Shown in pieces: positions 1 to 64,000 of a DNA stretch of 64,000 nucleotides. Origin of the DNA: Sinomonas notoginsengisoli (GTDB lineage: Bacteria; Actinomycetota; Actinomycetes; Actinomycetales; Micrococcaceae); assembly GCF_021554725.1 (NCBI RefSeq), contig NZ_JAIZDP010000007.1:1-64000 (forward strand). The letters run 5' to 3'. A program made the translations under genes and the position numbers. The notes under the pieces were generated by a model. It did not search any database and was not told the DNA's origin. It was given only the letters and a program-made list of their open reading frames with translations. Numbering within the stretch: the first letter of the stretch is position 1; the number at the start of each line of letters is the position of its first letter.

Positions 1-90
1 TAGGAGGTCCACCATCCGCAGCCGGGCGGGCTCGCCGAGGGCCGCGTGCACGGCGGCACGGCGCTCCAGCGAATTCATCTCAGTCTTCAT
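1..90 (-). CDS. ArsR-family transcriptional regulator, N-terminus (partial)
   Basis: The reverse strand from an ATG at 90 reads MKTEMNSLERRAAVHAALGE and continues PARLRMVDLL to the window edge. This is the first helix of the ArsR/SmtB winged-helix fold, whose usual pattern is 'ALxxPxRLRIxxLL'. Only 30 residues are inside the window, so the sensory ligand (metal, sulfide or none) cannot be judged. A second in-frame ATG at 78 is an alternative start. A short perfect inverted repeat directly upstream (93-106) suggests autoregulation, as is usual in this family. Confidence 0.7.
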   Translation of the reverse strand, partial: MKTEMNSLERRAAVHAALGEPARLRMVDLL

Positions 91-92
91 TG

Positions 93-106
93 AGTCAATT
101 TTGACT
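93..106. promoter_or_regulatory. Inverted repeat, candidate ArsR operator
   Basis: AGTCAA-TT-TTGACT, a perfect 6-bp inverted repeat with a 2-bp spacer, lies 3 bp upstream of the ArsR start codon. ArsR-family proteins commonly repress their own promoter through such short palindromes. The site also contains TTGACT, a good -35 match on the + strand. Binding is inference. Confidence 0.4.
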
Positions 107-260
107 GGAATGACGTCGGGAGCGCAAGCTGGTGGCAGGAGACCGACTTCCGTGAGGGCTGGGCCGCCGTCGGCGATCGCACCCTGCTCAAAGAACAGAG
201 AGATATGAAGACATGCATGTGATGGGCCAGACCAGTATCGAAAGCAGGTTCCCATCACGT

Positions 261-311
261 AAAGCAACTCTTACTGAACGCTAATGTTCAGGTTTCCTGA
301 CGAGTTGCTTT
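261..311. repeat. Nested inverted repeat (branched hairpin)
   Basis: Outer arms AAAGCAACTC (261-270) and GAGTTGCTTT (302-311) enclose inner arms CTGAAC (274-279) and GTTCAG (286-291). The outer 10-bp stem is perfect and its right arm runs into T-rich DNA on the + strand. It could be a terminator or a protein-binding cruciform. It is AT-richer than its surroundings. Confidence 0.45.
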
Positions 312-345
312 TCGGGGCGCGACGGCGCGAGGTCGCCTTTGCGGT

Positions 346-376
346 GCGGGTGCCCGGCTCGGGACCGGGCACCCGC
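346..376 (-). terminator. Hairpin terminator after secreted protein gene
   Basis: Perfect 12-bp stem, GCGGGTGCCCGG (346-357) and CCGGGCACCCGC (365-376), with a 7-nt loop, 14 bp downstream of the stop codon of the gene ending at 391. There is no T-tract on the transcribed side, as is common for actinobacterial terminators. Confidence 0.6.
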
Positions 377-390
377 CGCATCGGTCGAGA

Positions 391-966
391 TCAGTCGTCT
401 TCGCTCGGGGCAACCACGCAGGCATCCCCCACGAAGGCTCCGGCGTACCCCGGTGCGCCGAGCGCGGTCGCGGCAGCCTTAGTCAGGCTCAGTCCGGCCG
501 CTGTGCCCGCGCAGGAGGGCAGGGAGCCGTTGATGGGCTTCGGAGCGCCGAGGGCGAACAGGTCGACCCGCCCCGGGAGGCGCTTCCCGTTCAGCTGCGC
601 CTTCGCGTCGAGGAGGCCTGTCCCGAGGTTGATGTCGAAGTTGGTCAGACGGAGGTCGCCGCCGCCGAGCGGCGTGAACTCAAGTCCGCCGACGTGCCCG
701 ATGACGCCCTCGTCGACTTCGGTGATGGGGAAGGACACCTGGGCAACCCCGCCCGGCGCAGTCAGCTGGGCAGGGGCGATCGTCTTGACATGGAGGGCAT
801 TGACCAGGACCGGCACAAGCGCCGGGTTCAGCACCACGGTCGTCGCCCCGGAGCTAGTAGGGGCAGACCATTCGCCCGCGTCGGCATTGGCGGCGGGCGC
901 GAGGAGGACGGATGAGGCAAGGGCTGCGGCTGAGGCAGCAACGGCAATGAAACGGCGAGTACGCAT
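391..966 (-). CDS. Secreted protein of unknown function
   Basis: 191 residues. Residues 1-28 form a Sec signal peptide: MRTRR basic start, an Ala-rich hydrophobic core, then a likely cut after 'PAANA'. The mature part is about 160 residues, acidic and Gly/Leu-rich. It has a central stretch 'GVIGHVGGLEFTPLGG' followed by 'LRLTNFDINLGTGLLDA', a beta-rich pattern seen in many actinobacterial cell-surface proteins. There are two cysteines near the C-terminus ('PSCAG', 'DACVV') that could form a disulfide, and no lipobox or LPXTG, so it is probably released. I cannot assign a function. An inverted repeat lies upstream (1043-1077) and a hairpin downstream. Confidence 0.75.
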   Translation of the reverse strand: MRTRRFIAVAASAAALASSVLLAPAANADAGEWSAPTSSGATTVVLNPALVPVLVNALHVKTIAPAQLTAPGGVAQVSFPITEVDEGVIGHVGGLEFTPLGGGDLRLTNFDINLGTGLLDAKAQLNGKRLPGRVDLFALGAPKPINGSLPSCAGTAAGLSLTKAAATALGAPGYAGAFVGDACVVAPSEDD

Positions 967-1042
967 TGATCTACTCCAAACGACGAGGGCAACGATGGCC
1001 TGGGCTTTGCTCGATCAGACAGACGAACATTCCTGATTCGTG

Positions 1043-1077
1043 TATCTCGATTAACGAGCAATTCGACTGTCGAGATA
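1043..1077. promoter_or_regulatory. Inverted repeat upstream of secreted protein gene
   Basis: TATCTCGA (1043-1050) and TCGAGATA (1070-1077) form a perfect 8-bp inverted repeat 19 bp apart, in an AT-richer patch about 75 bp upstream of the start at 966. It could be a regulator site or a 5' untranslated hairpin. Nothing else was recognised in 967-1240. Confidence 0.3.
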
Positions 1078-1240
1078 AATTATGACCACGCTGACCGTCG
1101 AGCGCAAGCCCCAACAGCGGGAAGCAAACATGGCGCGGACTTGAACTGGCTAGATCCCTGCCAAACACCGCCCTCTGGACGGACATCCGCAGCACATGTC
1201 GGTGCCGCACCCGCGAAGGCGCGTCACCGGCGTCTTGCGC

Positions 1241-2953
1241 TCAGGAACCGGCGGTGCGGAGCCGGCAGACGAATTCCCACGGCTGCAGATCGAGGCCCGG
1301 GCTGTCCGGGTAGTTGCCAAGGAGCACCGCAGCTTCGGCCCACCCGGGGTCACCCACGTCCACTGCCTGCGGCTCGCCCGAGAAGTTTCCAAGGACCAGC
1401 AGCTCCTGCCCACCAAGGCGCCGGGTGAACGCGTAGACCTGCTCGTGGTCCGCTAGGAGCATCGTGAAGTCGCCATCTGCGATGACCGGCAGCTCGTGGC
1501 GGAGCCGGATGAGGTCCCGGTAGAAGTTCAGCACCGAGTCGGGGCGGTCCTGCTGCTCGGCGGCGTTGATGTGGGCGGTGTTGGGGTTGACCGAGATCCA
1601 CGGCGTGCCAGTGGTGAAGCCCGCGTTGAGGCTGGCATCCCACTGCATGGGGGTTCGGGCGTTGTCCCGGTTGAGAGGTGCGATCGAGGCGAGGACCTGC
1701 AGCGGGTCGAGGCCGAGCGGGCCGGTGGCCTCCCGATAGTGGTTGATGACCTCGATGTCCCGGTGTGCGTCGATTCCGGTGAAGGACATGTTGGTCATGG
1801 CGAGTTCCTCGCCCTGGTAGACGTACGGTGTCCCACGGTGCAGGTGCAGGATCCCGCCGAGCATCTTTGCTGAGGCCTCGCGGTAGGCGCCATCGTCGCC
1901 GAACCGCGAGACGATGCGCGGTTGGTCATGGTTGCCCCAGTAGAGGCTGTTCCAGCCGCGGGCCTCGAGCCCCTTCTGCCAGCGGCCCAGGGAGGCCTTG
2001 AGGTCAGTGAGGCGCAGCTGGCGCGGGTTCCACTTGGTGCCGTGCCGGTCCAGGTTCATGTGCTCGAACTGGAACACCATGTCCAGCTCGGCCCGGGCCG
2101 GGTCGGTGAAGGCGACGGCCTCCTCGACCGTGACATCCGGCATCTCACCCACCTTCAGGAGGGCCTCGCGGCGGCCCGCGAACACCTCGCGGTGCATCTC
2201 CTGCAGGAACTCGTGGATGCGCGGGCCGGAGATGTAGCTTCGGCGGTCGTGGCTGTACAGCTCGCCCTCGTGCATCTCGCCGTCCGGCAGGGCCGGGTCC
2301 TTGGAGAGGAAGTTGATCACGTCCATGCGGAACCCGTCCACGCCGCGGTCCAGCCACCAGTTCATCATCGCGTAGACGACGCGGCGGACCTCCGGGTTCT
2401 CCCAATTCAGGTCCGGCTGCTTGCGGGAGAAGATGTGCAGGTAGTACTGGCCGGTGGCCTCGTCGAACTCCCAGGCCGGCCCCGAGAAGATGGACGCCCA
2501 GTTGTTCGGCTCGGCGCCCGGCGCGCCGGGCTCGTATCCGGGGCGGGCCGGTCGCCACCAGTACCAGTCACGCTTGGGCGAATCCAGGGACGCCCGGGAC
2601 TCCGCGAACCACGGGTGCTCGTCCGAGGTGTGGTTGACCACGAGGTCCATGACCAGCTTCATGCCGCGGGCATGCAGGCCCGCGATGAGCTCGTCGAGGT
2701 CGGCGAGGGACCCGAAGAGAGGGTCGACGTCCTGGTAGTCGCTGATGTCGTACCCGTTGTCGTCCTGAGGGGAACGGTAGACGGGCGAGAGCCAGACGGC
2801 GTCGACACCGAGGTGCTCGAGATAGTCCAGCCTGCCGATGATGCCCCGCAGATCACCGATCCCGTCCCCATCCGAATCCGCGAAGCTGCGCGGGTAGATC
2901 TGGTAGACCACCGCGCTGTGGAACCAGTCACGCGAATCGCTCGGAATCGGCAT
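1241..2953 (-). CDS. GH13 alpha-glucosidase / oligo-1,6-glucosidase
   Basis: 570 residues, a normal length for cytosolic GH13 alpha-glucosidases. It begins with the family pattern 'WFHSAVVYQIYPRSF'. The conserved regions are visible: region I 'DLVVNH' (103-108), region II 'GVDGFRMD' with nucleophile Asp211, the acid/base Glu270 in 'LKVGEMPD', and region IV 'NHDQPR' (341-346). No signal peptide, so it acts on imported malto- or isomalto-oligosaccharides or similar sugars. The start at 2953 gives the expected N-terminus; the open frame extends further upstream, but that part is not family-like. No sugar transporter or LacI regulator is adjacent, which leaves the substrate open. Confidence 0.9.
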   Translation of the reverse strand: MPIPSDSRDWFHSAVVYQIYPRSFADSDGDGIGDLRGIIGRLDYLEHLGVDAVWLSPVYRSPQDDNGYDISDYQDVDPLFGSLADLDELIAGLHARGMKLVMDLVVNHTSDEHPWFAESRASLDSPKRDWYWWRPARPGYEPGAPGAEPNNWASIFSGPAWEFDEATGQYYLHIFSRKQPDLNWENPEVRRVVYAMMNWWLDRGVDGFRMDVINFLSKDPALPDGEMHEGELYSHDRRSYISGPRIHEFLQEMHREVFAGRREALLKVGEMPDVTVEEAVAFTDPARAELDMVFQFEHMNLDRHGTKWNPRQLRLTDLKASLGRWQKGLEARGWNSLYWGNHDQPRIVSRFGDDGAYREASAKMLGGILHLHRGTPYVYQGEELAMTNMSFTGIDAHRDIEVINHYREATGPLGLDPLQVLASIAPLNRDNARTPMQWDASLNAGFTTGTPWISVNPNTAHINAAEQQDRPDSVLNFYRDLIRLRHELPVIADGDFTMLLADHEQVYAFTRRLGGQELLVLGNFSGEPQAVDVGDPGWAEAAVLLGNYPDSPGLDLQPWEFVCRLRTAGS

Positions 2954-2991
2954 GGAGCCCAGTATGCCCCTCGGCTCCCCTCTGAAACGTG

Positions 2992-3029
2992 AGCGCACGA
3001 CTGCGGGTGGGAACCCGCCGTCGTGCGCT
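2992..3029 (-). terminator. Hairpin terminator with 13-mer repeat core
   Basis: Outer arms AGCGCACGAC (2992-3001) and GTCGTGCGCT (3020-3029), with inner arms GCGGGT (3003-3008) and ACCCGC (3013-3018), lie just past the stop of the gene ending at 3033. The right arm contains CGCCGTCGTGCGC, a 13-mer found eight times in this window. Confidence 0.7.
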
Positions 3030-3032
3030 GCC

Positions 3033-3923
3033 CTACTTCTCGCAGGCGACTCCATCGCGGTCGCGGTCCAGCGCCAGCCGGTACCCGGGCTGGCCTGCAT
3101 AGAGCGGGGCGGCCCCAGCGGCCTTCGCATCGGCACAGCTGGCGAAGTACACGCTGCCCGATCCTGGTGCTGCAGGTGCCGGGGCCGGAGCTGGCGCCGC
3201 GGGCGCGGGTGCCACCGGAGCCGCGGGCGCTGGCGCCGGCTGCTGACGTGCAGCCTCCGCCTTGCGCTGCTCCTCGGCCACGCGGGCGGCTTCGGCGTCC
3301 TGGGCCTTCTTGGCATCGGCCGCGCGCTGATCGGCGGTTGCCTTGTCGATCCACACGAGGCTGCCCGCCGCGTTCTTCGTGCAGACGAGGTCCACGCCGG
3401 CAGCGGCATAGCGCTCCGAGTCCACAGTGCAGGCGTCGTTCTCGTGATGGAGCGCGACGAGCACGGTGGACGTCGAGGTGGGACACGGCGCAGCCGACGC
3501 CGACGATCCTGCCGAGGACGCCGCCCGGCTCGGCTTCAAACTCGCCGCCGAAGATGCCGTGGACGTCGCCGTCGCCGTGACCGTCACCGTGGGCGCAGGT
3601 GTGGCACACGCGGTCACCGTCGGCGTCGGGCTCGCCGAGAGGGTCCCATCGCTGCCCGCGACGTTTGATGCCGTGGTGGTAGCCGCAGGCGCCGAGCGGC
3701 TCCCGGCGACGGCGGTGCTCATGCCGAAGACAACAAGCGATCCCGCCACTAGGGCGACCGCTGGACCCCGACGGACGTACTTGCTCCGGCGGAATAACCA
3801 CACGAGTCCGATGACGAAGCCGATCGCGGCGATGACCGAAACGACCACAGGAATCACCCCGAGCAGGATGAGCCCAACGATGATACTTCCGAGAGTGATC
3901 CAGATCTTCGATGCCCTGCTCAT
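3033..3923 (-). CDS. Membrane-anchored Excalibur-domain protein
   Basis: 296 residues. The N-terminus has two hydrophobic segments (about 8-45), a short basic loop 'FRRSKYVRRG', and a third segment (about 53-72). A long Ser/Thr/Ala linker follows, then a region with 'ACTVDSERY', an Ala/Glu-rich probable coiled coil, an Ala-Pro linker and a C-terminal Excalibur calcium-binding motif: 'FASCADAKAAGAAPLY' with 'DRDRDGVACEK'. Excalibur domains are extracellular Asp-rich modules common in Gram-positive surface proteins. The likely role is at the cell envelope; the exact function is unknown. It has its own downstream hairpin. Confidence 0.8.
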   Translation of the reverse strand: MSRASKIWITLGSIIVGLILLGVIPVVVSVIAAIGFVIGLVWLFRRSKYVRRGPAVALVAGSLVVFGMSTAVAGSRSAPAATTTASNVAGSDGTLSASPTPTVTACATPAPTVTVTATATSTASSAASLKPSRAASSAGSSASAAPCPTSTSTVLVALHHENDACTVDSERYAAAGVDLVCTKNAAGSLVWIDKATADQRAADAKKAQDAEAARVAEEQRKAEAARQQPAPAPAAPVAPAPAAPAPAPAPAAPGSGSVYFASCADAKAAGAAPLYAGQPGYRLALDRDRDGVACEK

Positions 3924-4078
3924 GGCAGCGGCACCCCCCTTCCCCCATGCCCCCCAAAGGGGCTCCCCATTGGCGCGGATGCGGCGCCAGGCTCACCCTA
4001 GTTTCAGCGGGCGCGGAGGCCAAACCAGGCGGTGATCTTACGCTGGGAGTCTGATCGCCAGACTGCTTCCACCACTGA

Positions 4079-4105
4079 GACTCACAAGACTCACAAGACT
4101 CACAA
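4079..4105. repeat. Three tandem copies of a 9-bp unit
   Basis: GACTCACAA is repeated three times without mismatch in the non-coding gap between the Excalibur gene and the ABM gene. It is AT-richer than its neighbours. No function is apparent. Confidence 0.8.
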
Positions 4106-4130
4106 GCCCCCCTTACCTCGCACACAAGGC

Positions 4131-4170
4131 GGGCGGACGACGCCGGGCCCGCACCCGCCGTCGTCCGCCC
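4131..4170 (-). terminator. Terminator of the amidohydrolase-adh-ABM operon
   Basis: Perfect 12-bp stem, GGGCGGACGACG (4131-4142) and CGTCGTCCGCCC (4159-4170), 24 bp downstream of the stop codon of the last operon gene (4194). Confidence 0.7.
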
Positions 4171-4193
4171 ACCACTCGCGGTAGCGCGCCTGC

Positions 4194-4511
4194 CTACTTG
4201 ACCGCGAGCTCCCCCAATTCGGACCAGCCGTCCACCTTCACATTGATGATGTCCGGCGTCCTGGAGAGGTACGCGGGCAGCTCCTCGGTGGCCTTCTTGA
4301 AGTGCGCCGACTTCACGTGCTCGCCACCGGCCTCGTCGTCGCGGAACGCCTCGAGGAGCACGTAGGTGTTCGGGTCCGCGAGCGAACGGGACCATTCGAA
4401 GAAGAGGCAGCCGTCCTCGGCGTTGGTGGCCTCGGTGAAGCCGCGGGAGATCTCGGGCCAGGCGTCGGCGTGCTCAGGCTTGACGGGGAATTTCGCGCTG
4501 ATGTAGATCAA
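4194..4511 (-). CDS. Antibiotic biosynthesis monooxygenase (ABM) domain protein
   Basis: 105 residues, one ABM-fold (dimeric alpha-beta barrel) domain like the YgiN quinol monooxygenase group. Conserved features include the opening strand 'MIYISAKFPVKPE', 'FFEWSRSLADP' and 'HVKSAHFKKATEELP'. These small cofactor-free enzymes often oxidise or scavenge quinols or similar reactive aromatics. The start is a TTG at 4511: an ideal AGGAGG lies 6 bases upstream and no ATG fits as well. It is the last gene of the operon, 19 bp after the alcohol dehydrogenase, so it is probably cotranscribed with it. Its substrate is unknown. Confidence 0.8.
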   Translation of the reverse strand: MIYISAKFPVKPEHADAWPEISRGFTEATNAEDGCLFFEWSRSLADPNTYVLLEAFRDDEAGGEHVKSAHFKKATEELPAYLSRTPDIINVKVDGWSELGELAVK

Positions 4512-4530
4512 GGTCTTCCTCCTGGAAGGA

Positions 4531-5565
4531 CTACGGGACGAGGATGGCGCGGCCGCGGACCTTGCCGGCGTCGAGGTCGGAGATGGCCTGCTGGAAGTCC
4601 GCGAGGGCGTACTTCTGGGTGTGCAGGGTCACGGCGCCGCGGGCGGCCAAGGCCATGAGGTCCTGCAGGTCGTTGTAGGAGCCCACGAGGTTGCCGATGA
4701 TGTTGATCTCGGTGGAGATGATGTCGATCGTGGGAACATCGATATTCTCTCCATAGCCGACCACGTAGTAGTCCCCCGCCTGGCGCAGCATCCGCACGCC
4801 CTCGGAGGTTGCCCCGCCCTCGCCCACGAAGTCGATCAGGGCCTCGGCCCCGTGCCCGCCGGTGAGCTCGAGCACCCGCTCCACCTGGGACCCGTCCGCG
4901 AGCACGCCCTCGTCCGCGCCGATCGACGTCGCCAGCGCGAGCGCGTCCGGGTTCCGGTCCACCACCACGATCCGGGCCGGGGTCAGCGCCTTGAGGACCT
5001 GGATCCCGATGTGCCCCAGGCCACCGGCGCCGATCACCACGCACGTGTCCCGCGGGGTCAGCCGCTTCGCCGCCTTCGCCGCGGCGTGGTAGGCGGTCAG
5101 CCCCGCATCGGCCAGGGCCGCCACGTCCGCCGGCTCCAGCGCGTCGTCGATCTTCACCACCGACCGGGCCGAGGTGAGCAAGTACTCCGCGTACCCGCCG
5201 TTGGTGTCGATGCCGGGGAACCGGCTGTTCTCGCAGTGCACGTCGTCCCCCGAGCGGCAGGCCCGGCACAGCCCGCACGTGATGAGCGGGTGCAGGATCA
5301 CCTTGTCCCCGGGCTTGACATTGCTCACCGCACTGCCGACCTCATCCACCCACCCGGCATTCTCGTGCCCGATCGTGTATGGCAGGTGCACCTGGGACTT
5401 CTCCGCCCACTGGCCCTCCAGGATGTGCAGGTCCGTCCGGCACACCCCGGCACCGCCGATCCGCACGACGACGTCCCACGGCCCCGTCGCCTCCGGCCTG
5501 GGCACCTCGGCCATCTTCAGATCATCGTGGTACCCCACGACCTGCACAGCACGCATCGAATTCAT
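4531..5565 (-). CDS. adh: Zinc-dependent NAD(P)+ alcohol dehydrogenase
   Basis: 344 residues, medium-chain dehydrogenase. Catalytic zinc ligands are visible in 'GVCRTDLHI' and 'GHENAG', and the four-cysteine structural zinc site in 'CGLCRACRSGDDVHC'. The Rossmann motif is 'VVIGAGGLGHIG'. It resembles the alcohol dehydrogenases found beside propane monooxygenases, which oxidise short-chain alcohols to aldehydes or ketones. It starts one base after the DUF59 gene ends, a tight operon junction. A second ATG three codons in (5556) is an alternative start. The enzyme class is secure; the alcohol is inferred from context. Confidence 0.9.
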   Translation of the reverse strand: MNSMRAVQVVGYHDDLKMAEVPRPEATGPWDVVVRIGGAGVCRTDLHILEGQWAEKSQVHLPYTIGHENAGWVDEVGSAVSNVKPGDKVILHPLITCGLCRACRSGDDVHCENSRFPGIDTNGGYAEYLLTSARSVVKIDDALEPADVAALADAGLTAYHAAAKAAKRLTPRDTCVVIGAGGLGHIGIQVLKALTPARIVVVDRNPDALALATSIGADEGVLADGSQVERVLELTGGHGAEALIDFVGEGGATSEGVRMLRQAGDYYVVGYGENIDVPTIDIISTEINIIGNLVGSYNDLQDLMALAARGAVTLHTQKYALADFQQAISDLDAGKVRGRAILVP

Positions 5566-5566
5566 C

Positions 5567-6391
5567 TCAGCTCTCCTTGACGTGAATGGGAAGTAGGTGA
5601 TGGTAGTCCGCCGGCTCGGCGCCGTCAGCCCTTCCAGCCTGGTCGCTGCCGGATCCCTCGTACCGGGTGCGCAGCAGGCCCCGGCAGAAGTGTGCGTTGC
5701 CGTCGATCGAGATCCTCGTGGACCGTGCCCGGCGCAGCGCGAGCGGCACCTCCTCGGGGGCGTACCCGCGCCCCGCGTGATCCACGAGCACGACGGCGTC
5801 CGACCGGTTGGGCAGGCCCAGCGCCTCGCGCCGGCGTAGCAGGGCGTCCTTGTCGCTGCCGACGCGCAGGTCCGCGAGGGTCACGGTGCCAACGGCGCCC
5901 TCGGGCAGGGAAGCATCTGCGCGGAGGAGGTCCGTGAGGCAGCGCTCCGCAGCGGCGGTGTGCGCCTTGCGGCGGAAGACGAGCCGGAGCTCCTCGAGGT
6001 CCTGCTCGGCCTCGTGCTTGAACGTGCCCTTGTACCCCGCGTCAGCGGCGAGACCCGCGTTGATCAGGTCCGAATCGTGGTGGTCGTCGAGCTCGACGAC
6101 CACGGTGCGCATTCCGGCGATGGCCGAGACCGCGTCTTTCGCGTCCGAGGCCATGAGGTAGGCGAAGTTCGGCGAGCAGAACGAGGTGGGCAGCCGCAGG
6201 TGCACGATCGCCGCCCACGCTGGGGACGCGCCGTCGTGCGTCCGGCGGACCTCGACCGAGCGGACGAATCCCAGGCCGGTGATCGGCTCGTCGAGCTCGG
6301 GATCGACCACGGTGGCGAGGGCGTCGAGGACCTCTCCCCTCAGGACGGTCTCGGCGGCCTCGCTCGCTCTTGTCGCCGCGACGACCGTCAT
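5567..6391 (-). CDS. DUF59/MIP18-type iron-sulfur assembly protein, long form
   Basis: 274 residues. Residues about 19-110 form a DUF59 domain with the typical 'VVDPELDEPITGLGFV' start and the Cys loop 'TSFCSPNFAYLMASDA'. The C-terminal half has 'SDAVVLVDHAGRGYAPEEV' and ends with 'HFCRGLLRTRY', a pattern of the longer proteins found in propane/methyl-ketone monooxygenase operons. DUF59 proteins help mature metal centres, so the inferred job is loading or repair of a metallo-oxygenase. It overlaps the amidohydrolase stop by ATGA and ends one base before adh, which implies translational coupling on both sides. Confidence 0.8.
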   Translation of the reverse strand: MTVVAATRASEAAETVLRGEVLDALATVVDPELDEPITGLGFVRSVEVRRTHDGASPAWAAIVHLRLPTSFCSPNFAYLMASDAKDAVSAIAGMRTVVVELDDHHDSDLINAGLAADAGYKGTFKHEAEQDLEELRLVFRRKAHTAAAERCLTDLLRADASLPEGAVGTVTLADLRVGSDKDALLRRREALGLPNRSDAVVLVDHAGRGYAPEEVPLALRRARSTRISIDGNAHFCRGLLRTRYEGSGSDQAGRADGAEPADYHHLLPIHVKES

Positions 6392-7434
6392 TGCGCCGCG
6401 CCCAGATCCGCCATGCCCGGCTGCCGCGGGCCGGTGGCGGTCTCGTCTGCCTCGGGGACCTGGAGCTCCTCGGGCACCGGGATCCCGTACATCTTCGCCG
6501 CGTTCAGGCCGAGGATCTTCTTCTTCTGGGCCACGCTCAGCTGCGCATACTCGGTCATGTCCTCCGGGATCTGGAAGTCCACGAACTGCTCGACGAGCCA
6601 CCGCGGAGTCCAGAGGGCGTAGTCGCTCGAGAAAAAGATGCGGTCCTCGCCGAGCCAGTAGACGAGCTCGCCGATGATCTGCGCGAAGTACCGCGGACGG
6701 GTGTGCATGAACGGCATGGCCACCGCCAGGCCGCCGTAGACGTTGGGCTCCTGGGTGGCGATCCAGCAGAAGTCCTCGAGGCGCGGCAGGCCCACGTGCT
6801 CGACGATGAAGTTCAGGTCCGTGAAGTCGGAGGCCGCGTGGTCCACGTCGGCCACGTCGAAGGCGTCCCGGTCTAGCGGCCGGATCGTGGGGCCCTTGTG
6901 GACGTGGATGTTCGTCACCCCGAGCTTCTGGCACTCCTCGAAGTACCGGTACGTCTCGGGGTCCGAGAGCTTGTACCCTCGCGAGTCCCCGTGCCACTCG
7001 GCGGTGTAGAGCTTGACGCCTGTGAACTTCATCTTCTCGTGGTCCGCGCGGAGCCGGTCCAGGCCGTTCTCCCCGTTGCGGGGGTCGAAGCAGTGGTTGT
7101 ACGTGAGCTTGTCCGGGTGGGCGGACGCGAGCCCGAACGCCTCCTCCGTCTGGCCGAAGCCCCGCTTGTAGAACTCCCCCAGGTACGCGGGCTGGAAGAT
7201 CGCGTGGTCCACGTAGCCGTCCTCGAAGAGGTCCTTCATGAGCCGCTCGCCGCCCTGGTAGAGGTACTCCTCGTACGTCCAGAGCTCGGATTCCGGCGAG
7301 AGGTTGCGGTGGTAGTCGTAGAAGCAGTCGATGAACTGCTTGCCGTGAATGTTGCGCTGGTTCTCGGGCCGCGCGTCCCAGAGGGCGATGTGCGCGTCGA
7401 CGATGAAGTAGTTCTCGCCATCCTTGGTGTACAT
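6388..7434 (-). CDS. Amidohydrolase-family metal-dependent hydrolase (prm/mim operon type)
   Basis: 348 residues of the amidohydrolase_2 TIM-barrel type. Metal ligands are suggested by 'FIVDAHIALWD', 'NIHVHKGP', 'FIVEHVGLP' and 'FFSSDYALWTP'. The sequence matches the amidohydrolase conserved downstream of actinobacterial propane and methyl-ketone di-iron monooxygenase genes; its exact reaction there is unsettled. The ATG at 7434 has AAGGAG upstream, and the open frame beyond it is not family-like. First gene of a four-gene operon facing a GAF-Fis regulator; the 180-bp gap carries the shared control region. No monooxygenase subunit gene precedes it, which is odd. Confidence 0.85.
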   Translation of the reverse strand: MYTKDGENYFIVDAHIALWDARPENQRNIHGKQFIDCFYDYHRNLSPESELWTYEEYLYQGGERLMKDLFEDGYVDHAIFQPAYLGEFYKRGFGQTEEAFGLASAHPDKLTYNHCFDPRNGENGLDRLRADHEKMKFTGVKLYTAEWHGDSRGYKLSDPETYRYFEECQKLGVTNIHVHKGPTIRPLDRDAFDVADVDHAASDFTDLNFIVEHVGLPRLEDFCWIATQEPNVYGGLAVAMPFMHTRPRYFAQIIGELVYWLGEDRIFFSSDYALWTPRWLVEQFVDFQIPEDMTEYAQLSVAQKKKILGLNAAKMYGIPVPEELQVPEADETATGPRQPGMADLGAAQ

Positions 7435-7452
7435 GCCGTGGTCTCCTTCGCT

Positions 7453-7532
7453 GCGACTGCCGTAGTCGCGGTGAGACCACCGTAGGGACGACGGCGGCCG
7501 CTGGCACCACGCACGGTGTCTCACTTTGAGAC
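7453..7532. promoter_or_regulatory. Divergent control region with two inverted repeats
   Basis: GTCTCA-CTT-TGAGAC (7518-7532) is a perfect 6-bp inverted repeat located centrally between the operon and the activator gene. It is a good candidate binding site for the Fis-type HTH of the divergent regulator. A second repeat, GCGACT-GCCGT-AGTCGC (7453-7469), lies in the operon's likely leader. No clear sigma-70 promoter was identified by eye. Confidence 0.45.
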
Positions 7533-7614
7533 GCGCATCACACATTCCTGAGGCGTCACGCTATCCTCGAGGGAGTGCCAGGATTCGGGGTCCAGGGCGA
7601 GGAGGTCGGCGCCG

Positions 7615-9114
7615 ATGCCGGAGGACAACCTGCGGCCGGCCGTCGCGGCCCCGCACGGAGCGATCGTTCCTGCATCCCGGCGGCTCTTGGCCTCGTGGCA
7701 GCGCAGCGAGCGGTACGGCGTCTCCCCCGAGTCGATCGATCCGGTCTGGACCGGCGAGGTGGCCACGGACTCCCTGTTCTTCGAATGCGGCCGCGAGGTG
7801 CTCACCGACCTGCACACCACCTTGGCCGACGAGCCGGTCAGCCTCATGCTCACCGACGCGGAGGGGCTGGTCCTGAACCGCTTCAGCTCCAACCCGGTCC
7901 TCCTGCATGCGCTCGACGCCGTGCACCTCGCCCCGGGCTTCGCGTTCTCTGAGCGCGAGGCCGGCACCACGGGCCTGGGCCTGGCACTCGCCGACCGCGT
8001 TCCCAGCCTCGTGCGGGCTGCGGAGCACTACAACGCGAGCCTGTGCACGTACACGTGCGCCGCGGTTCCGGTCCTCGACCCGCTCTCGGGCCGGCTCGAG
8101 GGAAGCGTCAACATCACCACCTGGTCGCAGCAGTCGCACGCGCTCCTCCTGGCCCTCGCGCAGTCCGCCGCCAGCAGCACCGCCGCCCTCATGCTCGCGC
8201 GGTCGCATGGACGCACGCCCCGGCCCCAGCCCCAGGGCGGAGTATTCAGGATCCAGGGCAGCCGGATGGAACAGGGGCAGGAGACCCTCCAGGCCATGTC
8301 CCCTGCCTGGAGGGCTGCGGAGGCCGCCGCGGAGAGCGCCCTAGCCTCCGGCCACGCCGTCGCCGCCCTCGGCGAGCGCGGCTCGGGCCGGGCCACCCTG
8401 CTCGCCCAGGCCCTGCGCCGGGCACGTCCCCGCACCCGGGTCCTCACCGTCGATGTCCCCGCGCCGACTGATGTTCCGGCGTGGCTCGGCCTCTGGGTGC
8501 CGGAGATGACCAAAACCGGCACCGCCGTCATCATCGAGAACGCGGGAACGCTGCCGGCATGGGCCGTGCACGAGGTGCATGAGGCCATCGCCGCGGGGGC
8601 CACGTCGTCGCCCGCACACTGGGCTGTCACCGCGGAGCGGCTCGACGACATCCCGGCACCCATCGCGGCGCTGGTCGGCACCATGGTCGATTTGCCCCCG
8701 CTGCGCGAGCGCCCTGGGGACATCATGCCCATCGCCCGCCATGCCGCGCGCGAGGCTCGGCTGCGCGACGTCGCCTTCACCCCCGCCGCCGAGCACGCGC
8801 TCACCGCGTACGAGTGGCCGGGGAACGCGGACGAGCTCGTCCACGCCACGCGCGCCGCGGCCTCGCGCGCCGAGACGATCGACCTGCAGCACCTGCCCCC
8901 TGGCGTGCTCAGCCGACCGCCCGCGCGCCTCACGCGTCTCGAGGCCCTCGAACGGGACGAGATCGTCCGCAGCCTCTCCCGCCCCGGCACCACCGTTGCG
9001 CAAGCCGCCGCCGAGATCGGCATCAGCCGCGCCACCATCTACCGGCGCATGGCCCGGCTCGGCATCACCATGCCGAACGCCCCCAGCCCGCGCGACTCCG
9101 GGGCCCAAGAATAG
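7615..9114 (+). CDS. GAF-Fis transcriptional activator (AcoR/MimR type), sigma-54 motifs lost
   Basis: 499 residues. An N-terminal helix region ('LASWQRSERYGVSPE') leads into a GAF-like sensor (about 65-190, with 'AGTTGLGLALAD' and 'CTYTCAAVPVLDPLSGRLEG'). A degenerate AAA+ domain follows: a P-loop relic 'GERGSGRAT' but no GAFTGA loop. The C-terminal Fis HTH reads 'VAQAAAEIGISRATIYRRM'. Actinobacteria lack sigma-54, so this class must activate by another route. Related regulators control mim/prm monooxygenase operons and acetoin genes. The ATG at 7615 follows GAGGAGG with good spacing. Divergent from the amidohydrolase operon, its likely target. Confidence 0.85.
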   Translation: MPEDNLRPAVAAPHGAIVPASRRLLASWQRSERYGVSPESIDPVWTGEVATDSLFFECGREVLTDLHTTLADEPVSLMLTDAEGLVLNRFSSNPVLLHALDAVHLAPGFAFSEREAGTTGLGLALADRVPSLVRAAEHYNASLCTYTCAAVPVLDPLSGRLEGSVNITTWSQQSHALLLALAQSAASSTAALMLARSHGRTPRPQPQGGVFRIQGSRMEQGQETLQAMSPAWRAAEAAAESALASGHAVAALGERGSGRATLLAQALRRARPRTRVLTVDVPAPTDVPAWLGLWVPEMTKTGTAVIIENAGTLPAWAVHEVHEAIAAGATSSPAHWAVTAERLDDIPAPIAALVGTMVDLPPLRERPGDIMPIARHAAREARLRDVAFTPAAEHALTAYEWPGNADELVHATRAAASRAETIDLQHLPPGVLSRPPARLTRLEALERDEIVRSLSRPGTTVAQAAAEIGISRATIYRRMARLGITMPNAPSPRDSGAQE

Positions 9115-9222
9115 GCCTAGGGTCGCACTGTCCACTAAGGGAGCCCCGCCCACACGCGGCTCACGCACTCGCCCGTCCCCGCGGCACAGATTCCGCCTCG
9201 AGGTTTGGGGGACGATGGAGCC

Positions 9223-9615
9223 ATGAGCGATGAGACGGAGATGATCCAGCGCGGCATCGGAATCCTGACAGCGGCCCTGTCCTGGGAGCCCGAGGACCCG
9301 GCCGCGACAGCGATGTTCAAGGAGTCACTGCGGACGCTGGCCCGAGTGGACGACGCCGTGTCGGTGTCCTTCACCGGCGGCTCGCCGGAACAGGCGGCCG
9401 TGCTGCGCGAGGCCCTCCCCCAGGTGATCCGGCAGGTCATCGAGGCCATGGCCCCTGACTACACGCGCCTGGTCCTGGGGATGGCCATCGGGTTCAAGTC
9501 GGTGGCCGAGGCGTACCGGCGGGACGTGCCGGCCGCGGATGTCGCCGCCATCCTCCAGGCCGCCTCGCTGAACCTCGCCGAGGGTGCCGACGAGGACGAA
9601 GAAGACGACCAGTAG
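9223..9615 (+). CDS. Conserved hypothetical small acidic protein
   Basis: 130 residues, predicted all-helical, with an acidic tail ('EGADEDEEDDQ'). No signal peptide or membrane segment and no domain I recognise. The middle has amphipathic helices 'MFKESLRTLARVDD' and 'LREALPQVIRQVIEAM'. The ATG at 9223 is preferred; an upstream in-frame TTG (9205) has no better ribosome site. It stands alone between the regulator and the CYTH-CHAD gene. Function unknown. Confidence 0.65.
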   Translation: MSDETEMIQRGIGILTAALSWEPEDPAATAMFKESLRTLARVDDAVSVSFTGGSPEQAAVLREALPQVIRQVIEAMAPDYTRLVLGMAIGFKSVAEAYRRDVPAADVAAILQAASLNLAEGADEDEEDDQ

Positions 9616-9648
9616 GATCACCGGAACGCGGCGCACAGCGACGGTGCT

Positions 9649-9680
9649 GGCCCGCGCGGTGCTGCGGCTCAGTGCGGGCC
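9649..9680 (+). terminator. Possible terminator hairpin
   Basis: GGCCCGC (9649-9655) pairs with GCGGGCC (9674-9680) around an 18-nt loop, 33 bp after the stop at 9615, followed by CTTCGT. The long loop makes this a weaker call. Confidence 0.4.
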
Positions 9681-9724
9681 CTTCGTCCTGTGCACTCGGG
9701 TAGAAGGCGGCCTAGGCTGTGACC

Positions 9725-11248
9725 ATGGCCGGTCACGACTCCCTTGAAGTGGAGCGAAAGTACACCGTCGACGACGGCATGACCGTCCCCTCCCTCTCAG
9801 ACCTCCCAGGGGTGGACCGCGTGAGTCCCTCCGGCATCCACCGCCTCGAAGCCATGTACTTCGACACGCCACAGCTGGCCCTAGCGGCACACGGAATCAC
9901 ACTGCGCCGGCGCACCGGGGGGCCGGACGCGGGCTGGCACCTCAAGCTTCCCGCGGGCAAGGGTGCGCGCCACGAGGTCACCGAGCCCCTCGGCGTGGAC
10001 CCGACAGTGGTCCCGGCGCGCCTGAAGGGCCTCGTGACGATTTATGTACGGGATGCCGAGCTGGTTCCCGCGGCACGGGTGAGCACCCGGCGCGCCACAG
10101 CACATCTGCTCAGTGAGAGCGGAAGGGTCCTCGCGGAGTTCAGCGACGACCGGGTCGAGTCCCAGGCACCGCCCGGCCTGGGCCCACTCCAGAAGTGGCG
10201 CGAATGGGAGATCGAGCTCGAGAAGGGCTCCGAAGACCTCCTTTCCGCCGCCGACGAGCTGTTGGCCGAAAGCGGGGTGCATCCCGCCACCCTCCCGTCG
10301 AAGCTGGCCCAGGCGCTCGGGCCCTCCCTCCCCCAGAAAGAGCCCGTCGAGGCCCCCACGCGCAAGGGGGAGGCCGGCGTCGTGCTCCTCGCCTACATGC
10401 ACCAGCAACTCGAGGCGCTCAAGGCGGAGGATCCCGGCGTGCGCCTCGATGCCCCAGACGCCGTGCACCAGCTACGAGTCGCGGGGCGCCGCATGCGGTC
10501 CGCGCTCGCGACCTTCAGGAAGCTCGTCGACGCGGACACGGCGAACCGCCTCCGGGAGGAGCTCGCATGGCTGGGGGGCACCGTCGGACAGGCCCGCGAC
10601 GTCGAGGTGATGCGCGAACGGCTCGAGGCCCTGGTCGCGGCCGAGCCGCCCGGAGTGCTGACCAGCGCGGCCACAGGACGGATAGAGCGGGAGTCGGCTT
10701 CACGCTACCGGCAGGCGCACGACGTCGGCCTGGCCGCCTTGGACGGGGAGCGTTACTTCCGCCTGCTCGACTCCCTCGAGGCGTTCCTCGCCGACCCGCC
10801 GCTGGCCGATCAGGGCCGGAAGAAGGCCTCCAAGACGATTGCGCGCCGCATAGAGAAGGACATCGAGCGGCTCCGTGCAGCGGTCCGTGCCGCCCACGAG
10901 GTGGAGGACGCCGAGACCGGGGACGAGGCCACTCTCGATGCCGCCCTCCATGAGGTGCGCAAGAAGGCCAAGCGCCTGCGCTACGCCGCCGAGGCGGCGA
11001 CCCCGGTCCTGGGAAAGCGCGCCTCAAAGCTCGCCGCAGCGGCCGAGCAGATCCAGGACACGCTCGGGGCCCTTCAGGACTCTGTGGTGATCCGGGAACA
11101 CCTGCGCGATCTCGCGGCCCAGGCCGAGGCCGACGGCGAGAGCACCTTCAGCTTCGGGCGCCTGCATGCGCTCGAGCAGCAGCGGGCCGCAGAGGCCCGC
11201 GCCCACTTCGCCCGCGATTGGGCCGATTTCACCAAGGAGCAGTCATGA
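9725..11248 (+). CDS. CYTH-CHAD domain protein (polyphosphate/triphosphate handling)
   Basis: 507 residues. The CYTH domain (about 5-200) starts with 'EVERKYTVDD', the acidic-basic signature of triphosphate tunnel enzymes, and has 'LRRRTGGPDAGWHLKLP'. The CHAD domain (about 225-500) contains the conserved basic helices 'DAVHQLRVAGRRMRSAL' and 'EVRKKAKRLRYAAEA' that bind polyphosphate. CYTH-CHAD fusions are triphosphatase or polyphosphate-granule proteins. ATG at 9725 is chosen over a GTG two codons upstream (9719). The stop overlaps the next gene's start (ATGA), so the flavodoxin is translationally coupled to it. Confidence 0.85.
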   Translation: MAGHDSLEVERKYTVDDGMTVPSLSDLPGVDRVSPSGIHRLEAMYFDTPQLALAAHGITLRRRTGGPDAGWHLKLPAGKGARHEVTEPLGVDPTVVPARLKGLVTIYVRDAELVPAARVSTRRATAHLLSESGRVLAEFSDDRVESQAPPGLGPLQKWREWEIELEKGSEDLLSAADELLAESGVHPATLPSKLAQALGPSLPQKEPVEAPTRKGEAGVVLLAYMHQQLEALKAEDPGVRLDAPDAVHQLRVAGRRMRSALATFRKLVDADTANRLREELAWLGGTVGQARDVEVMRERLEALVAAEPPGVLTSAATGRIERESASRYRQAHDVGLAALDGERYFRLLDSLEAFLADPPLADQGRKKASKTIARRIEKDIERLRAAVRAAHEVEDAETGDEATLDAALHEVRKKAKRLRYAAEAATPVLGKRASKLAAAAEQIQDTLGALQDSVVIREHLRDLAAQAEADGESTFSFGRLHALEQQRAAEARAHFARDWADFTKEQS

Positions 11249-11784
11249 CACAAATCCTCGTTGCCTACGGGACCGCCGAGGGGCACACGCGCACGGTCTC
11301 CGAGTTCATCGCGGACGTGCTGCGCGGGCGGGGCCATGACGTCATCGTTGCTGACGTGGCGGAGACGGACAGGGTCCCCGAAGGGTGCTGTGCGGTGATC
11401 CTCGGAGGGCCGATTCACGTGAACAAGCACGATGCCCCGGTGGTCGACTTCGCCGCGAGGAACGTGGCGGCTCTCTCGGCCACTCCCTCGGTGTTCTTCT
11501 CGGTGAGCCTCGGCGTCCTCTACGACGTTCCGGAGGCACAGAAGCATGTGCGCGAATTCGCGGAGGCGAGCGGATGGCAGCCCCCTACCGTATGGCTCGT
11601 CGCCGGGGCGCTCCTCTACACCCAGTACAGCTTCGTCAAGCGGCAGCTCATGAGGACCATCGCCGCCAGCAAGCCAGGCGCGCTCAGCACGGACACCAGC
11701 AAGGACCATGACTACACCGACTGGGACGAGCTGCGGCGCTTCGCCGAGGACTTCGCGGACGAGCTGGCCACGGCCGCAGCCTGA
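11245..11784 (+). CDS. Flavodoxin-fold protein, HemG/protoporphyrinogen-oxidase-like
   Basis: 179 residues. The FMN-binding loop 'VAYGTAEGHTRTVSEF' is at the N-terminus, and 'VILGGPIHVNKHD' and 'FFSVSLGVLYDVPEAQ' are typical of the HemG-like flavodoxin group (menaquinone-dependent protoporphyrinogen dehydrogenase and relatives). The C-terminal 'DYTDWDELRRFAEDFA' also fits. A heme role is possible, but other redox roles are equally likely since no heme genes are near. Start at 11245 is set by an AAGGAG at 11233-11238 and the ATGA overlap with the CYTH-CHAD gene. Confidence 0.8.
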   Translation: MTQILVAYGTAEGHTRTVSEFIADVLRGRGHDVIVADVAETDRVPEGCCAVILGGPIHVNKHDAPVVDFAARNVAALSATPSVFFSVSLGVLYDVPEAQKHVREFAEASGWQPPTVWLVAGALLYTQYSFVKRQLMRTIAASKPGALSTDTSKDHDYTDWDELRRFAEDFADELATAAA

Positions 11785-11835
11785 GCCACCTGTCTGCATA
11801 CGCCTGCTCGTGGGTGAGTCGGACCGCTAGGCCGC

Positions 11836-12957
11836 TCACCCGGCGTCGAACGTCACCACCTGCCGGATCACGCCGCCCGAGGCGAGCGCGTCCATGCCAT
11901 CGTTGATCTCGTCGAGCGTGATCCGGCGCGAGACGAGCCGCTCGAGCGGGAGCCGGCCCTCCCGCCAGAGCCGCTCGAACCCGGGCACGTCCCGCTTGGG
12001 CACGGCGGAGCCGAGGTAGCTGCCCACCACGGTCTGCGCCTTGGCGGTGAGCTGTAGCGGCTCGATCTCCGCCGTCGCGCCGGGGGCCGGAAGCCCCACC
12101 GTCACGAGCGTCCCGCCCAGGCCCAGCAGCTTGAAGGCTGTCTCGAACGCGCGTGGGTGGCCCACGGCTTCGAGCACCACGTCAGCGGCCACGTTCCTCT
12201 CGATCGCCTCCGCCGGTGTGAGCGCTTCCGCTGCGCCCCACTCGCGCGCCGTCGCGAGCTTGGACTCCTGCGCGTCCACTGCGACAACATGGGAGCCGGT
12301 CGCGAGGGCCGTGAGGAGTCCGGCCATGCCAACTCCCCCGAGTCCCACAACGGCCACGCTCGTCTCCGGCGTGATCCTGGCGGCGTTGAGCATGGCCCCG
12401 CCGCCGGTGAGCACGGCACAGCCGAGCAGGGCCGCGACGGTGGGAGGCACGTCGTCACCGACGGGGACGATCGAGCGCTCGTCGACCACGGCGTGGGTCG
12501 CGAAGCCGGAGACTCCCAGGTGGTGCTGGACCGTCTCGCCTCCCCGCGTCAGATGGCGCGTGCCGGTGAGCAGCGTCCCCGCGGCGTTCGCCGCACTGCC
12601 CCGCTCGCATGGGAGCCGCCCATCAGTGGCGCACGCGGCGCATTCACCGCAGCGCGGCAGGAACGTCATGACGACCCGCTGGCCGGGGCCCACGGATTCG
12701 ACACCCTCGCCGACGTACTCGACGATGCCGGCTGCCTCGTGGCCCAGCAGCATCGGCAGCGGGCGCGGCCGGGACCCGTTGACCACGGACAGATCGGAGT
12801 GGCATAGGCCGGCCGCTTCGATCCTGACGAGCAGCTCACCCGGTCCGGGCCCCGTGAGCTCAAGCTCGTCAATCGTGATGGGGCGTGAGTCCGCGTATGG
12901 CGGCTCGGCGCCCATAGCGTTGAGGACGGCGCCGCGGATGGTCTGGGTGGCGGGCAT
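11836..12957 (-). CDS. Zinc-dependent alcohol dehydrogenase (class III-like MDR)
   Basis: 373 residues. Catalytic zinc residues are in 'GLCHSDLSV' and 'LLGHEAAG'; the structural zinc cysteines are in 'CGECAACATDGRLPC'; the nucleotide motif is 'VVGLGGVGMAG'. Length and the long loop after 'GEGVESVGPGQRV' fit the class III/benzyl-alcohol or mycothiol-dependent group of actinobacteria. The C-terminal 'ITLDEINDGMDALASG' is typical. AAGGAG precedes the ATG at 12957. It sits downstream of a hydroxyacid dehydrogenase gene on the same strand (94-bp gap), so the two may share a transcript. Substrate unknown. Confidence 0.88.
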   Translation of the reverse strand: MPATQTIRGAVLNAMGAEPPYADSRPITIDELELTGPGPGELLVRIEAAGLCHSDLSVVNGSRPRPLPMLLGHEAAGIVEYVGEGVESVGPGQRVVMTFLPRCGECAACATDGRLPCERGSAANAAGTLLTGTRHLTRGGETVQHHLGVSGFATHAVVDERSIVPVGDDVPPTVAALLGCAVLTGGGAMLNAARITPETSVAVVGLGGVGMAGLLTALATGSHVVAVDAQESKLATAREWGAAEALTPAEAIERNVAADVVLEAVGHPRAFETAFKLLGLGGTLVTVGLPAPGATAEIEPLQLTAKAQTVVGSYLGSAVPKRDVPGFERLWREGRLPLERLVSRRITLDEINDGMDALASGGVIRQVVTFDAG

Positions 12958-13051
12958 GGAGGACTCCTTCGACCGGCGTTGTGCTACTCGCAGTCAAGCA
13001 AGAATCGCCCGGCGGGCCAAGGCCGCACGCGAGAGCGCATCCAACCGCGGC

Positions 13052-13918
13052 TCAACCGCCGTGGTGGAACGCCTCGACGACCGCGGCCATGTCCTCGCCG
13101 CTGTGGCCTGACTCCAGGGCCGCTTCGAACCGTCCGCGCAACGCGTCCATGAGCGCCGAGCTCACCCCGGAAGACCGCAGCGCCTCGGCGATGAGAGCCG
13201 AATCCTTCGCGGCACCGTCGAGCGGGAACGCTGGCGGGAAATCCCCGGCGATCATCGCCTTGCCCTTGAGCTGGGCATAGGCACTGTCCGTCCCCGCGCC
13301 GGAGATGGTGTCGAGGAACAGCTGCGGGTCGAGCCCCAGCCCGCGTGCGAGGTCGATGGCCTGGGCCGTCCCGCCCACGAGCGTGAGCACCCACGAGTTC
13401 ATGACGAGCTTGAGCCGCTGTCCGTCCCCCGGCTGCTCGCCGACCCAGACCGTGGTGGACCCGATCGCGTCGAACGCGGGCGCAACGGCCTCGCGCACCT
13501 CACTGGGGCACCCCGCCAGCACGGTGAGCGTCCCCTCCTGCGCGGGCTGCTTCGTGCCCATGACTGGCGCGTCAACGAAGGGCACGCCCGCCGCGCGCGC
13601 CTGGTCGGCGAGCCGCTGGGCCCCATCGGGCCCCACGGTGGCGCTCTGCACCCAGACCGCGCCGGGCTTCATGCCGGAGAACACCTCCGCCATGACATCG
13701 GCGGTCGCCTCCTCGTCGAAGAGCATGGTCAGCACGAGGTCAGCACCCGCAACCGCCTCGGCCGCGCTCTCGGCGACCCGCGCGCCGTCGTCCGCGAGTG
13801 CCGCTGCCCGCTCGCGGCTGCGGTTCCAGACGGCGACGTCGAACCCTGCCTTGGCGAGGTTCCGCGCCATCCCCGCGCCCATGATCCCCGTTCCGAGGAC
13901 CGCTGCCTTTGTACCCAT
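13052..13918 (-). CDS. 3-hydroxyisobutyrate dehydrogenase-family NAD(P)-dependent oxidoreductase
   Basis: 288 residues. The Rossmann start 'AAVLGTGIMGAGMARNLAKAG' has the beta-hydroxyacid dehydrogenase signature. The substrate segment 'FVDAPVMGTKQPAQEG' and the catalytic Lys region 'GQRLKLVMNSWV' are present. The family reduces or oxidises 3-hydroxyacids (3-hydroxyisobutyrate, tartronate semialdehyde, succinic semialdehyde); no neighbour narrows this. The ATG at 13918 follows a GGAAGG-rich leader; the open frame upstream of it lacks family sequence. Confidence 0.85.
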   Translation of the reverse strand: MGTKAAVLGTGIMGAGMARNLAKAGFDVAVWNRSRERAAALADDGARVAESAAEAVAGADLVLTMLFDEEATADVMAEVFSGMKPGAVWVQSATVGPDGAQRLADQARAAGVPFVDAPVMGTKQPAQEGTLTVLAGCPSEVREAVAPAFDAIGSTTVWVGEQPGDGQRLKLVMNSWVLTLVGGTAQAIDLARGLGLDPQLFLDTISGAGTDSAYAQLKGKAMIAGDFPPAFPLDGAAKDSALIAEALRSSGVSSALMDALRGRFEAALESGHSGEDMAAVVEAFHHGG

Positions 13919-14032
13919 GTGTGCCTTCCTTTCGCCTCGGTCCACGCTAGTTCCCGCGACGCCACAGCCTCAAGGGGCATCGCCGCTTCAAAGGGCATTG
14001 CCGCGGCAGGCACACGCTGCGACGATGACTGC

Positions 14033-14365
14033 GTGGCGTACAGCACTGAGCTCGCGGAGCGGATCCGCGGCGTCCTCGCCGGCACCGCGGACTTCACCGA
14101 GAAGAAGATGTTCGGGGGCCTCGCGTTCCTGGTCGGCGGCAACATGGCGGTGAGCGCGAGCGGCGAAGGCGGACTGCTCCTGCGCGCCGACCCGGCGGCC
14201 AGCAAAGAGCTGTGTGCGAACCCCGGCGTCGAGCGGGCCGTGATGCGCGGCAAGGCCATGGACGGCTGGCTCCGCGTGGATGATGACGCCATCGCGGACG
14301 ACGCCGGGCTGCGCCGCTGGGTCCAGGTCGGCGTCGACTACGCCCGGTCGCTGCCGGCCAAGTAG
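14033..14365 (+). CDS. TfoX N-terminal domain protein
   Basis: 110 residues, GTG start at 14033 chosen because family members start with 'AYSTELAERIRGVL'. The core 'EKKMFGGLAFLVGGNMAVS' and 'VMRGKAMDGWLRVD' are the TfoX_N signature. Stand-alone TfoX_N proteins are widespread and of unknown role; the competence regulator TfoX/Sxy carries the same domain with an extra C-terminal half that is missing here. No good ribosome site is visible, so expression may be weak or leaderless. Confidence 0.8.
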   Translation: MAYSTELAERIRGVLAGTADFTEKKMFGGLAFLVGGNMAVSASGEGGLLLRADPAASKELCANPGVERAVMRGKAMDGWLRVDDDAIADDAGLRRWVQVGVDYARSLPAK

Positions 14366-14420
14366 CCAACAGGGCGCGGAGCATTCCCCTCAGCGGAGCG
14401 CGTTTGGCAGACTGCGGAGG

Positions 14421-15086
14421 ATGACCCAGTTGACCAGCATGTTCGGCCGCCTCTTCGCCGCCGGCTTCGGCGCTGTCAAGGCCCTCCGGCCGCACCGCCC
14501 CATCCACACGCAGGGCGTACTGCTGGCCGGGTCTCTCGAGGTTGACGGCGGCACCTCGGGGATCCCGTTCCTGGACACGCCCTCGTCGACGCCCGTGACG
14601 GCCCGGCTCTCGCGCTCGCTAGGCCTACCTCTTCCGTGGCCGGACATCATCGGGCTCGCCCTCCGCTTCCCGAAGCACGACGGCGACGCCGACCTCCTGC
14701 TCGCATCCACAGGCTGGGGCGTCCCCGGCAGGTTCTTCCTCACCATGCACCGCACGGCCGGACCGGCGAACCTGACGTCCCTCATGCCCTACCGGGGCAG
14801 TCGCGGTGCCGTCCTGCTGGGCGCCCGTACGCTCGGCTCGGACCCGGGCTCGCCGGGCCGGTTCGCGCCGGACGCCGAGTGGGAGCTCGCGCTGTCCTGG
14901 ACCGCTCCGCGCGGAGTCTGGCATCGCTGCGGGAGGATCATCCTCGCCCCCGTCCTCGATTCCGAGGGCAGGGTCCAGGACACCCCAGAGCGCTTCGACC
15001 CGCTGCTCAACGAGCTGCCCACGGCCGGCACATACGGGTGGACGCGGCGCCTGCGCGAGCACTCGTACCGGCGGGCGCGAAGCTAG
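14421..15086 (+). CDS. Conserved hypothetical protein
   Basis: 221 residues. Features seen: an N-terminal 'MFGRLFAAGFGAVKALRPHRP', 'GTSGIPFLD', 'ARLSRSLGLPLPWPDIIGLALRF', and a C-terminal 'PERFDPLLNELPTAGTYGW'. This conserved pattern occurs in a family of actinobacterial proteins often named hypothetical or phosphodiesterase; I cannot confirm any activity. The start is uncertain: GGAGG directly abuts the ATG at 14421, which is too close. A TTG at 14430 has better spacing and loses only three residues. Convergent with the adenine deaminase gene, 39 bp away. Confidence 0.65.
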   Translation: MTQLTSMFGRLFAAGFGAVKALRPHRPIHTQGVLLAGSLEVDGGTSGIPFLDTPSSTPVTARLSRSLGLPLPWPDIIGLALRFPKHDGDADLLLASTGWGVPGRFFLTMHRTAGPANLTSLMPYRGSRGAVLLGARTLGSDPGSPGRFAPDAEWELALSWTAPRGVWHRCGRIILAPVLDSEGRVQDTPERFDPLLNELPTAGTYGWTRRLREHSYRRARS

Positions 15087-15125
15087 GCTTCCGGTTGCTC
15101 GAACGCCGTCTCGGTGATCCCGCGC

Positions 15126-16136
15126 TCACTCTCGCGGGCGCGCGCCCTCCCACCTCTCGATCTCGGCGAGCAGCTCGCCCTTTCGCTCCGCGGAGGCGAA
15201 GCTCGCGGTGACCGAGTTTCGGGCCAAGAGGCCCAGCTCCGCGGCGGAGAGGCCGAACTCCTCGGCGACAGCCTCCAGATTCTCCCCCGCATAACCGCCG
15301 AAGTATGCAGGGTCGTCCGAGTTCACGGTCACGTGGAGCCCAGCGGCGAGCATGGCCGGCAACGGATGGTCCGCCAGCCGGTCCACAGCGCGGAGCCGCA
15401 CGTTGGAGAACGGGCAGACGGTGAGCGGGATGCCGTGCTCGGCCAAGTGCCGCACGAGCTCTGGGTCCTCGAGGGACCGGATGCCGTGGTCGATCCGCTC
15501 CGCGCCCAGCTCGCGCAGCGCGTCCCACACATACTCGGGCCCGCCCTCCTCCCCTGCATGCGCCACGGCGTGGAGGCCGAGTGCACGGGCCTCGGCATAA
15601 ATAGGGGCAAACCTCCCTGCGGGGTTGCCCACCTCGGCCGAGTCCAGGCCGACACCGAGCAGCGCCTCGGGCCGCGTCCGCGCTTCAGCCCACACCTCCT
15701 CCGCCTCCTCCACTGGGGCGTCCCGCAGGAAGCACAGGATGAGCCCGCCGGTCACGCCCAGGTGAGCGGCAGCGTCGAGCGCGTCCTGCAGGCCCCCGAT
15801 CACGTCTGCATACGGGACCCCGCGGGCGGTATGGGCCTGGGCGTCGAAGAACAGCTCGACGTGGCGGACGCCCTCGGCCGCGGCCCGGCGGAGATAGGCC
15901 GCGGCGAGGTCGCGGAAGTCCTCGCGCGTGCGCAGCACATCCATGCAGGCGTAGTACAGGTCGAGGAAGGACTGCAGGTCCGTGAACCGGTACGCGGCGC
16001 GCAACTCCTCAACGGACGCGAAGGGCAGGTCGACGCCGTTCCGCACCGCGAGCGCGAACGCGAGGTCAGGCTCGAGCGTGCCCTCGACGTGCAGATGCAA
16101 CTCGGCCTTGGGCAGGGTGAGGGCGTCGGAGGTCAT
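15126..16136 (-). CDS. Adenine deaminase of the adenosine-deaminase-like fold
   Basis: 336 residues of the zinc-dependent adenosine/AMP deaminase TIM barrel. Zinc ligands His14 and His16 are in 'AELHLHVEGT'; 'HAGEE' (193-197) supplies His and the catalytic Glu; 'SDDPAYF' (273-279) supplies the zinc Asp. 'NSDDPAYFGGY' instead of the adenosine-type 'TDDP' is the mark of the adenine-specific clade (yeast Aah1, Pseudomonas PA0148, Arthrobacter AAur1117), so adenine to hypoxanthine is the likely reaction in purine salvage. ATG start at 16136. Divergent from the ABC exporter operon. Confidence 0.85.
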   Translation of the reverse strand: MTSDALTLPKAELHLHVEGTLEPDLAFALAVRNGVDLPFASVEELRAAYRFTDLQSFLDLYYACMDVLRTREDFRDLAAAYLRRAAAEGVRHVELFFDAQAHTARGVPYADVIGGLQDALDAAAHLGVTGGLILCFLRDAPVEEAEEVWAEARTRPEALLGVGLDSAEVGNPAGRFAPIYAEARALGLHAVAHAGEEGGPEYVWDALRELGAERIDHGIRSLEDPELVRHLAEHGIPLTVCPFSNVRLRAVDRLADHPLPAMLAAGLHVTVNSDDPAYFGGYAGENLEAVAEEFGLSAAELGLLARNSVTASFASAERKGELLAEIERWEGARPRE

Positions 16137-16171
16137 GCGCTCTACCCTCGCACACGGCGCCGCCTCCGGCC

Positions 16172-16214
16172 TTTACGCAATCTTTGCAGTTCTGAATATT
16201 CACAAAATTGTGAA
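16172..16214 (+). promoter_or_regulatory. Promoter and palindromic operator of ABC exporter operon
   Basis: A possible -35 TTTACG (16172-16177) and -10 AATATT (16195-16200) are separated by 17 bp. A palindrome TTCACAA-AA-TTGTGAA (16199-16214) overlaps the -10 end. It is 20 bp before the first operon gene, whose third gene encodes a winged-helix regulator, so feedback repression is the natural reading. Confidence 0.55.
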
Positions 16215-16234
16215 AACGGAGTAGCCTTAATGGC

Positions 16235-17263
16235 ATGGACACCGTCATCAAGACTGTCGACCTCCACAAGCACTTCGGCCGCGTCCACGCCCTCGACGGC
16301 CTCGACCTCGAGGTGGCGCGCGGAGAGGTCCACGGCTTCCTCGGCCCGAACGGGGCCGGCAAATCCACCACCCTGCGCATCCTGCTGGGCCTGGCTCGTG
16401 CCACCTCGGGCAGCGCCACCGTGCTCGGCAGGGACCCTTGGTCTGACGCGGTGGACCTCCACCGTCACGTCGCGAGCATCCCCGGGGACGTCAGCATCTG
16501 GCCCAACCTCTCCGGTGGCGAGGCTATCGACCTCATCTCGCACCTGCGCGGCGGCACCACCGACCACGCGGCCTATAGGGCGCGCAAGAAGGAGCTGTGC
16601 GAGACCTTCGACTTCGACCCCACGAAGAAGGGCCGTGCGTACTCGAAGGGCAACCGCCAGAAGGTAGCCCTGATTGCCGCCTTGGCCACGGACGCGGAGC
16701 TCTACCTCCTCGACGAGCCCACAAGCGGCCTCGACCCGCTCATGGAGGCGGTGTTCACGCGCGAGGTCCGCAGACTCGCCAACGCGGGCGCCACCGTGCT
16801 CCTCTCAAGCCACATCCTCTCCGAGGTCGAGCGGCTCGCCGACCGGGTCAGCATCATCCGCTCCGGCAGGATCGTGGACGGCGGCACGCTCGACTCGCTG
16901 CGGCACCTGACCCGGACGGAGATCTCCTTTTCCGCCGGGGCCCCGGGCACAGCCAGCCACATCGACACGGAGGCGCTCGCCCTGCGTCCCGAGGTCCACG
17001 ACCTCACAGTCGCGGACGGCCGCGTGAAGTTCGGCGCCGACTCGGACCGCGTCCACGAGGTCCTGCCGCTTCTCGGCACCCTCGGCGTCAAGGGCCTGCT
17101 CGTCTCGCCGGCCTCGCTCGAGGAGCTCTTCCTCCGCCACTACGGCGACACGGTGGACCAAACCCCGTCAGAGGGCGAGAAACGGAAGCACGACGACGGC
17201 CATCACCATCGCCGCCACCGGACCCCGGAGAAGACCCCGGCCAACACCAGCACGGGAGCCTGA
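16235..17263 (+). CDS. ABC exporter ATP-binding protein
   Basis: 342 residues. Walker A 'GPNGAGKST', a variant signature 'YSKGNRQKVALIAAL', Walker B 'LYLLDEPTSGLD' and the switch His in 'LLSSHILSE'. It belongs to the drug/polyketide-antibiotic exporter class whose partner is one large two-half permease. The C-terminus is extended past the usual end by a charged, His-rich tail ('HHHRRHR') of about 30 residues. The permease gene begins one base after its stop. Together with the regulator gene it forms a self-contained inducible efflux operon. Confidence 0.9.
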   Translation: MDTVIKTVDLHKHFGRVHALDGLDLEVARGEVHGFLGPNGAGKSTTLRILLGLARATSGSATVLGRDPWSDAVDLHRHVASIPGDVSIWPNLSGGEAIDLISHLRGGTTDHAAYRARKKELCETFDFDPTKKGRAYSKGNRQKVALIAALATDAELYLLDEPTSGLDPLMEAVFTREVRRLANAGATVLLSSHILSEVERLADRVSIIRSGRIVDGGTLDSLRHLTRTEISFSAGAPGTASHIDTEALALRPEVHDLTVADGRVKFGADSDRVHEVLPLLGTLGVKGLLVSPASLEELFLRHYGDTVDQTPSEGEKRKHDDGHHHRRHRTPEKTPANTSTGA

Positions 17264-17264
17264 C

Positions 17265-18887
17265 ATGGGCACGTTCCTCACGCTCTACCGGCAGCGCCTG
17301 CGCCGTGACCGGTGGCAGCTCGTCGGCTGGATCCTCGGCATCGCGGCCATGGCGATGTTCTCGGTCGCCGCGGTCGCCAAGACCTATGGCGACTACACCA
17401 CCCAGGCCGAGATCCTCAAGGTCGCCCTCGCGACGCCAGCGATCCTCATCTTCCGCGGGCTCGCCCGCGGTCCGGGGATCGGAGCCTTCACGTTCTTCGA
17501 GATCTTCACCTTCCTCGCCCTGCTCGCGGGCTGGATGAGCACGTTCATGGCGGTCCGGCACTCGCGAGCGGAGGAGGAGACCGGACGGGCGGAGATGGTC
17601 TCCTCGACGCCCGCTGGGCGCATGCTGCCCCTCGCCGCCACGGCGGTGCACGGTGTGGTCGCGAACATCCTTGCCGCAGCCGTCGTCGCACTCGGGTTCA
17701 TCGCCTCAAACCTGGACCCGGCAGGCTCAATTGTGGCCGGCGCCGCGACGGGCGCCGTGGGCATCTCCTTCCTCGGGATCGGCCTCCTCGCCAGCGAGTT
17801 TATGAGCACCTCGCGAGGTGCCAACGCCATCTCGGCCTCGCTCGTGCTCGCGGCGTATCTCCTCCGCGGCTTCGGTGACGCCGCGGGCACGCCGGGCGCA
17901 GACGGCATGTCCATGACGGCCGGGTGGCCCAGCTGGCTCTCCCCCATCGGCTGGGGCCAGCAGACCTTTGCCTATACGGGCGACCGCTGGTGGCCCCTAG
18001 TACTCCCGCTCGCCCTCGGGGGCGTGTGCATCGCGGCGACCGCGCTGATCCGGGACCGGCGGGACGTCGGTGCCTCCCTTCTCGCGGGACGCACAGGACG
18101 CGCGGACGCCCGCCCCGTCCTGAACGGCTCGTTCGCCCTCGCGGCGCGGCTCCAAATGGGCTCCATCATCGGCTGGTGCATTGGCGGTCTGGCAACCGGG
18201 CTCCTGACGGGTGGCCTCGGATCGGCGGTCGGGGCGGTGACCCAGACGAACCCCGAGGCCACCAAGGCCCTTCGCAGCATGATCGAGGCCCAGGGCGCCT
18301 CGACGTCGCAGCTCCTCGTCTCGGTCTTCTTCCTCCTGGCGGGTGTCCTCGCAGCCGCGTGCGCGCTCCAGGCGATCATCCGCGCGCGGCAGGAGGAGGC
18401 GAGCGGAACCGGCCCGTGGCTCGTGTCCCAGCCGCTCGGCCGCATCCGCTGGTTCGCGGACTACCTCGCCCTCGGGTCGCTCACGATCGTGGCCGTCATG
18501 CTCCTCACCGCGGCGGGCGCGTGGGTCTCGCTCGTCGCCTCCGGCGACACCTCTGAGGCCGTGGGCAACGTCTGGATGTCTGCGATCGACCAGATCCCGG
18601 CCGCGCTCATCTTCCTGGCCATCCCGGCGCTCGTCTTCGTCGCCTGGCCGGAGGCGACGATCCCCGCCGGGTGGACTGTCCTGGGGGTCGCCGTGCTGCT
18701 GGGGGTCTTCGGCGGCCTGATCGGCGTCGACCAGTCGATGACGGACCTCTCGCCGTTCTCGCATACCCCCGTCCCGGGCCCGGGTGGCCGCGACTGGGCG
18801 GGAGGGTTGTGGATGCTCGGCATCTCCTTGGTGGCCACGGTCTCCTCGCTCGCGCTGATGCGCCGGCGTGAAGTGGGATCGTCGTGA
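17265..18887 (+). CDS. ABC exporter permease, polyketide-antibiotic type
   Basis: 540 residues with about 12 hydrophobic segments arranged as two similar halves: 'QLVGWILGIAAMAMFSV' opens the first and 'GSIIGWCIGGLATGLLTGG' the second. This is the layout of actinobacterial exporters annotated as polyketide antibiotic or tetronasin-type permeases. It spans the cytoplasmic membrane and pairs with the preceding ATPase. Its stop overlaps the GTG start of the downstream regulator (GTGA). Substrate unknown. Confidence 0.85.
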   Translation: MGTFLTLYRQRLRRDRWQLVGWILGIAAMAMFSVAAVAKTYGDYTTQAEILKVALATPAILIFRGLARGPGIGAFTFFEIFTFLALLAGWMSTFMAVRHSRAEEETGRAEMVSSTPAGRMLPLAATAVHGVVANILAAAVVALGFIASNLDPAGSIVAGAATGAVGISFLGIGLLASEFMSTSRGANAISASLVLAAYLLRGFGDAAGTPGADGMSMTAGWPSWLSPIGWGQQTFAYTGDRWWPLVLPLALGGVCIAATALIRDRRDVGASLLAGRTGRADARPVLNGSFALAARLQMGSIIGWCIGGLATGLLTGGLGSAVGAVTQTNPEATKALRSMIEAQGASTSQLLVSVFFLLAGVLAAACALQAIIRARQEEASGTGPWLVSQPLGRIRWFADYLALGSLTIVAVMLLTAAGAWVSLVASGDTSEAVGNVWMSAIDQIPAALIFLAIPALVFVAWPEATIPAGWTVLGVAVLLGVFGGLIGVDQSMTDLSPFSHTPVPGPGGRDWAGGLWMLGISLVATVSSLALMRRREVGSS

Positions 18888-19450
18888 GTGCTCAACCGAG
18901 CCGCTCCGCGGACGCGCAGGACGACGGTTCTGCCGCCACCGCGCGTGCCCCCGCCGGCGACCGGGCCGGCGTCGTCCGTCCCGAAGCAGAAGTGAGGCGC
19001 ATCCCGGAGGCCGCCGAGACCTCCGCCGCGGTCATGATCGCGGCGGGCTTCCCCAAGATGCCGGCGCGGGCGCTCATGGCGCTCGTGGTCTCAGAGGACG
19101 GCGCTCTCACCGCGGCGGAGCTGGGCGAGGCACTCGGGGCGAGCCCTGCCGCGGTCTCCGGCGCAGTGCGCTACCTGCAGACCGTCGGATTCGCGCACAG
19201 GGTCTCGCAGCCCGGCAGCCGGCGCGACAGGTACGCGCTCCCCGAGGACCTCTGGTACGTGGCGACCCTGCGCCAGAACCCCGTCTACGATCGTCTGGGT
19301 GCACTCTCGGCGGCCCTTGCCGACGATCTCCCCGCCGGCTCCGCCGCCCGATCCCGCGCGGAGGACATGGCCCACTTCTACCGGTTCATTGCCGAGCACA
19401 TGCCCAAGCTCTTGGATGAGTGGGAGGCTGAGCGCAACCTTGGCGGGTGA
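18884..19450 (+). CDS. MarR/GbsR-type winged-helix regulator of the ABC exporter
   Basis: 188 residues. A disordered N-terminal about 40 residues leads to a winged helix: 'PKMPARALMALVVSEDG', recognition region 'ELGEALGASPAAVSGAVRYL', wing 'SRRDRYALPEDLWY'. The C-terminal helices resemble GbsR/MarR-like partners of polyketide-exporter operons. GTG start at 18884 overlaps the permease stop, so it is made with the pump. It probably represses the operon at the palindrome 16199-16214 until a toxic ligand binds. Confidence 0.8.
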   Translation: MSAQPSRSADAQDDGSAATARAPAGDRAGVVRPEAEVRRIPEAAETSAAVMIAAGFPKMPARALMALVVSEDGALTAAELGEALGASPAAVSGAVRYLQTVGFAHRVSQPGSRRDRYALPEDLWYVATLRQNPVYDRLGALSAALADDLPAGSAARSRAEDMAHFYRFIAEHMPKLLDEWEAERNLGG

Positions 19451-19636
19451 GCCGACGCGCGCTCCAGCCCTGTTCCTCGCTCGGCGCGTCGCTGTCCGGC
19501 GTGTCGCGTGCGATGTGCACCAGCGAGTGGGCACGAACGCGCGCGCGTGGCAGGCTGGTACCGACCCGAGCACGGTGTAGCCCAGGCTGCCAGGCACAGA
19601 CCGGCAAGCACGGTCCAGCAATCACGAGGAGCACGC

Positions 19637-20287
19637 ATGTCCCGCATCGCCATCATCGGAGGCCACGGCAAGGTCGCCCTCCTCCTCGCGCCGATCCTCG
19701 TGGGCCGTGGGGACGAGGTCACTTCTATCGTGCGGGACCCGGAGCATGTCCAGGACGTTGAGGCGACCGGCGCCAAGGCCGTCGTCGCGGACGTCGAGTC
19801 CCTCGATGAGCGGGGCCTCGCGGAGATCCTCGCCGGCCACAACGCCGTGGTGTGGTCGGCTGGGGCCGGCGGAGGGAACCCCGAGCGGACGCGCGCGGTG
19901 GACCGCGACGCCGCCATCCGTTCCATGAAGGCGGCAGCGACCGCGAGCGTCCCGCGCTACGTTATGGTTTCCTACCTCGGTGCGCGGCCTGACCACGGGG
20001 TGCCAGAGTCGAACCCGTTCTTCCACTATGCCGAGGCCAAGGCCGCCGCGGACGAGCACCTCCGGAACACGGCGCTCGACTGGACGATCCTCGGCCCGTC
20101 CGCACTCACCCTCGACCCCGGTACCGGGAGGATCGCACTGGCGGACCACTCAGACTCCCGCGGCGTGAGCCGTGAGGACGTTGCCGCTGTCGCGGCTGCC
20201 GCCCTGCGGGAGCCTCGCACGGTCCGGCAGTTCGTGGGCTTCACCCAGGGCGAGACCCCCATCGAGGAGGCGCTCGCCTCGCTCTGA
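19637..20287 (+). CDS. NAD(P)-binding atypical short-chain dehydrogenase (YwnB-like)
   Basis: 216 residues. N-terminal 'IAIIGGHGKVALLLAPIL' is the glycine-rich nucleotide loop of atypical SDRs; 'AVVWSAGAGGGNPERT' and 'YVMVSYLGARPDHGVPE' follow the NmrA/YwnB pattern, and 'WTILGPSALTLDPGTG' is the conserved downstream strand. The classical catalytic YxxxK is not evident, as in many regulatory or quinone-reducing members. ATG at 19637 has GAGGAGC just upstream. The 186 bp before it hold nothing recognised. Function not assigned. Confidence 0.8.
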   Translation: MSRIAIIGGHGKVALLLAPILVGRGDEVTSIVRDPEHVQDVEATGAKAVVADVESLDERGLAEILAGHNAVVWSAGAGGGNPERTRAVDRDAAIRSMKAAATASVPRYVMVSYLGARPDHGVPESNPFFHYAEAKAAADEHLRNTALDWTILGPSALTLDPGTGRIALADHSDSRGVSREDVAAVAAAALREPRTVRQFVGFTQGETPIEEALASL

Positions 20288-20330
20288 GGCCCGCCTGCCG
20301 ACATCAACCGCCTCGTCTGACGAACAATCG

Positions 20331-20798
20331 CTAGGTGGCCGCGTTCTCGATCGCCTCGAGGCCGCGTTTGAACGAGGCCTTGACTGGTTTGCCTCTGGAG
20401 AGCCTGATCATCCTGCAGATCGCCCTGCCCATCAAGGTGCTGCCAGTGCGGTTCCACACGACGTGGATGAGGCTGCCGCCGCTCCTGCCTGCGCGGATGC
20501 TGGCCCAGACGTAGCTACCGGGACGAGAGAAGTTGCTCTCCTGAACGGTCCATCGGACTGTAGTGGGATCTGACCAGTCGTAGAGCTCGCGCGCCCAGAC
20601 CACCCCACCGGGTGCCTTGCTGCCCTCTCGCACCTCAGCTACGGTCTCGCCCACTGAGTAGACCTCGTAAAGGGAGGGCTCGATGCCGGGCCAGAGTTTG
20701 GGGCGCCGGTCGGAGAAGTCCAGCAACGCTGAACGCACCCTCTCCGGTTCGGCTGTGGTCTCCACATCGAACCCGACTGTGTGCTCCTTGACGTTCAT
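20331..20798 (-). CDS. SRPBCC (START-like) family protein
   Basis: 155 residues. Pattern of the polyketide-cyclase/SRPBCC fold: an N-terminal 'FDVETTAEPERVRSALLDF', a central 'VWARELYDWSDPTTVRWTV' and a long C-terminal helix 'ASFKRGLEAIENAA'. Such proteins bind hydrophobic ligands in a deep pocket. The start at 20798 follows the family pattern; the open frame continues upstream but without homology-like sequence. Convergent with the SDR gene and divergent from the universal stress protein gene, 139 bp away. Confidence 0.7.
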   Translation of the reverse strand: MNVKEHTVGFDVETTAEPERVRSALLDFSDRRPKLWPGIEPSLYEVYSVGETVAEVREGSKAPGGVVWARELYDWSDPTTVRWTVQESNFSRPGSYVWASIRAGRSGGSLIHVVWNRTGSTLMGRAICRMIRLSRGKPVKASFKRGLEAIENAAT

Positions 20799-20937
20799 GA
20801 GAACAGCTTGCCCTTCGGGCAGCGTCCGGACATCGCGCGATCGCGCGATTCCATCTGAGCGGAAGGGCCAGCCGCCCACCGGAACTGCGCCGGGTACTCT
20901 GGGCGGCATCAGGTGGTCTATCCGAGAGGGGCGCATC

Positions 20938-21360
20938 ATGACCGGACCGATCGTTGTCGGCGTGGACGGCAGCGAGACCGCCCGCCGCGCCGCCGAGGAG
21001 GCGCGGGACCTCGCGGTGGCGCTGGGGGCGCCGCTGCACATCGTCTCAGCCTTCGAGACTGACCGTACCGAGGTCCTCGGCAGCGGCAGCGACACGTGGA
21101 TCGTCTCGGACGCTGACTCGACCGTGAAGACGGCGAAGACGGTCGCCGCGGACCTCGAGACGCCGGGCCTCACAGTCACCTACGGCGCAGCGCGTGGCCG
21201 GCCCGCCGAGGCCATCATCGCCGAGGCGGAGCGCGTCGGGGCCCGCATGATCGTGGTGGGGAACCGTGGCATGCGGGGCCTCGGCAGGCTCCTCGGAAGC
21301 GTGGCCAACTCAGTGGCGCATTCCGCGCCGTGTGACGTGCTGATCGTCAAGACCGCCTAG
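20938..21360 (+). CDS. Universal stress protein (UspA family), ATP-binding type
   Basis: 140 residues, a single Usp domain. It starts with 'IVVGVDGSETARRAAEEA' and ends with the ATP-binding pattern G-2x-G-9x-G(S) seen in 'VGNRGMRGLGRLLGSVANSV', followed by 'CDVLIVKTA'. ATP-binding Usps act in dormancy and stress adaptation in actinobacteria. GAGAGGGG lies before the ATG at 20938. Single gene. Confidence 0.9.
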   Translation: MTGPIVVGVDGSETARRAAEEARDLAVALGAPLHIVSAFETDRTEVLGSGSDTWIVSDADSTVKTAKTVAADLETPGLTVTYGAARGRPAEAIIAEAERVGARMIVVGNRGMRGLGRLLGSVANSVAHSAPCDVLIVKTA

Positions 21361-21503
21361 CAGCGCTCATGCGCGAGGGGCACAGGCCCGGCGGGTCGAG
21401 ACTCGATGCGTCCGAACCGGTGTCCGCGGCGATTGACGTTTCAATTGAGCAACAGGGCCTCGGAATCCACGGTTGGGTCACCGCACCGTGATAGGCGTTG
21501 ACC

Positions 21504-21827
21504 ATGCAGACGTGGGAAAGCGAACACAGTGACCAGTACGAGAGGATCGTCATCTCACAGCCCGTCACGGAGTCGGACCGCAACTCGGACGTGCTCCGCA
21601 TACCGACCAGCGCTCTGGCGGTGTTCCCGGTGGCCCCAGAGGTGGTCCGGGTGTCCGTCAACGGCGACGAGCGGTCGGTGCTGTGGAGCCCGCGGAGCAA
21701 CGACCGCCGCTCCGGGACGCTCGCCGTGGGCATGGACGTGATGAGCGGGCTCCCCATGCGCGAGGCCGTGCAGATCGGCGTCAAGGACGGGGTCTTCCAC
21801 CTCCGCCCGGCCCCTGAGGCTGCCTGA
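21504..21827 (+). CDS. Hypothetical protein
   Basis: 107 residues, soluble. No recognised domain; predicted beta-rich around 'DVLRIPTSALAVFPVAPEVV' and 'VQIGVKDGVFHLRPAPE'. ATG at 21504 chosen over a TTG at 21498. No clear ribosome site. Coding-like base composition supports it as a gene, with moderate certainty. Confidence 0.5.
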   Translation: MQTWESEHSDQYERIVISQPVTESDRNSDVLRIPTSALAVFPVAPEVVRVSVNGDERSVLWSPRSNDRRSGTLAVGMDVMSGLPMREAVQIGVKDGVFHLRPAPEAA

Positions 21828-22010
21828 CGCGAGAATTGTCGGACCCCTCTGTTCTGCTGGGGGTGCGGTCGGCCCTGCCTGGGACGGCTGCGTCAGGGGG
21901 GCCGCTGCGTCGGGACAGGGCGCAGCGCGCAGGGGTGATGTCCGGGACGGCGAAGATGGGGGGCCGCCCCGGGCATTGCCGCGTGGACAGAGAGCGGCCA
22001 GAGTTGACCC

Positions 22011-22583
22011 ATGGGCCGCCTCGTCTATATGAACCTCGCGTCCGTGGACGGCTACATCGCCGACCGCACGGGCAACTTCGACTGGGCTCGGCCTGACGAC
22101 GACGTCCACGCCGCGGTCAACGACCTCCTGCGGCCCATCGGGACGTACCTCTACGGGCGGCGCGTCTACGAGGTGATGCGCTTCTGGGAGGACGCGGACA
22201 TCACGGCCGAGCAGAGCGCCGTGGCACATGACTTCTCGGAGATCTGGCAGGCCGCGGACAAGGTCGTCTATTCCCGCACCCTCCCCGAGGTCACAACGGC
22301 GCGCACACGGCTCGAGCGCGCATTCGACCCGGACGAGGTCCGCACCCTCAAGGAGGGCTCGGCCTCGGACCTCGCGATCGGCGGCCCGGGCCTCGCTGCG
22401 GCCGCGTTCGCCGCCGGGCTCGTGGACGACGTCCGGCTGTTCATCGTGCCCGTCACGGTGGGCGGCGGAACGCCTGCGCTACCGGATGCGCGGCTCGATC
22501 TGGACCTCGCCGACGAGCGCCGGATCGGCCGCTTCGTGTACCTGCACTACGCCGTCCGGACCCCGGGAGGGGCGACCGTGTGA
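22011..22583 (+). CDS. Dihydrofolate-reductase-like protein (RibD C-terminal family)
   Basis: 190 residues. N-terminal 'MGRLVYMNLASVDGYIAD' and 'PIGTYLYGRRVYEVM' are hallmarks of the RibD_C/DHFR-like family, and 'SDLAIGGPGLAAAAFAAGLVDD' followed by 'FIVPVTVGGGTPAL' form the NADPH-binding part. Members reduce pteridine- or flavin-related substrates; many are resistance- or stress-associated with unknown substrates. Monocistronic. The 183 bp upstream hold nothing I recognise. Confidence 0.85.
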   Translation: MGRLVYMNLASVDGYIADRTGNFDWARPDDDVHAAVNDLLRPIGTYLYGRRVYEVMRFWEDADITAEQSAVAHDFSEIWQAADKVVYSRTLPEVTTARTRLERAFDPDEVRTLKEGSASDLAIGGPGLAAAAFAAGLVDDVRLFIVPVTVGGGTPALPDARLDLDLADERRIGRFVYLHYAVRTPGGATV

Positions 22584-22674
22584 GCTCGGCGAAACCCGGG
22601 CGCGTCGTTCATCAGAACATGATCTAATGCTCTCGTGCCGTGGTCGCGGCGTGGGCGCAGGAGGCAAAGCATCA

Positions 22675-24864
22675 ATGGTGGAAGCGGGCGTTCCCGAGGG
22701 GCAGTACTGGTTCGTCGGATCGTATTACCCGGACCAGGAACCGAAGGACCAGACCGAGCGGTTCATCTCCGAGCACATCTGGGAGAACGGCTTCGAGGAC
22801 CGCTATCTGGACACCGTCAAGTCGATGAAGGTGGGCGACCAGATCGCCCTTAAGACCACGTACGTGCGCCGCACGGGGCTCCCCTTCGACCCGCACGGGC
22901 ATGCCGTACCGGTCATGGCGGTCAAGGCAATCGGCGTCATCACGGCCAACCCTGGTGACGGCCGCAAGATCGGCGTCGACTGGACGCGCGTGGACCGCCC
23001 GCGTGAGTGGTACTTCTACGCGGGCCGCCACACCATCTGGAAGGTCACTCCCAGCCACTGGATGCGCGCGGCGCTGTTGAAGTTCACGTTCTGGGGCGAG
23101 GCGCAGGACACCGACCGGTTCCGCAACGGTCCTGCATGGGCTAAGCGCTTCGGCGACTTCGATCCGAAGCCCGAGCAGCGCTTCGAGTGGACCGCGTTCT
23201 ACGAGGCGATGGCGACGGCGCTGCTGAGGTTCCGCAACCGCCGCACCGAGCTGCTCGACCACCTGCGCGAGATGCAGGAGCGCCACGAGGAGCTCGGCTT
23301 CCTCATGGACCGGGACTGGCGGGACAACCCGGTGCCGCTCAAGGACATCTGCCCCTTCACAGTCATGGGCACCTTCAACCGGGGGACGACCCCCGCCAAG
23401 CGCACGGAGATCGCTGCCGACTGGGCAGCGTTCCTCGGCGTCACCGTCCCAGCGCCCACCAGCTTCGACGGAATCCCGCTGCTGAACAACCAGAACTCCT
23501 GGTTCTTCCCGCCAGCCGGGACGCGCCAGCGGGACGACATTGACAGCCTGTGGGACGTGCTTGAGACGGCGCTGGCCGCCGCCGGCTCCGCCGAGGACCA
23601 CGAGCGGTTCCGCCTCGCCGCTGCGTACGACCGCGCCCGCGATATCTACCGGGTGGGCACCAAGCTCACCATGGGCCTGTTCTGGATCCGGCCGTGGAAC
23701 TACGTCCCGCTCGATGGCCGCTCGCGCCAGTACCTCAAAACCGAGCTCATGCTCGACCAGGACTTCTTCACGGCCGACGGCTCCGCCTACGTGACCCTCC
23801 TGGACACCCTCGCCTCGAAGTTCGAGGATCCCCAGTTCGCGGTGCACTCCTTCCCCGAACTGACCTGGACGGCCTACCTCGAGCGCTACGGCCACGGTGC
23901 CCACAGCGACCTGGGGGATGCGGACGAGGCGCCCGAGCCCGAGGACGACCCCACGCCGATGTCCCCGCAGGCCAGCTACACCGTGCATGACATCGTCACC
24001 GACGGCTGCTTCATTGACGAGGCCGACCTCAGCGACTACCTGGCACGGTGGCGGTCCAAGAAGAACCTCATCCTCCAGGGCCCTCCCGGCACAGGCAAGA
24101 CGTGGCTCGCACGCCGCCTGGCGTATGCCCTCATCGGCACGAAGGACAACAAGTCCGCCCTCCGCGCCACGCAGTTCCACCCGAACTCGAGCTACGAGGA
24201 CTTCGTGCGCGGATGGCGGCCGGGCTCCGACGGCAGGCTGACCCTCGTGGACGGCCCGTTCCTCGAGATGGTCGAGCGGGCGAACGCCAATCCGGACGTC
24301 CCCCACGTGATGCTCATCGAGGAGATCAACCGCGGCAACCCGGTGCAGGTCTTCGGCGAGCTCCTGACCCTCATCGAGGCGGGCAAGCGGTCCCCGCGCG
24401 AATCGCTGCAGCTGGCGTACCCGCGCTCGGGCACCGAGAGCGTCCACGTGCCGAGCAACCTCTACATCATCGGCACCATGAACCTGGCCGACCGCTCGCT
24501 GGCGATCATGGACCTCGCGTTCCGCCGCCGGTTCGCGTTCGTCTCCCTCGAGCCGAGTGTCAACGACGCGTGGCAGTCCTGGATGTCGGCCCGGCACGGC
24601 GTGGACTCCAAGGAGCTCGAGCTCGTCCGCTTCCGCTTCGAGGCACTCAACGACCGCATCGCCGATGACCCGACGCTGGGCTCCGAGTTCCGTCTGGGCC
24701 ACTCCTTCGTCACTCCCCCCGCTGAGGAGCGCGTCGCCTCGTTCGCCGACTGGTTCCGGGGCGTCGTGGACACGGAGATCGTGCCGACCCTCGAGGAGTA
24801 CTGGTTCGACGACGCGGCCAAGGCGGAGGCGGCATCGGCGGCGCTGCTCGAAGGCCTCGAGTGA
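22675..24864 (+). CDS. mcrB: McrB-type AAA+ GTPase with EVE/PUA-like N-terminal domain
   Basis: 729 residues. Residues about 1-125 look like an EVE/PUA-superfamily modified-base reader: 'GQYWFVGSYY', 'MKVGDQIALK', 'VKAIGVITANPGDGR', 'WYFYAGRHTIWKV'. A helical middle follows. The AAA+ domain has Walker A GPPGTGKT (469-476), Walker B 'VMLIEEINR' (about 545) and the McrB hallmark MNLADRS (602-608) followed by 'FRRRFAF'. McrB motors use GTP to drive McrC cleavage of modified DNA. ATG at 22675 follows AGGAGG; an upstream ATG (22627) has no such site. Stop overlaps mcrC (GTGA). Confidence 0.9.
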   Translation: MVEAGVPEGQYWFVGSYYPDQEPKDQTERFISEHIWENGFEDRYLDTVKSMKVGDQIALKTTYVRRTGLPFDPHGHAVPVMAVKAIGVITANPGDGRKIGVDWTRVDRPREWYFYAGRHTIWKVTPSHWMRAALLKFTFWGEAQDTDRFRNGPAWAKRFGDFDPKPEQRFEWTAFYEAMATALLRFRNRRTELLDHLREMQERHEELGFLMDRDWRDNPVPLKDICPFTVMGTFNRGTTPAKRTEIAADWAAFLGVTVPAPTSFDGIPLLNNQNSWFFPPAGTRQRDDIDSLWDVLETALAAAGSAEDHERFRLAAAYDRARDIYRVGTKLTMGLFWIRPWNYVPLDGRSRQYLKTELMLDQDFFTADGSAYVTLLDTLASKFEDPQFAVHSFPELTWTAYLERYGHGAHSDLGDADEAPEPEDDPTPMSPQASYTVHDIVTDGCFIDEADLSDYLARWRSKKNLILQGPPGTGKTWLARRLAYALIGTKDNKSALRATQFHPNSSYEDFVRGWRPGSDGRLTLVDGPFLEMVERANANPDVPHVMLIEEINRGNPVQVFGELLTLIEAGKRSPRESLQLAYPRSGTESVHVPSNLYIIGTMNLADRSLAIMDLAFRRRFAFVSLEPSVNDAWQSWMSARHGVDSKELELVRFRFEALNDRIADDPTLGSEFRLGHSFVTPPAEERVASFADWFRGVVDTEIVPTLEEYWFDDAAKAEAASAALLEGLE

Positions 24865-26036
24865 CCGAGGCGCACCCGGAAGAGCGCACGACGGCGCGCG
24901 GCCCCTCCGCCGCGGCTGACGGTTCCGTCGTGGTCGCGGACGGGGTGCGCATCCCCGTGCGCAACGTGTGGCTGCTCCTCCTGTACGCCTCGGAGTTCTA
25001 CCAATCCGGCCCGGAGGCCTTCGACGGGATCGAGGAGTATCCCGAGAAGCTCCCCGAGCTCTTGGCCGAGCTGCTCGTCGCGAGCGCCGAGGACCGCCTG
25101 CGCAGGCCGCTCACGCCGTCGTTCTCCAAGACGTCGCGGGACCTCGCGAGGGTCCGCGGCGGGATCGACACACTCCGCACCGAATCGCACCAGCTGCTCT
25201 CCCGCGGGCTCGTGGCGTGCCGGTTCGAGGAGCTCACGGTGGACACCCCCCGCAATCGCCTCATCCGTACCGCCCTCGATTCGATTTCACGCCTGTGCGC
25301 GGACGAAGAGCTGATGCGCCGCTGCCAGGGACAGTCGCAGCGGCTCGCCCAGCTCGGCGTGGGCACGCTCGACCTGCGGGCGGGGCAGCGAGACCAGGCC
25401 GCGTCTGCCGCGGCGCGGCTCACGCGCAACGACCAGCGTGACCGGTCGGTGCTCCTCGCAGCCCGCCTTGCACTCCAGCTCTCGCTCCCGTTCGGGCGGA
25501 CCAGGCCGGGCCATGGCCGCGGGGTCCTCGACGAACGCCAGTTCCGGAACCTGTTCGAGCGGGCCGTGGGCGGCTTCTACTCGGTGTACGGGCGCCCGCA
25601 CGGCTGGACCGTGCAGCGCGGCCGCAAGGTCGGATGGAAGACGAGCGGTGCGACGCTGGGGCTGGCGGCCGTCCTTCCGCACATGGCCACCGACGTCTGG
25701 ATCGACGTGCCGGCCCGGGGCCGCCGGCTCATCATCGACACGAAGTTCACAGCGGCCCTGCGGCCCGGGCGGTTTGCCCGCGAGACCCTGAGCTCGGGCC
25801 ACCTCTACGAGCTCTACACGTACGTCCGGGAGCAGGAATCAGGCACCGACCCCGCCTCGCTGACGGCCGGGGGGCTGCTGATCTATCCGTCCGCGGGCAG
25901 CCCGCTCACAGAGTCCTTCATCTCCTCGGGACATCGCCTCGGGGCCGCGACCGTGGACCTCTCCGTGGCGTCCGTCCTCGTCCGGGACCAGTTCATCGCT
26001 GCCGTGGCGCCCTACCTCGGAGCGCCCCAGACGTAA
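24861..26036 (+). CDS. mcrC: McrC-type restriction endonuclease subunit
   Basis: 391 residues. The N-terminal part ('RIPVRNVWLLLLYASEFY', 'SFSKTSRDLARVRGGID') is the McrC beta-barrel/arm that plugs the McrB ring. The C-terminal PD-(D/E)xK nuclease shows Asp278 in 'ATDVWID' and Asp293-Thr-Lys295 in 'IIDTKF'. All catalytic positions look intact. GTG start at 24861 overlaps the mcrB stop, so the two are translationally coupled. The pair forms a type IV system that cuts incoming DNA bearing modified bases. Confidence 0.88.
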   Translation: MTEAHPEERTTARGPSAAADGSVVVADGVRIPVRNVWLLLLYASEFYQSGPEAFDGIEEYPEKLPELLAELLVASAEDRLRRPLTPSFSKTSRDLARVRGGIDTLRTESHQLLSRGLVACRFEELTVDTPRNRLIRTALDSISRLCADEELMRRCQGQSQRLAQLGVGTLDLRAGQRDQAASAAARLTRNDQRDRSVLLAARLALQLSLPFGRTRPGHGRGVLDERQFRNLFERAVGGFYSVYGRPHGWTVQRGRKVGWKTSGATLGLAAVLPHMATDVWIDVPARGRRLIIDTKFTAALRPGRFARETLSSGHLYELYTYVREQESGTDPASLTAGGLLIYPSAGSPLTESFISSGHRLGAATVDLSVASVLVRDQFIAAVAPYLGAPQT

Positions 26037-26124
26037 GGGCGTCTCCCCACGGTCAGTAGTTTCGGGCTGGCAGCATTGGCGTGTGTCGCGCACAGAGTCT
26101 GCCACGGACGGGACTCTCTCGGCG

Positions 26125-26622
26125 TCAGCGGGAAGCGTCGCGGTAGCCCACGTGGACCTCGGTGTCGAGGCCGCGAAGGGAGCTCAGCCTCGAAAGGAGA
26201 CCGAACAGCTCGGCTGTCTGATCGGGAGTCAGGCCCTCGACAATTGCGGCCTCCTGCGCCTCAGCGGCGCGTCGCAGTGAACGCAGCAGGCCTGCCCCCG
26301 GCTCGGTGAGCTGGAGCTCCTGGACCCGCCGGTCTGCCGCGCTCCGCGTCCGGGTGACGAATCCGGCGCCCTCCAGCCGGTCGATGAGCGCGACGACGCG
26401 GCTCTGGACGGAGCCGAGTCTCCCTGCGAGCTCGCGCTGGCTGATGCCCGGGGACCGGCCGATGATCCGGATCACACCGGCCTCCGACGGGGAGATGCCC
26501 AGGCCTCGGGTCTGGTCGGCGAAGAGCTCGGTCGCGTGCTCCCCGAGCTGGGAGAGCAGAAATCCGATGCGGGCTGGGCGCGGCCTGTCCCCGAGGGACG
26601 CGGCTGGCTGAGCGTCTGGCAT
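26125..26622 (-). CDS. MarR-family transcriptional regulator
   Basis: 165 residues. Winged helix: 'GISPSEAGVIRIIGRSPG', recognition helix 'QRELAGRLGSVQSRVVALIDRL', wing 'VTRTRSAADRRVQELQLTEPG'. It is divergent from a small membrane protein gene with 54 bp between the start codons, where a perfect palindrome sits. Control of itself and the membrane protein is the likely role. Ligand unknown. Confidence 0.85.
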   Translation of the reverse strand: MPDAQPAASLGDRPRPARIGFLLSQLGEHATELFADQTRGLGISPSEAGVIRIIGRSPGISQRELAGRLGSVQSRVVALIDRLEGAGFVTRTRSAADRRVQELQLTEPGAGLLRSLRRAAEAQEAAIVEGLTPDQTAELFGLLSRLSSLRGLDTEVHVGYRDASR

Positions 26623-26640
26623 AGACCCAAGAATACAGCA

Positions 26641-26666
26641 TTGACTGTACGATTCACTGAGTGAAT
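26641..26666. promoter_or_regulatory. MarR operator in divergent promoter
   Basis: ATTCACT-G-AGTGAAT (26652-26666) is a perfect 7-bp inverted repeat. It directly follows TTGACT (26641-26646), a -35 match for the + strand gene. The location between divergent marR and membrane-protein genes fits a shared operator. Confidence 0.55.
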
Positions 26667-26676
26667 AATTATTTCT

Positions 26677-27393
26677 ATGACTGATTCAGCAGCTCCCCTC
26701 GCCCACCAAGAGGACGCTCGCCAAGGGCGTCGGCCGGAGGGCCCCAACGCCGGGATCCTCGCGATCGTCGTGCTCGTGCTCTCGATCGCGGCCGTCGCCC
26801 TGCCTGCCATGGCAGCGGGCACAGCGTACCCTTCACCGTCGACTGCCTCCGACGCCATCGCGCGCTACTTCACAGATCACTCCTTCCCAGCGAACCTCAC
26901 CGGATTCCTCACCTTCGGGGCCTCGGTCCCGCTCGGGATCTACGCGGCGACCATGTACGCACGCCTCCTCCGGCTCGGCATCCGCGTGCCGGGTCCCCAC
27001 ATCTCGTTCTACGGCGGCACCGCAGGCTCGGTCATGCTCGGCGCCTCCGGCCTCCTCATCTGGGCCATGGGCCAGTTGCCAGGCGAGGCCCCCGCCGCCG
27101 TCGTGCACCTCGTCGCGGACGCCGCGTTCGCGCTCGGCGGCTTCGGCTTCGCCGCAGGCACCGGGTTGCTCATCGCGGGCATCGCGGTACCCGCCCTCAT
27201 CCTGCGGCTCACCCCACCATGGCTCGCGTGGGCCGGGCTCGTCCTCGCGGCCTTGGGCGAGATCTCGTTCCTGGGCATGTTCTGGCCGGGAATCGACTAT
27301 CTCCTGCCGATCGTCCGCTTCGTCGGGCTGGCCTGGCTCACCGCAGTCGGCTTCATGCTCCCCCGATCCCGCCACGAGGTCCCGAAGCGCTGA
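26677..27393 (+). CDS. Six-segment integral membrane protein, DUF4386-like
   Basis: 238 residues with six hydrophobic segments, starting 'NAGILAIVVLVLSIAAVALP'. Residues 50-70 ('SDAIARYFTDHSFPANLTGF') form an outside loop, then 'GIYAATMYARLLRLGI'. This arrangement resembles DUF4386-type membrane proteins; no transport motif is seen. It is divergent from a MarR regulator that probably represses it. Its start follows a rare AT-rich leader. Confidence 0.75.
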   Translation: MTDSAAPLAHQEDARQGRRPEGPNAGILAIVVLVLSIAAVALPAMAAGTAYPSPSTASDAIARYFTDHSFPANLTGFLTFGASVPLGIYAATMYARLLRLGIRVPGPHISFYGGTAGSVMLGASGLLIWAMGQLPGEAPAAVVHLVADAAFALGGFGFAAGTGLLIAGIAVPALILRLTPPWLAWAGLVLAALGEISFLGMFWPGIDYLLPIVRFVGLAWLTAVGFMLPRSRHEVPKR

Positions 27394-27449
27394 AGCTGAC
27401 CATCGTGGAGAATCCGCGAAAAGAAGACCCTTACGGAAGGAGCACCACC

Positions 27450-27863
27450 ATGGAAACCGTCACTGAAGACGTCTTGGACGTGGTGAACGCGTGGGCCGCG
27501 GCCGAGCTGGAGGGAGATGTCGAAGCCTACGGCAACCTGCTCATCGACGATTTCCAAGGCATTGGACCCGTCGGGTTCGTCCTCGACAAGGGCCGCTGGG
27601 CCCAGCGGCATCTCGGCGACGTGGTCAACGAGGAGTTCGAGATCCTCGAGCCGCACCTACGCCTCTACGGCGACACGGCCCTCGTCGAGGCCGTCCAGCG
27701 GCAGAAGACCCAGGCCCGCGGGCGGGACGCGAGCGCGTCGTTCCGCGTGCTCATCGTGCTGGTCCGCGACGACGGTCGCTGGCTCATCGCAAACATCCAA
27801 TTGAGCGGACCGCTCATCGCGCCCGGGGACTCCGCACCGTGGCTGCGGGAGCAGAACCGATGA
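27450..27863 (+). CDS. NTF2-like (SnoaL/DUF4440) protein
   Basis: 137 residues, one NTF2-like cone fold: N-terminal helix 'VLDVVNAWAAAELEGDVEAYG', 'DDFQGIGPVGFVLDKGRW', and C-terminal strands 'RVLIVLVRDDGRWLIANIQLS'. Such small proteins act as hydrolases, isomerases or binding proteins; no catalytic set can be assigned here. AAGG-AG lies 6 bases before the ATG at 27450. It is 56 bp behind the membrane protein gene and may be in its operon, followed by a clear terminator. Confidence 0.8.
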   Translation: METVTEDVLDVVNAWAAAELEGDVEAYGNLLIDDFQGIGPVGFVLDKGRWAQRHLGDVVNEEFEILEPHLRLYGDTALVEAVQRQKTQARGRDASASFRVLIVLVRDDGRWLIANIQLSGPLIAPGDSAPWLREQNR

Positions 27864-27879
27864 GGACGGACACCCTTCG

Positions 27880-27908
27880 CGGGCAGCGTGTCAGTGGCAC
27901 GCTGCCCG
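27880..27908 (+). terminator. Hairpin terminator
   Basis: CGGGCAGCGTG (27880-27890) pairs perfectly with CACGCTGCCCG (27898-27908) around a 7-nt loop, then TT. It is 16 bp after the stop at 27863. Confidence 0.75.
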
Positions 27909-27998
27909 TTGCGGCGCATCCGAACTGAGGTCCAGCACCGTGAAATGACCGGGTGCTACAGCTAGTCTCCCCGCCCCCAGCGGTGCGAGGATGGGCGG

Positions 27999-28370
27999 AT
28001 GGGCGAGGTTACCGACTATGTGGCAACCCTCGACGGATCCGATGCCGAGGCCGTGAGGCACGTCTACGACGTGGCCCGAGAGGTTGCTCCCGAGGCGTCC
28101 GAGGGGCGCAGCTACGGCATGGCAGCGCTGCTCCTGCACGGCAAGGGGTACGCGAGTGCGGTCGTGACGAAGAACCACCTCTCGCTCTTCCCCTTCAGCG
28201 GCCAGGTCCTCGCAGGCCTTGCCGAGAAGCTCCAGGGCTTCGACTGGGCCAAGGGAACGCTGCGATTCAGCGCCGAGCACCCAGTCCCGGACGATCTGCT
28301 GCGGGAGATTTTCGCGGCACGGATCGCCGAGATCGAATCGAAACTCGACGGCTCCAAAAAGCACGCCTGA
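27999..28370 (+). CDS. DUF1801 / YdhG-like protein
   Basis: 123 residues. 'MGEVTDYVATLDGSDAEAV' and 'APEASEGRSYGMAALLLHGKG' match the DUF1801 (YdhG_co, frataxin-like fold) family; 'HLSLFPFSGQVLAGL' and the closing 'IAEIESKLDG' also fit. Some relatives are proposed iron chaperones; the role here is unproven. It lies 70 bp before the AlkD-like gene on the same strand and may be cotranscribed. Confidence 0.8.
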   Translation: MGEVTDYVATLDGSDAEAVRHVYDVAREVAPEASEGRSYGMAALLLHGKGYASAVVTKNHLSLFPFSGQVLAGLAEKLQGFDWAKGTLRFSAEHPVPDDLLREIFAARIAEIESKLDGSKKHA

Positions 28371-28440
28371 GCTGCGGCTTTCCCGGTCAGTTGGGTCTAC
28401 CCTCGAAGCACGTTCGGTGTTCAGCCTTGGGGGGTTGGCG

Positions 28441-29145
28441 ATGGTGGCCGGCACGCGGACCGCGGGGGGCTTCCTGGCGGCGCTGGAGTCCCTGAGCTCC
28501 GATGACGAGCTCAGGAAGTACAAACGCGCGTTCCCGCTCGCCACGCGGGGCAGCGACCGGTTCCTCGGTGTGCCGATGGGCTCGGTGTTCGAGCTTGCCC
28601 GCGCCTCGGTGGAGATGCCTCTCGACGAGGTGGAGCGGCTCCTTGAGAGTCCGTGGCACGAGGCCCGTGCTGGCGCGGTCGGCATCATGGACTACCAGGC
28701 ACGCTTGCGCACCACGACGCCCGAGCAACGCCGAGAGCTCTACGAGCTCTACCTGCGCCGTCACGACCGGATCGACTCATGGGACCTCGTGGACCGGGCC
28801 GCGATCCATGTGGTCGGCGGCTACCTCGCGGACAGGCCCCGGGACCCGCTCTATGCGCTGGCCCGCTCGTCGAGGCCTCTGGAGCGGCGCACGGCGATCG
28901 TCGCATCGATGTACTTCCTCGGCACCGAAGACAGCCGCGACCTGTTCGAGATAGCCGAGCTGCTCGCCAATGACCCGGATGAGTCGGTGCAGAAGGCCAC
29001 GGGCTGGGCACTCCGGGCGGCCGGCAACCCTGAGCTCGAGGACTTCCTCGATCACTGGGCACCTCGCATGGCCCGCGTCGCGTTGAGGTACGCGGTCGAG
29101 AAGCTGCCCAAGGTGACCCGGGAAAGGTACCTCAAGGCCTCCTGA
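28441..29145 (+). CDS. AlkD-like DNA alkylation repair protein (HEAT-like repeats)
   Basis: 234 residues, all-helical HEAT-like repeat protein. 'RYKRAFP'-type start (here 'RKYKRAFPLATRG'), 'GVPMGSVFELARA', 'HEARAGAVGIMDY', and 'RIDSWDLVDRAA'. The W-D-L-V-D block has the same spacing as the AlkD catalytic Trp109/Asp113 of Bacillus cereus. AlkD glycosylases remove bulky or positively charged alkylated purines without base flipping. ATG at 28441 keeps the family's length; the open frame extends upstream without similarity. Confidence 0.8.
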   Translation: MVAGTRTAGGFLAALESLSSDDELRKYKRAFPLATRGSDRFLGVPMGSVFELARASVEMPLDEVERLLESPWHEARAGAVGIMDYQARLRTTTPEQRRELYELYLRRHDRIDSWDLVDRAAIHVVGGYLADRPRDPLYALARSSRPLERRTAIVASMYFLGTEDSRDLFEIAELLANDPDESVQKATGWALRAAGNPELEDFLDHWAPRMARVALRYAVEKLPKVTRERYLKAS

Positions 29146-29171
29146 GCTTCAGGGCCGGCCCCGCGGGAAGC

Positions 29172-29918
29172 TCATGCCGCCCGGCACGCCCCGAGCAACT
29201 CGGCCGCCTTGTCATGCTCGGCCTGAGTCATCCAGAGACCGTACGCCGCCTTGACCTCGACGATGTTCACCGCGTACTCGCAACGGAACGACTTGTTGGG
29301 CGGGAGCCACGTGGCCAGGTCCGAGTCACCCTTCTCCTGGTTGGCCGCGCCCTCCATCGCCCGGAGGTTCGAGGGATCGTTCGCGAACTCAACCCGCTTC
29401 TGGGCCGTCCACTGCTGGGCGCCCTTCTGCCATGCATCCGAGAGCGCAACGACGTGGTCGATCTGCACGTCGGCTGATCGCTCGCCGCGCTGGAAATCGA
29501 TAGTTTTGCCCGTATAGGGGTCCTGCAGGGTGCCCGAGACCAGCACGCAGTCTCGGGTGCCGGCCTTGAACGCAGGGTCGCGAAGGTCCCGCCGCAGGAT
29601 GTCGTTCCGGGTATCGCAGCCGTTGTGGTCCGCGTCCGCCCAGGCTTGGCCGAACTGGGCACGGGTGTAGCCCGTCTTCGGCGCCCGGCCCTTCGCCGGA
29701 ATCGCCGCCAGCGCGGTCTTGGCCGTCTCGAGGCGTGCAGCCGGAACGCTGCCGATCTGGGCCTGCACGCCGGGCAGCGGGGAGTCGAGGCCAGGGACGC
29801 TCACAAGGCCCACGAGCCAGGCAAGCACAACGCCGAGGGCCCCGATGCCCATGAGGAAGCCAACTGCGCGGGACCATCGCCGACTCCTGGCCAGCGGCCG
29901 AGACGATCGTTGGAACAT
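29172..29918 (-). CDS. Exported HNH-family nuclease (DUF1524-type)
   Basis: 248 residues. Basic start, then one hydrophobic segment (about 19-42) acting as signal or anchor. The mature part has 'YTRAQFGQAWADADHNGCDTRNDIL', then 'VQIDHVVALSDAWQKGAQQW' and 'FANDPSNLRAMEGAANQEKGD', the His-Asn pattern of the DUF1524/HNH extracellular nucleases common in actinobacteria. Two or more cysteine pairs could form disulfides outside the cell. Its role is probably DNA degradation for nutrients or competition; unproven. Confidence 0.85.
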   Translation of the reverse strand: MFQRSSRPLARSRRWSRAVGFLMGIGALGVVLAWLVGLVSVPGLDSPLPGVQAQIGSVPAARLETAKTALAAIPAKGRAPKTGYTRAQFGQAWADADHNGCDTRNDILRRDLRDPAFKAGTRDCVLVSGTLQDPYTGKTIDFQRGERSADVQIDHVVALSDAWQKGAQQWTAQKRVEFANDPSNLRAMEGAANQEKGDSDLATWLPPNKSFRCEYAVNIVEVKAAYGLWMTQAEHDKAAELLGACRAA

Positions 29919-30073
29919 AGTGAGCCCCCCACTGGATGACGACCTGACCCCTCCACCCTACGAGAATCGCCGACACTATTCGGGCCCGGCTCCCGCTATG
30001 TGGAGAGTGGACGCTGCGGAACGCGCGTCGACGCGAAGAAGCCTCGACGCCACGCGGCGGCCCGGGTCCGTCG

Positions 30074-30157
30074 GTCCGCCCCGGGCCGTCAGGCGTCCGC
30101 CCCGGGCCGTCAGGCGTCCGCCCCGGGCCGTCAGGCGTCCGCCCCGGGCCGTCAAGC
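30074..30157. repeat. Four tandem copies of a 21-bp unit
   Basis: Unit GTCCGCCCCGGGCCGTCAGGC at 30074-30094, 30095-30115, 30116-30136 and 30137-30157; the last copy differs by one base. It lies in the non-coding gap between the HNH and X25 genes, 28 bp past the X25 stop. Each unit contains the self-complementary CCCGGG, so neighbouring units could pair into GC-rich hairpins and act as a terminator. Nothing else is recognised in 29919-30184. Confidence 0.85.
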
Positions 30158-30184
30158 GTCAGATCGGTCAGGCATCCGGATCGG

Positions 30185-31060
30185 TCAGGAGAACGCGATG
30201 TCCTTCGTGGCGTGGTCGTACGCGATGGTGACCGGGCCGCCGTCGTGCGAGAGCTCGTGGTTGGCTCCGTTGAAGGTGCCGAACGCGCCGTAGTTCTCAT
30301 CCCAGGAACGGTTGATCGCGATCTTGAAGGCGTAGTGCCCAGCTGGGAGGTCAACGGTACGGACCCAGCGGCGGGAGGCCCGGTCGAGGCCCATCTGGAC
30401 CGCGTCGGCGTTCGGCTCCCAATCGCTGTGCGCGCCGAGGTGTGATGCGAAATTGCCGGCGATCGCCACAGCCTTCGGCTGATCGAGGTCCACGGCGCCC
30501 GGCGCCTCAGCCTGCGCACCGGAAGCCTCAGGTGCGGCAGCCTCAGGTGCGACCGCTTCCGACAGCTCCACGGGCACCTGGACAGGCGTCGGGACGACGT
30601 CCGTGCCGGAGACGGCCTTGGCCGTCGCGGACTTCGGTGCGGCCCTCTTCGCAGGACTCTTGCGGGCCGACTTTTTCGTGGCCGGCGGCGCGGCGGGCAC
30701 GGGCGTGCCAGCGGGGACTGGCGTGCCGGCGGCGAGCGCCTCGGCGAGCGACTGGGCGGTCGGGAAGGCGACCGTGGCTCGGAGTCCTTCCTCGGTGATA
30801 GCCCAGCCGGAGCGGCCCTTCACCATCCAGCCAGCCCTGACGAGCTTGGCCGTGGCGGAGGTCAGGGCCTTGTGGCCACGCGGGATGCCTCCCGCGAGGA
30901 GGACCGCCTCGTTCTCATCGAAGGGCACAGCGTCCACGGCAGCGGACAGTACGGCGCGGGCGTCCACCGTCTCATTGGCCCATGCAGCCCGTGCGAGCCC
31001 ATCCAGCACCGCCTTGAGACGGAGATCGAGCTTCTCTGTCGCGTTCGCGTTCCTCGCCAT
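30185..31060 (-). CDS. Winged-helix / pullulanase X25-domain fusion protein
   Basis: 291 residues, no signal peptide. Residues about 1-105 are helical and end in a winged-helix-like 'SATAKLVRAGWMVKGRSGW' plus 'AITEEGLRATVAF'. A long Ala/Pro/Lys linker with 'KKSARKSPAKRAAPKSA' looks like a histone-H1-type DNA-binding tail. The last 95 residues match the X25 domain of amylopullulanases ('FASHLGAHSDWEPNADAV', 'LPAGHYAFKIAIN', 'YGAFGTFNGANHELSH'), a starch/glycogen-linked module normally found on secreted enzymes. ATG at 31060 has GAGGGG upstream. A cytosolic DNA- and glucan-binding role is inference. Confidence 0.75.
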   Translation of the reverse strand: MARNANATEKLDLRLKAVLDGLARAAWANETVDARAVLSAAVDAVPFDENEAVLLAGGIPRGHKALTSATAKLVRAGWMVKGRSGWAITEEGLRATVAFPTAQSLAEALAAGTPVPAGTPVPAAPPATKKSARKSPAKRAAPKSATAKAVSGTDVVPTPVQVPVELSEAVAPEAAAPEASGAQAEAPGAVDLDQPKAVAIAGNFASHLGAHSDWEPNADAVQMGLDRASRRWVRTVDLPAGHYAFKIAINRSWDENYGAFGTFNGANHELSHDGGPVTIAYDHATKDIAFS

Positions 31061-31253
31061 AGCTACCCCTCGTTCCTTGCCTGATCCAGCCGAGCCCATG
31101 ACTCATGAGCCCGCCTCTCCATGCTGGCCCGTTACTCGCCGGTTGCCTTTGTCGGTGACCGAGTGTGACGTGGCGAACAGGAGATGAGCCCCAGCATTCC
31201 GCCTCTCGGTTTCGTTCCGGTTACGCGCACGCGACCTCCGGGGAAAGAGACCG

Positions 31254-31284
31254 GGCGCGCCGGCGGATGCACCGCCGGCGCGCC
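31254..31284 (-). terminator. Hairpin between X25 and MmpS-like genes
   Basis: Perfect 13-bp stem, GGCGCGCCGGCGG (31254-31266) and CCGCCGGCGCGCC (31272-31284), with a 5-nt loop, 19 bp after the stop of the MmpS-like gene (31303). No T-tract. Confidence 0.7.
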
Positions 31285-31302
31285 GTGGTCCATTCGAGAG
31301 GG

Positions 31303-31971
31303 TCAGCTCGCCGTCGCTGAGCAGGATGCGGAGGCGGCAGCGCCGCTGCCCGTGTTCTTGGCGACGCTCTTGCCGTCGATCACGATCTCGCACGAGACAG
31401 CCGCTGCCTTGTTCTGGAAATCGGAGGACGTGACGGTCAGGAGGGCCGAGGTGAACCCGGTCGAGGTGACGTCCTTCGACCAGTCGGCCGCGATATCGGT
31501 CTGGCTCGAGCCGCCGGGCGTCCAGTAGTGGACTGAGGCAGCGCCGTTGCTCGCGACCTTATACTGGATCGTGTGCTTCGCACTGGCCTGGGCCGAATAC
31601 GTCTCAAGGCCCTTGGAGATCGCCGTCGATGCGGTGGACACAGCGGCGGCGACCACGACATTGACGATGATCGCTGAGATGATCGCGATCACGGACAGGA
31701 TGAGCCCGGTGATGGACATCGCCTTGCCGCCCATCTTCCGGAAGAGCGCGACGAGCGCGCAGGCGAGGCTGGCAATCGCCAGGGCGAAGGCGATGACGTT
31801 CACCACGGGGATGAAGCTGAACACGAACGCGAGCGCGCCGAGAACGAGCGAGACGATCGCGAGTGCCGAGCTGCGGCGCGGCGGCTGCGCACCTCCGTAG
31901 ACAGTCCCCTCGGCCGGACGGCCTTCTGGCGTTCCCGAATCATTCATCGGAGACATGGGCGTGGTAGACAT
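31303..31971 (-). CDS. DUF4190 / MmpS-like membrane-anchored protein
   Basis: 222 residues. A short Pro/Gly N-terminus precedes two hydrophobic segments (about 35-65) and a third (about 78-105), separated by 'FRKMGGKAMSITG', the DUF4190 layout. The outside part (about 125-222) resembles the MmpS domain: 'HTIQYKVASNGAASVHYW', 'DIAADWSKDV', and a closing Cys pair in 'VSCEIVIDGK' and 'SASCSATAS'. MmpS proteins assist MmpL lipid exporters in mycobacteria, but no MmpL gene is seen here. ATG at 31971 has AAGGGGGGA before it. Confidence 0.75.
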   Translation of the reverse strand: MSTTPMSPMNDSGTPEGRPAEGTVYGGAQPPRRSSALAIVSLVLGALAFVFSFIPVVNVIAFALAIASLACALVALFRKMGGKAMSITGLILSVIAIISAIIVNVVVAAAVSTASTAISKGLETYSAQASAKHTIQYKVASNGAASVHYWTPGGSSQTDIAADWSKDVTSTGFTSALLTVTSSDFQNKAAAVSCEIVIDGKSVAKNTGSGAAASASCSATAS

Positions 31972-32109
31972 GGGTCCCCCCTTGGATCCTGACACGAGTC
32001 CGCCGGCCCCATGCCGGCAATCCTGCGCGTCGGGATGATGTTCTGCCCGGGGTCCGACATTTCTCGTGCTCTCACGGGCCAGGGTGAGGAAGGCCACTCA
32101 ACTCGTCTG

Positions 32110-32622
32110 TCAGCGGGAGAACAGCCCCGGCCCGACATATGGGGCAAGGCGGGTGCGCTGCTCCTCGGTGAGCCGCATCAGGCGCCCGGAGGATTCGTCG
32201 ACGAAGGCCAGCTGCGTGGTCGCACGCGCGCACTCGTGCTTCTCCACTGGATCGTGGACCACGTAGTCGAGTGTCAGGGCGGCTGCCTTGAGCCCGCTCA
32301 CCCACACGTCCACCTGGGCCGGCACATTGCGGTAGTCGAGCGGGCGCAGGTACCGCACCCGATGCTCCACGACCAGGGCGAGCGTTCCTACCGCGACCTC
32401 AGAGAACAACGGCACGAGCGGCTCGGCGCCGGAGGCACCTGTTCCACCAGGAGGTCCAAACGCCGCGATCCGCGCCTCCTCGAGCATGCGGACGATCTGC
32501 ACGTTGTTCACGTGCCCATACGCATCCATGTCTCCCCAGCGCATCGGGACAAGGACGCGAAGCCGCTGCGCGCCGTCGTGCGCCCCTGAAGGAGGTTCCC
32601 CTGCAGTGCTCTCAGTGCTCAC
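32110..32622 (-). CDS. Hotdog-fold acyl-CoA thioesterase (4HBT type)
   Basis: 170 residues. 'PMRWGDMDAYGHVNNVQIVRM' is the 4-hydroxybenzoyl-CoA thioesterase signature, with the catalytic Asp in 'GDMDAYGH'; 'RVRYLRPLDYRNVPAQVDVWV' and 'LAFVDESSGRLMRL' complete the fold. It probably hydrolyses acyl-CoA esters in the cytosol. GTG at 32622 is taken as start; family sequence begins about 25 residues in, so a later start is possible. The N-terminal coding region contains one copy of the 13-mer CGCCGTCGTGCGC (32571-32583). Confidence 0.85.
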   Translation of the reverse strand: MSTESTAGEPPSGAHDGAQRLRVLVPMRWGDMDAYGHVNNVQIVRMLEEARIAAFGPPGGTGASGAEPLVPLFSEVAVGTLALVVEHRVRYLRPLDYRNVPAQVDVWVSGLKAAALTLDYVVHDPVEKHECARATTQLAFVDESSGRLMRLTEEQRTRLAPYVGPGLFSR

Positions 32623-33010
32623 CACACGGGTGTACCACAGACCTGCCACGGGACACCGCCCGGGACGCTTCGTGCCCCGCCAGCTCCAGCCCCGCGGCTG
32701 GCCCCTGCATAGCCCGTTTCTCTGCGGGACCGAGCGTTTCCTGCTCGGCGCCCCGCAGCGAACCGATGGCTCCAGCGTACGGACGGCATCTTGCACTGCG
32801 GTGTCCGAACTGTTTAATCGCGGTGACGCCTGCACCCGCCGCCCGGGTTCACGACGGGCTGAGCCTCATACCCGTCCTTGAAAGGGCTGGGCCGCGCACC
32901 ACGCCCGCGAGGCGGCGCAATGCCCGCGACGGGACCGCTCTGTATCCCGACGTTGATGCTGTGAAGCGTGGATAGGATGGGAGCAACTCCTCACGGAAAC
33001 GGCGGAATCC
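32623..33010. other. 388-bp intergenic stretch between divergent genes
   Basis: No gene is supported on either strand. It must hold the promoters for the thioesterase (-) and the RclA-like gene (+). A TAGGAT (32973-32978) with CGTTGA (32951-32956) 16 bp upstream is a weak + strand promoter candidate. No tRNA-like or riboswitch-like fold was noticed. Confidence 0.4.
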
Positions 33011-34411
33011 ATGGATGTTCTAGAGTTCGACGACGTGTTCGTCGGCTGGGGCAAGGGCGGCAAGACGCTCGCTGGGATCCTCGGCCGGGCGGGCCGCCGG
33101 GTCGCGATGATCGAACAATCGGACGCCATGTACGGCGGCACGTGCATCAACATCGGCTGCGTGCCCACCAAGGCCCTGATCTATTCCGCACACCTCGGCC
33201 ACGAGGGCGGGGACGCGGCGCACTACACGGATTCGATCACGCGCAAGAACGCCCTGACGGCGAAGCTGCGCGGCGTGAACTTCTCGATGCTCGACACGAT
33301 CGACACCGTGACTGCCGTCACCGCCCGGGCGGAGTTCGTGGGGCCCAAGCGCGTGCGGCTGAGTGCGGGCAGCGACGAGCGCGAGATCACGGCCGAGCGC
33401 CTCTACATCAACACCGGTTCGTTGCCCGTGATCCCGGACATCCCGGGCCTCTCCGAGGGCGGCCAGGTGCTGAGCCCGCGCGTCCACGTGTCCACGGACC
33501 TCATCTCGGAGTCCAACCTGCCGGCGCGCCTCGTGATCGTGGGCGGCGGGTACATCGCCTACGAATTCGCCTCCATGTACGCCGCGTTCGGCTCCGAGGT
33601 CACCGTCGTGGACCGCTCCCCCATCCCGCTCAGGCATGAGGACCGTGACGTTGCCGAAGCCGTCGCGGCCGCCCTGGCCGGCGACGGGGTGCGGTTCCTC
33701 CAGGGTGCGCAGGTGACGGGCGCGCACGACGACGGATCCTCACCTCTGCGGGTGGATGTCGCCTCCGACGACGGGCCGGTCACGGTCGAGGCCGACGCCG
33801 TGCTGCTGGCGCTTGGGCGCCGTCCCGCGACCGAGGGTCTTGGACTCGACAAGGCGGGCGTCGAGACCGACGGGCGGGGCGCCGTCGTCGTCGATGAGCG
33901 CCTCCGGACCACAGCGACGGACGTATGGGCGCTCGGCGACGTGAACGGCGGACCGCAGCACACCTACGTCTCGCTCGACGACCACCGGATTGTACTTGCC
34001 CAGGTACTAGGCGGACCGGAGCGGACCACCACGGACCGGAACACCATCCCGACCACCACGTTCGTCACACCGCCGTTCTCGCGGGTGGGTCTCACCGAGG
34101 GCCAGGCGCGGGAGCAGGCCGCCGAGCGCGGCTGGGACGTGGGCGTGGCGTCGAAGGAGGTCTCCAAGATCGCGGCGATGCCGCGGCCCAAGATTGTCCG
34201 TGACCCGCGCGGGCTCCTCAAGGTGGTCGTCGACCGGAAGACCGACGCGATCCTCGGGGCCACGCTGTTCTGCGTCGACTCGCAGGAGATCATCAAGCTC
34301 GTCTCGCTCGCGATGGACAATGGGCTGCCGTACACCGCCCTGCGGGACCGCATGTACACCCACCCGTCCTCGTCCGAGGCCTTCAACGAGGTGCTCGGAT
34401 CCATCGCCTGA
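33011..34411 (+). CDS. rclA: RclA-like flavoprotein disulfide reductase
   Basis: 466 residues, FAD/NAD-linked disulfide oxidoreductase. Unlike mercuric or dihydrolipoyl reductases, it starts with 'VGWGKGGKTLAGIL' and has 'IEQSDAMYGGTCINIGCVPT', close to E. coli RclA ('FGKAGKTLA', 'YGGTCINIGCIPT'). Redox cysteines are Cys45 and Cys50. The NAD motif is 'VIVGGGYIAYEFASMYAAFG' and the C-terminal dimer domain has 'YTALRDRMYTHPSSSEAFNE'. RclA reduces hypothiocyanous acid and protects against reactive chlorine. No rclR, rclB or rclC gene is adjacent, so regulation differs from E. coli. Confidence 0.85.
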   Translation: MDVLEFDDVFVGWGKGGKTLAGILGRAGRRVAMIEQSDAMYGGTCINIGCVPTKALIYSAHLGHEGGDAAHYTDSITRKNALTAKLRGVNFSMLDTIDTVTAVTARAEFVGPKRVRLSAGSDEREITAERLYINTGSLPVIPDIPGLSEGGQVLSPRVHVSTDLISESNLPARLVIVGGGYIAYEFASMYAAFGSEVTVVDRSPIPLRHEDRDVAEAVAAALAGDGVRFLQGAQVTGAHDDGSSPLRVDVASDDGPVTVEADAVLLALGRRPATEGLGLDKAGVETDGRGAVVVDERLRTTATDVWALGDVNGGPQHTYVSLDDHRIVLAQVLGGPERTTTDRNTIPTTTFVTPPFSRVGLTEGQAREQAAERGWDVGVASKEVSKIAAMPRPKIVRDPRGLLKVVVDRKTDAILGATLFCVDSQEIIKLVSLAMDNGLPYTALRDRMYTHPSSSEAFNEVLGSIA

Positions 34412-34467
34412 CCGCCACGTCCACTGCCACATGTCCGGCCGCGGGGCCGGGGAGAGAGGGGAACACG

Positions 34468-34914
34468 ATGCTGTTCGACCACGACAACGACGAGCCGATC
34501 CGCGTCCTCACTGACGCCGAGAGCTGGGCACTGCTGGACAACGCGCGCCACGGGCGCCTCGCGACCACCGCAGCGGGCGAGCTGGACATCGTGCCGATCA
34601 ACTTCAAGGCCTCACACAGCAAGCTGTACCTGAAGACGACGCCCGGCACGAAGGTCGCGGAGCTCACCATCCACCCGCAGGTCGCGTTCGAGGCCGATGG
34701 CATCCTCCAGGACGAGGCCTGGAGCGTGGTGGTCAAGGGGACGGCCCGCGTCCTCGAGCACTCGGACGACATCGCAGCCGCCGAGGCGGTGGGCATCGAG
34801 ACGTGGCTGCCGACCACGAAGAGCGTCTACCTCGAGGTGACCCCCTCGTCCATCGCCGGCCGGCACTTCCAGCTGGGCGCCGAACCCGAGCAGACCACGG
34901 CGCGGGACTACTGA
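34468..34914 (+). CDS. Pyridoxamine-phosphate-oxidase-fold flavin/nucleotide-binding protein
   Basis: 148 residues, split beta-barrel of the PNPOx-like group. 'LDNARHGRLATTAAGELDIVPIN' and 'LYLKTTPGTKVAELTIHPQVAFE' match the small flavin- or F420-binding members; 'SVVVKGTARVLEHSDD' is also typical. True PNPOx residues for pyridoxal phosphate synthesis are absent. It follows the RclA-like gene by 56 bp on the same strand, so both may serve in oxidative defence. Confidence 0.8.
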   Translation: MLFDHDNDEPIRVLTDAESWALLDNARHGRLATTAAGELDIVPINFKASHSKLYLKTTPGTKVAELTIHPQVAFEADGILQDEAWSVVVKGTARVLEHSDDIAAAEAVGIETWLPTTKSVYLEVTPSSIAGRHFQLGAEPEQTTARDY

Positions 34915-34942
34915 CCACGGCCGACGAATGGGCCTCCCCCGT

Positions 34943-36982
34943 CTACGTCCGGGGGCCAGCCGACGCCGAGACCGCAGCTTCCTCCGCCTCGTGGTCGGTC
35001 CCGCCAGCGAACTGGCTCATGTAGAGCCGGCGGTAGGCGCCGCCGCGCTCGAGGAGCTCCTCGTGCCGGCCCTGCTCGACGATCTTGCCGTTCTCCATGA
35101 CCAGGATCGTGTCCGCGTCCCGGATCGTGGAGAGCCGGTGGGCGATCACAAACGAGGTCCGGTCCGTGCGCAGCGCGGCCATGGCCTTCTGCACGAGCAG
35201 CTCGGTGCGGGTGTCCACGGAGGAAGTGGCCTCGTCGAGGATCAGGAGCGAGGGATTGGACACGAACGCGCGGGCAATCGTGATGAGCTGCTTCTCGCCC
35301 GCGGCGATGTTGGTGCCTTCCTCGTCGATCACGGTGTTGTACCCGTCTGGGAGGGACCGCACGAAACGATCCACATACGTGGCCTTGGCGGCAGCCATGA
35401 CCTGTTCCTCGGTCGCGTCGAGGTTGCCGTACCGGATGTTGTCGTAGATGGTGCCGCCGAACAGCCACGCGTCCTGGAGCACCATGCCGATCTTCGAGCG
35501 GAGCTCGTCGCGGGAGAGGTCGCGGACATCCACTCCGTCGAGCAGGATCCGTCCGGCCTGGATCTCGTAGAACCGCATCACGAGGTTCACGAGCGTGGTC
35601 TTGCCGGCACCGGTCGGACCCACGATCGCCACGGTGTGCCCGGGCTCTGCCGTCAAGGAGAGGTCCTCGATGAGCGGATTGTCCGGCGAGTAGGAGAAGG
35701 AGACGTGCTCGAAGTCCACGTGCCCGTCCGTGACGGCCGGCAAGTGGCTCGTCGCGGTCTCGAGCTCCTGCTCCTCCGCGTCCAGCAGCTCAAACACGCG
35801 CTCGGCCGAGGCGACGCCGGACTGGAGCATGTTGGCCATGCCGGCGATCTGCCCGAGCGGCTGCGTGAACTGGCGTGAGTACTGGATGAACGCGGTGGCG
35901 TCGCCGAGAGTCATCTGGCCCGCCGCGACCCGCAGGCCTCCTACGACGGCGATGCCCACATACGCCAGGTAGCTGATCCAGTTCATGATCGGGAACATCA
36001 TGCCGGAGACGAACTGGGCGCCGAACGAGGCCTTGTAGAGCTCCTCGTTCTTGCCGTCGAAGCCCTCGGCCATCTCCCTCTCGCGCCCGAACAGGATGGC
36101 TAGCTCGTGGCCGGAGAAGGACTCCTCGATATGGCCGTTGAGGACCCCCGTGTCCTTCCACTGCGCCTTGAACAGCTTCTGGCTGCGGGCACCGATCACG
36201 CCGGTCACCACTGCGGAGAGCGGCAGGGCGACGAGGGCGATGAGGGCCAGCTCCCACGAGACGATGAACATCATCACGATGATGCCCAACACCTGCAGGA
36301 TCGAGGAGAGCAGCTGCGAGAACGCCTGCTGGAGCGCCTGCTGGACGTTGTCCACGTCATTCGTGACCCGCGAGAGGAGGTCGCCGCGCTGCCGGGTGTC
36401 GAAGTATCCGAGCGGCAAGCGGTTGATCTTGGACTCGACGTCCCGGCGCAGCCGGTAGACAACACGCATCACCACGCGGTTGAGGATGAAGCCCTGGGCC
36501 CACATGAAGAGGCTCGCCACGAAGTACATGACGAGGATGACCGCGATGAGGAACGTGAGCTCGTTGAAGTCGATGCCCTGGCCGGGCACAAGGTCCATGG
36601 CCGAGAGCATGTCCGCGAAGTTGTCCTGCCCCTGCGCGTGCAGGCCCTGGACCACCTGGTCCTTCGTGACGCCGGGCGGCATCTGCTTGCCGATGACCCC
36701 AGCGAAGATCACGTCCATGGCTTTGCCGAGGATCTTCGGCGCCACCACGGACAGCACCACGGAGACGATGATGAAGGCGACCACGACCCCCATCCACGCC
36801 ATCTCTGGGCGGATCAGGCCCAGGAGGCGCTTGGCTGCGGCGCGGAAATCCTTGGCCTTCGGGGTGGGCATCTGCTGCCCGAAGCCTCCCCCGTCATGGC
36901 CGCCGCGGGCGCCGGTCCCTTCGCCCTCTTCGGTCTCCTCGGGCTCGGGTTGTGCGGCGGTCTGCTTGGCTTCCTGGCTCAT
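34943..36982 (-). CDS. Heterodimeric ABC exporter subunit, catalytic Walker B half
   Basis: 679 residues: a charged Glu/Gly N-terminus, six-helix membrane domain (about 55-380) with an enlarged first outside loop of about 60 residues, then a nucleotide-binding domain. Walker A 'GPTGAGKTT', Walker B 'LLILDEATSSVD' (catalytic Glu intact), but the signature is degenerate, 'NIAAGEKQLITIARAF' in place of LSGGQ. Its partner has the reverse pattern, giving one competent ATP site per dimer as in TM287/288 and LmrCD. Start overlaps the partner's stop (ATGA). Probable multidrug or lipid export. Confidence 0.9.
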   Translation of the reverse strand: MSQEAKQTAAQPEPEETEEGEGTGARGGHDGGGFGQQMPTPKAKDFRAAAKRLLGLIRPEMAWMGVVVAFIIVSVVLSVVAPKILGKAMDVIFAGVIGKQMPPGVTKDQVVQGLHAQGQDNFADMLSAMDLVPGQGIDFNELTFLIAVILVMYFVASLFMWAQGFILNRVVMRVVYRLRRDVESKINRLPLGYFDTRQRGDLLSRVTNDVDNVQQALQQAFSQLLSSILQVLGIIVMMFIVSWELALIALVALPLSAVVTGVIGARSQKLFKAQWKDTGVLNGHIEESFSGHELAILFGREREMAEGFDGKNEELYKASFGAQFVSGMMFPIMNWISYLAYVGIAVVGGLRVAAGQMTLGDATAFIQYSRQFTQPLGQIAGMANMLQSGVASAERVFELLDAEEQELETATSHLPAVTDGHVDFEHVSFSYSPDNPLIEDLSLTAEPGHTVAIVGPTGAGKTTLVNLVMRFYEIQAGRILLDGVDVRDLSRDELRSKIGMVLQDAWLFGGTIYDNIRYGNLDATEEQVMAAAKATYVDRFVRSLPDGYNTVIDEEGTNIAAGEKQLITIARAFVSNPSLLILDEATSSVDTRTELLVQKAMAALRTDRTSFVIAHRLSTIRDADTILVMENGKIVEQGRHEELLERGGAYRRLYMSQFAGGTDHEAEEAAVSASAGPRT

Positions 36983-38748
36983 GCCTGCTCCCCCGTGGTG
37001 CCCGCGCCCGCGACGCTGCGCACTTCTTCGACGCTGATCTGCGACTGCACGATCTCCTGGTACGTGGGCGAGGTCTCCAGCAGCTCCTCATGGGTTCCGC
37101 GGTCCACGATCTTCCCGTCGTCGAGGACCAGGATCTGGTCGGCACCCATGATGCTCGAGACGCGCTGGGCGACGACGATCATGGTCGCCTCCCGGGTGCG
37201 GGCCTTGAGAGCGCGGCGGAGCCGGGCCTCGGTCGTGACATCGAGGGCTGAGAACGAGTCGTCGAACAGGTAGACCTTTGGCTGTGCTACGAGCGCCCGG
37301 GCGATGCAGAGCCGTTGGCGTTGGCCACCCGAGACATTGGTGCCCCCCTGCGAGATCGAGGAGTCCAGGCCCTTCTCCTTCGCGCGGACGAACTCCGCGC
37401 CCTGGGCGACCTCTAGCGCATCCCACAGCTCGGCGTCGGACGCCGCCTCTTTCCCGAAGCGCAGGTTGTAGCCCACGGTCCCCGAGAACAGGTAGGGGCG
37501 CTGGGGGACCATCGCGACCCGGGAGGTGATCTCGTGTCGGGGCATCTGGGAGAGGGGGACGCCGTCGAGCAGGACCTCGCCCTGCCCCGCGTCGTAGAGC
37601 CGCGGCACGAGGTTCAGCAGGGTCGTCTTGCCTGAGCCGGTCGAACCGATGATGGCGACCGTCTGGCCGGGCCTGGCCGTGAAGGAGATCCCGCTCAGCA
37701 CAGGAGCCTCGGCGCCAGGGTACGCGAAGGAGACGTTGCGGAACTCGACGACTCCCTCGGCCTTCTCGGGCACGACCGAAGCGGTGGGCTCGCCCATGGA
37801 GGGCTCAACGCCGAGGACCTCGCCGATGCGGTCGGCACACACGCTGGCACGCGGGATCATCATTGCCATGAAGGTGCCCATCATGACGGCCATGAGGATC
37901 TGCAGGAGGTACTGCATGAACGCGGTGAGGGAGCCGATCTGCATGTCCCCGGAATCCACGCGGTGGCCGCCGAAGTACAGGACGGCGGCGGTGGCCGCCT
38001 GGAGCAGCAGCATGATGATCGGGAACATGAGCACGAAAATCTGCCCGACCTTGAGCGAGATGTCCGTCAGGGCCTTGTTCGCGTCCGCGAAGCGGTCCTC
38101 CTCGAAACGCTCGCGCACGAACGCGCGGACCACCCTGATGCCGATGATCTGCTCACGCAGGACGCCGTTGATCGAGTCGATCTTCGCCTGCATCGTCCGG
38201 AACAGCGGCATGAGCAGGTAGACGAGGAGCCCAACAACCGCGAACAGCACGCCCACCGAGACCCACACGAGCCACGAGAGGCCCGCGTCCTCGTTGAGTG
38301 CCATGATGATGCCGCCCACACACATGATCGGGGCTGAGACCATGAAATTCAGGCCCATGAGCATGACCATCTGGATCTGCTGGACGTCATTGGTTCCCCG
38401 GGTGATGAGCGTCGGTGCGCCGAACCTCTGGAGGTCTTGGGCTGAGAACGACGTGACCTTCCGGAACACGCCCTGGCGCAGGTCGCGCCCGAAGGCCATG
38501 GCTGTCTTCGATCCGAAGTAGACGGCGGCGATGGCTGTGAGGACTTGAACGAACGCGATGCCCAGCATGAGGCCGCCCTGCCGCCAGATGTAGTCCGTAT
38601 CGCCCTTCGCGACGCCCTGGTCGATAATGTGGGCGTTGATGCTGGGCAGGTAGAGCGTCGCGATGGTGGTGGCGAGCTGGAACACGACCACGGCAACGAT
38701 CCATGGCCAGTAGCGGGCGCTGTAGCGCCGGATGAGAGTGACGAGCAT
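36979..38748 (-). CDS. Heterodimeric ABC exporter subunit, degenerate Walker B half
   Basis: 589 residues, typical half-transporter length: six-helix membrane domain (about 1-320) and nucleotide-binding domain. Walker A 'GSTGSGKTT', a proper signature 'NVSGGQRQRLCIARAL', but Walker B reads 'VYLFDDSFSALD', with Asp replacing the catalytic Glu. First gene of the two-gene operon, translated just before its partner. This asymmetry is the mark of type IV heterodimeric exporters. Confidence 0.9.
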   Translation of the reverse strand: MLVTLIRRYSARYWPWIVAVVVFQLATTIATLYLPSINAHIIDQGVAKGDTDYIWRQGGLMLGIAFVQVLTAIAAVYFGSKTAMAFGRDLRQGVFRKVTSFSAQDLQRFGAPTLITRGTNDVQQIQMVMLMGLNFMVSAPIMCVGGIIMALNEDAGLSWLVWVSVGVLFAVVGLLVYLLMPLFRTMQAKIDSINGVLREQIIGIRVVRAFVRERFEEDRFADANKALTDISLKVGQIFVLMFPIIMLLLQAATAAVLYFGGHRVDSGDMQIGSLTAFMQYLLQILMAVMMGTFMAMMIPRASVCADRIGEVLGVEPSMGEPTASVVPEKAEGVVEFRNVSFAYPGAEAPVLSGISFTARPGQTVAIIGSTGSGKTTLLNLVPRLYDAGQGEVLLDGVPLSQMPRHEITSRVAMVPQRPYLFSGTVGYNLRFGKEAASDAELWDALEVAQGAEFVRAKEKGLDSSISQGGTNVSGGQRQRLCIARALVAQPKVYLFDDSFSALDVTTEARLRRALKARTREATMIVVAQRVSSIMGADQILVLDDGKIVDRGTHEELLETSPTYQEIVQSQISVEEVRSVAGAGTTGEQA

Positions 38749-38844
38749 CGACGTCCTTCAGGTCTGGGGCCTCGCAGGTATGCCGGACGGGGCGAGTCAA
38801 GCGTAGGCCCCCGGGAACGCGCGGGACATCAGCCTTGAGGACGA

Positions 38845-38887
38845 ATCGGGCAGCCTGCGGACACGGTGCGTCCGCAGGCTGCCCGAT
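38845..38887 (-). terminator. Strong hairpin terminator after MFS pump gene
   Basis: Perfect 18-bp stem: left arm 38845-38862, right arm 38870-38887, loop ACGGTGC. It is 21 bp downstream of the pump's stop codon (38909), and lies 96 bp before the divergent-side ABC exporter start (38748), so it also insulates that operon. Confidence 0.85.
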
Positions 38888-38908
38888 GCCTTCCCCCTGG
38901 GGCGAAGG

Positions 38909-41008
38909 TCAGCTCGCGGTGTGCCGTCCCCGCGTCGCGAGGTACAGCGCCGCCTCCTTCTGGAGCTCCCGCTCGGCGGCGAGCTCCCGCTGGATCTCGG
39001 CTAGCGTTGCGGCGGCCTCGCCCTGCGAGCGTGCCGTCTGCCCCAGCTGGTCGGCGAGCTTCTGCTGGGCGTCGAGCTGGCCCGCGAGCCGGGCCATGAG
39101 CTCCGTGAGCTGCAGCTGCTGCCGGGCCAAGAGCCGTTGGGTCTCCTGGAGTGCCTCGAGCGTCCCCACGTCGCGGCCCGTCACCGGGGCCGTCTCCGCC
39201 TCGGCGAGGAGGAGTTGGAGCTCGCTGTCGAGCCCGCCCTCCTCCCCCGCCGTGCCTGCGAGGACCTCGCGGATGGCGGCTCGGCGCTGGGCGGACGACG
39301 GCGCGCCGGTCGCCGCAGGCGAGGACCCAGCCGAGGACGCGGCATCGTGCGCGATGGGTGCGGACGAGGGCGAGCCCGCCGCCGCGGGCGAGGACACAGC
39401 CGAGGACGCGGCGTCGTGCGCGGGGCCGGAAACGACGGGCAGCGCGGCGGTCGCCAGCGCATCGGCGCCCGGAGCAGGCTTGACGATGTCCACGGTTCGG
39501 CGCAGCGGGACCTCCTTGATGAACAGGACCGCGATGAGGGCCACGACCGCGATGACGGCCGCGATGAGGAAAACGCGGGCAGTCGCGTCGCCGAACGCGC
39601 CCCGGACGATGTCCGCGATCGGCGCGGGCATGTCCTTGAGGTCCATGCTGCCGCTGGCGGAGCCCCCCGCAGCCTTGATGCCGTGGTCTACCAGGCCCTG
39701 GACCACGAGGTCGCTCGAGCGATTGCTCAGGACGGCCCCGAGGACCGAGACGCCGACGGCGCCGAAGACCGAGCGGAAGAACGCGACCGTAGAGCTGGCC
39801 GTGCCGATGTCCGAGGCGCGGACGGTGTTCTGCACGCCGAGCACGAGGTTCTGCATCATCATGCCCAGGCCGGTGCCGAGAACGAACGTGTACAGGCCCG
39901 TGAGCCACAGGTCGGTGGTGTGGTCGAGCGTGCCGAGGAAGCCGAGGCCCGCGATGGTCAGGACCGAGCCGAGGACGAGGTACCGCTTCCACCGGCCGTA
40001 GCGAGAGATGAGCTGGCCGGAGACGACCGAGCCGAGGAAGTTGCCCGCGATCATCGGCAGGGTCAGCAGGCCGGCCTCGGTCGGGGTCGCGCCGCGGGCC
40101 ACCTGAAAGTACTGGCCCAGGTAGGAGGACGAGGCGAACATCGCGACGCCGACGGCCCCAGACGCGATGATGCTGAGGGCTGTGGTGCGGTCCGCCACGA
40201 TCTTGAGCGGGATGATTGGCATCGCGACGCGGGACTCCACGATCACGAGGAGGATCAGGCCCAGGACCGAGCCGCCCACCATCGCGGCGGTCTGCCAGCT
40301 CCACCAGTCGTAGTAGTCGGCCTTGCCGGCGAACGAGACCCAGATGAGCAGGGTGCTCACGGAGACCGTGAGCAGGATCGAGCCGAGCCAGTCGATCTTC
40401 GCTGCACGCTTGACGTGCTTGATCTTCAGCGTGGCCTGGATCAGGATCAGCGCGATCACGGCGAGGGGCACGCAGACGAAGAACGTCCAGCGCCAGCCCA
40501 GCGACGAATCCACGATGAAGCCGCCGAGGAGCGGGCCGCCCGCTGTGCCGACTGCCATGACGGCGCCCATGTACCCGTTGTACTTGCCGCGATCGCGCGG
40601 CGGGATCATCGTGCCGATGATCGCCATGGCCATGGCGGTGAGGCCGCCCATGGCGACACCCTGGACGACGCGGGCACCGATGAGCCACGGGATGTTCTGT
40701 GCGAACCCGGCCAGGACCGAGCCGGCCACGAACAGCACGATGTTCAGCTGCGTGAGGAGCTTCTTGTCGAACAGGTCCGAGAGCTTGCCCCAGATCGGGG
40801 TGGTGACGGCATTGGCGAGGAGGGCTGCCGTGATGACCCAGGCGAAGTCCGTCTGGGTGCCCTTGAGGTCCGCCATGATGGTGGGCAGGGCATTGGCCAC
40901 GATCGTCGAGGAGAGGATCGCGGTGAAGAATGCTGCGAGGAGGCCCGTGAGGGCCTCGAGGATCTGCTTGTGGCTCATCTGCGGAGCCGCGGCCTCAGCG
41001 GGCTGCAA
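38909..41008 (-). CDS. DHA2 (EmrB/QacA) 14-TM MFS efflux pump with long cytoplasmic tail
   Basis: 699 residues, about 190 longer than usual for DHA2 pumps. The 14-helix part (about 15-505) shows the early motif 'STIVANALPTIMADL', the 'WGKLSDLFDKK' loop and motif C-like 'GTAGGPLLGGFIVDSSLGWR'. After the last helix comes an Ala/Ser/Pro linker with a 23-residue direct duplication, then a long Gln/Leu/Ala-rich probable coiled coil ('ETQRLLARQQLQLTELMARL'). The gene starts inside the end of marR (14-bp overlap), so it is coupled to its repressor. Likely a proton-driven drug exporter. Confidence 0.88.
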   Translation of the reverse strand: MQPAEAAAPQMSHKQILEALTGLLAAFFTAILSSTIVANALPTIMADLKGTQTDFAWVITAALLANAVTTPIWGKLSDLFDKKLLTQLNIVLFVAGSVLAGFAQNIPWLIGARVVQGVAMGGLTAMAMAIIGTMIPPRDRGKYNGYMGAVMAVGTAGGPLLGGFIVDSSLGWRWTFFVCVPLAVIALILIQATLKIKHVKRAAKIDWLGSILLTVSVSTLLIWVSFAGKADYYDWWSWQTAAMVGGSVLGLILLVIVESRVAMPIIPLKIVADRTTALSIIASGAVGVAMFASSSYLGQYFQVARGATPTEAGLLTLPMIAGNFLGSVVSGQLISRYGRWKRYLVLGSVLTIAGLGFLGTLDHTTDLWLTGLYTFVLGTGLGMMMQNLVLGVQNTVRASDIGTASSTVAFFRSVFGAVGVSVLGAVLSNRSSDLVVQGLVDHGIKAAGGSASGSMDLKDMPAPIADIVRGAFGDATARVFLIAAVIAVVALIAVLFIKEVPLRRTVDIVKPAPGADALATAALPVVSGPAHDAASSAVSSPAAAGSPSSAPIAHDAASSAGSSPAATGAPSSAQRRAAIREVLAGTAGEEGGLDSELQLLLAEAETAPVTGRDVGTLEALQETQRLLARQQLQLTELMARLAGQLDAQQKLADQLGQTARSQGEAAATLAEIQRELAAERELQKEAALYLATRGRHTAS
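39291..39428. repeat. Two direct 69-bp repeats inside the MFS pump gene
   Basis: Copies at 39291-39359 and 39360-39428. The most similar 41-bp parts (39312-39352 and 39381-39421) differ at three bases. The period is 23 codons and encodes a duplicated Ala/Ser/Pro linker ('AHDAASSAVSSPAAAGSP' and 'AHDAASSAGSSPAATGAP'). Confidence 0.85.
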
Positions 41009-41534
41009 GGGCTTCCTCCTGTGTCTGCGTGGTCTGAGGGGTCGGGGGGGTCTGGAGAACCGGCGGGCTGCTCTGGATCGGGGCGGGGCGCATGGGGCGC
41101 GCCCCGGTGCGGAGGGCGTCCGAGAGCTGGCCGATCGCCAGGATGGCGTGGGCCGCCTGCTCCTCGTCCCAGCCGGCGAGGTAGCTCTGGAGACGCGAGA
41201 TGCGGTGCTCCTCGATCTCGTTCAGGGCCGTGGCACCCGCTTCGGTGAGGGCGACCCGCTGGGCACGCCGGTCCTCGGGGTCCCTGTGGCGCTCGACGAG
41301 GCCCAGCCCCTCGAGCTCGGCCAAGTGCCGGCTCAGTACCGGGGCGCTCACGCCGAGCTGCCCTGCGAGGTCGACTGCGCGGCCTCCGTGCTCGGCGATC
41401 ATGCGCAGCACACCTTGGGACGCGACGCCCAGCTCCCCGTGCTTGAGCTCGGACGTCGACAGGCAGCGGATCACGCGCTGGAGGTCGAAGACACGGTGGA
41501 TCAGTTCGCGTGCGGATCCGGGATCGACGGGCAT
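40995..41534 (-). CDS. MarR-family repressor of the MFS pump
   Basis: 179 residues. Winged helix: 'ELGVASQGVLRMIAEHGG', recognition 'DLAGQLGVSAPVLSRHLAEL', wing 'VERHRDPEDRRAQRVALTEAG'. A Pro/Gln-rich tail of about 30 residues ('PPVLQTPPTPQTTQTQEE') is unusual for the family. Start at 41534 follows GAGAGAGG. It overlaps the pump gene by 14 bp. Probably represses the operon at repeats in the promoter 41553-41592. Confidence 0.85.
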   Translation of the reverse strand: MPVDPGSARELIHRVFDLQRVIRCLSTSELKHGELGVASQGVLRMIAEHGGRAVDLAGQLGVSAPVLSRHLAELEGLGLVERHRDPEDRRAQRVALTEAGATALNEIEEHRISRLQSYLAGWDEEQAAHAILAIGQLSDALRTGARPMRPAPIQSSPPVLQTPPTPQTTQTQEEALAAR

Positions 41535-41550
41535 GACTGCACCTCTCTCG

Positions 41551-41592
41551 AATAATTGCTTGTTGCAACTATACATCAGATGGTTGCTTGCC
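41551..41592 (-). promoter_or_regulatory. marR-MFS promoter region with repeated boxes
   Basis: An AT-rich patch holds two copies of TTGCTTG (41556-41562 and 41584-41590) and the palindrome GTTGCAAC (41562-41569). On the minus strand TATAGT lies between the boxes and could serve as the -10. Its place upstream of marR suggests an autoregulatory site. Confidence 0.45.
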
Positions 41593-41698
41593 CAAACTAA
41601 TTCCCTAGGTGTCCTTAGTAACATGGAGGGTCCCTTAACGCCGCGCGGCCACGTCCGCAGGGGCCTCCTGCCGACGCGGCCGCACAGACGTTCCGGAG

Positions 41699-43444
41699 CT
41701 ACTCGAGATGCGTGGGCGTGAACATCCTCAGGAGCGTCTCGACCACGACCACATTCGGCCCGTCCGCGGCGAAGGCCTCCTCGAGCGCCTCCCGCACGTC
41801 GGCGGGAACCACGCGGCGCGCGGGAACGCCGAAGGACTCCGCGAGGGCCACGAAGTCCGGCCGCGCAAGCTCGGTCGCGGTGGCCTTGCCGAAGGCGCCC
41901 ACCATATATTCGCGGAGGATCCCGTAGCCGCCGTCGTCCACGATGAGCCACGTGACGGGCACGTTGTGCTGCCTCGCAGTGGCGAGTTCGGCGATCGAGT
42001 ACATCGCCGAGCCGTCGCCGGAGACGGCGAGCACGCGTGCGGGCCGGCCCAGGGCCGCCAGCCCCACGGCCCCGCCGATGGCCGCGGGGAACCCGAAGCC
42101 CAGCCCTCCGGCTCCCTGGGCCGAGTGGAACTGCCCTCTCCGGGAGTCCCAGCAGCTCCACGCCCAGTACGCAGAGATGGTCATGTCCCAGAAGGTCTGC
42201 ATGTCGTCCGGCACTGCGGCGCGGATGTCCGCCATGAAGCGCCGCTCCTTGGCCACGTCCTGCGACTCGAGCCGCTCGCGTACTCTCGCAAGCGAGTCAG
42301 CCACGACCTCCTCGGGCGCCTTCCCGTGCCAGTCCGGCTCGAGTGTCCGGCCGTCGAGCGCCGCGGACAGGGACGTGTCGAGGGCGGTGTTCAGCGCTTC
42401 CAGCGCTTGCCCGGCATCGGCCCGGATCCCCAGGCCCGGCCGGTTCGACTCGAGGACCCGCGGCTCGGCGTCGATCTGGATGATCCGTCCCCTCGGCTCG
42501 AAGGTGAAGTAGTTCGAGGTGACCTCGCCGAGCGAGGAGCCGACCACCACCAGCACATCCGCGTCCTCAAGCAGCTCGGTCATGTGCCGATCCTCGATCC
42601 AGGACTGCAGTGAGAGCGGGTGCTCCCACGGGAACGCGCCGTTGCCGCCGGGGGTGCAGATCACTGGCGCGCGCAGCTGCTCGGCCAGGTGCAGGAGGGA
42701 CTTCTCCGCGTGCCCGCGCCGCGTCCCGCCGCCGGCGATGATCGCGGGCCGCTTCGCCTCGCGCAGCCACTTCACGGCCTCGCGCACGAGCTCGACCCGG
42801 GGCGGGTTGTCCGCGGCCTCGGCGAGCGCGTCCTCGACCGGCGGGACCATGATCGGGTCCAGCAGGACGTTCTGCGGGATCTCCACCCACACCGGCCCCT
42901 GCGGTGAGGAGATCGCGTCGGTCCACGCGTCCTGGATGGCGCTCGGAATCCCGGAGGCGTGCTGAATGAGCCGCTGGCTCTTGGTGACGTTCGCCGCTGA
43001 GGCCTTCTGGTCATCGAGCTGGTGCAGCATCCCCTTGCGCCGTGCGCCGAGGCCCTCGAGCGGGATCTGGCTCGCGATCACCACCATGGGCACGCCGGTA
43101 GCGTAGGCCTCCTGAAGACCCGCCAGAGACGTCAGCGCGCCCGGCCCAGTGGAGAGGAACAGCACCCCGACCTCGCCCGTGGCCCTCGAGTACCCGTCCG
43201 CGGCGAACGCCGAGTTGTTCTCGACGCGGCTCGAGACGAAGTGCAGGCTGCCTCGCCCCATCGCGTCGAACAGGCCGAGCGCGTGCTGGCCGGGAATGCC
43301 GAACACGGTCTTCGCCCCGAGCGCCTCGAGCGTCTCGACAACGAGGTCGCCGCCGTTGCGGACGTGCGCGTCGTCGCGTGCCACGGCGATCTGGGCGCCC
43401 GCTGCTGCGGCGTCACCAGACCACGGCGACTCGACCGGCGTCAC
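41699..43444 (-). CDS. Thiamine-diphosphate enzyme, AruI/acetolactate-synthase-like
   Basis: 581 residues, full three-domain TPP enzyme: the cofactor-activating Glu in '[20 protein letters not shown]', central '[17 protein letters not shown]', and TPP binding '[18 protein letters not shown]' to '[11 protein letters not shown]'. It resembles the acetolactate-synthase-like group that includes 2-ketoarginine decarboxylase AruI. GTG start at 43444 overlaps the stop of the ureohydrolase gene (GTGA), so they are coupled. A decarboxylase feeding a guanidino compound to the ureohydrolase would form the arginine transaminase route; that is inference. An acetolactate synthase is less likely since no small subunit is near. 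Confidence 0.75.
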
Positions 43445-44472
43445 TGCGCGCCCGCCGTCGTGTGCTGCTGGTTCCGACTCCGCTCAAGCCCCAGCCTGTC
43501 CTCAGCCTTGGGCAGTTCGCTCATGAGCGTCACGAGGTCGTAGGCCACATGGCTCGCGGCGACGCCGGTGATCTCGGCATGGTCGTAAGCCGGCGAGACT
43601 TCGACCACGTCGGCGCCGACAATATTCGCCCCGCGCAGCCCGCGGAGGATCTCGAGGAGTTCACGGCTCGTGATGCCGCCAGCCTCGGGTGTGCCGGTGC
43701 CCGGGGCGTGTGCCGGGTCGAGGACGTCGATGTCAACCGAGATGTACAGGGGGCGGCTGCCGATGCGATCGCGCAGCTTCGCGACGGTCTCGCGCACGCC
43801 CTGATAGTAGACGTCGGAGGAGGTGATGATGCCGAAGCCGAAGCGCCGGTCGTCCTCGAGGTCCTTCTTGCCGTAGAGCGGACCGCGGGTGCCGACGTGG
43901 GAGAGCGCATCCGTGTCGAGGATGCCCTCCTCGACGGCTCGTCGGAATGGCGTGCCGTGCGTGTACTCGGCGCCGAAGTACGTGTCCCACGTGTCCAGGT
44001 GCGCGTCGAAATGCAGCAGCGCCACCGGCTCCCCCGCGCGCTCACACGCGGCACGGAGCAGCGGCAGGGCGATCGTGTGGTCGCCGCCGATCGTGAGGAG
44101 GCGCGCGCCGTCGGCCGTCAGGTCCAGCGCGTTGTGCTGGATCGTCTCGATGGCCTCGTTGATATTGAAGGGGTTGACTGCCATGTCCCCGGCGTCCGCG
44201 ACTTGGGCGTTGGCGAACGGCGAGGCGTCGAGCGCCGGGTTGTACGGGCGGAGCAGGCGGCTGGCCTCGCGGACGTGATTCGCGCCGAACCGGGCTCCCG
44301 GACGGTAGGACACGCCGGCGTCGAAAGGGGCGCCGACGACCTTCACGTCCGCGCGTGCCACTTGGTCCAGCCGCGGCAGCCGGGCATACGTGGCCGCGCC
44401 CGCGAAGCGCGGGATCCGGGACGAATCGATGGGGCCGAGGTTTCCGTTCTCCTCGATGCGCAGCTCTTGCAA
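43441..44472 (-). CDS. Ureohydrolase (agmatinase/guanidinobutyrase family)
   Basis: 343 residues. Binuclear manganese motifs: '[14 protein letters not shown]', '[16 protein letters not shown]' (DAHxD) and '[23 protein letters not shown]' (SxDxDxxDPxxxP). The long N-terminal part with '[15 protein letters not shown]' is typical of agmatinase/guanidinobutyrase rather than arginase. It releases urea from a guanidino substrate. TTG at 44472 is chosen: GGAGG lies 5 bases before it, whereas an upstream start has no such site. First gene of the pair with the TPP enzyme. The 247 bp up to the lipoprotein gene show no other feature. Confidence 0.85.
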
Positions 44473-44719
44473 GGTGACCTCCGTAGGTGTGGCGCGTTTG
44501 TGACCCACACTACAGGAAAAGTTGTCTAGGAAGCATCGCTTGTTTACTTCTATTGGGGTGATCGCGCTGTACACCACGCTCAGGAACAGCGCCCCGACCT
44601 GCTGGCCCTGCTCCCCCTGCCTAATCGCTCCCTCCGGCGCCGACGACGAGGCCGGGCTGGCTGGCGGCGCTTTTCCTTCCCTGCAGGCCGGCATACGCTC
44701 CGCAAGCCGAGGGGATGGA

Positions 44720-45448
44720 TCAGGACGCGGTGAGGCTCAGGACGAGGGCCTTGACCTGCTGCCCCTCGGACGAGGCCCACCATGCCTTCGCGTGATCCGC
44801 CGATCCGCACTTCTCGACGTCCGGGCCCAGCTCGACGAAGACGCCATACGGGGCCTTCGAGGCGGGATCGGCCGGGGTGGGGCCACTCGGCGGCAGGCCA
44901 CGGAGGACGCCCGCCCCGTCGGCCGGTACCGACTGTCCAACCTTGAGCGTGCAGATCCCGCCGGAAGCGCCCCCGCCGGTCGGCTGCTCGAAGAGCAGCG
45001 CGTACTGGAGTGGCGGAGACAAGCCTCCGCCGGACAATCCGGGAAGGGCTCCGGACTCCAGAACCGTGCGCTGGACCGGAACTCCGACGTCGTAGGACGT
45101 GAAGTTGACGAGCACCGTCACGACCACCTTTCCGGCGGCGTCCTTGAGCGGGACGTACTCCACCTTCCTCGGAACGTCTCCGTGCACGACCCGCTCGCCG
45201 GTCCAGGTAGCAGGATGCCGGAACGACAGCTTTTGGCTCGTGAACGTGAAGGTCGCCAGGTCGGCGGTCGGACTCGGCGTCGGAGACTGCGGCGCGGCGG
45301 TCGCGGACTGCGGAGCGGCGATCGCGGACTGCGAGCTGGGCTGCGCGCTCGGCGCGGCTGTGGAGCCGCAGCCGGTGAGTACCAGCCCGAGCGCGAGGGC
45401 GGCGCAGGAGAATGCCACGCTACGACCGGAGCGGGCGGTGGTTGTCAT
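44720..45448 (-). CDS. Lipoprotein of unknown function
   Basis: 242 residues. Signal peptide ends in lipobox 'LTGCGS', so it is anchored outside the membrane. A low-complexity Ser/Ala/Pro/Gln stretch with repeated '[13 protein letters not shown]' is followed by a beta-rich domain ('[14 protein letters not shown]', '[20 protein letters not shown]'), as in actinobacterial LpqN/PsbP-like lipoproteins; this is tentative. AGGGGG precedes the ATG at 45448. It separates the ureohydrolase pair from the XRE-cupin gene. Confidence 0.8.
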
Positions 45449-45668
45449 GACTGGCCCCCTAGGTGAGTGCGAATGAACAGAGCGTGAGGCGAATACAGGC
45501 ATGCCTGCGTCCTCACCGTCGCACCCTGAACGCGGCCGCGATAGAGTCGAAGACTTATTCCATCGAAACGAAATAATATTTTGCCGAGCCAGCGGAAGTT
45601 GGCGCGATCCGAGAAGCAGTCTGGGAACTCGAGCATCGCCAGCCGCGCACGACGGCGCGAGCGCGCCG

Positions 45669-46244
45669 CTAGCGCGAGGCGGCCGGCACTAGAACCCACA
45701 GCACCGTGGTGGGCTCGCCTGTGGGATTGACCCACGAGTGCGGCTCACGTCCGGGGAAGGTCAGCGTGTCCCCCGCGCTGAGGGTGTAGCGCTCGTTGGT
45801 CATGATGAGCGTGAGCTGGCCTCGCACCACGTGGAGGACGTCCACGTCGCAGTCCACGGCGTACAGCTCGGATTCCCCGGCCCCGTGAGGCGCGATGTCC
45901 GCCTGCAGCAGCTGGACACGCCGCTCGGACCGCGAAGTGAGCAGCTTCTCGACGATCCCCTCGCCGCCGAGTGAGATGCGGGGGGCGTCCGCCGCGCGGG
46001 TGAGGTGGGTCTCGGGGACGGCGAACAGGTCGCCAATATCGAGTGAGAGGACCTGGCACAGCGTGACGAGTGAGGCGACCGACGGGGAGGTCAGGTCGCG
46101 CTCCACGCGTGAGAGGAAACCCTTCGTCAGCCCGGTGGCATCGGCAACCTGCTCGATCGTCATGCGCTGCGACTGGCGCGCAGCGCGGATACGCGAGCCA
46201 ATGGCAACGGGCGCATTGCTCGGCTCGACGGGCAGGGCTTTCAT
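45669..46244 (-). CDS. XRE-family regulator with C-terminal cupin
   Basis: 191 residues. HTH_3 domain (about 15-70): 'IGSRIRAARQSQRMTIEQVA' then 'TGLTKGFLSRVERDLTSPSV'. Cupin domain (about 100-190) with 'LHVVRGQLTLIMTNERYTLSAGDTL' and 'EPHSWVNPTGEP'. This PuuR/SutR-like architecture often senses small amines, amino acids or sulfur compounds. It lies upstream of the ureohydrolase/decarboxylase pair on the same strand, beyond the lipoprotein gene, and is the best local candidate to control them. ATG at 46244 follows GGAAAGAGAG. Confidence 0.85.
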   Translation of the reverse strand: MKALPVEPSNAPVAIGSRIRAARQSQRMTIEQVADATGLTKGFLSRVERDLTSPSVASLVTLCQVLSLDIGDLFAVPETHLTRAADAPRISLGGEGIVEKLLTSRSERRVQLLQADIAPHGAGESELYAVDCDVDVLHVVRGQLTLIMTNERYTLSAGDTLTFPGREPHSWVNPTGEPTTVLWVLVPAASR

Positions 46245-46483
46245 GGGCTCTCTTTCCTGTTGGTCGCTCAAACATAGGCTACGTGACAACCCCTGTTGCC
46301 TCCTAGGCATCATGGCCGGCGGGGCGTGGGTCGCCGCCGCGGATCCCGTACACCCGGCCCAGTGAGTTCAGGCTCGCCTAACTCCCGAGTGAGGGGCAGC
46401 CGGGCGATAAATCGCACCGAATCGGTCTAAAGTGGCCGGGGCAATGGGGCTCGCACCGCACCCGTTTCCCGCAGGAGCCATTG

Positions 46484-47602
46484 ATGCAGAAGATACTTCC
46501 CCCTTCCCGGGGCCACCGTCCCGAACCCACGCCAGCAGACATCCGCCGCTGGCGGCAGTACCTCGCGGACGAGAAGGCGGAGGCCGCGATCTACCGCGCG
46601 CTCGCCAGCCGTCGCGAGGGTGAAGAGCGGGACATCCTTCTTGGGCTGGCCGAGGCGGAGGGCCGCCACGAGGCGCACTGGACCGCGCTTCTCGGAGACA
46701 AGGTGGGCAAGCCGCGCGCCGCATCGCTGCGAAGCCAGCTGCTCGGATTCCTGGCCCGGCACTTCGGCAGTGTTTTCGTGCTCGCCATGGCGCAGCGTGC
46801 AGAGAGCCGTTCCCCCTACTCAGACGACCCCTACGCCACACCTGCCATGGCCGCGGACGAGCGGATCCACGAAGAAGTGGTCCGCGGCCTCGCCATCCGC
46901 GGCCGCACCCGCCTCTCGGGAACGTTCCGTGCGGCTGTCTTCGGTGCCAATGACGGCCTCGTGAGCAACCTTTCCCTCGTGGCCGGCATGGCGGCTGCTG
47001 GCGTGGCCAGCCATCTGGTGCTGCTCTCAGGAATCGCAGGGCTCCTTGCCGGCGCCCTCTCCATGGGCGCGGGCGAGTTCATTTCGGTGCGGTCCCAGCG
47101 GGAGCTGCTCTCCGCCTCGAAGCCCACCCAGATCACACTCACCGCCGCACCGGACCTGGACCTGACCGCCAACGAGCTGGTCCTCGTGTACAAGGCGCGC
47201 GGCATGAGCCAAGCGGCGGCCGAGCACCGCGCCGCCGAGCGTCTCGGGTACTTCTCGTGCGACTGCGACCCGAGCCTGTCCCTCCACCCTGAGATCGAGG
47301 CCGTCGAGGACGAGCACGAGGCGATCGGCTCCGCCTGGGGTGCGGCCATTTCCAGCTTCTGCTTCTTCGCCTCCGGCGCGATCGTCCCGATCATCCCCTT
47401 CCTCTTCGGCATGGTCGGCGTCCCCGCGCTGTTCGTGGCAGGCATCCTCGTGGGCCTCGTCCTGCTCGGCACGGGTGCGATCGTGGGCCTGCTCGCGGGC
47501 GCTTCGCCCCTCACCCGCGCATTGCGGCAGCTCGGAATCGGCTTCGGCGCCGCTGCCGTCACGTACTTCCTCGGGTTCGTCTTCGGGGTCTCGCTCGGCT
47601 AG
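46484..47602 (+). CDS. mbfA: Ferritin-like/VIT1 membrane iron exporter (MbfA type)
   Basis: 372 residues. An N-terminal rubrerythrin/ferritin-like four-helix bundle (about 20-135) carries metal-ligand candidates in 'YLADEKAEAAIYRAL', 'GLAEAEGRHEAHW' and 'MAADERIHEEVV'. It is joined to a CCC1/VIT1 membrane domain (about 150-372): 'FRAAVFGANDGLVSNLSLVAG', 'GALSMGAGEFISVRSQ' and three C-terminal helices. This fusion (Er-VIT1) is known in Bradyrhizobium and Agrobacterium MbfA, which exports iron and protects from peroxide. ATG at 46484 follows AGGAG. The 239-bp upstream gap shows no iron box I can identify. Confidence 0.85.
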   Translation: MQKILPPSRGHRPEPTPADIRRWRQYLADEKAEAAIYRALASRREGEERDILLGLAEAEGRHEAHWTALLGDKVGKPRAASLRSQLLGFLARHFGSVFVLAMAQRAESRSPYSDDPYATPAMAADERIHEEVVRGLAIRGRTRLSGTFRAAVFGANDGLVSNLSLVAGMAAAGVASHLVLLSGIAGLLAGALSMGAGEFISVRSQRELLSASKPTQITLTAAPDLDLTANELVLVYKARGMSQAAAEHRAAERLGYFSCDCDPSLSLHPEIEAVEDEHEAIGSAWGAAISSFCFFASGAIVPIIPFLFGMVGVPALFVAGILVGLVLLGTGAIVGLLAGASPLTRALRQLGIGFGAAAVTYFLGFVFGVSLG

Positions 47603-47717
47603 ACCTGCCCTTGGGCGGCCGCGTGCGGCCGGCCAATGCGCCTCCCCTCAAAGTGTCGGCGGTTCGCCCTAAGCTGACCGGAGAAGCGCGGTGCACGGCC
47701 GTGCCAGAGGGGGGCAG

Positions 47718-48698
47718 ATGGACGACGGCGAGCGGAGACTCCCGCGGTCAAGCGACGGACGGATCCCGCAATGGGCCATCGATGAGGAGGCCCGGCGCGT
47801 ACTCGCCGACCTCGACCGCCGCCTCCCACCGGATCTTGTCCGCGCAGCGCGGCCGGCACGCTCCCGCCGGAGGCGACGCCCTCAGAAGCTCGCGCAGGGC
47901 AGTAGGAGGACGGCTCTGATCCTGAGCGTCGCAGTGGGCCTTGTCTCCTTCGTGCTGTGGGTCCGCTGGCTGATTCCCGCAGCGGGGCCTGGGAATCGGG
48001 TGGGCTCCGACTCTATCGGGTCACTGCTCACGGTCGGCGACCGCCCGCCACCGGGGTTCGAGGAGGGCCAGCGGCCAAAGCTGCTGCCGCCGCCCGGTGG
48101 CGGCACGCACGTTTTCCTTCAGACACGGGCCGACGGCAGTCCCGTGGGCTATTCGCCCTGCCGGCTCCTCCACTATTCCGTCAACCCCAAGGGCGCACCG
48201 CCCGGCGCCGTCGAACTCGTTGACCGGGCCGCATCGCGCATCGCCGCCACCAGCGGGTTCGCGCTGCACCGCGATGATCCGACGGATGAGGAAGCATCCT
48301 TCGACCGGCCGGCCTATCAGCCCCAGCGGTACGGAGAGCGATGGGCACCCGTGATTGTCGGCTTCTCGACGCCCGAGCAGGTGCCTCGCCTCGAGGGCGA
48401 CACGGCAGGGCTGGGCGGCAGCGCCGTCGTGCAGTTCCCGGGCAGGGATCCCGCCCTCGTCACCGGCGTGGTCATCCTGGATGGGCCGGACCTCAGCGCG
48501 ATCCTCGCACGGCAGGGAGGCCAAGCCATCGCGGAGGCCATCATCCTCCACGAATTCGGACACGTGCTCGGCCTCGGCCATGTCAATGAGTCATCCGAGC
48601 TGATGGCTGAGCGGAACACGGGGCAGCTGGACTTCGGACCGGGCGACCGCGCGGGCCTCGCACAACTCGCAGCGGGGACGTGCCGCCCGGACATCTGA
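47718..48698 (+). CDS. Membrane-anchored metzincin-type zinc metallopeptidase
   Basis: 326 residues. A charged cytoplasmic N-terminus ('RPARSRRRRRPQKLAQGSRR'), a single membrane segment (about 62-82) and an outside catalytic domain. HEFGHVLGLGH at 278-288 is the extended metzincin zinc site (HExxHxxGxxH). 'CRLLHYSVNPKGAPPGAVEL' and 'RIAATSGFALH' resemble matrixin-like domains, and a Met in 'SSELMAERN' may be the Met-turn. No propeptide Cys switch is evident. ATG at 47718 has AGAGGGGGG upstream. Substrate unknown. Confidence 0.85.
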   Translation: MDDGERRLPRSSDGRIPQWAIDEEARRVLADLDRRLPPDLVRAARPARSRRRRRPQKLAQGSRRTALILSVAVGLVSFVLWVRWLIPAAGPGNRVGSDSIGSLLTVGDRPPPGFEEGQRPKLLPPPGGGTHVFLQTRADGSPVGYSPCRLLHYSVNPKGAPPGAVELVDRAASRIAATSGFALHRDDPTDEEASFDRPAYQPQRYGERWAPVIVGFSTPEQVPRLEGDTAGLGGSAVVQFPGRDPALVTGVVILDGPDLSAILARQGGQAIAEAIILHEFGHVLGLGHVNESSELMAERNTGQLDFGPGDRAGLAQLAAGTCRPDI

Positions 48699-48749
48699 CG
48701 CTTGCGCCGAAGCGGCGAAACAGTAGGACGACGCCAACGGGTGACCACG

Positions 48750-49664
48750 TCACCCCTCATCTACCCGGGCCGCAAGCTCTCGTGCCGCGCCGATCACCGC
48801 ATCCACCCTCCGGGGGCGCTGCAGCCCCGGCGGAACGGCGGCGACCACAAAGTTGGACGGCGTGGCGTCCGCGATGGGAACGAGCACGACTCCTGCCGCC
48901 CGGAAATGCTCCTCCATGGCCTCCCACACGTTGATCACGGAGAATGCGAGGCCTGTCGCCACGATCCCCCGGATGTTCTCGGCGACGACGCTCTTCCAGC
49001 GGACACGCGGCTCGACTCCGGCCGAGCGGAACATGGCCATGACACGCTCTGCGCTGGGCGGGACGTCGAACAGCACGGCATCCTCGTCGGCGAGGTCCGC
49101 AAATCGCAGCAGGTCCCGGCCGGCGAGCGGATGGCCCTCAGCAAGCATGGCTTGCGGGCGGGACTCGGCGAGGGTGACGAGGTCGACGCCGCTGATCGCC
49201 TGGAGCGAGTAGACGAAGGCCGCGTCGAGCTCACCATCGGCGACGCCCCGCTGCAGCTCCTCCGCGGCGCCTTCGACGAATTCCAGCTCGATCTCGGGCC
49301 AGCGGGCCGCCGTCTCAGCGAGGAGCCTGGGCATGAGGCGCGGGCTGATGGCGATCATGCAGCCGAGCCGGACGCGCCCCCTCAGTTCCTCCCATCCCGC
49401 GCGGATGCTCGCCGGGATCTCCGCCGCTTCGTCGAGGACGCGCCGCGCCCGCGCGCCGAGGGCGATGCCGGCGGCGGTCGGGACGAGCCGCTTCGAGCGG
49501 CTCCGCACGAAGAGGTCCACACCCAGTGCGCGCTCAAGCTGGCCGACGGCCATTGACGCGGCGGCCTGGGAGATGCTGCTGCGCCTGGCGGCCTCGGTGA
49601 CGGACCCTGCATCGAGCACTGCGACGAAATACTCGAGCTGTCGCAGCGTGAACTCCCCCGGCAT
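48750..49664 (-). CDS. LysR-family transcriptional regulator
   Basis: 304 residues. N-terminal winged helix 'FTLRQLEYFVAVLDAGSV' and 'EAARRSSISQAAASMAVGQLE', and the usual periplasmic-binding-like effector domain from about residue 90 ('LRGRVRLGCMIAISPRLMPRL'). AGGAG precedes the ATG at 49664. It is divergent from the metallo-hydrolase and MHS transporter genes with 97 bp between starts, so those are its likely targets. The gap contains 'TTGATTGATTATACAAATC', an AT-rich patch fit for a LysR site. Confidence 0.88.
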   Translation of the reverse strand: MPGEFTLRQLEYFVAVLDAGSVTEAARRSSISQAAASMAVGQLERALGVDLFVRSRSKRLVPTAAGIALGARARRVLDEAAEIPASIRAGWEELRGRVRLGCMIAISPRLMPRLLAETAARWPEIELEFVEGAAEELQRGVADGELDAAFVYSLQAISGVDLVTLAESRPQAMLAEGHPLAGRDLLRFADLADEDAVLFDVPPSAERVMAMFRSAGVEPRVRWKSVVAENIRGIVATGLAFSVINVWEAMEEHFRAAGVVLVPIADATPSNFVVAAVPPGLQRPRRVDAVIGAARELAARVDEG

Positions 49665-49761
49665 AAGTGCTCCTGATAAGGCTCCTCGGATTGATTGATT
49701 ATACAAATCCTGTGGTCTTCACCACACTGGAACGCAGACCAACCCAGAAGGAGTCCGCACC

Positions 49762-50787
49762 ATGGCATCGAGCCTTGCGCCCCACGTCGTCACCCTCGGC
49801 ACAGCCGGCGGCCCCCGCTGGTGGGCCGCCGCCGATTCCGGCGAGCGCACGGGGATCGCGACTGCGGTGGTCGTCGGGGACGCGTTCTACCTCGTGGACC
49901 TCGGTCAGGGTGCGGGCCGACGCATCGCCCAAGCGGGCCTGGACCTCGCGCGCCTCCGGGCGCTGTTCATCACCCACCTGCACTCGGACCACGTCTACGA
50001 CCTCGCCGGACTCGGGATCTTCGGCCTCTACGCGCTCCAGGACCGCGCCGGCAAGAACCCGGTGCGCATCATCGGTCCCGGGAACCGGGGCGAGCTGCCC
50101 CCGGTGTCCCCGCGCGCCGTCGTGCGCCCCGAGCCGCTCGCTCCGGCGAGCCCCACGCCGGGCACGCGAGAGATGTTCGAGACCCTCATGGCCGCGCACG
50201 CCACGGACCTCAACGACCGCATACTCGATTCCCTCAAGCCGAGCCCCCTGGACGTCTTCAGCGCCGAGGACGTCGAGATCCCCGCGGGAATCGGGTACCA
50301 CCCCAACGACAACCAGACGCCTGAGATGGACCCGTTCGAGGTCTACCGGGACGAACGTGTCACAGTCACCGCGATCCTGGTCGAGCACCCGCCCGTGGCC
50401 CCGGCATTCGCGTTCCGCTTCGACACCGTCGAGGGCTCAGTGACGATCTCCGGGGACACGTGCTACACCCCCAACCTCATCACCCTCGCCCAGGGCACCG
50501 ACCTGCTCCTGCACGAGGCCATCGACTTCGACTGGGTCGAGTCGCTCTACGCCGACAAGACCGACGAGCCATCCCGCGCCGCCCGCGACCACCACTACAA
50601 GTCCCACACGAGCGTCCGCGAGGCTGCCAAGGCCGCCGAAGCCGCCGGCGCCGCGACCCTCGCTCTCCACCACCTCGTGCCCGGCCACGCGCCGGACGCC
50701 GTCTGGGCCGAGGCCGCGGAGCACTTCTCCGGCAGCTTCGTGCTCCCGAACGACCTCGACGTCATCCCCTTCGGCCGTCAGCGCTGA
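49762..50787 (+). CDS. Metallo-beta-lactamase-fold hydrolase (RNase Z/arylsulfatase-like)
   Basis: 341 residues. Metal motif 'FITHLHSDHVYDLAGLGIFG' (HxHxDH); further ligands in 'FDTVEGSVTISGDTCYTPN', 'DLLLHEAID' and 'LALHHLVPGH'. The layout follows the RNase Z-like MBL group with an insert between residues about 100 and 200. The opening 'VVTLGTAGGPRWW' is common in actinobacterial enzymes acting on small esters or lactones. AAGGAG precedes the ATG. Next to an MHS carboxylate-type transporter and a divergent LysR gene, it probably acts on an imported compound. Confidence 0.85.
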   Translation: MASSLAPHVVTLGTAGGPRWWAAADSGERTGIATAVVVGDAFYLVDLGQGAGRRIAQAGLDLARLRALFITHLHSDHVYDLAGLGIFGLYALQDRAGKNPVRIIGPGNRGELPPVSPRAVVRPEPLAPASPTPGTREMFETLMAAHATDLNDRILDSLKPSPLDVFSAEDVEIPAGIGYHPNDNQTPEMDPFEVYRDERVTVTAILVEHPPVAPAFAFRFDTVEGSVTISGDTCYTPNLITLAQGTDLLLHEAIDFDWVESLYADKTDEPSRAARDHHYKSHTSVREAAKAAEAAGAATLALHHLVPGHAPDAVWAEAAEHFSGSFVLPNDLDVIPFGRQR

Positions 50788-50824
50788 CGCCCGGCTGAGT
50801 CCATCATTGGAAGAGGAACGAACT

Positions 50825-52165
50825 GTGACTACTGAAAGCACCCTGCCCGCCGCAAGCACTGTGGGTGGACAGCAGGCGGCGCCCGCCGAGACGCTCAACA
50901 CGAAGGACATGCGCCGCATCCTGGCCTCCTCCTTCGCCGGCAGCGCGATCGAGTACTACGACTTCATGCTGTACGCGACCGCCGCGTCGCTCGTGTTCAA
51001 CAAGGTGTTCTTCGCCAACCTCGGGCCCGGCTTCGCCCTGTTCGCCTCGTTCGTGACGCTCGCCGTCGGGTACGTGGCCCGGCCGCTCGGCGGCCTCATC
51101 TTCGGCCACTTCGGAGACCTCATCGGGCGCAAGAAGATGCTCGTGCTGTCCATGATGATCATGGGCGCGGGGACGATCGCCATCGGCCTTCTCCCCACGA
51201 CAGCCCAGGTCGGCATGATCGCACCGATCCTGCTCGTGCTGCTCCGCCTGCTCCAGGGCGTGGCGGTGGGCGGTGAGTGGGGTGGCGCGGCGCTCATGGC
51301 CATCGAGCACGCGCCCAAGAAGCACCGGGGCTTCGCGGCGTCCTTCGCGAACGCCGGCGGTCCCGCGGGCGCGATCCTCGGCACGCTCGCCCTCTCGCTC
51401 TTCGCCGCGCTCTCGGGCAGCCAGTTCCTCGTCTGGGGCTGGCGGGTTCCGTTCCTGCTCTCCGCACTCCTGATCGCGGTGGGCCTCGTGATCCGCCTCA
51501 AGGTCTCGGAGACTCCCGCGTTCCAGCGCCTCCAGGACGCGAGCGAGAAGCGCCGCGTGCCGATCGTCGACGTCCTGCGCCATTCCAAGCGCGCCGTGCT
51601 GTTGGGCCTCGCCGCCACCACCGCGTTCTACGTGTGCCAGGCCATGACCACCGTGTGGGGCGTCTCAGTGGCCGTCGAGTCCGGCGCGGACAAGAACGGC
51701 GTGCTGAACATCAAGGCCGGTGCGGCTGTCCTCACGCTCATCATGTGCTTCGTCTCGGCTCGCCTCTCGGACCGATTCGGACGACGCCGCGTGCTCGCCT
51801 TGGGCGCGATCTTCGGCATCATCGCGGCGTACCCCACGATCCTGCTTATGACCAACGGCACGCTCTGGGGATTCGGCCTCGCGATCTTCATCGGCAATGG
51901 CCTCGTGCAGGGCATCCTCTACGGTCCGATCGCCGCCTACGTGGCAGAGCAGTTCCCGACCCGCCACCGCTACACGGGCGCCTCGCTCGCCTACCACACC
52001 GCGTCGATGCTCGGCGCTGGCTTCGCGCCGATGATCATCACGGGCCTCACCCTCGCCGCAGGCGGCGCGCTGTGGCCGGTGGCTGCGTTCTGGATCGCGA
52101 TCCTCGCGATCGCACTCGTCGCCGTGATGTCGACCACGGAGGGCACGCGCCGCGAGATCGACTGA
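50825..52165 (+). CDS. MHS-family (MFS) metabolite:proton symporter
   Basis: 446 residues, 12 membrane segments. 'FAGSAIEYYDFMLYATAASLVF', 'GYVARPLGGLIFGHFGDLIGRK' and 'RLLQGVAVGGEWGGAALMAIEH' are hallmarks of the metabolite:H+ symporter family (shikimate, proline/betaine, citrate types). GTG at 50825 is chosen with GAGGAA upstream; a TTG at 50807 is possible. 37 bp behind the metallo-hydrolase gene, so cotranscribed, and ended by a very strong hairpin. Confidence 0.9.
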   Translation: MTTESTLPAASTVGGQQAAPAETLNTKDMRRILASSFAGSAIEYYDFMLYATAASLVFNKVFFANLGPGFALFASFVTLAVGYVARPLGGLIFGHFGDLIGRKKMLVLSMMIMGAGTIAIGLLPTTAQVGMIAPILLVLLRLLQGVAVGGEWGGAALMAIEHAPKKHRGFAASFANAGGPAGAILGTLALSLFAALSGSQFLVWGWRVPFLLSALLIAVGLVIRLKVSETPAFQRLQDASEKRRVPIVDVLRHSKRAVLLGLAATTAFYVCQAMTTVWGVSVAVESGADKNGVLNIKAGAAVLTLIMCFVSARLSDRFGRRRVLALGAIFGIIAAYPTILLMTNGTLWGFGLAIFIGNGLVQGILYGPIAAYVAEQFPTRHRYTGASLAYHTASMLGAGFAPMIITGLTLAAGGALWPVAAFWIAILAIALVAVMSTTEGTRREID

Positions 52166-52182
52166 CTCGAAACACTCTCCAC

Positions 52183-52226
52183 GGACATGACCCCTCAACC
52201 GGGTTTCCGGTTGAGGGGTCATGTCC
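52183..52226 (+). terminator. 20-bp perfect-stem terminator
   Basis: Arms GGACATGACCCCTCAACCGG (52183-52202) and its exact complement at 52207-52226, with loop GTTT. It is 17 bp past the MHS stop. The right arm merges into a direct repeat (52215-52256). Confidence 0.85.
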
Positions 52227-52256
52227 CTGCGTTGCGGGGTCATTTCCCTGCGTTGC
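52215..52256. repeat. Two tandem 21-bp units beside a terminator
   Basis: GGGGTCATGTCCCTGCGTTGC (52215-52235) is followed by the same unit with one change (52236-52256), then a partial third copy GAGGTCAC that runs into the stop codon of the LOG gene. The left unit shares its first part with the terminator stem. Confidence 0.85.
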
Positions 52257-52260
52257 GAGG

Positions 52261-53385
52261 TCACCCGAGGGCGGCGATGGCCTCCTCCGCAGAATCCACG
52301 AGGTGGAGGCTCTCCGCCATGCCGCGACCCTCCGCGAGGCTGCGCAGGAGCGGCCACGCCGGCAGGTCCTCGGTCCAGTGCTTCACCCCGACGAGCACCA
52401 TCGGCGTGATCGTCTCCGCGGCGCCGTAGTAGTTCTCGCACGCGTCCTGGAAGACCTCTTGGACGGTGCCAGCCGCACCGGGCAGGAACACGACGCCGCC
52501 CGTGCACTTCTGGAGCAGCACCGCCTCCCGGACCGAGTTCGCGAAGTACTTAGCGATATGGGTCGCGAACATGTTGGGCGGCTCATGCCCGTAGAACCAC
52601 GTGGGCACACCGAGGTTCCACGTCCCGCCCGGGCGCTTCCCGAGCACAGCGAGCGCCGCCCGCGCCCACGCACTCACCGATGGCCGGAACACGGGCACGA
52701 TGGCGATCTCCCGCAGCGCCGCCTCCAGCTCGCCTTCGTCGAACGCGGACAGGTACGCGCCGAGGTTCGCCGCCTCCATCGCGCCCGGCCCCCCGCCGGT
52801 GGCCACCAGATGACCAGCCGCCGCGATTCCGCGCGCGAGGCGAGCGGCGTCGTCGTACGCCGCACCTCCCCGACGGGCGGTGTGCCCTCCCATGATGCCC
52901 ACGATCTTCCGCCCCGCGAAGGGGCCCGTGAGCGCTTCCTGGAGTGCCTCACCGATGTGGTGGTCGTGGAGGGCCGCCGAGATCGCCGACTCGATGCCCG
53001 CGGGGCCTTGGCTCTTGGTCCAGGCGTAGATGAGCGCGTCGGGAGTCGCCTCATAGGGGCGCGCGGTGACGCCCTCATAGAGCTCCGGGCCGGTGTACAG
53101 GGCGGGCCGGTAGGGGTTGAACGGCAGGCCCGGCAGGATCGGGAACACGAGCGCGCCTCGTGCCCGGAGCGACTGCTCCATGCCCTCTTGGAGGTGGCAG
53201 CCGAGGAACATCGCCCCCGAGGGGTCCAGCGCCTTGAGCACCGTGGAACGCTCCGTGAGGTCAAGGGACTGCAGGTGCCATCCGGCCATTTCCGAGGCGC
53301 CGCCCGCGACGAGGGCGTCGAAGTCCCCGAGCGACTCAACCTCCAGGGTCCGCGGCGTCGGGCCCAAGGCCGGTATCGCATTCAT
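52261..53385 (-). CDS. LOG-family Rossmann-fold nucleotide-binding protein
   Basis: 374 residues, much longer than the 180-220 of classical LOG cytokinin phosphoribohydrolases. The LOG core is C-terminal: 'KIVGIMGGHTARRGGAAY', 'LVATGGGPGAMEAANLGAYL', 'GGVVFLPGAAGTVQEVFQDA'. The 'PGGxGTxxE' motif reads PGAAGTVQE, with the catalytic Glu kept. About 150 extra residues precede the core. The likely activity is cleavage of nucleoside monophosphates, but the long form may differ. Its stop lies inside the 21-bp repeat block. Confidence 0.8.
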   Translation of the reverse strand: MNAIPALGPTPRTLEVESLGDFDALVAGGASEMAGWHLQSLDLTERSTVLKALDPSGAMFLGCHLQEGMEQSLRARGALVFPILPGLPFNPYRPALYTGPELYEGVTARPYEATPDALIYAWTKSQGPAGIESAISAALHDHHIGEALQEALTGPFAGRKIVGIMGGHTARRGGAAYDDAARLARGIAAAGHLVATGGGPGAMEAANLGAYLSAFDEGELEAALREIAIVPVFRPSVSAWARAALAVLGKRPGGTWNLGVPTWFYGHEPPNMFATHIAKYFANSVREAVLLQKCTGGVVFLPGAAGTVQEVFQDACENYYGAAETITPMVLVGVKHWTEDLPAWPLLRSLAEGRGMAESLHLVDSAEEAIAALG

Positions 53386-53400
53386 GGGGTCAGGGTAGCC

Positions 53401-53505
53401 GGACCTCCCAATCAGTCCATCCTGCGGCGCAAGCCCATCGGGGAGATCGAGGAAGAACAGGACATCGCGCACCTGTCCAAGTCCCTCGGACTGTGGCAGC
53501 AGTAG
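53401..53505 (+). pseudogene. Remnant C-terminus of a lost gene
   Basis: The + strand reads GPPNQSILRRKPIGEIEEE then QDIAHLSKSLGLWQQ and a TAG at 53503-53505, with coding-like high third-position GC. A perfect-looking terminator (53514-53559) follows 8 bp later, just as after a real gene. No start codon or body for it exists upstream, since that DNA is now the opposite-strand LOG gene. The charged amphipathic tail looks like the cytoplasmic end of a membrane transporter, but the family is not certain. Confidence 0.5.
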
Positions 53506-53513
53506 ATCGAGTG

Positions 53514-53559
53514 GCGAGGAGCGCACGACGGCGACCACTCGCCGTCGTGCGCCCCTCGC
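53514..53559. terminator. Bidirectional terminator built from the 13-mer repeat
   Basis: 21-nt arms (53514-53534 and 53539-53559), one mismatch, loop CCAC. Each arm carries the 13-mer: GCGCACGACGGCG at 53521-53533 and CGCCGTCGTGCGC at 53540-53552. It ends the HhH-GPD gene (-), whose stop is at 53577, and the remnant gene (+). Confidence 0.85.
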
Positions 53560-53576
53560 CGCCGCTGGATCCCCGC

Positions 53577-54152
53577 TCAGGCAGTCTTGGCCTTCGCGGC
53601 CGCCTTCTGGGCGCGCTTGTACTCACGCACCTTCGCGAGTGATTCGGGCGAGACGATGTCCGCCACGCTGCGGTACGAGTCCTGTTCGCCGTACGCCCCG
53701 GCGGCCTCCCGCCACCCGGCGCCCTGGTAGCCATACTGCTTGCCGAGCAGCGCGAGGAAGATCTTGGCCTTCTGCTCCCCGAATCCGGGGAGCTTCTTGA
53801 GCCGCTTGAGCGTCTCGGCCCCGTCCGGCGCGCCCTGGGTCCAGATCGCGGACGCGTCCCCATTCCACTCCTTCTCCACTGCCGCGCACAGGGCCTGCAC
53901 GCGGGCGGCCATCGACCCTGGGAAGCGGTGCACCGCCGGTGTCTCCTTGAAGAGGGCGGCGAACTCGTCGGGGTTCAGGTGCGCGAGGGTGGCGGCGTCG
54001 AGGGTTCCGGCACGGTCGGCGATCTTGAGCGGGCCGGCGAAGGCGGTCTCCATCGGGACCTGCTGGTCCAGCAGCATCCCGATCAGCAAGGCGAGCGGAT
54101 CCTCGGTGAGCAGACGGTCAGCGGCGTCATCGCCGGTGATGTGCAAGGTCAT
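53577..54152 (-). CDS. HhH-GPD family protein (DNA glycosylase fold)
   Basis: 191 residues. 'DPLALLIGMLLDQQVPMETAF' is the start of the HhH-GPD fold, and 'LKKLPGFGEQKAKIFLALLGKQYG' is the helix-hairpin-helix. The catalytic Asp and the Fe-S cysteines of EndoIII/MutY are not evident, and the tail is a short basic 'REYKRAQKAAAKAKTA'. It belongs to a small actinobacterial group of uncharacterised HhH-GPD proteins. A role in base-excision repair or DNA binding is plausible but unproven. Confidence 0.8.
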   Translation of the reverse strand: MTLHITGDDAADRLLTEDPLALLIGMLLDQQVPMETAFAGPLKIADRAGTLDAATLAHLNPDEFAALFKETPAVHRFPGSMAARVQALCAAVEKEWNGDASAIWTQGAPDGAETLKRLKKLPGFGEQKAKIFLALLGKQYGYQGAGWREAAGAYGEQDSYRSVADIVSPESLAKVREYKRAQKAAAKAKTA

Positions 54153-54530
54153 GCCGCCAGTCTTGCACCCCGGTGCGCCGGGGTCGACCGCGCACGGCGG
54201 GCCACGCGCCGTCGTACGCTGATGTGCCTCTGGTTCCGAGATGCAGGGCCGAGATATCAGGACCCATCAGCCATGTCCTTCCCGATGAGGCGTGCCGCTC
54301 GAGTGGGATCATCCAGGCGGTGGTCCGCAAGGATCAGTGACAAAGCCACCCCTACTTGCAAGCCGAACGCGGAGAGTTTTGTCCTGACATATGGTCACTT
54401 GACTCTTTCGCTAGGGCATGGCGCTCCCTACCGTGCATCGCACACAGTGCTACGATCGATCTATAGCTTTTGTCCTATCAACCAAACAAGCATGCCCGCA
54501 TCGGCGCCGGGAATGCGACGCGGAGGGGTC
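54153..54530. promoter_or_regulatory. 378-bp upstream region of the GntR/iolB operon
   Basis: No gene seen. It contains an inverted repeat TGAC-ATATG-GTCA (54385-54397) and two copies of TTTTGTCCT (54377-54385 and 54468-54476), spaced 91 bp apart. TACGAT (54451-54456) is a typical actinobacterial -10. The repeats are candidate GntR operators for autoregulation. Nothing is seen in 54153-54370. Confidence 0.45.
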
Positions 54531-55271
54531 ATGGCAGCAACCCTCAACATTCCCATCGACCGCTCGTCCCCAGTTCCGCTCTACCATCAGGTGGTCCAGG
54601 GGATCGAGGGGATGATCCGCAACGGCGCGCTCGAGCCCGGGTCCAAGCTCGAGAACGAGATCGAGCTCGCCGCGCAGCTCAACCTCTCCCGGCCCACCAT
54701 GCGCAAGGCCATGGATGAGCTCGTCCGCTCGGGCCTTCTCGTGCGCAAGCGCGGCGTGGGCACTCAGGTCGTGGCCAGCCAGGTCAGGCGGCACCTCGAG
54801 CTCTCGAGCCTCTTCGACGACCTTGCGCGCGGCGGGAAGAAACCCACCACTCGCGTGCTCAGCTTCCGCCACGGCCCTGCAGAGGCCGAGGTGGCGGACA
54901 CTCTGCAGTTGCCCGCCGGGGTCGGCGTCTACCACTTCACGCGTCTGCGCGCGGTTGACTCCAAGCCGCTGGCCCTCATGGAGAACTGGGTGCGGGACGA
55001 TATCGCCGAGCTCACCGAGGGTGGCCTCAGAGAGCACGGCATGTACCAGATCCTCCGGGATGCCGGCGTGAATTTCCGCCTTGCGAACCAGCGTATCGGC
55101 GCGGCCGTCGCGGACGAGCGGCAGGCCGAACTCCTCGAGGTCGCGCGGGGCTCCGCCCTCGTGACCATGGAACGCACAGCCGTGGATGACGCCGGCCGCA
55201 GGGTCGAAACCGGCCGGCACGTTTACCGCGCCGACTCGTACAGCTTCGAGATGACGCTGGTCCAGCGCTGA
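54531..55271 (+). CDS. iolR: GntR/UTRA-family regulator, probable inositol regulator
   Basis: 246 residues. Winged helix with 'PLYHQVVQGIEGMIRNGALEPG' and 'ENEIELAAQLNLSRPTMRKAMDELVRSG', then a UTRA effector domain from about residue 90 ('VYHFTRLRAVDSKPLALMENWV', 'FRLANQRIGAAVADERQAELLE', ending 'RADSYSFEMTLVQR'). Corynebacterium IolR is also GntR-type. It is 29 bp upstream of iolB and divergent from nothing, so it likely controls the whole iol region including the minus-strand genes. ATG at 54531 follows GGAGGGG. Confidence 0.85.
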   Translation: MAATLNIPIDRSSPVPLYHQVVQGIEGMIRNGALEPGSKLENEIELAAQLNLSRPTMRKAMDELVRSGLLVRKRGVGTQVVASQVRRHLELSSLFDDLARGGKKPTTRVLSFRHGPAEAEVADTLQLPAGVGVYHFTRLRAVDSKPLALMENWVRDDIAELTEGGLREHGMYQILRDAGVNFRLANQRIGAAVADERQAELLEVARGSALVTMERTAVDDAGRRVETGRHVYRADSYSFEMTLVQR

Positions 55272-55300
55272 CGCGCACGGCGTCTGGTGAAAGGAATCAC

Positions 55301-56203
55301 ATGGCGAAGTGGGTCTACCCCCTCGGTTCGGCGAGGGATGGCGACTGGCAGGTCTCCCTCGGCGCCCATGACTCCTCCACGGCCGTGGACGGCTGGCAGC
55401 ACACAGGCGTCAAGGTCACCCACCTCGCGCCGGGAGCCGCGGCCTCGCTCGAGGCTGCGGGTGAGGAGCGGATAGTGATCCCCCTCTCGGGGGCGTTCGA
55501 GGTGACGGTCGACGGCGCCACGTACCATCTGCGCGGCCGTGCCTCCGTCTTCGCGGGCCCGACCGACGTGCTCTACACCGGGACCCGCAAGGCCGTGGAG
55601 ATCCGAACGCACGACGGCGGGCGGGTCGCCGTGGCACTCGCCCCCGCCAAAGCCTCGTACCCGACTCGGCTGATCCGGGCCGAGGAGACCCCGGTCGAGC
55701 TGCGCGGGGCGGGGAACTGCTCACGCCAAGTGCACAACTTCGGCACGCCTGCGGCACTCGAGGCGGACCGGCTCATCGTGTGCGAGGTCATCACTCCGGC
55801 AGGCAACTGGTCCTCGTACCCGCCGCACAAGCATGATCAGGAGAAGGACGGCGAGACGTTCCTCGAGGAGATCTACTACTTCGAGACGCGGCTCGCGCCC
55901 GGCTCCCCCGCCGTGTCCGAACGCGCGGTGCAGGACCCGGTGGGCTACGCCCGCGTCTACGCCTCTGATGAGCGGCCCATCGACGTGGCGGCCGAGGTGC
56001 GGACGGGCGACGTGGTGCTCGTCCCGTACGGCTGGCACGGCCCCGCCATGGCGGCCCCCGGTTACGACCTGTACTACCTCAACGTCATGGCCGGACCCGG
56101 CCGGGTGCGGGAGTGGCTCATCAGCGATGACCCGCACCACGGCTGGATCCGCACCACGTGGGACGCCCAGCAGGTGGACCCCCGCCTGCCCTTCACCGCC
56201 TAG
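55301..56203 (+). CDS. iolB: 5-deoxy-glucuronate isomerase
   Basis: 300 residues, double cupin. Characteristic: 'KVTHLAPGAAASLEAAGEERIVIPLSG', 'SSYPPHKHDQEKDGETFLEEIYYFE' (metal His/Glu set) and 'VVLVPYGWHGPAMAAPGYDLYYLNVMAGPGR' near the C-terminus. It converts 5-deoxy-D-glucuronate to 5-dehydro-2-deoxy-D-gluconate, the IolC substrate. AAAGGA precedes the ATG. Cotranscribed with the GntR gene, and convergent with the minus-strand iol genes. Confidence 0.95.
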   Translation: MAKWVYPLGSARDGDWQVSLGAHDSSTAVDGWQHTGVKVTHLAPGAAASLEAAGEERIVIPLSGAFEVTVDGATYHLRGRASVFAGPTDVLYTGTRKAVEIRTHDGGRVAVALAPAKASYPTRLIRAEETPVELRGAGNCSRQVHNFGTPAALEADRLIVCEVITPAGNWSSYPPHKHDQEKDGETFLEEIYYFETRLAPGSPAVSERAVQDPVGYARVYASDERPIDVAAEVRTGDVVLVPYGWHGPAMAAPGYDLYYLNVMAGPGRVREWLISDDPHHGWIRTTWDAQQVDPRLPFTA

Positions 56204-56237
56204 GCCTCGCGGCCAGCACGTCGCGGGGGCCCAAGGG

Positions 56238-57098
56238 TCAGCGGCCGGACGAGCTCGCCGTGCTCGAGGACGTCATCTGGCTGCTCGAGGTCGAGCCGCT
56301 CGACGATGTCGATGCCGACGACTTGGAGCTCGTCGAGGACGCCGAACCGCTGCTCGTTCCGGAGCTGGACGTCGAGGCCGAAGAGGTGGAAGAGGTGCCG
56401 GAGGCCTTGGCCAACATGTCGTTCACGAGGCCTTCGAGCTCGGACTGGTCTTTGTCGCCCAGACTTCCGCCGCTCTTCGTCGCCACCACGAGGAGGCGTC
56501 CTTGGGCGCCGGAGACCTGCATGAGCATGTCCGAGCTGTTCCCGCCGCGCGTGCTCACGGTGCCGAACGTCTCTGCCGCCTTGGTCTTGGCCTGGAGCTG
56601 CTTGCTCGTGACGGTGACCTTCTGGGTGAGCACGGAGACGGTGAACGTGGCGCACTTGTCCATCTTGCCGCTGACGTCCTTCAGGAGCTGCTGCGCGTCC
56701 GCTCCCTGGTCGCTCGACTGCGCGGACGCGGTCCTGGGCCTCTGGCTGTCGGAGAGGGCGACGGCAACGGACCCCTTGTCGACGCTCTTGACGAGGCCAG
56801 CGGTGGCGATCGACTTGCAGTCGCTCGGATCAACGGTCGCCGTGTCAAGGAGGATTTTCCCGAGGTCCTTGCCCTGGTTCACCTGATCCTGCGAGTAGAG
56901 CTTCAGCTCGTTGCCGTCCGAGTCTTTCAGGCCCGAAACCATGCTGCGGAGCTCGTTCTCCGAGTAGACCTTCGCCGTAGGGCTGGTGGACCCTGACCCC
57001 GACGACGACGGCGTGCTCCCGCCGCCACCTGTGCACCCTGCCAGGACCAATGCGGTGGCCCCTGCCACGCCCACACCGAAGACTTTCCTCATGTCCAT
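56238..57098 (-). CDS. Lipoprotein with Ser-rich tail, inside the iol region
   Basis: 286 residues. Signal ends in lipobox 'LAGCTG'. A Ser/Gly linker leads to a globular part (about 40-235: 'YSENELRSMVSGLKDSDGNEL', 'DCKSIATAGLVKSVDKGSVAV'), and the last 50 residues are almost all Ser/Thr/Ala/Gly. Three Cys residues are in the globular part. Resembles actinobacterial LpqH/sensor-type lipoproteins in style only; no family was assigned. ATG at 57098 has GGAGG 5 bases upstream; ATG at 57092 is a weaker alternative. It lies 94 bp beyond iolG, an unexpected partner for inositol genes. Confidence 0.75.
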   Translation of the reverse strand: MDMRKVFGVGVAGATALVLAGCTGGGGSTPSSSGSGSTSPTAKVYSENELRSMVSGLKDSDGNELKLYSQDQVNQGKDLGKILLDTATVDPSDCKSIATAGLVKSVDKGSVAVALSDSQRPRTASAQSSDQGADAQQLLKDVSGKMDKCATFTVSVLTQKVTVTSKQLQAKTKAAETFGTVSTRGGNSSDMLMQVSGAQGRLLVVATKSGGSLGDKDQSELEGLVNDMLAKASGTSSTSSASTSSSGTSSGSASSTSSKSSASTSSSGSTSSSQMTSSSTASSSGR

Positions 57099-57192
57099 CT
57101 CATCCTCCGTCCGACGCGGCGCGTCACGCGGGGGCTTTACCCCGAAGGCCGAACATCCAACCTCCGGGCCCTCGGAAGCCGGGACGGTGTCG

Positions 57193-58248
57193 TCACGGTC
57201 GAGGAAGCCGATCGCCTTCTCCAAGGGCCGCACTCGCGCGGTAGAGAGCAGGCTTCTGGTTGAGCACGACGGCGACCCGCTCACCGCTCTTCTGCGCCTC
57301 GACTCCCGCTTCGCAGCAGGCGGCAGTGGCGTAGCCGTCCCATGCGGAGGGACCGCCGATCTCGCCGCGGAGGGCGGCGTCCGCCCAAGTCTGGACCTCG
57401 ACGTCGTACGCCGCACCGAAGCGCTCGATGAAGCTGGGCGTCACGACGCCGCCCCACCGGCCGGCACGCCGCACGTACGGGCCGCCGTCGTTCCCGATGT
57501 CCACGATGCCGTCCTCGAAGACCGCCTGCGTCCCAACCTCGTAGCCGAACTGGGCGTTGACGAAGATCTCGACGTCGACGAGCACGCCGAATTCGGTCTC
57601 GATGAGGACATGCTGGGGGTCGTGCTGGCCAGCCGGCGCCTTCGAGGTGGCCTTGCCGAGCCGGACCTGAACGGAGGTGATCTCCTCGCCGGTGAGGTAC
57701 CGGATCACGTCGAACTCGTGCACCACAGAGTCGTTGATGAGCATCTCGTTGGTGAAGCCCGGGGGGGTGTCCGGGTTGCGGTGCCTGCAGTGGAGCATGA
57801 GCAGCTCGCCGAGCTCGCCCGAGCGGACGAGTCCGCCAAGCTGTGCGTACTCGGCGTCGAACCGGCGCATGAACCCGACTTGGATGCGCTGGCGGCCCAG
57901 CTTCTGCTCGGCCTCGACGATCTTCCACGCCGATTCGGCGTGCGTCGTGAGCGGCTTCTCGCACAGGATCGGGATGTCCAGTTCGAGGGCCTCGAGGAGC
58001 GCCTGCTCATGCAGGAACCCGGGGGTGGCGATGACGACGGCGTTCACGTCCCCGGACTCGTAGGCCTCAGCCGCCATGGCGAAGGCCCGGGCGCCGGGGA
58101 TACCTGCAATCGCGGCCTTGGCCCGGTCGAGATCGATGTCGGCGACGGCGGCCACGTCAGCGCCGTGGATGCGTCGATGCAGGCGCTGAATGTGGTCAGC
58201 GCCCATGCGGCCGGCACCAATGACGGCAACGCGAAGGTTCTCAGACAT
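57193..58248 (-). CDS. iolG: Inositol 2-dehydrogenase (Gfo/Idh/MocA family)
   Basis: 351 residues. Nucleotide motif 'VAVIGAGRMGADHIQRL', conserved 'ILCEKPLTTHAESAWKI' with the catalytic Lys, 'VGFMRRFDAEYAQLGG', and the His-Asp motif 'NDSVVHEFDVIRYL'. It oxidises myo-inositol to scyllo-inosose with NAD+. 27 bp behind iolE; last enzymatic gene of the minus-strand iol operon in this window. Confidence 0.92.
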   Translation of the reverse strand: MSENLRVAVIGAGRMGADHIQRLHRRIHGADVAAVADIDLDRAKAAIAGIPGARAFAMAAEAYESGDVNAVVIATPGFLHEQALLEALELDIPILCEKPLTTHAESAWKIVEAEQKLGRQRIQVGFMRRFDAEYAQLGGLVRSGELGELLMLHCRHRNPDTPPGFTNEMLINDSVVHEFDVIRYLTGEEITSVQVRLGKATSKAPAGQHDPQHVLIETEFGVLVDVEIFVNAQFGYEVGTQAVFEDGIVDIGNDGGPYVRRAGRWGGVVTPSFIERFGAAYDVEVQTWADAALRGEIGGPSAWDGYATAACCEAGVEAQKSGERVAVVLNQKPALYRASAALGEGDRLPRP

Positions 58249-58275
58249 GGGAAGATGCCCTTCTTCCTGGGCGGA

Positions 58276-59187
58276 TCAGGAGACGCTCGTGCGGGATCCG
58301 CACGAGAGAAGGTACCTGCGGGTCCGTTTGGCAATGGGGAGCGGCACATCGAACGGGATCGGGTACATGTCCTGCTCGACGATCCCGAAGACTGGGCGGT
58401 CGAGCCGCTCGACAGCCTCGATCACCTCGCCGAGGTCGGGCAGCCCCGACGGCGGCTCGGCCATGACACCTGCGGTGTTGGCTGCTGCCCAGGTCAGATT
58501 CTCGGCGCGGACCTTCGCGAGGACGTCCGGGTCGATCTGCTTCAGGTGCAGGTAGCCGATGCGGTCCGGGTACTTGCGGATGAGGTCCACGCTGCTCGCG
58601 CCGCCATATTCCGCGTGGCCGGTGTCGAGGCACAGCGTGAGGAGCTGGGGGTCCGTGTTCTCGAGCAGCCGCTCGATATCGGCCTGCCCCTGGACGTGTG
58701 AGTCGGCGTGCGAGTGGAACTGCTGCGCGAGGCCGAACTGCTCCTGCAGCCGGCGGCCCAGCTCGTCGTGGCCCGCGAACAGGGAATCCCACTGCGCGGG
58801 GGTGAGGACCTCGTTCTCGACCGGCTCGCCCGTGACATCGTCGCGCCACATCGCCGGGATGACCACGATGTGCTTCCCGCCCATCGCAGCGGTCAGCTCG
58901 GCGACCTGGCGGGCCGGCTCCCACGCTTCTTCCCACTGGTCCCGTCCCCGGTGGAACGCCGTGAACACCGTGCCGGCCGAGACCCGAAGGTCACGGGCGC
59001 TGAGCTCGTCGGCGAGGCGGGAGGGGTCCGTGGGGAGGTAGCCATAGGGGCCCAGCTCGATCCACTTGTAGCCGGCCTCGGCCACCTCGTCGAGGAAGCG
59101 CTCCCACGGGGTCTGCTTCGGATCGTCGGCGAACCAGACGCCCCAGGAGTCGGGCGCGGTGCCGATGATGACCTTGTTCTCAGTCAC
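58276..59187 (-). CDS. iolE: myo-Inosose-2 dehydratase
   Basis: 303 residues, xylose-isomerase-like TIM barrel. 'VIIGTAPDSWGVWFADDPKQTPWERFLDEVAEAGY' style start (shown here in part), 'WIELGPYGYLPTDPSRL', and metal-site stretches 'QFHSHADSHVQGQADIERLL' and 'LCLDTGHAEYGG'. It dehydrates scyllo-inosose to the dione. 15 bp downstream of mmsA. A related IolH function cannot be fully excluded. Confidence 0.9.
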   Translation of the reverse strand: MTENKVIIGTAPDSWGVWFADDPKQTPWERFLDEVAEAGYKWIELGPYGYLPTDPSRLADELSARDLRVSAGTVFTAFHRGRDQWEEAWEPARQVAELTAAMGGKHIVVIPAMWRDDVTGEPVENEVLTPAQWDSLFAGHDELGRRLQEQFGLAQQFHSHADSHVQGQADIERLLENTDPQLLTLCLDTGHAEYGGASSVDLIRKYPDRIGYLHLKQIDPDVLAKVRAENLTWAAANTAGVMAEPPSGLPDLGEVIEAVERLDRPVFGIVEQDMYPIPFDVPLPIAKRTRRYLLSCGSRTSVS

Positions 59188-59202
59188 GGTTCGAATCTGC
59201 CT

Positions 59203-60702
59203 TCAGTTCGAGGGGAAGCTGTAGGTGGCGCCGGATGCGTGGGTGGGCTCGGGCCAGCGCTGGGTGACCACCTTGGCGCGGGTGTAGAAGGCCACGCCCT
59301 CCTCGCCGTAGATGTGCTTGTCGCCGAAGAGCGAGTTCTTCCATCCCCCGAACGAGTGGTACGCGACCGGGACGGGGATCGGGACGTTGACCCCGATCAT
59401 GCCCACGTGCACACCCCGGTGGAACCTTCTGGCGTTCGATCCCGAGGAGGTGAAGATGGCGGTGCCGTTGCCGTACGGATTGGCGTTGATGAGCTCGATG
59501 GCTTCCTCGACCGTCTCAACGCGGACCACGGACAGGACCGGGCCGAAGATCTCCTCGGTGTAGGCATCCATGTCCGTTCCGACGTTGTCGATCACGGTCG
59601 GGCCGAACCAGTTCCCGCCCTCCTTGCCGGCCACCGTGAACTCCCGGCCGTCCACGACCAGGTCAGCGCCGGCGTCAGCCGCGGAGGTCACGATGGACTT
59701 CATCCGGTCCTTGGAGGCGGCGGTGATGACTGGGCCCATCTCGGCGTCGGGCTCGGTGCCCTCGGCGACCTTGACGGCCTGGGCGCGGTCCTTGACCTTG
59801 CCCACGAGCGAGTCGGCGGCGTCGCCCACAGCGACGGCGACCGAGATGGCCATGCACCGCTCGCCAGCGGAGCCGAACGCGGCCGCCGCCAGATGGTCCG
59901 CGGCGTTGTCCATGTCCGCGTCGGGGAGGATGATGGCGTGGTTCTTGGCACCGCCGAGAGCCTGGACGCGCTTGCCGTGCGCGGTGGCGGTCTCGTGGAC
60001 GTGCTTGGCGATGGGGGTCGAGCCCACGAACGAGATCGCGTCGATGTCGGGGTGGGTCAGGAGCCCGTCTACGGTCTCCTTGCCGCCGTGCAGGACCTGG
60101 AACACGCCATCGGGCAGGCCGGCCTCCTTCCAGAGCTTGGCCAGCAGCAGCGAGGCCGAGGGGTCCCGCTCGGAGGGCTTGAGGATGAACGTGTTGCCCG
60201 TGGCGATCGCCACCGGGGCCATCCACAGCGGCACCATGACCGGGAAGTTGAACGGCGTGATGCCGGCGACCACGCCGACTGGCTGGCGGTAGGAGAACAC
60301 GTCGATGCCGGTGGAGGCCTGGTCCGAGTAGGCGCCCTTGAGCAGCTGCGGGATGCCACAGGCGAACTCGATGACCTCCAGGCCCCGGCCGATCTCGCCC
60401 TTCGCGTCCGAGATGACCTTGCCGTGCTCGGCCGTGACCAGCTGGGCCAGCTCCTCGATGTGGGAGGCGACCAGCTCGCGGAACCGGAACAGCACCGCGG
60501 TGCGCTTGGCGAGGGAGATGTCCCCCCAGGACTCGGCGGCCTTGCGGGAGTTCGCGACCGCGGTCTCGAGGTCGGCGGCGTCAGCCAGGCGCAGCTCGCC
60601 CGTCTGCTCGCCGGTGGCCGGGTTGAAGACGGGCTGCGTCCGCTCGCCGACGCCGTTGGTCTCCTCGCCGTTGAGGAAGTGGGGAATGGTCTTGACAGTC
60701 AT
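59203..60702 (-). CDS. mmsA: CoA-acylating methylmalonate/malonate-semialdehyde dehydrogenase
   Basis: 499 residues. Family marks: 'PVFNPATGEQTGELRLADAAD', 'GVVAGITPFNFPVMVPLWM', and the catalytic Cys in 'FGSAGERCMAISVAVAVG'. The aldehyde-dehydrogenase general-base Glu is replaced as usual for the CoA-dependent MmsA/IolA group ('QALGGAKNHAI'). It turns malonic semialdehyde to acetyl-CoA, the last inositol step. ATG at 60702 has AGAGGAG 13 bases upstream. 71 bp downstream of iolD. Confidence 0.93.
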   Translation of the reverse strand: MTVKTIPHFLNGEETNGVGERTQPVFNPATGEQTGELRLADAADLETAVANSRKAAESWGDISLAKRTAVLFRFRELVASHIEELAQLVTAEHGKVISDAKGEIGRGLEVIEFACGIPQLLKGAYSDQASTGIDVFSYRQPVGVVAGITPFNFPVMVPLWMAPVAIATGNTFILKPSERDPSASLLLAKLWKEAGLPDGVFQVLHGGKETVDGLLTHPDIDAISFVGSTPIAKHVHETATAHGKRVQALGGAKNHAIILPDADMDNAADHLAAAAFGSAGERCMAISVAVAVGDAADSLVGKVKDRAQAVKVAEGTEPDAEMGPVITAASKDRMKSIVTSAADAGADLVVDGREFTVAGKEGGNWFGPTVIDNVGTDMDAYTEEIFGPVLSVVRVETVEEAIELINANPYGNGTAIFTSSGSNARRFHRGVHVGMIGVNVPIPVPVAYHSFGGWKNSLFGDKHIYGEEGVAFYTRAKVVTQRWPEPTHASGATYSFPSN

Positions 60703-60773
60703 CTCGAAAATGCTCCTCTGGGTAATTCCGATGGGGATCTGCGGACGACGACGCATTGCCGCCACCCGCGGGG

Positions 60774-62732
60774 TCAGCCGAGCAGCGTGCGCTGCTGTGC
60801 TTTGTGGTCGATGTAGGTGGCGAAGGCGGCCTTCGTGGACTCGAGCTCGGAGGCGCCCGAGACGGGGACGTCCCACCAGGACTCGGAGGACGGGGCGTCG
60901 ACGAGCGGGTCGGACTCGATGTGGATCACGATCGGGCGGGTGCCCTCGGGTGCGGCCTTGGCCTTGCCGATCGCGGCCTCGAGGTCGGCGATCGCATTGG
61001 GGCCGGGCTCGATCCGGTACACCGTGACGCCGAGGCTCTCGGCGTTGGCAGCGAGGTCGATCGGGAGCTTCTCTCCGTCGTCGAACGTGTGGTGTTCCCG
61101 GTCCAGAGTGCGGTACTTGGTCCCGAAGCGTTGGGAGCCGAGCTGCTCGGAGAGCGCCCCGATCGAGGCGTAGCCGTGGTTCTGGATGAGCACGGTGATG
61201 AGCTTGAGGCCTTCCGCCACGGCGGTGACGAGCTCGGTGTGCATCATGAGGTACGAGCCGTCCCCGACCATGACGACGACGTCCCGGTTCTCGTCACCAC
61301 GCCTTGTGGCATCCAGGGCGGCGCGCTTGACGCCCAAGCCGCCGGGGATCTCGTAGCCCATGCAGGAGTACGCGTACTCGACGTGGTAGCCGAACGGGCC
61401 GCGGATGCGCCACATCTTGTGCAGGTCCCCGGGGAGGGAGCCGGCGGCGCAGATCACGACGTCGCGCGGGTCCATCGCGCGGTTGACCGCACCTATGATC
61501 GCGTTCTGGGACACGAGGGGCTCATTGTCCTGGGCGAACGCCGCATCAACGGTCTCGTCCCAGCGCGCCTTCTCGTCGGCGACCACCCGCTCGAGGTCCG
61601 CGCCGACGCGGTAGCCGCCCAGCGCCGTCGTCAGTGCGAGCAGTGCCTTACGCGCGTCGGCGACGATCGGCAGCGAGGTGCCGTGCTTGTAGGCATCGAT
61701 GGGGGCGACGTTGATGTTCACGAACTGCACGCCCGGGTTCTGGAACGCCGTCCGGGAGGCCGTGGTGAAGTCCTCGTAGCGGGTGCCGATGCCGATCACG
61801 AGGTCGGCATCGCGCACGAGCGCGTTGGCCGCCGTCGTACCGGTCGAGCCGACCGCACCGAGGGCCTGGGGGTGGTCCCACGCGAGGGAGCCGACGCCGG
61901 CCTGGGTCCACCCGACCGGGATGCCAGTGGCCTCGGCGAAGGCCCGCAGCTGCTCGGTGGCGAAGGCGTAGAGCACGCCGCCGCCGGCGATGATGACCGG
62001 GCGCTCCGCGGCGCGGATGCGGCGGGCGGCCTCGACGATGTTCTCGGCCTCGGGCTCGGGGCGGCGGATGCGCCACTCGCGCTCGGCGAGGAACTCCTCG
62101 GGCACGTCGAAGACCTCGGCCTGGACGTCCTGCGGCAGGGCGATCGTCACCGCGCCGGTCTCGGCGGGGTCCGTCAGGACGCGCAGGCCGTTCAGAAGCG
62201 CCGAGAAGAGCTGCTCGGGCCGGTTCACGCGGTCGAAGTACTTCGAGAGCGGGCGGAACGCGTCGTTGACCGTGATGTCGTAGCCGTGCGGCTGCTCGAG
62301 CTGCTGCAGGACCGGGTCCGCGGCGCGAGTCGCGAACGTGTCGCTGGGCAGGAGCAGGGCCGGGAGGCGGTTGGCCGTGGCGAGCGCCGCGCCGGTGAGC
62401 AGGTTGGACGAGCCGGGGCCGATCGACGTCGAGACCGCGAACGTCTGCCGGCGCCGGGTGTGCCTGGCGTACCCGACGGCCTGGTGGGCCTGGGCCTGCT
62501 CGTTCCTTCCCTGGTAGTACGGCATGAGCGCGGGGTCCGCGACCTGCCACTGCTTCAGGGCCTGGCCCACGCCGGCCACGTTGCCGTGGCCGAAGATCCC
62601 GAACATACCGGGGATGAGCCGCTCACGGTACTCGGTGCCAGAACCAGCGGGCCCCCCAACGGTATCAACTGTGTACTGGCGGCCGAGGAACTCCACGAGT
62701 GCCTGGGCCACCGTCATCGTGCGGGTAGTCAC
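60774..62732 (-). CDS. iolD: 3D-(3,5/4)-trihydroxycyclohexane-1,2-dione acylhydrolase
   Basis: 652 residues, TPP-dependent. The cofactor Glu is in 'YYQGRNEQAQAHQAVGYA'; IolD-specific 'VNDAFRPLSKYFDRVNRPEQL'; TPP binding 'VMVGDGSYLMMHTELVTA' to 'IQNHGYASIG'. It hydrolyses the dione ring to 5-deoxy-glucuronate. GTG at 62732 has AAGGAG upstream and overlaps the aldolase stop (GTGA), which shows coupling. Confidence 0.95.
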   Translation of the reverse strand: MTTRTMTVAQALVEFLGRQYTVDTVGGPAGSGTEYRERLIPGMFGIFGHGNVAGVGQALKQWQVADPALMPYYQGRNEQAQAHQAVGYARHTRRRQTFAVSTSIGPGSSNLLTGAALATANRLPALLLPSDTFATRAADPVLQQLEQPHGYDITVNDAFRPLSKYFDRVNRPEQLFSALLNGLRVLTDPAETGAVTIALPQDVQAEVFDVPEEFLAEREWRIRRPEPEAENIVEAARRIRAAERPVIIAGGGVLYAFATEQLRAFAEATGIPVGWTQAGVGSLAWDHPQALGAVGSTGTTAANALVRDADLVIGIGTRYEDFTTASRTAFQNPGVQFVNINVAPIDAYKHGTSLPIVADARKALLALTTALGGYRVGADLERVVADEKARWDETVDAAFAQDNEPLVSQNAIIGAVNRAMDPRDVVICAAGSLPGDLHKMWRIRGPFGYHVEYAYSCMGYEIPGGLGVKRAALDATRRGDENRDVVVMVGDGSYLMMHTELVTAVAEGLKLITVLIQNHGYASIGALSEQLGSQRFGTKYRTLDREHHTFDDGEKLPIDLAANAESLGVTVYRIEPGPNAIADLEAAIGKAKAAPEGTRPIVIHIESDPLVDAPSSESWWDVPVSGASELESTKAAFATYIDHKAQQRTLLG

Positions 62733-63736
62733 TGGGCCGTCTCCTTCGCGTCGGGTCCCGGGGGGATTCCGTTGGTGTGCAGCAGGGAAGCCGCGGCTGC
62801 GACGGCACCGGCCACGTCGCCGTCGGCCGGGTAGAGCAGGGTGCGGCCGACGGTGAGGCCCTGCACGCCTGGGAGCGCGAGCGCGCGGCCCCACGAGGCG
62901 AAGACCTCGTCCTGGTGGCCGGTCGGGTCCCCGCCCAGGAGCACGGTGGGCATGGTCGTCGCTGCCATGACCCGCTCCATGTCCGCCACGACGGGCAGCT
63001 TCATCCACGTGTACGCGCTCGTGGAGCCGAGGGCCTGGGCGATCGCCACGGACTTGATGACGGCTTCGGGCGAGAGGTCGTTCTGGACCCTGCCGTCCAC
63101 CCAGGTCGAGAGGAACGGCTCGACCATCGCGATGAGGCCGCGGGCGGCCAGGGCGTCGACCGTCTTGGCCGTGTTCTCCAGGATCGACGCCGTGGCCGGG
63201 TCGTTCAGCGCGATGCGGGTGAGCATCTTGCCGCCGTCCGCACCGAGGGCCGCGAGCGCCTCGGCGGTGTGGCCGGTGAAGCGGTCGTCGAACTCGTTGA
63301 CGAGCCCGGCGAGTCCGCCGCGGTTCATCGAGCCGAAGACGAGCTTGCCGTCCAGCGCGCCGAGCAGGAGCAGGTCGTCCATGATGTCCGGGCTCGCGAG
63401 CACGCCGTCCACGGCCGGGTTCGCGAGGGCGATCTGGAGCCGGTCGAGAAGGTCGCGGCGATCCGCCATGGCCTCCGGCCGGCCCTGCGCGGCGAGGGCC
63501 CCGCGGGCCGGGTGGTCGGCCGCAACGATGAAGCTCTGCTGCCCCAGGACGAGGCCGGGGTGGCGACGGCGCTCCGCGGCTGCGCGGGCCACCGCCTTCG
63601 GGTCCTCGAGGCGGATCTTGGTGAGGTGCTCGTAGCGGCGGGGATCGTCATCGTGGGCGTTGGCGAGCGGTGCGGAAGGAGCGGCCGTGCCGCGCACGAC
63701 GGCGCCGCTCACCGTGGTCTCGGGCGTGGCCGTCAT
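62729..63736 (-). CDS. DhnA/Cgl0158-type class I aldolase of inositol catabolism
   Basis: 335 residues. Matches the Cgl0158-like (beta/alpha)8 group present in actinobacterial iol clusters: 'EHLTKIRLEDPKAVARAAAER', 'FIVAADHPARGALAAQG', 'TWMKLPVVADMERVMAAT' with a candidate Schiff-base Lys, and 'PTVLLGGDPTGHQDEVFASW'. The likely reaction is cleavage of 2-deoxy-5-keto-gluconate 6-phosphate (the IolJ step). It overlaps iolC by ATGA and iolD by GTGA. It holds a 13-mer copy near its start (63692-63704). Confidence 0.85.
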   Translation of the reverse strand: MTATPETTVSGAVVRGTAAPSAPLANAHDDDPRRYEHLTKIRLEDPKAVARAAAERRRHPGLVLGQQSFIVAADHPARGALAAQGRPEAMADRRDLLDRLQIALANPAVDGVLASPDIMDDLLLLGALDGKLVFGSMNRGGLAGLVNEFDDRFTGHTAEALAALGADGGKMLTRIALNDPATASILENTAKTVDALAARGLIAMVEPFLSTWVDGRVQNDLSPEAVIKSVAIAQALGSTSAYTWMKLPVVADMERVMAATTMPTVLLGGDPTGHQDEVFASWGRALALPGVQGLTVGRTLLYPADGDVAGAVAAAASLLHTNGIPPGPDAKETAQ

Positions 63737-64000
63737 CGGGCCACCGCCTCGGGGACGAGCCGGCCGCGTTCGGCCAGCAGCGAGGTGACCTCGGCCGGCG
63801 TCGGCATCGCATCCGAGCACGCCAGGCGCGAGGCGACGATCGCCCCGGCTGCGTTCGCGTAGTCGAGGACCTGCGCGAGCGGCCAGCCGGACAGGAGGCC
63901 GTGGCAGAAGGCGCCGCCGAAGGAGTCCCCAGCGCCGAGGCCATTGAGGGTCTCGACCGGGACCGGGGCAGAGACGACGCGCTGGGTGCGGGTCTTGGCC
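63733..64000 (-). CDS. iolC: 5-dehydro-2-deoxygluconokinase, C-terminal part
   Basis: 88 residues of the C-terminus, reading from the window edge (first full codon ends at 63997) to TGA at 63733-63735. 'VETLNGLGAGDSFGGAFCHG' is the PfkB kinase signature with the catalytic Asp in 'GAGDSF'. 'LDYANAAGAIVASRLACSDAM' follows, as in IolC. It phosphorylates 5-dehydro-2-deoxygluconate. The stop overlaps the start of the aldolase gene (ATGA), so it heads the same operon; the N-terminal three quarters lie outside the window. Confidence 0.88.
   Translation of the reverse strand, partial: AKTRTQRVVSAPVPVETLNGLGAGDSFGGAFCHGLLSGWPLAQVLDYANAAGAIVASRLACSDAMPTPAEVTSLLAERGRLVPEAVAR

Follow-up and report, generated by a model that had tools for sequence, protein, structure and literature searches.

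Why should genes of the types that accompany a propane or methyl-ketone monooxygenase stand together in Sinomonas notoginsengisoli when the monooxygenase itself is missing? In prm and mim operons, the genes of a group 5 soluble di-iron monooxygenase (prmABCD or mimABCD) are followed by an amidohydrolase (AH), a DUF59 protein, an alcohol dehydrogenase (ADH), and a GroEL. The stretch of DNA analyzed here (64 kb, hereafter the window) carries homologous AH, DUF59, and ADH genes in the same order, and a first-pass annotation of the sequence had read them as the tail of such an operon, serving either a different oxygenase or an independent pathway. The features of the locus are as follows.

4128-4173, minus strand: 15-pair hairpin with no U-run, 3′ of ABM, the last operon gene
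4194-4511, minus strand: ABM-domain protein, 105 aa, TTG start (PF03992, 6.4e-19), an optional operon member
4531-5565, minus strand: medium-chain zinc ADH, 344 aa (PF08240/PF00107)
5567-6391, minus strand: DUF59 protein, 274 aa (PF01883, 3.3e-10, above the cut-off)
6388-7434, minus strand: AH, 348 aa (PF04909, 3e-49)
7518-7532, no strand: putative operator, palindrome GTCTCA-N3-TGAGAC, 84-98 bases upstream of the AH start
7615-9114, plus strand: regulator with GAF, AAA-lid, and Fis-type HTH regions, 499 aa

All five genes lie where the first-pass annotation had placed them, and four of them form the tightly coupled operon that it had described, with the GAF-Fis regulator gene in divergent orientation: the AH gene shares 4 bases with the DUF59 gene, and gaps of 1 and 19 bases separate DUF59 from ADH and ADH from ABM. 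The hairpin, with a z-score of −4.33 and no equally good fold among 200 shuffles, is likely the operon's transcription end; a terminator scan returned no U-tailed terminators, and a scan of 4000-7800 returned no sigma-70-type promoter.

The absence of the monooxygenase and GroEL, also part of that annotation, held up in the searches. A genome-wide profile search for PF02332, the di-iron monooxygenase family, found no match in the S. notoginsengisoli genome, which is 99.97% complete; the identical search, which covers oxygenases of the di-iron type, matches 36 of the 394 genomes of a class sample and none of 14 named control genomes. Monooxygenase and MimG-type GroEL proteins compared with the whole window by tblastn (E up to 1e-5) likewise found no counterpart. 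Four relatives from the same family have an identical arrangement with no monooxygenase match in the ~6.5 kb examined on each side, and PF02332 is absent from all five searched hosts of that family, the window's own genome included. A misassembled contig concealing mimABCD was rejected, since the arrangement is repeated in other hosts, one of which (G031) has its genome in a single contig. The window starts at base 1 of its contig, the edge of which lies 4.2 kb past ABM, and this edge is unlikely to matter because the regulator directly adjoins AH and the four relatives have no monooxygenase.

The same gene set recurs without a monooxygenase across the Actinomycetota. We compared 80 neighborhoods, which are the best-scoring of a longer list and thus biased toward the window's AH. 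Within them, all 77 loci scored for it have DUF59, 76 of 77 have ADH, and 75 of 78 have the divergent regulator, and a monooxygenase is nearby in 3 of the 68 loci for which at least 5 kb of flank was examined on both sides. AH, DUF59, and ADH stay together with a dedicated regulator in many families. Hosts of the operon include Arthrobacter koreensis DSM 16760 (locus L089) and Arthrobacter globiformis NBRC 12137 (L092). In the class sample, AHs with the window's alanine at position 17 occur in 16 genomes, 12 without a PF02332 match and 4 with one. This recurrence far exceeds chance. The picture of an odd, truncated tail was therefore not borne out, and the guess of an independent pathway gained support from the 12 hosts and from the conservation of the unit; the operon is very probably conserved in its own right rather than a broken prm/mim operon. 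Our literature search, with most subscription papers outside its scope, found no description of a monooxygenase-free module.

Within the three-protein core, what distinguishes the stand-alone form is found in AH. When AH, DUF59, and ADH from 102 monooxygenase-free operons were compared with those from 33 monooxygenase-linked operons, two fixed differences emerged, both in AH and none in DUF59 or ADH: His17 and Thr83 of the monooxygenase-linked proteins are each alanine in the free ones. Position 17 is the second histidine of the HxH metal motif, and it is alanine in 102/102 monooxygenase-free operons of the compared group. The metal-site residues of the window's AH, assigned by motif, are His15, His177, and Asp271, with alanine at 17 and 83; His15, His177, His179, His213, and Asp271 are identical in every row of the AH alignment. 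Beyond the compared group, loci L154 and L230 are monooxygenase-linked yet carry Ala17, and L174, L175, L176, and L182 have His17 with no monooxygenase found nearby, and on these grounds Ala17 was rejected as a sure sign that the monooxygenase is lacking. An independent-pairs test of position 17 against monooxygenase linkage yields two to three independent pairs, too few events to give statistical support. A constraint tree grouping the 104 Ala17/Ala83 rows has a log-likelihood 58.69 above the free quick tree (p-AU 0.904), in which the smallest clade containing these rows also holds 25 monooxygenase-linked rows. A single origin of the group was not rejected by this comparison, and the two changes may have had one. 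The first-pass annotation had named a grouping of the AH and DUF59 proteins away from the prm/mim types as grounds for refuting its reading, and this applies in part: the window-type AHs group apart from the sampled prm/mim-linked AHs, adjoining some of them, and the regulator belongs to a distinct lineage. Kinship with the prm/mim accessory genes is supported.

Loss of the second histidine of an HxH/ExH motif makes the AH site resemble the three-ligand subgroup of its superfamily, which includes LigW and 2,3-DHBD and in which that histidine is no ligand. AH shares the TIM-barrel fold (PF04909) and metal-site motif of the branch comprising LigW, γ-resorcylate decarboxylase, 2,3-DHBD, ACMSD, and LigJ. 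By sequence, no PDB structure matched it at 1e-5. A Foldseek search with the model of AH, which is only moderately confident (pLDDT 83.9, with residues 218-223 below 50), retrieved 72 PDB chains with E no higher than 0.001. Of the 50 that were listed, most belong to the decarboxylase/hydratase branch, among them 5-carboxyvanillate and γ-resorcylate decarboxylases, LigJ, and ACMSD; E values among those 50 run from 6e-11 to 2e-6, with 11-17% identity. Like ACMSD and IDCase, AH has histidine as first ligand, but its second histidine is lost; the three-ligand enzymes tabulated in the available text of PMC7894528 all have glutamate first. According to the available portions of PMC7894528, PMC8187880, and PMC11650718, γ-RSD, IDCase, and ACMSD have four-ligand sites, and the three-ligand sites of LigW and 2,3-DHBD are active. 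A pseudoenzyme was considered and given less weight on account of these active sites, and AH is rather more probably an active three-ligand metalloenzyme than not.

The ADH has Cys42, His67, and Asp153, together with Cys97, Cys100, Cys103, and Cys111, as sequence motifs, which we take from the family to be the catalytic and structural zinc residues. Its structural matches are Aeropyrum pernix ADH (1h2b, 5e-94) and, over its full length, the secondary ADH of Rhodococcus ruber (ADH-A; 2xaa/3jv7, 5e-57). Both are medium-chain zinc ADHs, but the window's enzyme is closer to 1h2b and to the prm-linked ADHs, with 71-80% identity to most of the latter compared and 61-66% to four. In Gordonia TY-5, the prm ADH is said to have been recognized by Kotani in 2003 as an NAD+-dependent secondary ADH; the available text of PMC6849523 describes it as required for propane metabolism. 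The DUF59 protein combines an N-terminal DUF59 domain with a helical C-terminal domain (model mean pLDDT 91.5) for which a fold search gave no match with E of 0.001 or below, its top match being to the DUF59 domain alone; Cys72, Cys236, Asp102, Asp103, His104, and Asp106 are invariant in 51 aligned rows. An ABM gene had been regarded as a new appendage, and this did not hold: ABM lies 3′ of ADH on the same strand in 30 of 73 relatives among the best-scoring neighborhoods and within ~10 kb in 16 of 26 monooxygenase-linked loci, and in the accessible part of PMC4428276 the conserved genes flanking prm include one for an ABM protein and one for a Fis regulator. ABM was thus rejected as a distinguishing feature.

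Control of the operon also ties it to prm. TGTCTCA-N3-TGAGAC, allowing up to one mismatch, has a single site in the 3.59-Mb genome, that of the palindrome at 7518-7532. Among 91 Ala17-type AH rows, the window's included, the palindrome is exact in 70, has one mismatch in 15, and two in 4; upstream of AH in His17/Gly17 rows it occurs in 0 of 13. The same palindrome lies upstream of the prmA-type gene in 7/7 loci with that stretch examined, and in 12 more, and according to the available text of PMC4428276 the −35 box of prmA coincides in position with a conserved palindrome; a literature search for the operator letters found nothing. In both kinds of operon, then, the palindrome precedes the first gene, with the difference that in the window the promoter region lies directly in front of AH. 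The window regulator shares its Fis recognition helix, SRATIYR, with several prm-side regulators, with overall similarity limited to part of the protein, and on sequence grounds the window regulator is of a lineage distinct from theirs. The GAFTGA sigma-54 motif is absent from it and from the other aligned regulators. The genome-unique palindrome shared with prmA-type promoters and the two fixed AH changes seem to be new results.

Built on the observed gene content, its conservation, the palindrome, the absence of PF02332, and the two AH changes, our model is of a self-standing, inducible operon for secondary alcohols or ketones. It would have a common ancestor with the accessory half of prm/mim and work without such a monooxygenase, and its AH would be a lyase that binds a divalent metal through three ligands. 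We hold this model to be moderately probable, and a substrate at the secondary-alcohol/ketone level, taken by itself, to have slightly less than an even chance. We infer that the regulator would bind 7518-7532 and, upon detection of a small substrate by its GAF domain, turn on AH-DUF59-ADH(-ABM). Using NAD+, ADH would then most likely convert a hydroxyketone or a short secondary alcohol to a ketone, and AH, which would belong to the decarboxylase/hydratase branch and use a divalent metal, would act on a ketone-level intermediate. The DUF59 protein would probably load the metal of AH or ADH, or chaperone one of them. In the monooxygenase-free AH, a four-ligand site (His15, His17, His177, Asp271) would have been exchanged for the three-ligand site with Ala17. 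A search for the substrate of a transporter at locus L180 gave none.

An alternative that we judge improbable is that AH and DUF59 help to load a cofactor into ADH or another metalloenzyme, or help it to fold, with Ala17 as the mark of an AH for which catalysis has become dispensable. Proteins of the DUF59 family (FeS_assembly_P) take part in assembling metal clusters, DUF59 follows AH in every one of the 77 best-scoring loci, and an active-site histidine is replaced while conservation elsewhere is kept; but, to our knowledge, related zinc ADHs need no helpers of this kind, and the invariance of the five residues named above and the activity of three-ligand sites in LigW and 2,3-DHBD argue for catalysis. 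On 2-HIBA, moreover, a mim-linked AH-like protein accounts for 3.2% of the proteome in the available text of PMC7176365, an enzyme-like abundance. Slightly less probable still is a leftover or trans-acting accessory set, serving an oxygenase encoded elsewhere or decaying from a lost prm operon. The clear common ancestry, the shared palindrome, and the four class-sample hosts with PF02332 favor it, as do L153 and L168, in which both modules lie side by side, L127, which with L154 is one of 2 of 73 relatives with a MimG-type GroEL after ADH (usually none adjoins it), and L167 in genome G186, a class-sample copy with no adjacent DUF59 or ADH and an AH ~20 residues short. Against it stand the hosts without PF02332 (12 of 16, and all five of the window's family) and the retention of the three genes and their regulator across many families. 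Least probable is 2,3-butanediol/acetoin-type catabolism, with ADH making acetoin or diacetyl and AH and a linked thiamine enzyme splitting the product. It is favored by a pyruvate-dehydrogenase-E1-like protein, far below NCBIfam cut-offs, after ADH in 8/73 loci, a diacetyl/acetoin-reductase-type SDR following in L089, an ExaC-type acetaldehyde dehydrogenase nearby in 5/68 loci, and DhaR, far below cut-off, as the regulator's best NCBIfam match. These gene associations concern a minority of loci, however, AcoR-like regulators govern many pathways, and nothing closer than 29% to the E1-like protein is encoded in the S. notoginsengisoli genome.

Returning to the independent operon, a broader proposal, which we regard as doubtful, is that AH founds a new amidohydrolase-superfamily branch whose substrates are intermediates of ketone or hydroxyketone type, that the exchange of the metal ligand His17 for alanine, along with that of Thr83, retuned it when the operon left the monooxygenase, and that the operon would be a widespread actinobacterial entry into alcohol and ketone metabolism bypassing oxygen-dependent hydroxylation. 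In the accessible text of PMC4428276, PMC6849523, and PMC7176365, the AH and DUF59 proteins of propane and acetone operons are named as conserved, with no tested function given. A natural version of both proteins that exists without a monooxygenase in many families argues that they serve alcohol/ketone steps and not monooxygenase maturation. The single metal-ligand swap would offer a one-residue experiment on this choice, and the palindrome, common to operons whose regulators have diverged, would allow the signal sensed by each regulator to be studied cleanly.

All five genes claimed in the first-pass annotation, including the regulator on the opposite strand, are present; they encode an amidohydrolase (AH), a DUF59 protein, a zinc alcohol dehydrogenase (ADH), an ABM protein and a GAF/Fis regulator:

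4128-4173, strong hairpin 3' of ABM (z -4.33)
4194-4511, minus strand, ABM
4531-5565, minus strand, zinc ADH
5567-6391, minus strand, DUF59 protein
6388-7434, minus strand, AH
7518-7532, perfect palindrome GTCTCA-N3-TGAGAC between regulator and AH, from genome and window motif searches
7615-9114, plus strand, GAF/Fis regulator

The AH and DUF59 genes share a four-base overlap, and gaps of 1 and 19 bases separate DUF59 from ADH and ADH from ABM. Scans of 4000-7800 found no sigma-70 promoters or U-tailed terminators. A direct repeat of roughly nine bases (GACTCACAA-type) occurs three times at 4078-4106, immediately 3' of the hairpin. The absence of a di-iron monooxygenase and GroEL, also claimed earlier, was borne out: a search of the genome (3.59 Mb, 99.97% complete) with the monooxygenase family PF02332 gave no match, and tblastn with monooxygenase and MimG-type GroEL proteins found nothing in the window. 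The PF02332 search works, because it was positive in 36 of 394 class genomes; it matched 0 of 14 control genomes.

The monooxygenase-free arrangement recurs. A close AH (86-100% identity) is encoded in 5 of 100 family-sample genomes, the window's own included, and PF02332 is absent from all five; all four relatives have the regulator divergent from AH-DUF59-ADH, with ABM beside it in just one, the same-genus relative. Among named genomes, the best 80 loci of a longer alignment-search list (78-92% AH identity), a set skewed towards the window's AH type, include Arthrobacter, Pseudarthrobacter, Tersicoccus, Nocardioides, Geodermatophilus, Modestobacter, Kribbella, Amycolatopsis, Mycolicibacterium, Rhodococcus, Streptomyces and others. 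Where these loci have sufficient flanking DNA, DUF59 adjoins AH in 77/77, ADH is present in 76/77 (exception L162), the divergent regulator in 75/78 (exceptions L118, L154 and L159) and a monooxygenase near AH in 3/68 (L118, L153 and L154); ABM lies 3' of ADH in 30/73, and a DUF1097 membrane protein and a pyruvate-dehydrogenase-E1-like protein occur in 14/73 and 8/73. An E1-like thiamine enzyme of ~850 aa follows ADH in L090, L091, L092, L093, L104, L105, L114 and L148, and also in L179; another pyruvate-dehydrogenase-E1-like enzyme lies near the regulator of the prm (propane monooxygenase) locus L163. A 394-genome class sample, less biased towards the window AH type, yielded AH at E up to 1e-40 in 32 genomes, 16 of them with alanine at AH residue 17 (Ala17, window numbering). 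Twelve of these 16 hosts have no PF02332 match, the others being G186, G276, G323 and G462; the G186 copy (L167), one of the 16, is ~20 residues short and adjoins neither DUF59 nor ADH.

AH sequences split into those of a monooxygenase-free type and those linked to a monooxygenase. From the family of genome G379, in which 44 of 201 genomes encode AH, 39 further loci were taken: 25 are monooxygenase-linked with His17/Thr83, one (L230) is monooxygenase-linked with Ala17/Val83, and all 13 lacking a monooxygenase within 10 kb of locus carry Ala17/Ala83. Between 102 monooxygenase-free operons, three of them probably repeats of named records, and 33 monooxygenase-linked ones, groups that are not independent samples, 17 and 83 are the only AH columns fixed differently (one residue at >=90% on one side and <=10% on the other, with another residue there at >=90%). 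Position 58 is nearly fixed on one side (Leu in 99/101), and no such column exists in DUF59 (100 versus 32 rows) or ADH (98 versus 32 rows). Pairing-breakers and loci too distant (L154, L174, L175, L176, L180, L182 and L230) were left out of this count. With columns 17 and 83 masked, the AH tree implies three changes of 17/83 state and four of linkage, and the data allow all Ala17/Ala83 rows to form one clade (p-AU 0.904). Only two to three independent pairs bear on the association of 17/83 state with linkage, which is therefore without statistical weight.

By motif, His15 and position 17, the second His of the HxH metal motif, would be the first two metal ligands of AH, and His177 and Asp271 the others. 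According to the cited papers, ACMSD has four zinc ligands (His9, His11, His177 and Asp294; PMC11650718), as does gamma-resorcylate decarboxylase for its metal (Glu8, His10, His164 and Asp287), whereas LigW and 2,3-DHBD have only three protein ligands (Glu, His and Asp), their metal being Mn or Mg in the examples cited; for SAD and the Fusarium 2,3-DHBD the entries give three ligands and zinc (PMC7894528, PMC8187880). The Ala17 AH would thus resemble the three-ligand rather than the four-ligand enzymes and, because loss of His17 has precedent in active three-ligand enzymes, is predicted by this analogy to have a more open metal site rather than to be a dead protein. In the DSSP assignment, residues 81-85 come right after strand 77-80 and His15 lies within strand 12-16; we infer that positions 17 and 83 are in contact.

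TGTCTCA-N3-TGAGAC occurs at <=1 mismatch in one place in the whole genome (both strands), the 7518-7532 site, which is also the window's sole palindrome match at that threshold. Since 13/100 window shuffles also give at least one such match, the palindrome's weight comes from its conservation. Within 260 bases upstream of AH it is exact in 70 of 91 Ala17 rows (window included), with one mismatch in 15 and two in 4; it is not found there in L154, L159 or any of 13 non-Ala17 rows, and none of 2,120 letter-shuffled versions of these stretches had it at under two mismatches. The same palindrome stands 240-350 bases upstream of a prmA-type match in seven of ten loci with such a match (once with one mismatch); the others are L118 and L170, whose sequence does not extend over that upstream stretch, and L168, where the match covers the last 58 residues only, so that the monooxygenase set may be broken, and the sole palindrome precedes the stand-alone AH. 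Of 25 further monooxygenase loci, 12 have an exact copy, and the other 13 are covered for <240 bases upstream. The window regulator has the letters SRATIYR in what we take, from knowledge of the family, to be its recognition helix; four of seven regulators from monooxygenase loci share them, those of L154 and L169 are one residue off, and that of L166, not adjacent to its monooxygenase, differs more. The two regulator lineages align over 159-338 residues only (BLAST), and no aligned regulator row has a GAFTGA motif; on these sequences, the natural reading would be the same DNA target with a different signal. PMC4428276 describes a conserved palindrome, resembling a Fis site, over the prmA -35 box.

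The window ADH keeps its zinc residues, and its closest solved structures are Aeropyrum ADH, then Rhodococcus ruber secondary ADH. Most of the prm-linked ADHs compared share 71-80% identity with it, the more distant ones of L153, L168, L169 and L170 61-66%. A further comparison comes from A. chiangmaiensis, presumably Actinomycetospora chiangmaiensis. In its 2-HIBA-grown proteome, as reported in PMC7176365, the ADH and the AH-like protein linked to mim (the related acetone monooxygenase operon) make up 6.1% and 3.2%. These ADH features and kinship, with the abundance of both proteins on 2-HIBA, favour an alcohol/ketone pathway that the window operon would enter at the alcohol rather than the alkane level. 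In the DUF59 protein, a standard DUF59 domain is joined to a helical domain for which the structure search gave no fold match; the protein has invariant Cys72 and Cys236 and could plausibly load a metal.

Several loci deserve separate mention. A Mycobacterium MAG (L127:1077-5626) has a regulator divergent from AH(Ala17)-DUF59-ADH and, after ADH, a MimG-type GroEL (85% to the L154 GroEL), with no monooxygenase match within 12.1 kb of locus; it looks like an intermediate. Nocardia alni (L154:2601-13261) has a monooxygenase operon (regulator, monooxygenase, AH, DUF59, ADH, GroEL) with an Ala17/Ala83 AH, likely an AH replacement, preceded by two palindromes 17 bases apart. L172 of G323 is a prm-like operon: it includes a monooxygenase, GroEL, a regulator and ABM, with no AH, DUF59 or ADH match within 20 kb of locus. 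The only AH that G323 yields at E up to 1e-40 sits on a different contig and is of the stand-alone Ala17 type. Stand-alone and monooxygenase-type modules, each with its own AH type, stand side by side in L153 and L168. L174, L175, L176 and L182 have the order ADH-AH, a His17 AH and, where covered, DUF59 after AH, with no regulator of window type or monooxygenase match nearby; FdhD adjoins the L175 set. In the 1.3 Mb genome G282 (L180:1453-10649), a distant AH (40%) with Gly at position 17 lies directly 3' of a Ugp-like ABC transporter with two ATPases, and 5' of this set is a 56%-identical ADH lacking the structural-zinc Cys cluster. A single Arthrobacter liuii genome carries three module copies (L084, L085 and L086), one of which has exactly the same AH as Pseudarthrobacter oxydans (L087), an identity that suggests recent transfer.

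No description of the monooxygenase-free operon was found in the open-access full-text literature, judged from abstracts and passages. The AH-DUF59-ADH unit is an altered form of a known gene set and no new system type. The module is of value as a natural case of these accessory genes without the monooxygenase, and it singles out one residue to test.
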